Source: Candidatus Venteria ishoeyi (GTDB lineage: Bacteria; Pseudomonadota; Gammaproteobacteria; Beggiatoales; Beggiatoaceae). From it: a stretch of DNA of 36,075 nt. Numbering within the stretch: the stretch's first letter is position 1; each line of letters begins with the position of its first letter. The notes below the pieces were generated by a model. It was not told the origin of the DNA, did no database searches, and saw nothing but the letters and a program-made list of their open reading frames with translations. Of the stretch, positions 1 through 36,075 are shown one piece after another. A program made the position numbers and the translations under genes. The stretch lies in contig NZ_JAUCGJ010000033.1 in assembly GCF_030378065.1 (NCBI RefSeq), positions 17,931 through 54,005 on the forward strand, given 5' to 3'.

Positions 1-990
1 CAAGTTCAACATCCAGTGCTGCATCCTGCTCAATAACAGGCTCTGCTTGCAGGGTTTCAGTCTCTTCCAACTCTTCCAAATCGGCTAAGCTGTCTGCTTC
101 ATCTAAACCCAAATCATCAAGTTCAGGCAATGTTTCCTCTGTGAGTTCAACATCCAGTGCTGCATCCTGCTCAGCAACAGGCTCTGCTTGCAGGGTTTCA
201 GTCTCTTCCAACTCTTCCAAATCGGCTAAGCTGTCTGCTTTATCTAAACCCAAATCATCAAGTTCAGGTAATGTTTCCTCTGTGAGTTCAACATCCAGTG
301 CTGCATCCAGCTCAGTAACAGGCTCTGCTTGCAGGGTTTCAGTCTCTTCCAACTCTTCCAAATCGGCTAAGCTGTCTGCTTCGCCTAAACCCAAATCATC
401 AAGTTCAGGCAATGTTTCCTCTGCAAGTTCAACATCCAGTGCTGCATCCAGCTCAGCAACAGGCTCTGCTTGCAGGGTTTCAGTCTCTTCCAACTCTTCC
501 AAATCGGCTAAGCTGTCTGCTTCGCCTAAACCCAAATCATCAAGTTCAGGCAATGTTTCCTCTGCAAGTTCAACATCCAGTGCTGCATCCAGCTCAGTAA
601 CAGGCTCTGCTTGCAGGGTTTCAGTCTCTTCCAACTCTTCCAAATCGGCTAAGCTGTCTGCTTCATCTAAACCCAAATCATCAAGTTCAGGTAATGTTTC
701 CTCTGCAAGTTCAACATCCAGTGCTGCATCCAGCTCAGTAACAGGCTCTGCTTGCATGGCTTCAGCCTCTTCCAACTCTTCCAAATCGGCTAAGCTGTCT
801 GCTTCGCCTAAATCTAGCTCATCAAGTTCAGGCAATGTTTCCTCTGTGAGTTCAACATCCAGTGCTGCATCCAGCTCAGTAACAGGCTCTGCTTGCATGG
901 CTTCAGCCTCTTCCAACTCTTCCAAATCGGCTAAGCTGTCTGCTTCGCCTAAATCCAACTCATCAAGTTCAACATCCAATGCCGCATCTA
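1..990 (-). repeat. 141-bp in-frame tandem repeat (47 residues per unit)
   Basis: The block containing agttcaacatccagtgctgc recurs at 3, 144, 285, 426, 567, 708 and 849, a constant 141-bp spacing. A shortened, more diverged unit follows at 966, 24 bp early. Read on the minus strand, each unit encodes acidic peptide such as EETLPELDDLGL and ADSLADLEELEE, followed by an AEPVTELDAALDVEL-like stretch. Units differ by few bases, so the array probably expanded or homogenised recently. It continues past the left edge. Confidence 0.95.
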
Positions 991-2434
991 AATCAGCTAA
1001 GTCGGCTTCGTTATCAGTTAACACCCGTTCATCCAAATCAGGTGTTGTATCAAGCTTATCATCCAGTTCAAGCAGTATTGCATCCTCTTCTTCAGATGCA
1101 CCACTTAAAATGGCAGCATGAGCGTCAAGCAATGAGTCTTGTGTGGTTTCAGATGCAAATGCAAATTCATCTTCAAGTTTTTCATCAAACGTATCCAAAT
1201 GTAAATCTGCTTCCTCTATTAATGCTGAAAAGTCGGCTTCATCTTTATTGTCATCAAGTAAGACTGGCGTCTCTTCATTTTCCGCTTGAATTTCCTGCCT
1301 AAGGACTTGTTTGTTATCTTCCTGAATTTCCTGTTTAAAAATTTGCTCATCATCTTCAGCAATCTCTCTGGCAAGATCGTCCCAGGAAATACTGGCAATG
1401 TCTCCAGATAAAACAGATTCAGTGGCTTCAGTTGTTTCTGCTTCAGTTTCTTCAATGTCGATTGACACGGGCAAATCAAGCGTTTTTTCCACTGACACCG
1501 GCATAAGCGTATTGTTTTCAGGTGCCATATCTTCATCGAGTAAGCCGGATAAACCCATTTCAGCCTGTTCTAACTCGATATCTGCATCGGTTAATTCCAT
1601 AATTTCATCAAGTGGCTGTTGTTCAGCCACTGATTCAGAAAGTTCCGAAAGAGGAATTTCATCAAAATCGGACGCCGCCTCAGTTTCGAGTTCAGACAAA
1701 TCATCAGTAATGAGATCATCCAACTCAGTAACCGGTTCTGCAAATGCCAAGTCTTCCGTTTCCATACCCGCTAATTCAGGCAAGGCCATTTCAGCCTGTT
1801 CTAACTCAATATCTGCATCGGTTAATTCCATGATTTCATCAAAATCGGAGCTTATCTCGGTTTCGAGTTCAGGTAAATCCTCAGTAATGAGGTCATCTAA
1901 CTCGGTAACCGGTTCTGCAACAGGTTCAGAGCCTGATTCCTCATGCGCTGTGATTGTGGATGTTGTTGGCGATGCCATGAAAGTTTCTGGCGTAACACCT
2001 GCATCTTCTGCCAGTAAGTTTGATAAATATGAAGCTTTTTCTTGCGAAAGAGGGTTTAACCAGCAAGAATTTTGTAAATATTGTATTAATGCCTGCTGTG
2101 TTTCAGGTGCTTCAGGCTGTTTCAGGTAGGCGATAATTAACTGGGGGCAACGTTCTAGCTCCAGACAGGCGCGCTGTTTATCTGCTGGTTGTTGAACCGT
2201 AAGTTGCAATATATGCTGACTGGTCAGTGTGCAAATCATTTGCAGACCTGACAATTCCATCTGCGCAGCCGTCGCTGCAATGCTTTGAACATAAGCAACG
2301 GCTTGTGAAATCGCTTCGGAAAATGCTGGCTGCGTGGAATCTTCCTGTTCAGCGACCGCCAATATATTTTGTAGAATATAGGTATTTTCTACAATATTTT
2401 TTCGCAGTGTGCCTACCATTTCAGCATCAAACAT
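1..2434 (-). CDS. chpA: ChpA-like CheA hybrid kinase of the Pil-Chp system, N-terminal part
   Basis: The reverse strand is open from an ATG at 2434 to the window edge, giving 811 residues with no stop. The protein starts MFDAEMVGTLRKNIVEN. Residues 1-170 are predicted helical and would suit the first, degenerate Hpt-like segment of a ChpA/CheA protein. After that the sequence is very acidic and low in complexity: a two-copy region around residues 195-300 (copies 231 bp apart), then a 47-residue tandem array from about residue 480 to the edge. The identification rests mainly on position, directly after PilH-, PilI- and PilJ-like genes, where chpA lies in Pseudomonas. The Hpt, kinase and receiver domains would lie outside the window. 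The Ser-rich reading on the opposite strand is a shadow of this gene. No strong ribosome-binding site precedes the ATG. A FimV-like acidic protein is the main alternative. Confidence 0.72.
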   Translation of the reverse strand, partial: MFDAEMVGTLRKNIVENTYILQNILAVAEQEDSTQPAFSEAISQAVAYVQSIAATAAQMELSGLQMICTLTSQHILQLTVQQPADKQRACLELERCPQLIIAYLKQPEAPETQQALIQYLQNSCWLNPLSQEKASYLSNLLAEDAGVTPETFMASPTTSTITAHEESGSEPVAEPVTELDDLITEDLPELETEISSDFDEIMELTDADIELEQAEMALPELAGMETEDLAFAEPVTELDDLITDDLSELETEAASDFDEIPLSELSESVAEQQPLDEIMELTDADIELEQAEMGLSGLLDEDMAPENNTLMPVSVEKTLDLPVSIDIEETEAETTEATESVLSGDIASISWDDLAREIAEDDEQIFKQEIQEDNKQVLRQEIQAENEETPVLLDDNKDEADFSALIEEADLHLDTFDEKLEDEFAFASETTQDSLLDAHAAILSGASEEEDAILLELDDKLDTTPDLDERVLTDNEADLADLDAALDVELDELDLGEADSLADLEELEEAEAMQAEPVTELDAALDVELTEETLPELDELDLGEADSLADLEELEEAEAMQAEPVTELDAALDVELAEETLPELDDLGLDEADSLADLEELEETETLQAEPVTELDAALDVELAEETLPELDDLGLGEADSLADLEELEETETLQAEPVAELDAALDVELAEETLPELDDLGLGEADSLADLEELEETETLQAEPVTELDAALDVELTEETLPELDDLGLDKADSLADLEELEETETLQAEPVAEQDAALDVELTEETLPELDDLGLDEADSLADLEELEETETLQAEPVIEQDAALDVEL

Positions 2435-2465
2435 GATTCAAACCAGCAAATATAGAGGTTGAAAA

Positions 2466-2633
2466 CTTAGGAATGCACATGGCATAAATTCGACAGGATT
2501 CGTGCAGGGTTTTTTCATATTTTCAAGGCGTAGAAACAGGCGCATAGTTATTCTATGTAACTGTTTCTGCAACGCAGAAAATAAGAAAAAAAACCAGCGA
2601 AGGTGTCGAAGTTGTTTCATGTGCATTTCTTAA
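2466..2633. repeat. Palindromic interspersed element, about 168 bp
   Basis: This is a long imperfect inverted repeat lying between the MCP gene and the chpA-like gene. The ends pair (cttaggaatgcacat at 2466 against atgtgcatttcttaa at 2619). The centre forms a hairpin around ggcgcatag-ttatt-ctatg. Its core, including ttttcaaggcg and acgcagaaaat, matches the reverse complement of the core of the elements at 5862 and 26072, so it is a diverged member of the same family. Confidence 0.8.
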
Positions 2634-2654
2634 CACCCGTGAAACGCAAAGGCA

Positions 2655-5219
2655 TCAGGCCGTGGGCAAACGGAATACACGAATAGACTCAATGAGCTGG
2701 TTTGCGTATTCCACCAATTGATCAGTTTGTACGATCTGCTCCTGCAACTGTCGCCCAGTCTCTTCAGAAGTGGCCTGAATTGACAGCGCATGTTCACGTA
2801 ACTCATTACTGATACGCGCCTGTTGTTGTGAAGCCATCGCAATCTGTTCAACCACTTTTACCAGGTTGGCTGTTGTACCCTGGGTTTCTTTCATTTGCTC
2901 ACCGGCACGTTCCGCCAGTCTGGAACCTTCAACCACCTGCCCAATGGTTTTATCCATGGTGGCAATGGTATCGTTGGTTTCCACCTGAATGTTTTTCACC
3001 AGGGCCGAAATCTGCGAGGTCGCGTTACGGGAGCTTTCCGCAAGACGCTGTACCTCATCCGCTACCACCGAGAAACCGCGACCGGCTTCACCGGCTGCCG
3101 CTGCCTGCATACTTGCGTTCAACGCCAGTACGTGGGTACGCTCTGCGATGTTGTTAATGATGTCAACGATACCACTAATTTCCTGGGAACGTTCACCCAA
3201 CCGTTTAATACGTTTTTCTGTTTCGTGAATGGTTTCACGAATTTCACTCATCCCGTTTACGGTTCCGGTTACTGTTTCCAGCGCAGTTTGTGTGGTACGT
3301 GTTGCTTCCGCCGCAATTTCGTTACAGGATTGTGCCACTTCCGCAATTTTATTCATCGCTTCAGATGCTGCTGCCAGCTCGGTCATGGTGGTCGATACCA
3401 CTTCACGTTCCGCGTCCGCCACATCAGATACGTTATGCGCCTGGGTTTTCACCTGACTTGATGCGACTTCCACCTCATCTGAAATATTACGTACATTAAG
3501 CAAAACCTTACTGGTCTCTGATGCCATCTGGTTAATAGCGTCAGCCAGCGGGCCGGTTACGTCCTGGGTTACCGGTACCTGTACCGTCAGATCCCTTTGA
3601 CTCAACTGGAACGATGCTTTCAACAGTTCAATAATCGAGTTATTGAGCATCTCATTTTCTTTTTCCGCTTTCGCCAACTGACTCAAGCGATCATCAAGCA
3701 AGCTGTTAAACGCTTTACTCAAGGTCTCCAATTCATCATTGGTTTTAATTTCAGCACGCGCGGTAAAATCACCTTCCGCAACCCGCGATACAATGGCTTC
3801 CATGTGGTTAATGGGACGCGCAAAGAAAACCGAGAACAAGAGTCCTAATAACGCGCCACCGAGCAGTACACCCACACCAATCAACCAGGAGCCATCTCCA
3901 ATCCCGGTTTGCAGGGTTGCCAATTGTTCCAGTGATTCATCTTCAGAAAGGTTAGAAAAAATTGCCCAGGATAGGCCAGGTACGTTAATCGGTGCAAAAG
4001 CGGACAGTACAAATTCGCCTTTATAATCCTCAAACAAGTCAAACCCGGTCACGCCTGCAAGTGCGGCTCGCGTTCCTGGGTTATCAACAATCTGCAAACC
4101 CACCGTGGTATCTTTTTGTTCCATTTCTGAAATGATGTCAGCAGGTGTGCCCATGCCTTCAACCATCATCAGATAGTTTTCTTTATCTTCCACAAATGAG
4201 CGACTGTCGTTACGCATGGTACCATCAGTCGCCACGATCACAGTTTCCCCGGAACGGCCTGACTCATCCAGACGCCAAGCACGGTCATAGGTCATAATGT
4301 CGTTAATTTTATCGATGGGAAGCTGGAATACAACCACACCAATTTTTTTGGTAGCGTCAAACACGGGGACGCCAATAAATGCAGCCTGCTTTTGGTAGGA
4401 TGGCAGATAGGGGGAAAAATCAACTAATTTAACATGGTCTTTGGTGGATGTAGTTTCTTCCAGCGCGGCATAAACCTGACCCAAACCAGATTCTGCGTAC
4501 GGCCCATCTTTCAGCGAAGTGGCAAAATCGATACTCTTTAATACGGAATAAACAATATCACCATTATTATTAATCAGAAAAATATCTTCAAATACAAATC
4601 GCTCCATAAAATTCACCATACTGGGGTGATATTCTGCATGCAAAGTGCTGTATGAAGAACCATCCTTGGCTCCGATAAATTCTTCTTTAGTACCCAGGGG
4701 ATTAGGGTTATTGGCAATATAATAATATTGCAAGGCCAATGTGGTCGGTGATAAGCGACCTAGAACCTCGGTCATGTTGGGCGTTTGATCCGGATTTAAT
4801 GATTCATACTCATCAGAAAAGCTACCTGAATAATATTCATCAACCACCTGGGTAAATTCTTCAACCGGTAATTCGCTGGTTTCTTCCATGCCCGGCTCAG
4901 GTGGCCCCTCCATCATTTCGCCGCCACTTTGTGCCACTTCTTCGGTAAAGCCACCAAAAGACTCCGATAAAGATTTCAGCATATTAACCGTGGTGGGTTC
5001 ATTAGAGAAAAACTGTAATTGATTCGTCACCAGTTTGAAGTAATCTTCAATCTGCTGTTTTTTGGAATCTCGAATCGAACTAATATGACTCTGTGATTTG
5101 CTTTGCAGTGATTGCTCACCAATACCGACAGCAATGTTGTTAATCAAATACGCGGTAATCACAACCGGTATCACCGCCAGTACAATGGAACCCAAAATCA
5201 TTTTCGATCTGATTTTCAT
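2655..5219 (-). CDS. pilJ: PilJ-like methyl-accepting chemotaxis protein
   Basis: This 854-residue transmembrane receptor would feed signals to the CheW/ChpA pair encoded around it. TM1 is at residues 8-30, a large periplasmic region at 31-445, TM2 at 446-467, HAMP at about 468-520, and the cytoplasmic signalling coiled coil follows. The conserved hairpin tip at 687-735 is well preserved (NNIAERTHVLALNASMQAAA, GEAGRGFSVVADEVQRLAE). The periplasmic part looks like a double Cache fold (EDIFLINNNGDIVYS, then FIGVPVFDATKKIG). It is longer than in classical PilJ, so a ligand-sensing role is plausible. AAGGAG lies 8-9 bases before the ATG. The gene follows pilI by 38 bp. The symbol is given by cluster position; a generic MCP is the alternative. 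Confidence 0.85.
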   Translation of the reverse strand: MKIRSKMILGSIVLAVIPVVITAYLINNIAVGIGEQSLQSKSQSHISSIRDSKKQQIEDYFKLVTNQLQFFSNEPTTVNMLKSLSESFGGFTEEVAQSGGEMMEGPPEPGMEETSELPVEEFTQVVDEYYSGSFSDEYESLNPDQTPNMTEVLGRLSPTTLALQYYYIANNPNPLGTKEEFIGAKDGSSYSTLHAEYHPSMVNFMERFVFEDIFLINNNGDIVYSVLKSIDFATSLKDGPYAESGLGQVYAALEETTSTKDHVKLVDFSPYLPSYQKQAAFIGVPVFDATKKIGVVVFQLPIDKINDIMTYDRAWRLDESGRSGETVIVATDGTMRNDSRSFVEDKENYLMMVEGMGTPADIISEMEQKDTTVGLQIVDNPGTRAALAGVTGFDLFEDYKGEFVLSAFAPINVPGLSWAIFSNLSEDESLEQLATLQTGIGDGSWLIGVGVLLGGALLGLLFSVFFARPINHMEAIVSRVAEGDFTARAEIKTNDELETLSKAFNSLLDDRLSQLAKAEKENEMLNNSIIELLKASFQLSQRDLTVQVPVTQDVTGPLADAINQMASETSKVLLNVRNISDEVEVASSQVKTQAHNVSDVADAEREVVSTTMTELAAASEAMNKIAEVAQSCNEIAAEATRTTQTALETVTGTVNGMSEIRETIHETEKRIKRLGERSQEISGIVDIINNIAERTHVLALNASMQAAAAGEAGRGFSVVADEVQRLAESSRNATSQISALVKNIQVETNDTIATMDKTIGQVVEGSRLAERAGEQMKETQGTTANLVKVVEQIAMASQQQARISNELREHALSIQATSEETGRQLQEQIVQTDQLVEYANQLIESIRVFRLPTA

Positions 5220-5257
5220 ATAACTTGTCTCCTTATCGCCATATCATCTGTAGTAAG

Positions 5258-5782
5258 TTATGACGCAATTTTTCCTGCAAGAGATTCAAAAAATGCTTCA
5301 TGTTCAAAATTAAACCAGATTTCATCATTTTGCTCATAGCCACTGGGCGCATAAGCTGTAAGCGCATCAGGCAAGGCGGGCAAATTTTCCATCTTGTCAC
5401 TTTCATGAAAACGTTGTTGGCTGGGCAGTTCGCTGATAGGCAGCGCGGCGGCGGCTTCGCCTTGCCCAAGTACCAGCAACATACGTTTTTTTCCCTGAAC
5501 TAAATCCAGATTCAACAAAACACCCAGTTCAAATACAGGAATTAAGTTACCGCGCAGATTAACCAGCCCTGTTAACCACTCTGCTGTATTAGGCAGTGAA
5601 CAGATACTCCCCATTTCCACCAATTCACTGACTGTATTTTCAGCAATTAATAATCCGATATCACCAATCTTAAAACCCAGGCGACGAAAAATAACTTCCT
5701 GCTGGGCTTTATGTTCACTGGCTTCAGGGTAAATAAACTTGCGTCCAAGTACCTCGGTAGGGCGTAATCGTTTATTTTTCAT
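5258..5782 (-). CDS. pilI: PilI-like CheW coupling protein
   Basis: This 174-residue CheW-domain protein should link the MCP to the ChpA kinase at the membrane. The CheW core spans roughly residues 30-150, with recognisable stretches such as FKIGDIGLLIAEN, LPNTAEWLTGLVNLRGNLIP and VFELGVLL. It is a single-domain protein of normal length. It lies 38 bp upstream of the MCP gene on the same strand and is probably co-transcribed with it. No clear ribosome-binding site precedes the ATG, which has AT-rich sequence upstream. A palindromic element separates it from the binding-protein gene on its 5' side, so the cluster may be split into two transcripts here. Confidence 0.88.
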   Translation of the reverse strand: MKNKRLRPTEVLGRKFIYPEASEHKAQQEVIFRRLGFKIGDIGLLIAENTVSELVEMGSICSLPNTAEWLTGLVNLRGNLIPVFELGVLLNLDLVQGKKRMLLVLGQGEAAAALPISELPSQQRFHESDKMENLPALPDALTAYAPSGYEQNDEIWFNFEHEAFFESLAGKIAS

Positions 5783-5861
5783 AACAAATAACTAATTAAC
5801 ATGAGTTCGACATAAGGATATTTATCCCACAACAGTTAAATTCAGTACATACTATCAATCA

Positions 5862-6027
5862 CTTAGGAGCGAGAATTTTATAACTTCAGCAACTTGGCTG
5901 GTCTTTTTCTCCATTTTCTGCGTTCCGAAAACAGTTACATAGCTTGCTATGCGCCTATTTTCGCGCCTTGAAAATGAATAAAAATCCTGCGCCCAGTTTC
6001 TGTATTTATTTTATCCTCACTCCTTAG
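5862..6027. repeat. Palindromic interspersed element, 166 bp
   Basis: Terminal inverted repeats (cttaggagcgagaatttta at 5862 against atcctcactccttag ending at 6027) enclose a nearly continuous imperfect palindrome. The centre is around gaaaacagttacatag-cttg-ctatg. It is nearly identical over its full length to the element at 26072-26237. It starts 13 bp after the stop codon of the binding-protein gene. There is no coding capacity, so it is MITE-like or a long bidirectional hairpin. Confidence 0.92.
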
Positions 6028-6040
6028 CATGTTATATAAA

Positions 6041-7138
6041 TTAGCCTTCATCAACCTCAGGTGGCGCAATAAAGTTCTGCAATGGTTGCGCGTTAAAGTG
6101 GAAACGATCCGGTGTACGCCCTGGGTAAGACACCCAGGTGCCGACTTCGGCATCATTAGCCAGCTCATGACGTCCCATAAAAAAGCGAATATGGCGCATG
6201 GTTTTTTTCATACGGCGATCACGAATGACAGACAGTGCTCTGGCAGGTGTTTCAGTAAATTCAATGGCATCAAAACGCGCTTCAATTGTTTCACGATTCA
6301 GTTCGGTCAGGCTCGCAAACGCATCCAGCGTTGCGCCACGCCGATTCCCCTGCAAGCGTTCCATCATAGTGAACCAGGTTGCCAGCAGAGCACGGGCAAA
6401 GTTAGGATGTTGATCCAATGTTTCTCGGTGTACGATTAACAAATGACTGATTTCCCGGGGTACTTCCTGGCTGGAGAATAAAACTTTTGCATTTTTTTGT
6501 TCGATGAGTTCGCCAGTCACTGGGTTCCAGGAAACAATACCTGCAATTTCAGGAGTATCAAATGCAGCAATCAAATCTAACTCAGATGTATTTGAAATAC
6601 TGACTTCATCAAAATCAATTTGATTACGTAATAAATAGCGATCCAGTAAATAATGGGCTGTTGAGCCGGATTCCAAGGCAAGGTTTTTATTTTTTAAGTT
6701 CGCATCATTTTCTGCGGGAATCAGCAGGGCATCGTTACCCTGGCTGTAACTGCTGATTAAGATAACATCAACTTCAATGCCCCGGGTTGCAATTTTTGAA
6801 ATACCGTCAATATTGGTAACCACCACGGCATCCGCTTCACGACTGACAAATTTATTAATCGCACCTTCGTAATCGGCTTCTTCAAAGGTAATGTCAACGT
6901 GATATTCTTCACTATACTGCTGAAAAACATCTTCTTTTGCAGCCAGAAACCAAGGCAGCCAAGGCAAATATTTTGGTACAACCAATTTTAATTGTGCAAC
7001 ATCGCCCTGTGCTGTAACTTCTTCTGTTGAAGTGCCAATGGCAATGCCTTCTAACATATCACAACCGCTGAAGGTCAGTGTTAAAAGTACAATAATAAAG
7101 GCCCGACCAATCATCGATAGCTTACGATAAAATATCAT
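6041..7138 (-). CDS. ABC-type substrate-binding lipoprotein (NMT1/SsuA-like fold)
   Basis: The product is 365 residues with a lipoprotein signal (hydrophobic stretch at 10-25, lipobox FSGC), so it should be anchored in the periplasm. The mature part starts KLVVPKYLPWLPWFLAAKEDVF, shortened here to its key feature of a binding-protein N-lobe followed by FVSREADAVVVTNIDG and LALESGSTAHYLLDRYL. This is typical of the NMT1/TauA/SsuA-like family that binds small organic ligands. No permease or ATPase gene adjoins it. It sits between pilH- and pilI-like genes, which suggests a sensory role with the neighbouring MCP rather than transport; that is an inference. The gene is intact, and a palindromic element begins 13 bp after its TAA. 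Confidence 0.8.
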   Translation of the reverse strand: MIFYRKLSMIGRAFIIVLLTLTFSGCDMLEGIAIGTSTEEVTAQGDVAQLKLVVPKYLPWLPWFLAAKEDVFQQYSEEYHVDITFEEADYEGAINKFVSREADAVVVTNIDGISKIATRGIEVDVILISSYSQGNDALLIPAENDANLKNKNLALESGSTAHYLLDRYLLRNQIDFDEVSISNTSELDLIAAFDTPEIAGIVSWNPVTGELIEQKNAKVLFSSQEVPREISHLLIVHRETLDQHPNFARALLATWFTMMERLQGNRRGATLDAFASLTELNRETIEARFDAIEFTETPARALSVIRDRRMKKTMRHIRFFMGRHELANDAEVGTWVSYPGRTPDRFHFNAQPLQNFIAPPEVDEG

Positions 7139-7269
7139 GTCACGATGTCCTGTGGAATAATGAGATAGTGTTGCATTAGGGTAGTAAAAAAAACACCAAA
7201 TAACAAGTTACAAGGGGAAATTAAAGCGTTTTTTTAGGTTATCTTGCTAACCTATTGTTTATATTAGAA

Positions 7270-7297
7270 GTGCGCCCTTTTATCTATTTGGGCGCAC
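7270..7297 (-). terminator. Hairpin downstream of the pilH-like gene
   Basis: A perfect 8-bp stem (gtgcgccc/gggcgcac) with a 12-base loop lies 10 bp after the end of the pilH-like gene. Only a few T residues follow on the minus strand, so it may attenuate rather than fully terminate transcription. Confidence 0.55.
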
Positions 7298-7306
7298 AGA
7301 CACATA

Positions 7307-7672
7307 TTACTGAAAAGCGTTAATCTGCTCAATAATTTGTGCGGGTGTATAAGGTTTTTGTACCAGCGATTTGCCGCCTTGCATTTCAGCCCACATTCTA
7401 TCCGCCTTTTGTCCTTTACTGGTAACAAAGATAATTGGAATATGCTTGGTTTTGGGTTCATGGCTGATTTCACGACAGGCCTGATAGCCATCCATTTGCT
7501 GCATGACCACATCCATAAAAATAAGATCCGGCATTTCTGTGGCGGACTTATCAATTGCTTCCTGGCCGGAACTTGCGGTAATCACCTGATAACCTGCATC
7601 TGAAACGATATTTTTCAAATTCAGCAGATCCACAGTTGAGTCATCAACGACCATGATTTTACTAATTGCCAT
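7307..7672 (-). CDS. pilH: PilH-like single-domain response regulator
   Basis: This 121-residue CheY-type receiver has all phosphorylation residues: acidic pair D10/D11, phospho-acceptor D54 (LIFMDVVMQQMDG), T84 (IIFVTSKG) and K106 (LVQKPYTP). It should receive phosphate from the ChpA kinase and act on type IV pilus motors or as a phosphate sink. GAGGAG lies 7 bases before the ATG. It is 71 bp downstream of the larger regulator gene. The gene is called pilH from family and order; it could equally serve another CheA. Confidence 0.85.
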   Translation of the reverse strand: MAISKIMVVDDSTVDLLNLKNIVSDAGYQVITASSGQEAIDKSATEMPDLIFMDVVMQQMDGYQACREISHEPKTKHIPIIFVTSKGQKADRMWAEMQGGKSLVQKPYTPAQIIEQINAFQ

Positions 7673-7743
7673 GTTTTACTCCTCACTTTGTTTTTTTATT
7701 AAAATGAAAACGAAAGTGCAATAATATAAAGGGTTAAAGGAAT

Positions 7744-8568
7744 TTAGGAAGTCTGTTCAATATCTGGCAGAAACTTTTTAATGACGGCCTGTAACTGTTC
7801 CTGCTCTACGGGTTTGGTCAGATAGAGACTGGCACCTGCCATTGTGCCTTTTAACTTGTCAAACCGGGAGCCTTTTCCGGTTAACATGATAATAGGGGTG
7901 CTTTTAAAGTGCTTATTTGCCCGTAATGTTTTACACACTTTATAACCATCAATGCCTGGCATCATAATATCCAGGAAAATAATATCGTAATCCATGCTGG
8001 TCTTGGCATGTTCTAATGCCTCTTCACCCGTTTCAGCATAGTCAATGTTCATACCAAATAAACCCAATTGGATTTCCATGGACTTACGCACTGCTGCACT
8101 GTCATCAATGACCATGGCTTTGATGTTCGATTTACTGGCCTGTTTTGCACTGCTGGCTGCATCTTTCAGCGCTTCATTGGCGGCAGCATCAAGCTCTTGA
8201 TCTTCTGCCCCCACCACCAGTTCCGGCACATATTTAAGTGCATCAATTGTCACTTTATCAAGTATTTCCAAGACCCTTTTTAAGGTCAATGGACGCCGTA
8301 AAATCGTTTCATTGGGTCTGGCTTTGACGGCTCTTTTGGTGACCTTGACAATCGGTCCACCTTTATTTTCAGCCGCAAAGCTTTTCCAGGCCGCAATAGC
8401 TTTAGGATCATCGACATCGATCAAAAAAATATCAGCAGAGGCTGAATCTGCTTGTCCTACCAAGGCATATTTGCGACTGCGTGATGCGGCCAGTTTAAAA
8501 ATACTGCCCAGGGTTTTTTGTTCATTGGCAGCCATGCCAAACAATGCAACTTTAAAGACCTTATCCAT
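7744..8568 (-). CDS. pilG: Response regulator with extra N-terminal domain, PilG position
   Basis: The product is 274 residues. A complete receiver occupies residues 150-270 (D155/D156, phospho-acceptor D200 in IIFLDIMMPGIDG, T230, K252). Residues 1-110 form a separate domain, possibly a degenerate receiver-like fold (DIFLIDVDD, then ILRRPLTLKRVLEIL), joined by an Ala-rich linker at 120-147. PilG of Pseudomonas is only a bare receiver, so the symbol reflects position as first gene of the cluster, not the full architecture. The N-terminal domain may bind a partner. The ribosome-binding site is weak. Confidence 0.72.
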   Translation of the reverse strand: MDKVFKVALFGMAANEQKTLGSIFKLAASRSRKYALVGQADSASADIFLIDVDDPKAIAAWKSFAAENKGGPIVKVTKRAVKARPNETILRRPLTLKRVLEILDKVTIDALKYVPELVVGAEDQELDAAANEALKDAASSAKQASKSNIKAMVIDDSAAVRKSMEIQLGLFGMNIDYAETGEEALEHAKTSMDYDIIFLDIMMPGIDGYKVCKTLRANKHFKSTPIIMLTGKGSRFDKLKGTMAGASLYLTKPVEQEQLQAVIKKFLPDIEQTS

Positions 8569-8686
8569 ATATTATCTCGCTATTCATAGAATATACGCCA
8601 GTGTCTAAACGCGCTGACAACGCTTAAGATACACGCAAACCTGTTGCTATATCAAGGTGCGACCTAAAAAATAATGTAAGAAGCAA

Positions 8687-8815
8687 TTGCTAAACCTGTT
8701 GTGATCGGCATAGCAGCGTTACGGCAAGTGCGAAAAAACCTCATGTACTCTTGCACATGCCGTTTTTTCACACTTGCCACGCCTTGTTCTGTCTTCGTTC
8801 ATGACAGTTTAGCAA
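8687..8815. repeat. Long imperfect palindrome, 129 bp
   Basis: The ends ttgctaaac and gtttagcaa are perfect inverted repeats. Inside, ggcaagtgcgaaaaaac pairs with gttttttcacacttgcc around an eight-base centre near 8751. It begins 14 bp past the zapD stop. It is not obviously related to the 166-bp family, though of the same general type and location. It may serve as a transcription terminator between zapD and the Pil-Chp cluster. Confidence 0.82.
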
Positions 8816-8829
8816 ATAGCGTCTAACGA

Positions 8830-9684
8830 TTACATAAAACCGCAGCAATGTAATTCAAAAGGGATATTTTTTATTGTTTGTACAGGTTTGTCGCGTAATT
8901 GTTGATGTTCAAAAAAACGCAGGTTGAACCGATGTTTACTCCCGCTGATTTCTGGATAACACGGACTATCCTCCGATAAAATCACCCGAATCATCTGGCA
9001 AGGCTTTTGGGTTTCCGGTTTAGACTGGAAAAAACCTTCTGCCGCAATCTCTTGCGAAGCCTGCACATTTTGTCGGGTAAGATATAAATTTAACGCATTC
9101 GCTTCACGTAAAGGTTCAAAAGCATTAAGCCATTCCTGCAAATCATGTTGCCGTTGCTTGCTGCGCTTTCTTGACCAATAATAATAAGCGGGTAAATCAA
9201 ACTGACAGGTACCGCCAGGAATGCCACTGCGCTGGCGCACGCTGCTTAATAAATGATGCTGGTTCAGCACTGCGGCAAATGTACCCTCCAACGCAATCAC
9301 GGCATTTTTAATCATCAATAGTTTATCCAATAATTGCTGTAAGCGCTCAGTATCAACCTGTGGTATTTTCTGCCATTGTTTCAGGGTTTGTATATGTGTT
9401 TCCAAGTCTTTGATTAAATCTGGTTTTAAGTCATTTCTGGAAACAAAGTCCAGAATTTTAACAATGCCTTCCAGCGCAATACGGCTATCCCAGGATGATA
9501 AACCATTCATGCGATGGGTGACACATTGAAATAAATGTTCCAGCCGCAACCAACCCCGTATCCGCTCATTAAGCGGCTGTTCATAAATAATTTTATGTTT
9601 CACCAATGCCTGCTTCGACAGGTTGCTATTTTCTGCTTCACCAAACGCTTCTGTATGAAAAGAGTCGGTATGTGCCAAGGCCAT
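8830..9684 (-). CDS. zapD: Cell division protein ZapD
   Basis: ZapD binds FtsZ in the cytoplasm and bundles its filaments at the division ring. The family signatures are clear: IIYEQPLNERIRGWLRLEHL near the N-terminus, SVRQRSGIPGGTCQFDLPAY in the middle, and SEDSPCYPEISGSKHRFNLR near the end. I start at the ATG at 9684 (284 residues) because AAGGAT lies 7 bases upstream; a TTG at 9717 would add 11 residues without support. It follows coaE by 75 bp on the same strand, the usual gammaproteobacterial order. The yacG gene that often comes next is absent; a palindrome follows instead. Confidence 0.93.
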   Translation of the reverse strand: MALAHTDSFHTEAFGEAENSNLSKQALVKHKIIYEQPLNERIRGWLRLEHLFQCVTHRMNGLSSWDSRIALEGIVKILDFVSRNDLKPDLIKDLETHIQTLKQWQKIPQVDTERLQQLLDKLLMIKNAVIALEGTFAAVLNQHHLLSSVRQRSGIPGGTCQFDLPAYYYWSRKRSKQRQHDLQEWLNAFEPLREANALNLYLTRQNVQASQEIAAEGFFQSKPETQKPCQMIRVILSEDSPCYPEISGSKHRFNLRFFEHQQLRDKPVQTIKNIPFELHCCGFM

Positions 9685-9759
9685 TTTTATATCCTTAAGT
9701 CTGTACAATGGAAACAATAAACAGGTTTTTACCCGTCTTAAATCTCCTTATTCTCCTTT

Positions 9760-10395
9760 TTATGGCATCGGGTGATGAAAATTTTTCAAATAAAATTGAT
9801 GCAGTTTTTCCACTTTCTTATGTAATTCTGATAATGTTGTATTATTGTGAATCACATCATCGGCATACGCAAGTCGAGTTTGTCTTTGACACTGCGCAGC
9901 CAGGATATTAGAAATGATGCCAGCGTCCAGATTATCACGTTGCTGTACACGTTGACGTTGCAGTGATTCCGGGCAATCAACTACCAATACGCGCTGCGCC
10001 TGCCGTATTAATGCATCTTGATTGTGCCGGGTTTCAATCAGTAAAGGTACACTAAAAATACAATAAACACTGTTCAGGTGTGCAATATTTTGCAGCATTT
10101 TCTGGCGAATGCGCGGGTGTAAAATCTGTTCCAATTGTTGTTTTTTAACGACATCTCCAAAAATTTGTTGGCGCAATAATGGGCGATTTAATTGTCCATT
10201 TTCCAACAAAACCGCCTTGCCAAAAGTCGCTACAATATCCTCCAGGGCGCTCTCTCCAGGCTGCACGAGCTGTCTGGCAATCACATCAGCATCTTCCACA
10301 GCTACGCCAAGCTGGGCAAAAGTATTACTGACCTGGGTTTTACCGCAGGCAATACCCCCGGTTAAAGCAACGATATTATAATGTTTGGCTATCAA
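9760..10395 (-). CDS. coaE: Dephospho-CoA kinase
   Basis: CoaE phosphorylates the 3'-OH of dephospho-CoA, the last step of coenzyme A synthesis. At 211 residues it is full length. The P-loop GGIACGKT is at residues 13-20, followed by DADVIARQLVQPG and the lid region HPRIRQKMLQ, with PLLIETRHN and VLVVDCPESLQRQRVQQRD later. The start is a TTG at 10395 with GGAG five bases upstream; no in-frame ATG gives a complete P-loop region. It is probably co-transcribed with zapD. pilB, pilC and pilD, often found upstream, are not in this window. Confidence 0.93.
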   Translation of the reverse strand: MIAKHYNIVALTGGIACGKTQVSNTFAQLGVAVEDADVIARQLVQPGESALEDIVATFGKAVLLENGQLNRPLLRQQIFGDVVKKQQLEQILHPRIRQKMLQNIAHLNSVYCIFSVPLLIETRHNQDALIRQAQRVLVVDCPESLQRQRVQQRDNLDAGIISNILAAQCQRQTRLAYADDVIHNNTTLSELHKKVEKLHQFYLKNFHHPMP

Positions 10396-10867
10396 GCAGA
10401 CTCCAGTTTTTTCAATTATTTTATAACAGTCACAGCTGGTTTATTTATCATCATGCCAAGAAAATCGATTCTTTTTCAGCTTTAGTTAAGATTACATGGA
10501 TAGTGGTTTTTATTTTTCATGCACAAGGTTAAAACCTTCGCCTTTCAGGCGAACAGATTTATCTCTAATGTTTAACGGTAAAACTTAAAATATGGGTTTT
10601 AACGCTAACACCCCAAAGGGGTATTTTAATATAGCCTGGGGCAACGCCCCACTACCATTAACTTAAAGAGTCCAATCCTCGGATTGGGAGTCTAAAAAGC
10701 ACATCCAAGCCAAGGCTTGACCTCCTTTAAACTTTTGTGCCAGTATTAAGTTTAGACTTTTGGTTAAAAATTATTGCTTTATTCTCATTGGGTGAGCAAG
10801 TATATCCCTGAAAGGGATAAACATACTAGCCTGGGGCAGCGCCCCAGGCAGGTTATTTTGTTGAATT

Positions 10868-10930
10868 AGAGCCCTGAAAGGGCGATACATCAGAGGGCGC
10901 ATCATTTATGTATCGCCCTTTCAGGGCTCT
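10868..10930. repeat. Perfect 23-bp inverted repeat with 17-base loop
   Basis: The arm at 10868-10890 (starts agagccctgaaagggc) is the exact reverse complement of 10908-10930 (ends gccctttcagggctct). Each arm also contains the smaller palindrome gccctgaaagggc. No T-run follows on either strand, so it is not a simple intrinsic terminator. Confidence 0.95.
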
Positions 10931-10953
10931 GGTATCATCACATTACAAACCCA

Positions 10954-11091
10954 GGGCGTTGCCCTGGGCTAGTATGTTTTGCCCCTTTGGGGCTTGAATA
11001 CTTTCTTAAGTTAATGGCAGTGGGGCGTTGCCCTGGGCTAGTATGTTTTGCCCCTTTGGGGCTTGAATACTTTCTTAAGTTAATGGCAGTG
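10954..11091. repeat. Perfect tandem duplication, 2 x 69 bp
   Basis: Bases 10954-11022 and 11023-11091 are identical. Each copy contains two palindromes, one over gggcgttgccc and one over gcccctttggggc, plus an AT-rich spacer. A third partial unit starts at 11092 with the inner sequence inverted (gggcaacgcccc). Exact identity points to a recent duplication. Confidence 0.95.
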
Positions 11092-11231
11092 GGGCAACGC
11101 CCCAGGGTAGAGAATGACACGGATACAATTCCAGGGGTGTTACCCCTGGCTATATTAATGCGCCCCGTTGGGGCTAAACAACAGAGCTTGTCTGCCCTGT
11201 ATCTCGGCTTTCAACCGCCAAACGCTCTAAC

Positions 11232-11253
11232 CCACCCGTCTTTTAGCGGGTGG
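11232..11253 (+). terminator. Hairpin with following T-rich tract
   Basis: A 7-bp perfect stem (ccacccg/cgggtgg) encloses an eight-base loop and is followed on the plus strand by ttgtttatttt. This resembles an intrinsic terminator, or the end hairpin of an IS200/IS605-type or REP element. No plus-strand gene precedes it, so a mobile-element remnant is more likely. Confidence 0.4.
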
Positions 11254-11375
11254 TTGTTTATTTTCCATTGACGAGGTTAAAACCCTCGCCTGTTCTGTAG
11301 CGCATTGGCTGCAAGCTTTTCAGGGTTGATTTGAGAATTATGTCACATATCCCAGGGTAGTACCTTCGGCATGGA

Positions 11376-13340
11376 TTATTGCTCCAGATACGTATAAGCC
11401 TGCAAACCCGCCTGCAACTCATCCAGATAACTGCGTTGCTGTTGCGAGTTTAGCACACTATTTTGCAGACGTTGGCGGTATAAGCGGCGAAAGCGGTTGA
11501 CATCAAAATGTACATAATTAAGCATATCCTCAACACTGTCACCCGGTTCAATCTCATCCAGTTGATAAGCTAAGGCGCTTGTTACTTCCGATTTTGCTTG
11601 CCCATGTAAACGCACGTTTACCGCATGGGTGTCACCAAACAGGTTATGCATATCACCCAGAATTTCCTGATAAGCCCCCACCATAAACACGCCTAATAAA
11701 TAGTCCTCGCCCGCTTGCAGCTTATGTACTGGCAAGCTGCTTTCTATGCCCAAAGCATCCACATAACGCCGGAACTGTCCGTCAGAATCACAAGTTAAAT
11801 CCTGCAAAATTGCGCGTGATTGTGGTTCCTGATGCAGGTTTTGCAAGGGCAGAATGGGGAAAACCTGAGAAATCGCCCAGGCATCGGGCATGGATTGAAA
11901 CAGAGAAAAATTACAAAAATATTTATCCGCCAGTTTCTCATGTAATTCATCTAACACTTCGCGGTGACTGCGGATATGCGGCTGTAATAAGGGCTGAATC
12001 TGTTGGCAGGTGGCAAAATATAAATGCTCGGCACAGGCGCGTTGCGCTAAATTTAATAACCCATGATTAAACAGATTATGCGCTTCTTCCATCCAGTAAC
12101 AGGCATCATGCCAGACTTCCAGTAAAGAACGCTGATTCAGTGCCTGTAAACCTGCCCTCATTTCCTGAATAACAGACGGCTCCTCCATTTGTGGCGGCGC
12201 AGGCTGTGCTTGTGGCAGGCTCTCCACATCCGTGACCTGTGTCACCAACATTGCATGGTGCGCAGTCAGCGCGCGCCCCGATTCACTGAGTAAATGCGGT
12301 TGTGCTAACTTGTGTTCCACACAGATACGGGCAAATGCAGCAACCACATCATTAGCATATTCCTGAAGGTTATAATTCATGGAACAATCAGTGCGTGATT
12401 GTGAACCTTCATAATCCACCCCCAGCCCACCGCCAATATCAACATGGGCCACCGGCGCACCCAGTTGATGTAATTCATAGTAATAACGCGCAGCTTCATT
12501 TAATGCGTGTTGAATGTCACGAATATTGGCAACCTGAGAACCCATGTGGAAATGCATCAGTTGCAGCCAGTCAATATGCCCCGCTGCCTGCAATTGCTCT
12601 ATCATCTCCAGCACCTGCGAACTGGACAGACCAAATTTGGCTTTTTCACCACCGGTATTCTGCCATTTACCCGCGCTGATACTGGCCAGTCGTACCCGCA
12701 CGCCCAGCCTGGGTGTCACTTGCATCACCTGGCTGTGTTGCAGAATAAGCCGCAGTTCACTGAGTTTTTCCACCACCAGATAGAGTTCCAATCCCAGTTG
12801 CAGGCCAATCAACGCCAGCCGGATATATTCTTCATCTTTGTAACCATTACAAATGACGATACTGCCCACTGGCGCTAAGGCTAAAACCGCCATTAGTTCC
12901 GGTTTGCTGCCTGCCTCCAGACCCACCCGGTATTGTTTATCCTGCCCAGCAGCAAGAATTTCCTCCACAACCGTGCGTTGTTGATTGACTTTAATGGGAT
13001 AAATAACGGTATAGTGGCTCTGGTAAGCTTCTGTTGCTTTTGCTTTAGCGAAAGCCTGACATAAAGCCTGTACCCGGTGCTGTAAAATCTCTGGAAAACG
13101 GAGTAAAACCGGCAGCCCCAAGCCTTGTTCCCGTAATTGTTTAAGCAATTGCAGCAAATCAATGCTGGATGGCTGCTCAGTCATGGGCTGCGCTTGTGGA
13201 CAGACTTGCAATACACCGTTTTCAGCAATTTGAAAATAGTGTTCAGACCAATAAGGTAAACGATATAATTCTGCGGATTGTTGCGTACTCCAAGTCTGTT
13301 GCAATGCCAGGTCTGCCGGTTTTAAGTTGGCTTGTTTCAT
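11376..13340 (-). CDS. speA: Biosynthetic arginine decarboxylase (SpeA type)
   Basis: This PLP enzyme converts arginine to agmatine, the entry to putrescine and spermidine. The product is 654 residues from the ATG at 13340, normal for the long bacterial form. The PLP lysine lies in VIYPIKVNQQRTVVEEI (about residue 117). Other family stretches are YRVGLEAGSKPELMAVLAL, GSIVICNGYKDEEYIRLAL, VDIGGGLGVDYEGS, LLSESGRALTAHHA and, late in the protein, LTCDSDGQ. An in-frame TTG at 13352 is possible, but the ATG at 13340 overlaps the lipoprotein stop as ATGA, indicating translational coupling. The pairing with a surface lipoprotein is unexpected. A PotD-like protein is encoded some 15 kb away. Confidence 0.93.
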   Translation of the reverse strand: MKQANLKPADLALQQTWSTQQSAELYRLPYWSEHYFQIAENGVLQVCPQAQPMTEQPSSIDLLQLLKQLREQGLGLPVLLRFPEILQHRVQALCQAFAKAKATEAYQSHYTVIYPIKVNQQRTVVEEILAAGQDKQYRVGLEAGSKPELMAVLALAPVGSIVICNGYKDEEYIRLALIGLQLGLELYLVVEKLSELRLILQHSQVMQVTPRLGVRVRLASISAGKWQNTGGEKAKFGLSSSQVLEMIEQLQAAGHIDWLQLMHFHMGSQVANIRDIQHALNEAARYYYELHQLGAPVAHVDIGGGLGVDYEGSQSRTDCSMNYNLQEYANDVVAAFARICVEHKLAQPHLLSESGRALTAHHAMLVTQVTDVESLPQAQPAPPQMEEPSVIQEMRAGLQALNQRSLLEVWHDACYWMEEAHNLFNHGLLNLAQRACAEHLYFATCQQIQPLLQPHIRSHREVLDELHEKLADKYFCNFSLFQSMPDAWAISQVFPILPLQNLHQEPQSRAILQDLTCDSDGQFRRYVDALGIESSLPVHKLQAGEDYLLGVFMVGAYQEILGDMHNLFGDTHAVNVRLHGQAKSEVTSALAYQLDEIEPGDSVEDMLNYVHFDVNRFRRLYRQRLQNSVLNSQQQRSYLDELQAGLQAYTYLEQ

Positions 13341-13795
13341 TGTACCTGCCAAGTACCATCGGCTTGTTTGCAGGCGTTGCCATAAATGGTTTCCTTGCGC
13401 CCATCAATGGTAGCAGTGGTACTGTATTCACGACAGACTGCACCACTCTGGCGATAAACCGGATCGGCAATGGGGGTGACAGCATATTGAGTCTTGGTAT
13501 TAGGGTTGTACCAGCTATCTGTTTGATGGGTGGGCGTATGCATCACTGCCTGTTGCATTTTCATGCGATCCATATCATCCATAGTCTGACCAATCGCACC
13601 GCCAATCAGCGCGCCTAACATACTACAGGCAATAATCGCGGCGGTATTCCCCGAACCTCTGCCAACGCCAGCACAGGCTGCGCCACCTGCCGCACCACCC
13701 AGCCCCGCACCAATCATACGTTTATCACCATAACCACCGCAGGCAGTCAGTAACAACACCAGTAATGCACTCAAAGCGATTAATTTATTCATCAT
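13337..13795 (-). CDS. Glycine-zipper lipoprotein (17-kDa antigen-like)
   Basis: The product is 152 residues. A lipoprotein signal peptide ends in the lipobox LTAC (Cys 19). A Gly/Ala-rich glycine-zipper segment follows at about 28-72 (MIGAGLGGAAGGA, ACSMLGALIGGAIGQ), as in the Rickettsia 17-kDa surface antigen and YMGG families. The C-terminal half contains SWYNPNTKTQYAVTPI and CREYSTTATIDGRKETIYGN, also typical of those families. It is probably attached to the outer membrane from the periplasmic side. Its TGA overlaps the speA ATG by four bases, so both are likely made from one mRNA. The exact function is unknown. Confidence 0.85.
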   Translation of the reverse strand: MMNKLIALSALLVLLLTACGGYGDKRMIGAGLGGAAGGAACAGVGRGSGNTAAIIACSMLGALIGGAIGQTMDDMDRMKMQQAVMHTPTHQTDSWYNPNTKTQYAVTPIADPVYRQSGAVCREYSTTATIDGRKETIYGNACKQADGTWQVQ

Positions 13796-13935
13796 ATTTA
13801 CCCAGCAATTTCCGCTCCACTCAAAAAAGCTTAAATCAAATATACGTTATTTTTTTGTTCAATTTCAACTGAAGATGGGTTGCCCTCACTCCCAAGCACC
13901 AACTTGATTGAAACCAGTCTTTATGAACTGTACAT

Positions 13936-16743
13936 TTACTCCCCTTCAAATTCAGACGATGTGAATTTCAACACATTGCAGTTTTCCTTAACAGTTCGCT
14001 GCAAACCCTCGTCAAAGCCGTCTTGACTCTTGGCTGTGATCTCAACGGAAATGCTCACATCAACGCCTGATTTAGCGGTGAACTGCTGAACAACTTCATC
14101 CACAATATCTACGAATTTCATTTTCGCGGTGAGTGAGTCCATATTAATCGTTCCGTAGAACTGTTTTTTTACAGCCTTCTTTTTGTTTTCTGGAGGGGAA
14201 ACGGGGGGTTGAGGCGGCGTTACTGGATCATCCCCGTCATCCCCGTCATCCCCGTCATCCCCGGGGCTTGGAGGCGGTGGCACTGAAATCCTGGCTTTGT
14301 ATGCAACCGCAGCTTCTCTTTCGATAAGCAATGCTGATTCATCCAGCATGACATGTCCACCATTACCAAACCTGAATCCCAAATATCGATCAGCATCTTT
14401 TCCTGAAGCAAAGCCAAAGAAATCTTCGCTCTCCAATGCCAATGCAATCGCGGTCTGGTAAACATGATCATGAGCCAAACGCGGGAGATACAGATAATGA
14501 CAAGTGTCTTGATAGACCTTCAGTGCATTGACATCCTTAACATCCTCTTTGAAATACCATTGGCTCAATAGATTACGGAGGTGGATAGGCGACCATTCGC
14601 TAACCAGCCATTCTTCTTCCCGAAGTTTATTCTCAATCTCCTGAATGAGATTGGCGGCATTACTGGAAACAGTGACAGCTTCCCAGTCAATTTTCTGGTC
14701 TGTCGCTTGAAACTGATTTGGACACAGCAGCCATTTGTAAGTCTCGCGCACAATCTGTTGCAGGCTCTTTTCCGCACTATCGCAATTCTTCCTGGCAAGT
14801 TTAGCTTGAAAAGTATCCAGATTTATCTTGCCTTCCGATACATCAAATACGATTTCTTTCCAGGCCAGATAGGTTCTTGCGGCATCTTTCAATCGACTAA
14901 CCACGTCGTAATCAGCCGCCAGGAACAAAAGGCGGTTTCTTTTTTGTCTTGCCTGCTCGCCGCGATATTGCAATATCGCCTCGGCAGCCTTTGTAGCCAA
15001 ATGAGAATCCCCCTTGCTATAGCCTTGATCGGGCGCAAGTACAACCAATCTTGGGCCGGTTCCATAATCATCGGGCACATCATGGGAAGGGGTAAAAATA
15101 TGGATACCTGCAAAAAGATGCCTGGAAGCAAATACCCGCTGCACCCGTTTTTTTAATTCGGGTAACAAACGTTCTTTGTATGGGATATTCTGTTTGCGGC
15201 TTTCCATCTCTCGACGCAGATTGGGCTTCGTATCAAGCCAGAATCGATCCTGATCTGAATAGAGATAGTGCAGGCGATCACGCAGCCGTTTGAGTACATC
15301 TTCAAATATACCCACGGTCTGCCCTGGTTGTACCGTCGCTAACAAAATACGCTCAAGCTGAACCCCCTTGACGATCTGATCACCAGCCGCAGCGGCGCTG
15401 CCGAGAAAAATGGCACGCATGGTACGATGCGCCGCCTGTACGCTACCAAAGCGGGTATCGTCACCATCAATGTTATGTGTCGCGGAGCGCGGGCCATCAA
15501 CCTCCCTCTCTATGATGGGTTCCCAGCCCTGCGGCAAATAGTGAATACTCTTGTTGCGCACCACACTGTCACTCAGCGGGATAGACCCTGGCATAATCAG
15601 CGCATCCTGATTGTTATCATTCCACAGCCGATGAATAATCACCGCCATGTATTGCAACACTCCCCGCGTACGCTGAAACTTATCCAGTGTTGACCAGTCT
15701 TCATAGAGCCGGTCAAAAATCTCTGGATGGATGGGGTACGAGTTACAAAGGCGTTCAAAATAGGCATTGCTTTGCGTCTCTACCGGAAAACGCTCGGCAT
15801 GTTGGCGGTAGAAGTCTGAGAACTGACGGCTGATGCCCTCCACCTGGGAACGCTCACCCGCCTGTTCAAAAAGCCGCCTGCGAACAATCTCGAAGGCTTC
15901 CTCGGCGGCGACCGGTTTCCAGATTGATTCCACCCGACCAAAATGCTTTTCCAGTGCCACTAAAGTCTTTTGACCAAAGGAATCTCCCACCTCGGCATCT
16001 GATTCCGGCAGTGATGCCAAAAGAATGGCATTAGGTACCGCCTTCATCGCCTCGGTAATTGCCTGCACAAAGGCCAGATTACTCTCATAGGTTCCCGCCT
16101 TAAACTGCTTGCCATTGGCAAGCTGGCTAAAGAATTTCTGTAATTCATCAATCAGCACAACACAAGGCGCTGCCTTTTGTAAGAGGTTTTTCAGTACATC
16201 CTTTCCAGGTGAGGTGCCATCCCGGTCGCTATCGGCAACCATCAGATAACCCTCGTCTCCCAGTAATTGCCAGGCCAATTCTCCCCAAAGTGTATTGGCT
16301 TGAATACTGCCATGATGCTGTGCCTGGCTTACCGACAAGTTAATTCCATCAAGCACCGCAATGTGCGCGCTTGGCAGTGCATGAATCTCTGCTTTATCCA
16401 ATACCGGCGGGATGCCTTCGAGTTTGTCGGTACTGACTTTACGCGCAGCCAGATGCAATACCGCCAACATCGTATGGGTCTTGCCACCACCAAAGGCAGT
16501 CTGAAGCTGAATAACCGGGTCTCCGCCCTGTCCTGCCAAGCGTTGCGCGACCGACATCAACAACAAGCGCATGCCTTCGGTGATAAAGGTGCGGGAAAAA
16601 AACTTTTCGGCATCCTGATACTCAGGCGTTGCCTTACCCGTGGCAACCAGGGTAATATCTGCCGCAAACTCGGACTGTTTGAATGCACCTTTCCGCACAT
16701 CCTTATGGGGTTTGGCGATTTCACGCCAGGGTTTTAAACTCAT
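13936..16743 (-). CDS. DUF499 P-loop ATPase of a DNA-modification defence system
   Basis: This 935-residue ATPase has Walker A in FGGGKTHTM (residues 84-92) and Walker B in [12 protein letters not shown] (194-205). The long helical remainder and the opening [19 protein letters not shown] fit the DUF499 family, which recurs with DUF1156 methyltransferases in defence islands and resembles the large ATPases of BREX. The expected role is to power or gate recognition of unmodified DNA; that is inference. Residues about 825-865 form a disordered linker with a GDDGDDGDD run and Pro-rich flanks, before a C-terminal domain of about 75 residues. It is the last gene of a five-gene operon, 71 bp after the methyltransferase. 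Confidence 0.85.
14228..14263 (-). repeat. 9-bp tandem repeat, four units, coding (DDG)n
   Basis: Four perfect copies of tcatccccg on the plus strand encode Asp-Asp-Gly repeats in the linker of the DUF499 protein. The unit length keeps frame, so copy number can vary without disrupting the gene. Confidence 0.95.
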
Positions 16744-16814
16744 TATATTATCCTGTTACTGTCCACTTCATATTTATTTTTAAACTGCGCTAATCCACAA
16801 GCACAGGATGCCCG

Positions 16815-19800
16815 CTAAACATCCATGCCGAACTGTTCATTACGATGCCCTGTCTCATGCGAAGCGGCAACAATCGCGTGCCAGGCACCAATCAACTCAT
16901 TATAGGCGCGGGCTTCATCTGCCCATTTTTTGCGCTCACACAGGGTATAAAGATGGTAGGCCAGTTGGCGGATAGATTCGCCTTTCTCCGACATAGCCGC
17001 CAACAGCGCACCGGCCTCGGATTCGCCTTGTTGATTCAGCACCCGAATCATCTGATGGCAAGCCTCCCATATCGGGGTACGGGTATCATTGCGAGGATCC
17101 CAATCAATCGGATATTCTGCCCACTTCAGCAGCCGTACCTTGCCGCCACCCGATTCAATCACCCCGGCATCCCGTACCCCATCAACAGACGTGCCCTTAG
17201 CCCGTGCCAAGGTATCAGCCTCGCCAAATTGACCTTCACTCCAGCCATATTGACTAAACCAGTCATCACAAAACAAAGTATCGGCATCGAAGTTGCCGCC
17301 GTCGGGATTGAGGTAGTCAGTGATGGCGCGGTTAATTAAAATCAGCGCATCGTGTACGCTCATGCTGCTGCCGTCTTGATTCAATACCGCTGCGTATTTG
17401 GAAAAAATCGCCATGCCAGGGCCAATGGCGGCCTGGGCTAAATCCACCGGGGCGATGGGCGCAGTGCCGGTTTCACCGCCGATCATGGCTTCCAGAGCTT
17501 CAGGCATTTGCTCGCGTAGTTGGCGTTGGAATTGGCGGCGGGGGGTGGAGTCGGCTTCTAATTTACGTTTTTGGCATATTAAAACGACGGAAGAGGCTAA
17601 GGCATTGGAGCCAATACCGATGGTTCTTGCCCCTCGTTCTGTTCTAATAGGCCAAGTACCTGTAATAGCAAAGCCTGATTTTATAACTGCTTCTAAAAAT
17701 GTTTCCCAGCCTGTACTTGAAGTACTTCCCTCTTTGGTTTCAGACTGTTTAAAAGCGTAATAAATAGAAACGGGGAAGGCTGGGTGACCTTTTTTCGCCA
17801 TATTGTTAATTGCTAAGGTCATACCTTCCAAAAAAAAAGTTTCAGCCTTTTCTTTGCTGCCGTGTCGATACGGGGTAGCAACTAACTCTTCTGCTTTAGG
17901 TACAGCCATCGTAGAAAACAAACTGGGATATATAACCTTTAACGAGCGACGCATCCATACATAAAAAAAATCAGAAAGGTCTGCGTAACCAATATTGTCA
18001 TAGTATGGTGGATCAGTTGAAATTACTTTATTAATGGAAATATCTTGGGTTTGAGCATCATTTTGAACCGCTTGACCAGCGATATGAGAATTAAAATTAC
18101 AAAGAACCTTAAATATCCCATTTATCGATACAACCAAATCACCAGCTGCATTTGCAAACGGGTTGGTTTCCGCATAATCCCACACCATAGGCAATGCTTG
18201 TCTTCCAAAAGTGGTTTTTAGTTGATCTCTCGTTGGACTCCATGCAACTAGAGAACTGTTGTAATCACCGAGTTTGTCACTTGCAAACCCCAAATAAACC
18301 GCTAACGCATCCCCATAAGCCGTTGCACCACAACCACCCTCAGCCAATGGAATGGAATCCGGGGTTTTTTGAGGGCGAGACGCCCTCGCTCCGTGATCCG
18401 TAGGAGCGAGGGCGTCTCGCCCTCCAGCCCAAGCACTACCAAACTGCCACGCTTCGGCATCTTCACACAACCCGGCTTTCACCGGATTCTGCTCGATATA
18501 AACCCTGGTTCGCTCAAAATGTTCCTCATTCCGCATTGCCCTGTCAAAATAGTCAGCCTGCCAAAAGCTACCCTTACGCCCCAGTACCTGGTTAGCCTGT
18601 TTGGCGCTGTAAGATTTCCACGAGTGAACCAGAGATGATAAAGAGTTACCGTGTAGTGGAGTGACCAGAACATGGACATGATTCGGCATAATCGTCCAAC
18701 TGTGCAGGCGGTAGCGCTCACCGTCGAAATAGCGTAACGCATTCGCCACGATGGTGGCGATCTCCGATTGTTGTAAATAGCAGGCACCGTGACTTTGATC
18801 GAGTGCCTGATCAAAGCGTTGACGCTGCTTTGCAGCCTGTGTTGAGGCATGAGAAGGCTGAGTGACCGCTTGCCATTGGGCGAGCAGTGCTTGCGGTATA
18901 CTGTCGGCGAGACGAAATACGATGTGCTGAGGATGCTCACCGGCTTCGTAATGTGGGAGTTTGGTGCGGTGATGGATTTTTTGAGGGCGAGACGCCCTCG
19001 CTCCATGATAGTCGGCAATGGCTTTTTTGCGGGCTTCCTGGACTAAATCGGAAAAGGTGGTTAAGGCGAGCAGTTGGCGCGGAGTGAAGAGATCGCTAGG
19101 AGTATTCAAGCCAAAATTTCGGCACCAAACATCACGAGGATTTGGTGACAGTTCGACTTGTAAACCGGATTTATCAGCTTCTGGAATATTTTGAGGTAAC
19201 TGAGAATATTTTGCAGACAAATACACTCTACCTTTTTTGCCTTCGCAAACCACCGCGGTCTGATGGCTTCCCAATCCTACTTTATTGGCTTGCTCCGCAG
19301 TATAGTTTCTTGTTGTTACATGTCCACAATTTGCACATTCAAATATACCAGACACTCCTCTCTTAAATCCCTTTTTCTTGTCACCAAGATCATTATTAAA
19401 TGTTCGCGTAACAAAAAACTCAAATTCTCCATTGTGATTTAGTAAATCTAAATATGCTTCCTTACCTTTTTTTGATGATAAAACGAATGAACTTAGCAAT
19501 GGCATTTCACAACCGCAAGCTGGGTTCGGACATGTTACCGTTCGCGCCCACAACCAGGCAATCACGGTTAAAGCTTCCCCCGCATAGGGTGCTAAATCAG
19601 GTCGTTCAGCCACCATTTCATCGGTAATTTGTACCTTGGGGTATAAATGCCCAATGCGCTTAAACGCCTGTTCACGCATCCAATGCCCATAACGGCGCAC
19701 ATCTTCGGCTAAACCTTTAGCGCCCGACCAATCTTCAAAGCCATCTTTGGTGGCCCTTTTTTTGCTGGTTTTATCTGCTGCCGGTATGGGGCCAACGGGT

Positions 19801-20381
19801 ACCTGGCCTGCAAACTTGGGTGGTATCTCGATCATGGCTTTGTTGATCATCACCGCCACCGGGTTTAAGTCACTGGCATAACTCTCCAGCCCTAAGCGTT
19901 GCGCTTCTAAGGGAATCGCGCCACCACCGGCAAAGGGGTCATGAAAGGCGGGTAATTTTTCCGGGTTAAACAGTTCTGCCGCTTGCGGGTGCTTGCGGTT
20001 TAAATCACAGGTTTCTCGCCAGCTCTCTTTGATGGCTGCACGGGCACGATTCAGCACCGTTTCGTTATTGGTATTTTCCCATTTCACCAGGTCACGGATA
20101 ATCTGAAACAGCTTTTCGCGCTTGATTTCCGCTTCTTTTTTATTCACCCCGTATTTAAAGCCCTCGCCTTGCTGATAGCCGGGGTCATTGACCATTTGGG
20201 CAAATATCACCGCCCGCGCCGCCGCCAAAGGCCGACGCGCCCACCAAAGGTGTAAGGTGCTGGGGTGTCCGTGACGTATGGATTTTTCCCGCGCAGCGGC
20301 AGCGTTAATATCATCTAAGGGCAGTGCCACTTCAATGAGTTTTTTGGGGCTGAATATTTTAGCTTCCTTATTGGTTGTCAT
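16815..20381 (-). CDS. DUF1156 DNA methyltransferase with inserted REP-type transposase domain
   Basis: The product is 1188 residues. The DUF1156 start ([39 protein letters not shown]) covers about 10-65. The SAM-binding motif is [14 protein letters not shown] (147-160), and the catalytic [20 protein letters not shown] is at 788-807, as in adenine or exocyclic-amine methylases. Cys clusters at 284-291 and 349-352 ([12 protein letters not shown]) suggest a zinc site. Residues 459-673 do not belong to the family: they are an in-frame REP-associated transposase. Family sequence resumes at [20 protein letters not shown]. Both halves look intact, so one long product is expected. It lies between the HNH and DUF499 genes and would modify host DNA for self-recognition. 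Confidence 0.88.
18371..18424. repeat. Inverted pair of 22-bp REP-like palindromes
   Basis: Bases 18371-18392 and 18403-18424 are exact reverse complements with a 10-base spacer, and each arm is itself a hairpin over gagggcgagacgccctc. A third copy in direct orientation with the first is at 18983-19004. This BIME-like arrangement beside a RAYT gene fits the known target sites of these transposases. Confidence 0.95.
18371..19004 (-). mobile_element. In-frame REP-associated tyrosine transposase (RAYT, Y1/HUH) with flanking REP palindromes
   Basis: Residues 470-655 of the methyltransferase reading frame match the Y1/RAYT family: the HUH motif is [15 protein letters not shown] (His 568 and 570), followed by [31 protein letters not shown] and [11 protein letters not shown], with Tyr 611 or more probably Tyr 628 catalytic. 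REP-like hairpins (stem gagggcg/cgccctc, three-base loop) lie at 18983-18999 on one side and as an inverted pair at 18371-18424 on the other. The arm at 18403 is preceded by the GTAG tetranucleotide typical of REP sequences. All palindromes are translated ([17 protein letters not shown]). The whole unit is about 634 bp and keeps the frame. Confidence 0.88.
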
Positions 20382-20410
20382 TTTATTCTCTAAGTTACTT
20401 TAATCATTGT

Positions 20411-21043
20411 TTACGCGGGAAGCAGCACATGCTTAATGGCTGTGCTAAAAGGTAGATTTTTAATACTGTCTAATTCGTCTTGCAGAAGGGGCAGCCAATC
20501 GGCTTCATCAAATTCGGCTGCCAGACTGGCAAGTTCTTCGGCTGTTTGCAGGTAGCCTTTTACTGCCGTTTCACGTATCTGACGCAACGAACCGTTTAAA
20601 TGAAAAATACGAATAGTTTCTTGAGCACGATGCTTATCATTTGGATTGAGTCCTTTAGCGGGTGTAATACTACCATCGGGTAAGAACTCCAAAAACCTTT
20701 CCGGGTCTTCTTCATCCATTTTAATAAGGTCTTGATAGTTGTAAGGCGGTAGAGCATCTTTGTATTTACCACAACTATCTTGACGGTTACAAGAGCCAAA
20801 AATATTACGCCACAAAAACGTGCCTTGCGGGTAGCTACATCGCTGGCGGAGATGTTCTATGTGTGAATTCGCCCTATCAGTTTTAATTTCAGCTTCACAA
20901 TAAGCGCAACGGTGTTGTTGCATCTCATCCAGCTTTAGCCAGATGTCACTTTTATGGTCATGACTTACACTACCCCAGTTATCTCTGCCATGTTGATATT
21001 GGCCTAAGCATGTTGGCGATCTAGGGCGATCTAATTTATGCAT
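20411..21043 (-). CDS. HNH endonuclease, PtuB-like (Septu family)
   Basis: This 210-residue protein has an HNH-type metal fold: CAYCEAEI (Cys 46/49), then SHIEHLRQRCSYP (60-72), and GSCNRQDSCGKYKD (83-96). The layout matches the TIGR02646/PtuB family of nucleases that act with an AAA ATPase in Septu and some retron defence systems. The ATPase gene is directly upstream with a 9-bp gap, and AAGGAAT lies 7 bases before this ATG. Cleavage of phage or host nucleic acid upon ATPase release is known for the family and inferred here. A general HNH nuclease acting as the restriction partner of the methyltransferase is the alternative. Confidence 0.85.
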   Translation of the reverse strand: MHKLDRPRSPTCLGQYQHGRDNWGSVSHDHKSDIWLKLDEMQQHRCAYCEAEIKTDRANSHIEHLRQRCSYPQGTFLWRNIFGSCNRQDSCGKYKDALPPYNYQDLIKMDEEDPERFLEFLPDGSITPAKGLNPNDKHRAQETIRIFHLNGSLRQIRETAVKGYLQTAEELASLAAEFDEADWLPLLQDELDSIKNLPFSTAIKHVLLPA

Positions 21044-21052
21044 CGTTATTCC

Positions 21053-22486
21053 TTACTGGTTGCGCTTAGGTAGCTTGGCTTTCATGACTTGCAAGCGAAT
21101 CAAACGCCCACATTCCAGCCATTCTTGATGAGATTCACCAAAGTGCTTAATAATTTTTTCTTTTAATGCTTCCCCTTGATCACTTTCATGTTCGCCTTGG
21201 GTGATAAGTTGTTTGTATTGGGTTAGCCAGTGTGCTTCTTCCACATCCGGGATTGGGTCAACTAATTGTAGCTCAGCCATAACATCTGCACTGGCTACGC
21301 CTCGGCTTTGTTTTAACGGCAGGTTTGCTGTTGAAATGATTTGCTCGGTATCGCTATTAAGCTCGTGTTGGATTATACGAATACTTTCTGATGGTACGGT
21401 TGAGAGCACTTGGGGGCTATGCGTCGTGACAATAAATTGAATCTCGGGGAAGGCTTGGCGCAGGGCAGCAATCACGGTTTGTTGCCATTGCGGGTGTAAA
21501 TGCATATCGACTTCATCTATCAAGACCACGCCAGGGGAGGTTTTAGCCGCGTTTTCTTGTAAATGGGTATTGAGTAAAATGCAGCGATAGGCGATGTCCG
21601 CAATCATTGCCAGCATATTTTTAATGCCGTCACTGAGTTGCGAGATTTTCATAACCCCATACTTGGGATGTTTTAATACCAGCGATTTATCATATTTTTC
21701 GCCACCGTATTGCAAACTGTGCCAGCCAACAGGTGCTAGCACTTGGTTGACAGCCTCTTGCACGACTTTTATTGGCATTATTAAGGCTTCTGGCACTTCT
21801 ATGTGCATAATACCGGTTTCCAGCAGTTGGTTAGTTTGGTAGTCCCGCACATCAAAATAGGCGGCGGTAAACCACTCTTCAAATTGCTTAAAGCTGGATG
21901 CAGGATCTAAACAATCACGGTAGGCAACGGTTCTTATCTGCTGATTGGTTGTTTCAGTCGTGCCTTTTTTACCATCGGTCAACCGTTTTTCTCGCCACAA
22001 GCGACCTGTGCCGTAATACCCGAAAACAGGCAGGGTTTGTGCTGGCTCACCTAAGTTTCTTATTGCTTTTTGAACACCTTTGGCGTAAGTCTTTAGTATT
22101 TTTGTGCCAGCATCATCTTTGGTTTGTGAGCGTTTGGTCTCGCTGTCACGATAGCGCTGCCAGGTGCTGTCGTTACTTGTCGCACAAATTGAGGCCGGGA
22201 GTTGGCGCGCCATTTTATCCAGTGCACCAAAGGTGTTTGATGTTTGTTGCACAGATTTAACGATGCTTACATCGTCAATCATGATGGTATTGGCAGGGTC
22301 AGCATAGGCAGGCTTGGCTAAATCAAATTGACTGACAAAAGGCCACAGAGCAATGCGAATGGCATCTAAAATGGCTGTTTTGCCCTCGCCGTTGTTGGCG
22401 ACCAATACCGTGATATTGGCGTGGAGGTCTATCTCCAAGTGCTGATAGCAGCGAAAATTTTCCAGTGTTATTTTTTTTAATCTCAT
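21053..22486 (-). CDS. AAA/ABC-type ATPase, PtuA-like
   Basis: This 477-residue SMC/RecF-like ATPase begins [20 protein letters not shown]. The P-loop is ANNGEGKTA (30-38), the ABC signature-like [15 protein letters not shown] is at 283-297, Walker B is [18 protein letters not shown] (319-336), and the switch His is in [12 protein letters not shown]. There is only a short helical insert and no TOPRIM domain, so it is closer to PtuA than to an OLD nuclease. Its ATG overlaps the helicase stop (ATGA at 22483-22486), showing coupling. With the HNH protein it forms a Septu-like pair inside the larger operon. Confidence 0.87.
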
Positions 22487-25400
22487 AAACTTTGTTCTGG
22501 CGCTATGGCTTTTGAAAGCAATGTCTTTAAGTCTAAATTTTTACTGGTTTCAGCCCAATCGGGTTCTTGTGTGAAAGGCTGCTTGATGTAATACGGCCCA
22601 TCATAGGTTTCGCCATCGACAATCACCACCGCCAATATAAACTTATCAGACTGATTTAAGCCACAACTGATTTCATTACGACTGACAGTGATGATGCTTT
22701 GACCTTTGGCGCGTCCTTTTACCTCAATATGACGGTCGGGTTTGATAGTACCATTGCTGTTAGGGCGTGGTCTTGCCGTGACATCCCAGCCACATTTTTC
22801 TGCACCCACATCTTGTACTGCATGACCAAAACTTTGTTCGACTGCCATCACTGCATTCATCGCTACCCGCTCTATACGGGCTTTGGCCTTGGCATCAACA
22901 AAAAATGCCTGCTCACCTTTGCGCTGGGCTAATAGCCCTTGAGGTATGACCAAGGCCCCGGCAATCACCAGTGGCGTACTGGAGACCACGTTTTTTTGGG
23001 CGCTTAGTTCTGATTTTCTCTGTTCCAGGCGTGCAGTCAGTTCCTCTACACGACGACGTGCCATTTCCGGCTGCATACGTGGTTGTTTGCCCGCTTTTAC
23101 TTCTTCTTTGAGCTTGATGTAATGGTCTTGCTGATGGTTAATTTCTTTCACCAGGCGTTCATTGACGGCATTGAGTATTTTATCAGTCTGTTGCTCACGC
23201 CGTGCTTTGACCTCGGCATAATGTTCTGGCACCAATTTTTGTGATGCATGATTAAGCGCCAATCCTTCGAGATCGTCACTTAGCCAGGGCGCATTGATAA
23301 TGTCAGCGACTAACTTGTGGTCATAGTCATCTATTGCTTGTAGATCAAGGTGTGGTGCCCATCCGGCATTGCTGGCCTTAGCTTGTTCATCAATCTCGAC
23401 AAATTGAGGACGGCGGGAGACGACCCGCGCCCCGGCGCTTGATTCCCGTACGCTATGGTCAATCATAAACAGTATTTTAGGGCTTGTGCCATCATCACTG
23501 GGGTCAACCAGTACCGCCCCTTGTTTGAGTTTTTGGCGGTGGGCCTGTAGCACCAAATCGGTTGTGGCATACATCAACGGATGGGCCGGGTGAATCAGGT
23601 CAGCCATGGGTTTGCCCTGCAAGTGGACATGTTGTTTTTCAAAGCAGATGCGTTCATATTTGCGCAGTACCGGTGTGCGGGTCTCGCCGATAATGCGATC
23701 CCGCTCACGAATAGCGGCAGGAACATGGCGTACTTCAAAACGCCCTGACTCGCGTGGTCGGGTTTCACCACCGAGGGTTTTAAATGCCTCGTTAAAAAAG
23801 GCGCGGATAAAGTAAGGTTGTAATTTGCGGGCTTCGGCCTTTTCCATCTCTTCTTTGATGCTATAGAGTTCCTCCAGCCCCATGTGTTGCTCGACCAGGG
23901 CATTGCGGCGCAAGACTTCCTTAAGGTGTTCTGTATTCAGTGCACCTTCAAGTTTTTGTTCCATCTTGGCTTTAGTGGCAGGGTCTTCACCATAACGGAT
24001 GGCTTCAATCAACAGGTCTTTGAGTGAGATGTTATCAAAAGCTTCGCCCAATACATCAAACACCTTGCCACCCAGTGCAGCGCGTTCATTTTCAATCTTG
24101 TCAAACAGCTTGTTGAACACATCACCTTCGCGGGTCTCGTTGGCGACAATATTCCATAAATGACAAACTTCGGTTTGACCGATGCGGTGAATACGACCAA
24201 AACGCTGTTCCAGGCGATTGGGGTTCCAGGGGAGATCGTAGTTGACCATCAGATTGGCGTTTTGCAGGTTGACGCCTTCCCCTGCTGCATCAGTTGCAAT
24301 GAGCACTACAACATCAGGGTCATTGCGAAACTCTTCCTGTATTTTGCGGCGCTCATCGCGGCTGGTGCCACCGTAGATGACGCGCACAGCAGAATCATTA
24401 CCCAGCATACCGCTAATTTTTCCGAACAGATAATTCAGCGTATCTTTGTGTTCGGTAAAAATAATAAGCTTGCGGCGACTGCCGTTACTGGTGAACATTT
24501 CCGGCTTATCCTGCAACAGTGAGGAGAGTTCTTCCCATTTCTTATCATTGCCGGATTGTACGACGCTCAGTGCTTGATGCTCCAGATCCTTTAGAATCAG
24601 GATTTCAGTTTCCAGTTCTGGAATGGTCTGTGCGGCAGATGCTTGATCGACAACCTGTTCAGCATAAGTTTCGTACTCCTCGGCACTCAGCTCATCATCA
24701 AGATCATCAAGATTTTCTGGTAAATCAATACGTTTTTTGATGCTGTACTCACCAAGTGTTTCCGCGACCCCATCTTGTGGAATGGCTTGCCCCCGTGCTA
24801 TTAGTTTGGTTTCGGCTAATCGGTCTTGCAGACGTTTACGACGACGCTTCAATGATTGGAAAATGGCCTCGGGGCTGGAGGCGAGCCGCCGTTGCAACAT
24901 GGTGAGAGCAAAGCCAACGGTATTTTTCTTTTTACCATTGAGTTTATCGGCGCGATTCATTTCTTTACGCACATAGGTAGTGACTTGTTCGTAGAGCAAT
25001 GCTTCCATCGGGGAGAGTTCATAGTTGGCGGTATAGGCACGTCGTTCCGGGAACAAGGGCGTACCGTCAAATTTGAGCAGTTCCTCCTTGACCATGCGAC
25101 GCATCATGTCGGAAACATCCACCTTGTGAACACCATCGCGGTATTTACCGTAGAAGCGATCACCATCAAGTAAGGAGAGCCAAATCTGAAAGTCTGCTTC
25201 TTTACCGTTATGTGGCGTCGCAGTCATCAGCAGAAAGTGACGGCTGATAGCGCCTAATAATTCACCGAGCAAAAAGCGTTTGGTTTTATTGACCTTGTTG
25301 CCATAGTAGTTGGCTGAAAGTTTGTGGGCCTCGTCAACGATGATCAGATCCCATTCGGTGATTTTAAGTTTTTCCTGAAAATCTTCGCTTCTGGAGAGCT

Positions 25401-26022
25401 GATCCAGGCGGCAGATAAGTTGGTTTGACTCGTCGAAAAAGTTGCCGGAGGCGCATTGCTCTTGCTTCTCGCGGCTGAATATATCGAATTGAACCCCAAA
25501 CTTTTCCAACATCTCGTCTTGCCACTGTTCAGTCAGTGAGCCGGGAGAGACAATAAGGATACGCTTGGCATCGGCCCTCATCAGCAGTTCACGAATCAGT
25601 AAACCGGCCATGATGGTTTTACCCGCGCCAGGATCATCAGCCAGGACAAATCGTAGCGGCTGCCTGGGCAACATGGCTTCATAGACTGCCGAGATTTGAT
25701 GTGGGAGGGGGTCGATATTAGAGGTATGCACTGCCATCATCGGGTCAAACAGCGCCGCTTGCGTGATGCGGTAGGCTTCCAGTCCAAGCTTGAATTCAGC
25801 ACCCGGTGCATCAAATGCCCAGGGTTTGCCTGCCTGAGCCAGTTCCAGACGCGATTCATCTGAGCGAATCAGCATCTGTTCAGCAACATTGCCTTGAGCA
25901 TCTTTGTAATAGACCGTCAGAGTTGCATCACCTACCGGTCGAACTTGCACAATACATACAATTTCGTCAGCCTGTATGCCCCGGATTTGGGCATCTATCT
26001 TGATATCTTCAAGTTTCAGCAT
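22483..26022 (-). CDS. SNF2/DEAH helicase with C-terminal DUF3883 nuclease-like domain
   Basis: At 1179 residues this is the first gene of the defence operon. The helicase core has Walker [21 protein letters not shown] (127-146), DEAH at 230-233, [10 protein letters not shown] (264-273), then the second lobe with [14 protein letters not shown] and [17 protein letters not shown], and [17 protein letters not shown]. The C-terminus from about 1060 is DUF3883-like, with KCGWDV and a spaced [10 protein letters not shown] (EVK at 1100-1102), resembling the PD-(D/E)xK nuclease motif. A coiled region lies at about 950-1000. The architecture is like the translocases of DISARM-type systems (DrmD). AAAGG directly abuts the ATG, so initiation may be weak. 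The promoter must lie in or beyond the repeat elements upstream. Confidence 0.9.
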
Positions 26023-26071
26023 CCTTTCTTTCCCATACGCTATACTTGCGTTAGTCCTAACTTATTCTTCA

Positions 26072-26237
26072 CTTAGGAGTGAGAATTTTATAACTTCAGC
26101 AACCTGGCTGGTCTTTTTCTCCATTTTCTGCGTTGTGAAAACAGTTACATAGCTTGCTATGCGCCTGTTTTCACGCCTTGAAAATGAATGAAAATCCTGC
26201 GCCCAGTTTCTGCATTTATTTCATCCTCACTCCTTAG
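26072..26237. repeat. Palindromic interspersed element, 166 bp (second copy)
   Basis: This is nearly identical to 5862-6027, with the same ends (cttaggagtgagaatttta and atcctcactccttag) and the same central hairpin. It lies 50 bp upstream of the helicase start codon. Its right terminal ccttag is shared with the next element, so the two are fused end to end. Confidence 0.93.
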
Positions 26238-26398
26238 GAGTGAGAATTTTATAACTTCAGAAATTGGGCTAGTACAGCGAACACTAAGTTCACATAATAA
26301 CTTTGAGCGTAGGACTGGCAGTCCTTTAAGGACTGCCAGTCCTGAAGTTATTATTTATTTTTACCAGTTACTGTACTTATTTCATCCTCACGCCTTAA
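26232..26398. repeat. Related element with a different core, fused to the previous one
   Basis: The termini match the 166-bp family (ccttaggagtgagaatttta; atcctcacgccttaa), but the interior is different. It holds a perfect 15-bp stem, aggactggcagtcct (26311-26325) against its complement at 26329-26343, inside weaker aataactt/aagttatt arms. Part of this core (about 55 bp from 26271) recurs in reverse orientation at 34443-34510. The element's last bases supply the final codons and stop of the sensor gene. Confidence 0.88.
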
Positions 26399-27833
26399 CA
26401 GCTAATATGGTATAGATCGCAATCCCGATGACTGGTGCGGCCTGTTCAATGAATTTCAGGCTGCGTTCGCTTAAGGACTGGAGTGTTGCAATTTCCAATA
26501 CGCCCTGTAGCTTATCTTCATGAAACAACGGCAGGAGAACGAGGCTGCACGGTTTGGTATTGATGATGCTGGATTGAATGGTCATATAACCATCCGGGAT
26601 TTCTTCAACCATAATTGGTGTTTTACTCAGCGCGACCTCACCCGCCAAGCCTTCGCCTAAAGCAAATTGTTCCGGCATATCGGCGGGCAGCGCATACCCG
26701 GCTTCGCGCCATAAGCAATGCTGCCCGTTTTCAGTTTTGATAATATAAAATACACCGGCTTGTGCTTCCAGATATTTCGCCAGAAAATTAATGATATTGC
26801 CTGCCAGATCGTTAATGTTTTGAATGCCACGGGTGGTTTCATCTAATTTTGCCAAGCCGTTGTTAAACCATTCGCGTCTTTTATCGGCGGCTGTCATATC
26901 GCGCAATGTCATGGTCATATGGGCCAATGCCAGCCCCAGCTCATCATGCTCTGACAGTAGTTGCACCTCACCACTATAATTACCGGCGGCAATCGCATTA
27001 GCCTGGGTAATCGTGCGCTTCATCGCGTTTTTAAGTGATTGTGCGGAGCTGGTTAACTCGGCAATTTCATCGTGGCCCTTGTAGTTGATTTGTTTTGCCG
27101 TCAACTTGCCTTTAGCCAGCATTTTCAGTTCTTGATTAATCAGGCTCAACGGTTTTTGCATCAAAATCCGTAGTGAAACCCATAGTGCCAGCATCAGAAT
27201 AATGAGCAATATCACAACACCAATAATCTGATTGAATACCACTGATTGCAGATTATGCCGGGAACGTTTGTAAAATGCCCGAATGTCACTCAAGGCCTCA
27301 GTACGTCGTTGGCGGATTTTAGCCACCAGCACACTGTCGGTATAATAGACTTTGATATTCCCTACCGTTTGTTCCATATGACCGACTTCCGCTTCTATCA
27401 TCCTGGCTTGTTTCCAGGCTGGATTGTCTGGAAGCGTGGAGCCGGTAAGAATTTCCTCTTGTTTCCAGGCAGCGGCAAAGTCTTTCCCAAATTCATCAAT
27501 CACCTTGACCGCCAGCACTTCAGGATAGGCAATAAAAGTTTCCAGGGCTTTGCGCATGTCATCTTCGTTGTAATTGAATAAATAGCCTGCCACGCTGCCT
27601 GAGAAAATACTGATATTGAAACGCAGGTTTGCAACCAGCGCTTTTTGTTCATCACGCGCTCGGGTTTCTAAAGTATGCGTGATTTTTTCCTGATATTCCT
27701 GGTGGTATATTTCAATCGTATCGGCCTGGTAATTGAGCAGTAGCAGTCCGCCTGTCAACAGCAACACGGAAACTACGCCGCAGGCGACAATAATGAGCTT
27801 GGTGGTGATACTCCAGTCGTATTTTTTTAACAT
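26388..27833 (-). CDS. Membrane HAMP-GAF sensor, apparently truncated at the C-terminus
   Basis: The product is 481 residues: TM1 at 13-34, a periplasmic sensor region at 35-198, TM2 at 199-221, HAMP from 222 with a second HAMP-like stretch to about 315, and a GAF domain at about 325-478 ending SERSLKFIEQAAPVIGIAI. In related proteins this point leads into a coiled coil and a histidine kinase or cyclase; here it stops three residues into a repeat element (Val-Lys-Ala-stop). No output domain is left, so it may be a remnant or may act by partner binding. It starts 4 bp after the binding-protein gene with no ribosome-binding site, implying translational coupling. The pair probably senses the binding protein's ligand. 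Confidence 0.83.
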   Translation of the reverse strand: MLKKYDWSITTKLIIVACGVVSVLLLTGGLLLLNYQADTIEIYHQEYQEKITHTLETRARDEQKALVANLRFNISIFSGSVAGYLFNYNEDDMRKALETFIAYPEVLAVKVIDEFGKDFAAAWKQEEILTGSTLPDNPAWKQARMIEAEVGHMEQTVGNIKVYYTDSVLVAKIRQRRTEALSDIRAFYKRSRHNLQSVVFNQIIGVVILLIILMLALWVSLRILMQKPLSLINQELKMLAKGKLTAKQINYKGHDEIAELTSSAQSLKNAMKRTITQANAIAAGNYSGEVQLLSEHDELGLALAHMTMTLRDMTAADKRREWFNNGLAKLDETTRGIQNINDLAGNIINFLAKYLEAQAGVFYIIKTENGQHCLWREAGYALPADMPEQFALGEGLAGEVALSKTPIMVEEIPDGYMTIQSSIINTKPCSLVLLPLFHEDKLQGVLEIATLQSLSERSLKFIEQAAPVIGIAIYTILAVKA

Positions 27834-27837
27834 GGGA

Positions 27838-28935
27838 TTATTGCTTGCCGTGTCTGGCCTGACTCCACATGCGTTTAAAGCCGTTTTGCTCGCGTCTGGG
27901 CAGGACTTTCCATAAAATCAGATTTTTTTTGAAGTAATCCGGCTCATCCAGGTGAAATTGTTTAATCTCTTTGGCTGTCAGCAGGTTTTTGGTTGATTGA
28001 TTGACTGGAAATTGTGCAATATTACGCACGTAGCCGGTTTGTATTTCCGGACTGATAGAAAAGTTAATCCATTCTTCAGCAATGCGTTTCAGCTTGGGTT
28101 TATCTTTTAAGGAATAACCAATCATCCAGTTATCCACCCACCCCGTCGTACCTTCCTTGGGCCAGGCCATTTTCCAGGTTTCTCCGCGTTGCGCCAGTTC
28201 TGGAATGGCAAATCCCCAGCCAGTGGCAAACGCCAGTCCTTGCAGCGTGTCAGCGGAATCCACCCCGACCCAGAATGATTTGGCATTTTGCGCCAGTTGT
28301 TCCAGACGTGGCATAAAATCAGCATTGTTTCTCAGTGTGTTGTAATTGAAAATCTGTTCACGCTCTAAACCCAGCGCCAGTCCGCTAAAATAGATATTGG
28401 CTTCGTGATAGTCTTTACTGATCGCGTATTGACCTGCGTACTGTGGATCCCAGAAAATATTCCAGCTTTGCGGTGGTGTTTTAATCAGCGCCGTATTGTA
28501 CATCAGGCCGTAAGGCCCATAGACAATGGGTACGCCATAGACTTGCCCCTGCTCGGTAATGTAGTCAGCCTGTTGCAGTTCCTGAATAATATGCTTGTAA
28601 TTGGGAATATTTTCCAAGTCTATCGGCAGAACGAATTGCCCCTTAATAAACTGCCAGCGTGGAGATTTGGGAATATTATGCGCCGGACTGATGAGGTCTG
28701 TTTTTCTTTGCCGCACCAGGGTGAAAAATTCCTGAGGATCGGAAACACCCGTCACTGTCACCCGCAAGTCCATGCCATATTTGGCTTTGACTAATTGTTC
28801 AAATTTCTGGGTATATTCTGATGCTGCATAACCTTCCCAACATAAAATCCGCAGTTCTTCTGCCTGCGTGATTTCGATTGTCAGGCCAAACATGATAGTG
28901 GCCCATAAGTAGCGCCAGTAAAATTGTCTAAGCAT
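27838..28935 (-). CDS. Periplasmic spermidine/putrescine-type binding protein (PotD-like)
   Basis: The product is 365 residues. A signal peptide ends near ITQAEE (about residue 26). The mature part begins ELRILCWEGYAASEYTQKFE, as in SBP_bac_8/PotD-family proteins, and continues with VYGVPIVYGPYGLMYNTAL, WDPQYAGQYAISKDY and GWVDNWMIGYSLKDK. No transporter genes accompany it; the gene next to it encodes a membrane sensor, so it probably presents a ligand to that sensor. GGGAG lies 8 bases before the ATG. The ligand cannot be read from the sequence. Confidence 0.85.
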   Translation of the reverse strand: MLRQFYWRYLWATIMFGLTIEITQAEELRILCWEGYAASEYTQKFEQLVKAKYGMDLRVTVTGVSDPQEFFTLVRQRKTDLISPAHNIPKSPRWQFIKGQFVLPIDLENIPNYKHIIQELQQADYITEQGQVYGVPIVYGPYGLMYNTALIKTPPQSWNIFWDPQYAGQYAISKDYHEANIYFSGLALGLEREQIFNYNTLRNNADFMPRLEQLAQNAKSFWVGVDSADTLQGLAFATGWGFAIPELAQRGETWKMAWPKEGTTGWVDNWMIGYSLKDKPKLKRIAEEWINFSISPEIQTGYVRNIAQFPVNQSTKNLLTAKEIKQFHLDEPDYFKKNLILWKVLPRREQNGFKRMWSQARHGKQ

Positions 28936-28976
28936 GATTTTTCTCCCGTCAGTTTTATCTATAGTCGTATAGTTTC

Positions 28977-29519
28977 TCAGGCATAATTTTTTAGTTTACG
29001 ATCAATTACAAAAGGTGCAAACGGTATTACGGATGCCAGTATGCCTAACAAAGTCGTACCAATAGGCAAGGGCACAGTAAATTTTCCGGCGATTAAATAC
29101 ACCAGATACAGTACAAATAAAATGCCATGTATGGAACCCACCACAAATACTGCCATAGAAAAATCTGCAAAGTATTTTAAGGGCATGGCAACGCCTAACA
29201 ACAACAAAAAAGAAATCCCTTCACAAACCGCTAAAAAACGAATTTTAGTCAGCATGGAAGGATGTTGATGAGCAGTATCTTTTGCAATTGTCTGGGGTTC
29301 TGATTGGACTTCGGATTGGTTTTCGGATTGGTTTTCCACTTGGGCTTTTTCCTGTGCTTGTTGTTGCAGTTTTTTATCATAAGCTGTACGTTTTTCTACA
29401 TTAGCCAAAACGGCCAGCGCGGTTTTCAGTTTTTGATTTTCCTGCTTGGCGGCATTGATGATGTCTTCACGCGAAGCTTGCGGGGAAATGCCGAGTAATT
29501 CATAATAATTTTTTTGCAT
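28977..29519 (-). CDS. J-domain-like/DUF3817 membrane protein
   Basis: From the ATG at 29519 the product is 180 residues. Residues 1-50 resemble a DnaJ domain (MQKNYYELLGISPQASREDI, then VEKRTAYDKKL), but the HPD tripeptide needed to stimulate DnaK is missing. A Gln/Glu-rich linker follows (ENQSENQSEVQSEPQ). Residues about 90-175 are a DUF3817-type membrane domain (RFLAVCEGISFLLLLGVAMP, then GSIHGILFVLYLVYL and IPFAPFVIDRKLKNY). An upstream TTG at 29549 has no ribosome-binding site and is less likely. It lies 41 bp before the binding-protein gene on the same strand. The function is unknown. Confidence 0.75.
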   Translation of the reverse strand: MQKNYYELLGISPQASREDIINAAKQENQKLKTALAVLANVEKRTAYDKKLQQQAQEKAQVENQSENQSEVQSEPQTIAKDTAHQHPSMLTKIRFLAVCEGISFLLLLGVAMPLKYFADFSMAVFVVGSIHGILFVLYLVYLIAGKFTVPLPIGTTLLGILASVIPFAPFVIDRKLKNYA

Positions 29520-29561
29520 AACTGTCACTGATGTCGTGATGAGAAACAAGGATTTATCTGT

Positions 29562-29567
29562 ATTATA
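29562..29567 (-). promoter_or_regulatory. Possible -10 box for the J-domain-like gene
   Basis: A perfect TATAAT reads on the minus strand in an AT-rich divergent intergenic region, 43 bp before the ATG at 29519. The hexamer at the right spacing upstream (ATAGCC) is a poor -35, so confidence is low. The region also has to hold the promoter of the divergent metal-resistance operon. Confidence 0.3.
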
Positions 29568-29614
29568 TTGTAATGAATGCAGATGGCTATCATTTTCGTG
29601 TAATATAGCGCAAT

Positions 29615-29980
29615 ATGAAAATGACTTTCATTTCCAACAAAGCGACGCTGGTTTATCTGATACTGTGGGCATTTTTGCTACAAAGTATTGCCAGCGCCTG
29701 CTTGTCGTATCAAGCTGTTGAAAGATTTGATTCGCAGCATGTGCATACGCCAAGTCAGTTGTTACATGATAAAAATATAGATTTGCAGCAGGCAACGCAT
29801 GAACATGAGTGCCTGGATTGTGGCTTTTGTTATGCTTCGCATTTATATGGCAATTTAACTGCCAGCGATTTGTTATTGTCTATTGATAGTCGCACGCAAC
29901 AACTTATGCATTATCAGCCACAGCTTTTCAGTATTGTTTTAGCCCCTCCGCAACGTCCTCCCCGCGTATCAAAAACCTGA
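29615..29980 (+). CDS. Small secreted CzcI-like protein
   Basis: The product is 121 residues with a signal peptide (TM-like segment at about 11-28, cleavage near IASACLS). It contains a His/Cys cluster, HEHECLDCGFCYASH, at about 73-87 that could bind metal. Small periplasmic proteins of this sort (CzcI and relatives) commonly precede czcCBA operons, and this one lies 65 bp upstream of czcB on the same strand. A second ATG at 29621 is an alternative start; neither has a convincing ribosome-binding site. The identification is by position and composition. Confidence 0.68.
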   Translation: MKMTFISNKATLVYLILWAFLLQSIASACLSYQAVERFDSQHVHTPSQLLHDKNIDLQQATHEHECLDCGFCYASHLYGNLTASDLLLSIDSRTQQLMHYQPQLFSIVLAPPQRPPRVSKT

Positions 29981-30045
29981 TTTAACTTTTTCAGCGGCAC
30001 AATTGCCGACCGTTATTTTAATAACTGAAAAACGCAGGAGTACTG

Positions 30046-31356
30046 ATGCGTCCTTTTATCCTATTGTTTTGTTTAGGGCTAAGCCCCTTATTATTGGCTG
30101 AATCACAGCCAGCTAATCCACCCGCACAAACTTCCAGCGACCCTGCTGCGCACAAAGACCACAAAGACCACAAAGACCACAAAGACCACAAAGACCATGA
30201 AGACCATGAAGACCATGAAGACCATGAAGACCATGAAGACCATGAAGACCATGAAGACCATGAAGACCATGATGATGCAGGTTTAAGCTTATTAAATGCC
30301 CAACAACGCGCAGAATTAGGTATTGAATACCAACAAGCCCAGGCTGGCATGTTGTCTCAGTATTTAGAACTCAATGGAGAAACCCGCTTAAACATGCACA
30401 AAACCTTACACGTTATTCCCCCGGTTTCCGGTTTGGTGCGTGAGGTTTATAAACGCCTGGGCGACAAGGTGAAAACGGGTGACGTGTTAGCCTTATTGGA
30501 AAGCCGGGAATTGGCGGATGCCAAATCAGATTATCTGGCAAGCAGGGCGCAACTGGCATTAGTCCAGGATGATTTTCAGCGTAAAAAACAATTAGTGAAA
30601 AAACAAGCCATCGCTGAACAACAATTATTTGCCATCAAACAAAGTCTGGCGGAAATCCGGGTACGTCATCAAAGCGCAAAACGCAAACTGTATGCTTTAG
30701 GCTTGAGCAAAAAAAATTTACACTCCCTGAATAAACAAACAGATCGGCAATTAACCCATTATCCCTTGCTTGCCCCCGGCAATGGCATCATTGTGGAAAA
30801 ACATATCACTTTAGGCGAGGTGTTTAAGGATGAGTCACGCAGCGATGTTTCCCGCACCTTTGTGATTTCTGATTTATCACAGCTCTGGGTGGATTTCAGC
30901 GTCTACCCACAAGACTTGCCGCAATTAAAACCTGGACAGACGCTGTTGCTGACGGCAGAGAATGGTTTACCAGCCAGTCGCGCAGAGATCATCTATATTT
31001 CCCCCTTAATTGATCGCAAAACCCGCACGGCATTGGTGCGAGCGCGTTTACCTAATCCTCAGGGACGCTGGCAGGCAGGCTTGTTTGTCACGGGACAGGT
31101 GGCAACCCGGCAGATTGAAGCCAATGTGCTTGTGCCTTTAAGTGCTTTGATTAAGCTGGGGCAAACCGAGGCGGTTTTTGTTGTGGAAGCTGGGCATTAT
31201 GAATTACGTGAAGTGACGACCGGTTTTCGGGATCAAAAACAGGTGGCAATCAGCACGGGCTTAAAAAATGGCGAGACCTATGTCAGCCAGGGTGGTTTTA
31301 TCCTTAAAGCAGAGTCGGACAAGGCATCTTTTGCCCATGCCGGACACGCACATTAG
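30046..31356 (+). CDS. czcB: Periplasmic adaptor (membrane fusion) protein, CzcB type
   Basis: This 436-residue adaptor would link the inner-membrane pump to an outer-membrane channel for metal export. A signal peptide covers residues 1-18 (ends LLLAES). A metal-binding-like run of 14 His-Lys/Glu/Asp-Asp triplets fills about 36-77. The barrel-sandwich hybrid follows (VPPVSGLVREVYKRLGDKVK is approximated by IPPVSGLVREVYKRLGDKV), then the helical hairpin at about 170-235 (LALVQDDFQRKKQLVKKQAI) and beta-barrel regions to the end. A His pair HAGHAH closes the protein. AGGAG lies six bases before the ATG. The pump gene follows after 12 bp. No czcC is present in the window. Confidence 0.88.
   Translation: MRPFILLFCLGLSPLLLAESQPANPPAQTSSDPAAHKDHKDHKDHKDHKDHEDHEDHEDHEDHEDHEDHEDHEDHDDAGLSLLNAQQRAELGIEYQQAQAGMLSQYLELNGETRLNMHKTLHVIPPVSGLVREVYKRLGDKVKTGDVLALLESRELADAKSDYLASRAQLALVQDDFQRKKQLVKKQAIAEQQLFAIKQSLAEIRVRHQSAKRKLYALGLSKKNLHSLNKQTDRQLTHYPLLAPGNGIIVEKHITLGEVFKDESRSDVSRTFVISDLSQLWVDFSVYPQDLPQLKPGQTLLLTAENGLPASRAEIIYISPLIDRKTRTALVRARLPNPQGRWQAGLFVTGQVATRQIEANVLVPLSALIKLGQTEAVFVVEAGHYELREVTTGFRDQKQVAISTGLKNGETYVSQGGFILKAESDKASFAHAGHAH
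30151..30276 (+). repeat. 9-bp coding tandem repeat, 14 units (His-x-Asp)
   Basis: The array consists of five cacaaagac units, eight catgaagac units and one catgatgat unit. Each unit encodes His-Lys-Asp, His-Glu-Asp or His-Asp-Asp. The change from Lys to Glu is a clean block switch, showing stepwise expansion of two unit types. Confidence 0.97.
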
Positions 31357-31368
31357 GAGCCAACAAAC

Positions 31369-34300
31369 ATGATCACCTTAATTTTACGCTATCGCCTGTT
31401 GGTCTTGAGCCTGGGCCTATTATTCATGGCTGCCGGTTGGTATGCCTATCAACAATTACCCCTGGATGCCTTTCCTGATGTTTCGCCGAATCTGGTACAG
31501 GTGTTTACTGTCACCGATGGTCTGGCTCCAGAAGAAATTGAAAAGTATGTGACTTATCCTTTGGAAACTGCGATGAACGGCTTACCGGGGGTGAGTAAAA
31601 TCCGTTCAGTCTCCAATTTTGGTTTGTCCGTGGTGAATGTGTATTTTGACGATGGGGTGAACCTGTATTTTGCCCGGCAACTGGTCAATGAACGCTTGCA
31701 AGAAGCCCGTGAACGTATCCCGGAAAGCTTTGGCACGCCAGAACTTGGGCCTATTGCCACAGGCATGGGACTGGTATTGTTTTATTATCTGGCGGATCAC
31801 AGCGGTCAACGGGAACTCATTGAACTGCGCAGCCTGCATGATCGTTTAATCAAATATCCCCTGCAAACCGTACCCGGTGTCACGGAAGTGCTGGGCATAG
31901 GCGGGCATGTCAAACAATATCAGGTCATTGTCAATCCTCAGGCTTTATTACGCTACCAGTTACGCTTGCCAGCATTGCTGGAAAAAATTGCCGCTAATAA
32001 TCTCAATGTTGGCGCGCAGTTTATTGAACGTAATGACGAAGAACTGGTGATACGTGCCATTGGTTTGGTGGAAGGGGTGAAAGATTTACGCCGTATCGTG
32101 GTTGCCACGGAAAACGGCACCCCGGTGTATTTACATCAGGTGGCAGATATTCGCATCGGTGGAGAAATCCGGCGCGGCCTGCAATCCCGCAATGGCAGCG
32201 AGGAAGTGGTGGCGGGCATGGTGGTCAAGTTATTTGGCAGCAATGCCTCTACGGTGATTGCCAGTGTTGAAAATAAAATTGCAAAGCTGAATCAAAGCCT
32301 GCCGGAAGGTTTGGAAATCATTCCTTATTATGAACAAAAATCCTTAGTGGAAGCCAGCGTCAATACTGTCACCCAGGCTTTATTACAGGGTTTACTCTTG
32401 ATTTTGCTGGTGTTGGTGCTGTTTCTTGGTAGTCTGCGCGGTGCCCTGGTGGTTGCCCTTGCCCTGCCGTTTTCCTTATTGTTCGCCTTACTGGGCATGT
32501 ATTATTTTGATTTATCAATTAATTTGATGTCTTTTGGCGGTTTAGCCATAGCCATAGGCATGTTGGTTGATAGCAGTATCGTCATGGTGGAAAACATCAA
32601 CCGCCATTTGCGTAAAAATATTGTTTTATCGCGTAAAGAAGCCGTGTTGCACGCAGCGCGTGAAGTGCTGAAACCGATTATTTTTGCCCTGTTGATTATC
32701 ATTTTGGTATTTTTACCGCTGCTCACCTTACAAGGCGTGGAAGGCAAAACCTTTCGTCCTTTGGCTTATAGCGTGGCCCTGGCTCTGGCGGGTGCTTTGG
32801 TTTTCACCTTATTCCTGTTGCCGGGATTAAGCAGCCTGCTTATGAAACGCCCCAAAAAAATTGGTGAAAGCTGGCTGATACGTGGTTTATTACACGCCTA
32901 TCGCCCAATTGCCGCGCTTTTTATCCATTGGCGCAGTCTGGCCTTGATGCTTGCCATGAGCCTGCTGATAGTCGGGGCCTTGATTTTCCCGCGTTTAGGC
33001 GCGGAATTCACTCCCACCTTACAGGAAGGCACGCTGATGATTCGCCTCACCATGGCTCCTTCCATTTCCCTGCCTGCCAGTAAACGACTGACCCAGGTGG
33101 TTGAACGTCGTTTGCTGAAAATTCAGGAAATTCGGGAAGTGGTCAGCCGCATCGGGCGTGGCGAAGTAGGGGCGCACGCCGACCCGGTCAATAGCGCGGA
33201 AATGTATGTGTTGCTGCATCCACGCGAACAATGGCGCGTGTCACGGCAAACTGAACTACAAAACCTGATACGCCAGGAACTCGGTGAAGTCACCGGAGTG
33301 ATGCTCAATTTCACCCAGCCCATTGCCGCTACCATTGACGAATTATTGGAAGGTGTGCGCGCGCAACTGGCGGTTAAATTATTTGGTGATGATTTAGCCG
33401 TATTAAAAACCCAGGCCGACAGCATTGCCGCAGTATTACAGGAAGTACCGGGGGCGGCGGATGTGCAGGTCGATCAAGTGATTGGCGCGCCGCAACTGCT
33501 GATAAAAATCAAACGTGATGCGGTGGCGCGTTATGGGTTTAATATTGCCGATGTACAACAAGTTGTGCAGGCAGCGGTGGGTGGTGCTGTGGCTGGACAG
33601 GTGTTTGAAGGCACGCTGAGCTATGATATTTTACTGCGTTACCCGGCTGGCGAGCGTTCCGATGCCGGAGCCATCGGGCGTATTGCCGTCAGCGCTGAAA
33701 ATGGTTTGCGCGTACCCTTATCGCAACTGACCGACATCCAGGAAATCATCGGCCCACGCCAGATAACCCGGGAAAATACCCAGCGTTTTATCACCATACA
33801 ATGTAACGTCACCGGGCGCGACATTGGCTCTTTTGTAAAGCAGGCGCAGCAAAGCATCGCCCGGCAGGTATCACTGCCGCCGGGTTATTTAGTGACCTGG
33901 GGCGGACAATACCGTTTGCAACAGGAAGCCAACCAACGTCTGCTGTGGGTGATTCCCATCACCTTATTGCTGGTATTTTTGCTGTTATATACCCACTTCA
34001 ATCGACTCAGTGACACCATACTGATTTTATTGAATATTCCATTGGCCTTAGCGGGGGGCGTTGTGGCCCTATGGCTGGCGGAGGAAAATCTATCCGTCCC
34101 CGCCTCGGTTGGTTTTATCGCCTTATTTGGTATAGCCCTGGGCAATGGCATGGTACTCATCAGCAGTATGCGCGATCATCTTGGACAGGGACTTGCCGTC
34201 AAGGTCGCCGCGCTGGAAGCCGCCTGTCTGCGCTTGCGCCCGGTATTAATGACAGCACTGACCACAGCCTTAGGTTTATTGCCTTTGTTATACGCTGACG

Positions 34301-34446
34301 GTACGGGCAGTGAAGTACAGCGGCCTTTGGCATTGGTGGTGATGGGGGGATTGGTCAGCTCAACCCTGGTGACATTGTTGATTATTCCCAGTTTGTATAG
34401 CTTTTTGGGCACAAGACTTCGGGCAGTAACGGGTAAAAATAAATAA
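31369..34446 (+). CDS. czcA: Heavy-metal RND efflux pump, CzcA/CusA family
   Basis: This 1025-residue proton-driven inner-membrane pump exports metal ions. It has the HME-RND opening (LPLDAFPDVSPNLVQVF; TYPLETAMNGLPGVSKIRS), two large periplasmic loops, and 12 predicted membrane segments. The TM4 motif is GLAIAIGMLVDSSIVMVEN, with D401 and E408 but Ala 395 where Zn/Co/Cd-type CzcA has its first Asp. This is closer to the pattern in CusA, so substrate could be monovalent metal. AGGAG precedes the ATG. It is the last gene of the operon. The symbol is a family label and does not imply a proven Zn substrate. Confidence 0.88.
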   Translation: MITLILRYRLLVLSLGLLFMAAGWYAYQQLPLDAFPDVSPNLVQVFTVTDGLAPEEIEKYVTYPLETAMNGLPGVSKIRSVSNFGLSVVNVYFDDGVNLYFARQLVNERLQEARERIPESFGTPELGPIATGMGLVLFYYLADHSGQRELIELRSLHDRLIKYPLQTVPGVTEVLGIGGHVKQYQVIVNPQALLRYQLRLPALLEKIAANNLNVGAQFIERNDEELVIRAIGLVEGVKDLRRIVVATENGTPVYLHQVADIRIGGEIRRGLQSRNGSEEVVAGMVVKLFGSNASTVIASVENKIAKLNQSLPEGLEIIPYYEQKSLVEASVNTVTQALLQGLLLILLVLVLFLGSLRGALVVALALPFSLLFALLGMYYFDLSINLMSFGGLAIAIGMLVDSSIVMVENINRHLRKNIVLSRKEAVLHAAREVLKPIIFALLIIILVFLPLLTLQGVEGKTFRPLAYSVALALAGALVFTLFLLPGLSSLLMKRPKKIGESWLIRGLLHAYRPIAALFIHWRSLALMLAMSLLIVGALIFPRLGAEFTPTLQEGTLMIRLTMAPSISLPASKRLTQVVERRLLKIQEIREVVSRIGRGEVGAHADPVNSAEMYVLLHPREQWRVSRQTELQNLIRQELGEVTGVMLNFTQPIAATIDELLEGVRAQLAVKLFGDDLAVLKTQADSIAAVLQEVPGAADVQVDQVIGAPQLLIKIKRDAVARYGFNIADVQQVVQAAVGGAVAGQVFEGTLSYDILLRYPAGERSDAGAIGRIAVSAENGLRVPLSQLTDIQEIIGPRQITRENTQRFITIQCNVTGRDIGSFVKQAQQSIARQVSLPPGYLVTWGGQYRLQQEANQRLLWVIPITLLLVFLLLYTHFNRLSDTILILLNIPLALAGGVVALWLAEENLSVPASVGFIALFGIALGNGMVLISSMRDHLGQGLAVKVAALEAACLRLRPVLMTALTTALGLLPLLYADGTGSEVQRPLALVVMGGLVSSTLVTLLIIPSLYSFLGTRLRAVTGKNK

Positions 34447-34510
34447 TAACTTCAGGACTGCCAGTCCTACGCTCAAAGTTATTATGTAAAATTAGTGTTC
34501 GCTGTACAGC
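34441..34510. repeat. Hairpin repeat after the RND pump, partial copy of the 26232 element core
   Basis: The arms ataataactt and aagttattat (perfect, 10 bp) enclose a second hairpin aggact-gcc-agtcct. The whole stretch to 34510 is the reverse complement of about 26271-26350, less one arm of the internal stem. It begins within a few bases of the pump's stop codon and could terminate the operon, though no T-run follows. Confidence 0.8.
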
Positions 34511-34604
34511 GCCCCTTTAATTCCATGATCGAACTTCTTCAAGTTTGGTGAATATCGATGAGGATAGCTTGTTGAGGGAACACGGTTATTATTTATCAGT
34601 AGTC

Positions 34605-35054
34605 TTATGAACCAACAATTAATTTAACAATTTTTGGTACGATCTTAGCGGCAGTGGGAAGTACGCCCATAATCGCTTTTGCCGCTTCCAATAAACCAGT
34701 TGATGTTACTTTTAGTAAACTTTGTTTGGGTTTATCTTTGGCAGCTTCTTCTAATAAGCTTTCAGTCAGTTCAGAAATTTCTTGCGCTTGCTTCTGTTGT
34801 GTCTTAGAAAGATTTTGTAACTCAGTAGTTAACTGTGCAACTAATTCTTCAAGCTCAGACTTGCTACTATCATTTACATCTAAATTTCCAATATTCTGTG
34901 TGTCGATTTGGATATTAGCATTATCACCAGTATTAGCCACACCAACATTCCCACCACTGATATTAATAGAATTATTACTATTTTTTTGGTGGAAATCACC
35001 TTCTATATTATATTGGCGTCCAACTTTTTGATTGTTTTGAATAAAAGTTGCCAT
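34605..35054 (-). CDS. Unrecognised 149-residue protein
   Basis: I do not recognise a family. Residues 1-55 are rich in Asn, Gly and Gln and predicted as beta strands (VGRQYNIEGDFHQKN, INISGGNVGVANTGDNANI). Residues 62-108 form a probable coiled coil (SELEELVAQLTTELQNLSKT, QKQAQEISELTESLLEE). The C-terminus (110-149) is an amphipathic or hydrophobic helix pair (AAKAIMGVLPTAAKIVPKIV). The layout suggests oligomerisation and membrane contact. AAGGAG lies 7 bases before the ATG. It lies 35 bp downstream of the next minus-strand gene, in AT-rich DNA unlike the rest of the window. Confidence 0.75.
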   Translation of the reverse strand: MATFIQNNQKVGRQYNIEGDFHQKNSNNSINISGGNVGVANTGDNANIQIDTQNIGNLDVNDSSKSELEELVAQLTTELQNLSKTQQKQAQEISELTESLLEEAAKDKPKQSLLKVTSTGLLEAAKAIMGVLPTAAKIVPKIVKLIVGS

Positions 35055-35089
35055 ATCTTGCTCCTTTTTTAAATTATAGGATGGTATTA

Positions 35090-35983
35090 TTAATTTAGAG
35101 AATCTATTAACTTTACCAGCGTTGATTCAGGGTTAACTCTTCTTATTCTATTTAGATATTTATAAAATAGACTTATATTACCTTTTTCAATAGAGAAATT
35201 TGCAAGTCTTATGTATTCATTTTCTATTTTTAATATTCCTTCTCTAGCAGCAGCATTCCCACTATCCATATAATCAACTTTCTTGTAGCAGTCCAGTGCT
35301 GCTCCATTCCTACCTGTAGTCCATTCTTTTTTTAACATATGTTCTTTACATTTTTTTATCAAATTAAATATAATTTGTTTTTTTATTGAGTCATATTTAA
35401 TTTTCTCACTATCTACCTGAGTAGATTTTTCTTTTTCCTCATTTTCTGGTTTCGTTTTTTTAAATTCTGGAATCTCTAAAGCCTTTGGTTTTTTTAATTC
35501 TTCAGGTGTTTTTAATATTCCTAATATAGCAGGTGCATTTATTATGTTTGTATCTTTAAGAACTCCCAACTTGTTAATGCTCTGGCTATCTATCTCTAAT
35601 ATTTCTGAAGTCTCGCCCCCTTTAGGTGATTCCTGACTGCTAGCCTGAAGTTCAATATTTGGGCTAATAAAATTAAAAATTAAGTATATGCTAAATATAA
35701 AATATGGAATAAATATTAACACAAAAATTATAAAAAAATTAAATGTTTTAAATATTTTAATTGAAATTTCGAGCTTGTTTTTTAACTGCTTAATCTCAAG
35801 GTTGTCTGAGTTATTTAGATCATCTAAAAACAGAGAAACTGCTTTATTATTTTTATTACAGTCTTTTAGTATATGTTTTGTAAAGTTTTTATCTTTATTG
35901 AAATCATGTTCAGTAAAGATATTAACTAATTTCAATGCATACTGAAGATATATTAATTTAATATTAAATAGGAAGTCAGTCAA
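35090..35983 (-). CDS. AT-rich single-pass membrane protein, unknown function
   Basis: The product is 297 residues. The N-terminal cytoplasmic region (1-80) is followed by one transmembrane segment (81-106, FNFFIIFVLIFIPYFIFSIY), a low-complexity linker rich in Lys, Glu and Pro, and a C-terminal helical region at about 195-297 that looks TPR-like (EYIRLANFSIEKGNISLFYK, LNRIRRVNPESTLVKLIDSL). I do not recognise a family for the whole. The start is TTG at 35983 with GGAG six bases upstream; it overlaps the end of the preceding reading frame. Codon use is strongly A/T-biased, consistent with recent acquisition. Confidence 0.7.
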   Translation of the reverse strand: MTDFLFNIKLIYLQYALKLVNIFTEHDFNKDKNFTKHILKDCNKNNKAVSLFLDDLNNSDNLEIKQLKNKLEISIKIFKTFNFFIIFVLIFIPYFIFSIYLIFNFISPNIELQASSQESPKGGETSEILEIDSQSINKLGVLKDTNIINAPAILGILKTPEELKKPKALEIPEFKKTKPENEEKEKSTQVDSEKIKYDSIKKQIIFNLIKKCKEHMLKKEWTTGRNGAALDCYKKVDYMDSGNAAAREGILKIENEYIRLANFSIEKGNISLFYKYLNRIRRVNPESTLVKLIDSLN

Positions 35984-36074
35984 TTTTATCTCCAGAATTA
36001 TAACTTGACTTTAATATTTCATATAAAAATATTTTTGAATTTTCTGAAATATCTGAAACTAACGATGTTTTTAA
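35976..36074 (-). CDS. C-terminal end of a gene entering from the right edge
   Basis: A reading frame is open from the window edge and ends at TGA (35976-35978), giving 32 residues ending YNSGDKID. Its stop overlaps the TTG start of the downstream gene by eight bases, the pattern of coupled genes in one operon. Too little is visible to name it. Confidence 0.5.
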   Translation of the reverse strand, partial: LKTSLVSDISENSKIFLYEILKSSYNSGDKID

Positions 36075-36075
36075 T

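Follow-up and report, generated by a model that had tools for sequence, protein, structure and literature searches.

What is a transposase doing inside the reading frame of a defence methylase, and how could it have come to stay there? Mobile genes that interrupt proteins usually avoid harm by splicing, as inteins and introns do. We analyzed a 36,075-nucleotide stretch of DNA from Candidatus Venteria ishoeyi (the window, to which all coordinates refer), in which a REP-associated transposase (RAYT, or TnpAREP) lies within a DNA methylase gene (Table 1).

Table 1. Features of the Hma/Septu operon and of the insert in hmaB (window coordinates).
Feature	Position	Strand	Basis
hmaC, DUF499 ATPase	13936..16743	-	PADLOC HmaC, 1560 bits; DUF499 (Pfam)
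hmaB with in-frame insert, DUF1156 DNA methylase, 1188 codons	16815..20381	-	ORF, PADLOC, Pfam
Methylase motif DPPYYD, downstream of insert	17997..18014	-	sequence reading
Whole insert (REP, RAYT, inverted REP pair), codons 459-674	18360..19007	-	comparison with empty homologues
REP 3, translated as GARASRP, pairs with REP 2	18371..18392	-	22-nt palindromic unit
REP 2, inverted, translated as GRDALAP in hmaB, preceded by GTAG	18403..18424	+	22-nt palindromic unit
RAYT (TnpAREP) protein domain, ends set by eye	18426..18974	-	NF047646, Y1_Tnp, PDB 4er8
Catalytic Tyr motif, containing YIEQNP	18468..18500	-	sequence reading
HuH motif MPNHVHVL	18666..18689	-	sequence reading
REP 1, translated as GARASRP	18983..19004	-	22-nt palindromic unit
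Methylase motif DPFAGGG, upstream of insert	19920..19940	-	sequence reading
ptuB, Septu	20411..21043	-	PADLOC
ptuA, Septu ATPase	21053..22486	-	PADLOC
hmaA, helicase	22483..26022	-	PADLOC HmaA, 2194 bits

Judged by its profile match and by its operon with HmaA and HmaC, the interrupted gene is hmaB of an Hma system. The gene order, hmaA-ptuA-ptuB-hmaB-hmaC, is identified by PADLOC as an Hma/Septu operon, and the profiles of HmaA, PtuA, PtuB and HmaC are covered almost end to end. HmaB scores 1651 bits in two stretches, the better of which runs from residue 674 on and corresponds to profile positions 459-973 of 973; its homologues match both sides of the insert (tblastn). The first-pass annotation had proposed an in-frame RAYT in a DUF1156 defence methylase, and we found the same. 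The frame is unbroken, with zero internal stops. Pfam places DUF1156 (residues 19-94, 106.5 bits) and Y1_Tnp (residues 555-632, 38.9 bits) in it, with MethyltransfD12 as the only other domain. The NCBIfam model NF047646 (REP_Tyr_transpos) scores 86.6 bits with the whole protein and 90.3 bits with the insert alone, above its cut-off of 80. The motifs on either side of the insert, DPFAGGG and DPPYYD, we take to be the methylase motifs of HmaB, and the enzyme with its insert may keep methylase activity.

As read from its sequence, the insert is a complete REP-RAYT cassette (REPtron) inside the hmaB reading frame. It had been placed at 18371-19004; the location was right, and the true ends, set against empty homologues, are slightly wider, with host sequence restarting at DSIPLAEGG. 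The HuH motif and a single catalytic tyrosine motif are both there, as annotated, and TnpArep (PDB 4er8, E = 5.6e-8) is the solved structure closest in sequence. Also as annotated, the insert contains three palindromic REP units, arranged in inverted orientation around the RAYT and all translated. REP 2 and REP 3 would pair perfectly as a 22-bp hairpin (-55.6 kcal/mol, z = -9.15). The tetranucleotide GTAG precedes one of the three REPs, and CATG and CACG precede the other two.

We found that the RAYT of the window is not a free-standing gene: it lies inside hmaB and has no common start codon of its own. In the window, the stretch that begins 10 codons upstream of the insert and extends 40 codons beyond the RAYT's LPH motif contains no in-frame ATG, GTG or TTG. 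Because the REP unit lacks stop codons in all six frames and there is no common start codon, it is clear from the sequence that the window RAYT can arise solely as a domain within HmaB. Its expression from the defence operon, raised as one option in the annotation, is thus favoured for the window, and an HmaB-RAYT protein is presumably made. In an AlphaFold model (mean pLDDT 69.3) the host part is mostly well modelled, and the RAYT part is modelled poorly and with low confidence (pLDDT 50.1 for the insert alone). The insert is positioned between helices 434-464 and 686-707. Because it lies between these two long helices, the host and RAYT could plausibly fold side by side.

The rest of the Venteria genome offers little sign of a local source. 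Its three other RAYT places are 32% identical to the RAYT of the insert, and a search for the REP palindrome (19-mer, up to 2 mismatches) gave 3 hits in the genome, all in the insert. Since the palindrome is confined to the insert, we saw no sign of recent movement within this genome. Nor did the element resemble an IS200/IS605 insertion sequence, for which several near-identical genomic copies would be expected. None of 56 other genomes compared as close relatives contained a long HmaB match; one (G017) had a 47% HmaB fragment at a contig end, and two (G027 and G031) had short partial matches. This does not fit vertical inheritance of hmaB among close relatives. Because the other RAYTs are distant, the palindrome occurs only here and the 56 genomes have no long HmaB match, the insert-bearing operon was probably acquired from outside. 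Carriage of the RAYT by a virus or plasmid was not supported: tblastn with two patterns found no relatives in viral_contigs, none were found in phages, and plasmids gave one match (33.6% identity over half of the query).

We compared the site of the insert with hmaB in other genomes. A scan found 278 stretches encoding an HmaB relative, and the best 80 of the 278, all from other genomes, were kept. In 75 of these 80 loci the site is a short linker, where the matched host parts are -15 to 90 nt apart; 4 of the 80, a sample in which carriers are over-represented by the use of RAYT sequence for two of the six search patterns, contain a RAYT; and in one (L044) the match did not reach the site. The annotation had put the junctions in a linker and had expected homologues with an empty site there, rather than with an equally long linker throughout, and these 75 loci agree.

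The four RAYTs are at the identical codon. They are in Crenothrix polyspora (L008), an Azoarcus metagenome-assembled genome (MAG) (L031), a Planctomycetales MAG whose contig ends within the insert (L043), and a beta-proteobacterial MAG (L061). The RAYT of L061 has lost its middle, including the HuH motif, with the frame kept. A search of 251 genomes from the order of L008's genome added two more RAYTs at the identical codon (L219 and L220). It also added L221 and L223. L221 has a RAYT of a different lineage displaced by a few residues along the HmaB linker and another RAYT at a second site; L223 is a degraded gene with a RAYT at the second site. The search for other DUF1156 methylases with Y1 inserts, which the annotation had proposed as a check, thus found such genes (L008, L031, L043, L061, L219, L220 and L221). 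Counting the window, a RAYT is present in the HmaB linker in eight genomes, and we rejected chance or assembly error as its source. By these comparisons the observation is broader than one odd fusion and is not due to chance. In the genomes of L008, L031 and L043, the hmaB RAYT is the sole match under E = 1e-25; in that of L061, two pieces of the hmaB RAYT are the best matches (7e-23 and 1e-18) and the next place is at 1.6e-14. The inserts of L031 and L061 end in inverted REP ends (CTGGGAG...CTCCCAG), of which L008 has a near copy.

Not every carrier is clearly bound to express its RAYT as a fusion. L031, like the window, has no ATG, GTG or TTG in the stretch defined above, and the sole start-type codon there in L008 and L219 is a TTG inside the RAYT. 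In L043, L061 and L221 a start-type codon precedes the insert by 3-5 codons. L220 has two in-frame ATG codons within the insert, before the RAYT, and from its sequence a separate start for that RAYT is possible.

The patchy distribution at one site recalls inteins and introns, and the insert might be a spliced element of this kind that carries a transposase and leaves a normal enzyme. We consider this extremely improbable. The Pfam matches of the HmaB protein include no Hint splicing domain, and no Rfam intron family matched window positions 18000-19400 up to E = 1 (the only hit was a sub-threshold sRNA match, E = 0.061). Moreover, no stop interrupts the insert or its REPs in the host frame, either in the window or in the carriers read.

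We found that the history of the RAYTs differs from that of their hosts. HmaB trees were built without the insert and without four partial or broken sequences (L030, L044, L050 and L074); four poorly filled rows (L122, L166, L177 and L180) were left out of the RAYT trees. On a tree of 77 HmaBs, the five first carriers require five changes, all forced by supported branches, and placing their hosts in one clade was rejected (delta lnL 706, p = 2e-29). The eight carriers of the linker site require six changes, five of them forced, on an extended tree (81 rows). Among 59 RAYTs, those of the five first carriers form one clade (support 99/97; 200/200 bootstrap trees), as do seven hmaB RAYTs in a tree of 73 rows (98/96), with the unrelated linker RAYT of L221 apart. 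In a 20-row subset the clade was weaker (65/84; 71% of bootstraps), and a single clade of hmaB RAYTs is likely, not certain.

The two orders conflict in both directions. The host data reject L008 with L219 and L220 (delta lnL 265) and the window with L031 and L061 (delta lnL 393), and the RAYTs support both groups. The RAYT data reject L043 with L061 (p = 0.003), which share a supported host clade of four with no other carrier, and L220 with L221B (p = 0.03), whose hosts are a supported pair. Because the carriers are scattered on the HmaB tree and their RAYTs are grouped in a different order, the element has probably moved between hmaB genes. An occupied site common to alleles whose tree conflicts with that of the element is the pattern looked for in homing, and the hmaB RAYTs show it.

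However, these results might also reflect one old insertion in an ancestral hmaB that was inherited vertically and cleanly lost in most lineages. RAYT identity between carriers (0.52-0.68) is similar to host identity (0.57-0.70) over most pairs, and because the RAYTs have diverged about as much as their hosts, an old insertion with many losses and recombination is possible. By eye, carriers with the 3' junction in view have a flank (D-x-[ILM]-[PS]-L) one codon shorter than that of most empty sites, and the shorter flank also occurs in two loci without a RAYT (L020 and L085), which could be relics. Against this stand the five changes forced for five carriers, the conflict of the two orders, and the RAYTs of L220 and L008, which are closer to each other than their hosts are. 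Between L008 and L220, third positions differ by 0.40-0.48 in the insert, 0.37 in the two windows straddling its ends, and 0.53-0.68 across the remaining host windows (0.47 in the last). Compared to the N half of the host, synonymous (p = 0.009) and nonsynonymous (p = 6e-5) divergence are both lower in the insert. The synonymous contrast was not significant for L219/L220 (p = 0.32), and neither contrast was significant for the control pair L008/L219 (p = 0.14 and 0.72). On balance we consider a single old insertion unlikely and movement between hmaB genes probable.

A chance in-frame insertion that is merely tolerated, as the annotation had also allowed, would fit the position in a linker and the in-frame deletion tolerated in L061. 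It is very unlikely given the repeated occupation of one codon and the changes within the RAYT. Between L008 and L219, which have one shared insertion, the RAYT has 37 synonymous and 12 nonsynonymous differences (Fisher p = 6e-17 against neutrality). Its dN/dS, 0.074, is similar to that of the N half of the host (0.091); the C half (dS 0.89) looks recombined. Because of the synonymous excess and low dN/dS, we conclude from these alignments that the embedded RAYT is kept as a protein in this pair.

Close RAYT relatives were sought with an alignment of four hmaB inserts (A1), with scoring limited to the 8-12 best candidates of each genome. Of 125 close matches from 1214 genomes, 42 shared a reading frame with a recognizable host (38/121 without the window and the three centre genomes). 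The annotated single fusion is thus one case of a recurrent class. Gammaproteobacteria (369 genomes) had 6 matches at E = 1e-25, and only that of the window was embedded. Planctomycetota (294 genomes) had 92 matches at E = 1e-30, 26 of them with a recognizable host in frame on one or both sides: ten FabZ-like proteins (five by Pfam, all ten by motif), four alanyl-tRNA synthetases (AlaRS), three Eco57I-type methylases, and one each of HmaB, PurH, an FAD/FMN oxidoreductase, an N6_N4 methylase, a DinG-like helicase, MmeI, a second DUF1156 protein, MoeA and a TPR protein. In the order of the Azoarcus MAG (300 genomes), 8 of 9 matches at E = 1e-30 were embedded, six before a uracil-DNA glycosylase (UDG) domain, one in HsdR and one in HmaB. 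In the order of Crenothrix (251 genomes) the count was 7 of 18, with the host of one (L222) assigned by eye.

Host-frame sequence is present on both sides of the RAYT in 27 of the 42 (hand count); in 15 the RAYT is terminal in the host frame or in the contig (the six UDG cases, L123, L137, L158, L173, L177, L180, L182, L222 and L223). Pfam was run on 29 long frames with a RAYT, and in two of these (L187 and L176) it found the RAYT alone. Frames of at least 350 aa contained 46 of the 125 A1 matches. In a control with NF047646 RAYTs at large (185 gammaproteobacterial genomes), 2 among the 150 matches listed were in such frames, one via a stop. This contrast may be partly an effect of phylum rather than of RAYT group, as the control is gammaproteobacterial and only 1 of 6 A1 matches was embedded there. 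Of 41 embedded RAYTs checked, 40 have the HuH motif, as do the two L221 RAYTs besides; the tyrosine motif was found in 27 of 41 by a strict pattern and 39 of 41 by a wider one.

AlaRS is an essential enzyme. Two genomes (G472 and G451) yielded no AlaRS other than the RAYT-bearing one, whose frames, of 1170 and 1209 aa, are unbroken. Because it is the sole copy found, the RAYT insert is, by this reading of the two genomes, tolerated in an essential enzyme. In two others (G524 and G651) the RAYT-bearing AlaRS frames are broken as assembled. The insertion site in AlaRS is between VRVLxMG and FSxELCGGTH, and that in FabZ-like proteins is between QTGAMLLS and KPVLTRILEAKFRG. On the RAYT tree, the RAYTs of AlaRS, FabZ and Eco57I hosts are not single clades. 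Embedded RAYTs had dN/dS of 0.10-0.18 in four UDG pairs, 0.15 in a fifth with one host frame broken, and 0.13 in two of five FabZ pairs (saturated in three). RAYT synonymous divergence was greater than that of the host in 8 of these 10 pairs, less in one and equal in one. Because it exceeds host divergence in most pairs, these RAYTs were mostly not simply inherited with their hosts, and the selection recorded on them may partly predate insertion. Taken together, these comparisons place the window RAYT in a group that repeatedly lodges in frame in host proteins.

Domestication had also been suggested. On this reading the RAYT would add a single-strand nuclease or DNA-binding function to the Hma enzyme and be kept for defence. 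Purifying selection on the insert equals that on the enzyme in one pair, one RAYT lineage is confined to hmaB in our sample, and DNA methylases and restriction proteins recur among the hosts. Domestication of this kind is conceivable but would not be specific to defence. Most HmaB loci (75 of the best 80 of 278) have no RAYT, L061 keeps the frame without the HuH region, and related RAYTs are in AlaRS, FabZ-like, UDG and PurH proteins, which share no defence role. We regard domestication as improbable.

Based on these results we suggest, with a probability of about two in three, that the insert is a REPtron that resides in open reading frames: it lodges in permissive loops, is made as a domain of the host protein, and spreads in a homing-like manner. 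The RAYT would enter in frame and be retained as a HuH/Tyr protein by purifying selection, and one lineage would reach the identical site in distantly related hmaB alleles. Y1 HuH proteins cut single-stranded DNA at hairpin-marked ends using a tyrosine. The RAYT domain, made as part of HmaB, may act in this way on its own REP ends, and presumably still cuts REP single-stranded DNA. Spread would then proceed by insertion of single-stranded DNA, or by repair from an occupied copy, so that empty hmaB sites would be filled. Because the cell requires an intact host frame, the element would then be retained.

A wider proposal, which we put forward tentatively and at somewhat less than even odds, is that these elements represent an unrecognized class. 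REPtrons would exist as translated, unspliced domains of host proteins, essential ones included, and in some lineages without a start codon. The requirement for the frame would hold them in place, and single-stranded DNA chemistry would direct them to fixed permissive sites.

In the window a transposase seems to survive within a defence enzyme without being spliced out, and its relatives seem to do likewise in AlaRS and other core proteins; in one close pair the embedded RAYT seems to remain under strong selection. If true, this would be a new route by which a selfish gene secures expression and retention, and a natural experiment in domain insertion. It would also give a direct handle on how RAYTs spread, an open question for REP elements. 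Surveys that discard long RAYT proteins lose the evidence of embedded RAYTs; one published survey, in the part available, discarded unexpectedly long proteins.

The window shares its operon, hmaA-ptuA-ptuB-hmaB-hmaC, with Hma/DUF499-centred BREX-related systems. In the portions of those reports covered here, Hma is frequent beside Septu type I (PMC8565338, PMC12839542) and PtuB is an HNH protein (PMC8565338); the searched text of PMC12839542 contains no occurrence of RAYT, transposase or HUH. The literature searched, a body of text to which most subscription papers and all bioRxiv preprints are external, gave us no description of a RAYT as a domain within another protein.

The closest known elements are REPtrons. 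Like the insert, they encode an NF047646 HuH/Tyr protein flanked by inverted REPs, but the parts of the reports covered describe RAYTs as genes between REPs (PMC6006769, PMC3733652), whereas the cassette in the window is an internal domain of another protein. The element is best seen as a REPtron/RAYT variant, with a fair chance of being a separate class. Intragenic translated REPs and Rickettsia palindromic elements are likewise in-frame palindromes within genes, several of them in DNA repair genes and tRNA synthetases. As described in the text available, these inserts are REPs alone, over half encoding 20-30 residues and clusters up to 82 (PMC3733652). They carry no transposase, whereas the window insert has a whole transposase in frame. 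In tnpAREP subclass 2.4, REPs are inserted without breaking the frame, and the motifs given in the part of the source covered (NH[IFV]H, WQ and YIxNNP) resemble those of the window RAYT, a likeness by motif and not by profile (PMC6006769). In that subclass a RAYT harbours the REP, whereas in the window a host protein harbours the RAYT. The ShiLan domain of a phage methylase is also a methylase insertion without stops in the host frame. According to the portion of the report available, it has an intein-like distribution and was judged to home, with splicing not known, and its HNH endonuclease is encoded out of frame from a GTG start (PMC11855218). In contrast, the window encodes its Y1 HuH protein within the host frame, with no common start codon.

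A single HmaB, the DUF1156 DNA methylase of the Hma/Septu operon, contained two RAYTs (REP-associated tyrosine transposases) from different lineages, each at its own site (L221, from the order of Crenothrix polyspora). Further HmaB sites, in ORFs of L031 (Azoarcus MAG), L061 (beta-proteobacterial MAG) and L220 (Crenothrix order), held in-frame peptides of REP alone, without a RAYT (EGVSPS...GGTPSLPG, GARASRPLFNEGGTPSLPE, GSAGVSPA); at least four, counted by eye, were present in L220.

Divergence between the HmaB genes of L008 (C. polyspora) and L219 (same order) climbed sharply past the insert and dropped again near the C end (about residues 690-1000 of L008 HmaB). A segment in the second half of the gene has probably recombined. 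The HmaB linker of two Ectothiorhodospira loci, L020 and L085, was unusually long and had no RAYT, and its flank, DD[IM]PLA, was shortened as in HmaB that carries a RAYT at this site. The longer linker is possibly a relic left by excision.

Within the window, ptuA and ptuB (Septu) lay inside the Hma operon, with hmaA on one side and hmaB on the other. A sub-threshold Rfam match to Scr3202 spanning the REP hairpin probably reflects the hairpin alone. Two distant RAYT matches elsewhere in the genome, 1 kb apart and equal in score and frame length, are perhaps a tandem duplicate.

Coordinates of the features
Feature	Sequence	Position	Strand	Detail
ptuA and ptuB	window	20411-22486		
Scr3202 (Rfam)	window	18334-18426	+	30 bits, below gathering 52
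RAYT match	G000 (own genome), C21	55445-55774		
RAYT match	G000, C21	56466-56795		
HmaB with two RAYTs	L221	3730-8022		1431 aa

Tandem peptide repeats adjoining RAYTs in L185, L169, L225 and L224 (e.g., DAGQRPALP, DRDGLYASVGHVEP, DAELVLRVPKA) look like translated repeat arrays.

Other host proteins also contained RAYTs. In planctomycete alanyl-tRNA synthetase (L184, L168) they were at one fixed site, and one fixed site of a planctomycete FabZ-like dehydratase held them in L149, L152, L153, L155, L159, L169, L171, L172, L179 and L182 (in the last, just one side could be read). Uracil-DNA glycosylase had them in its N-terminal region in genomes from the same order as the Azoarcus MAG (L160, L161, L163-L166); the glycosylase frame of L162 was broken after the RAYT.
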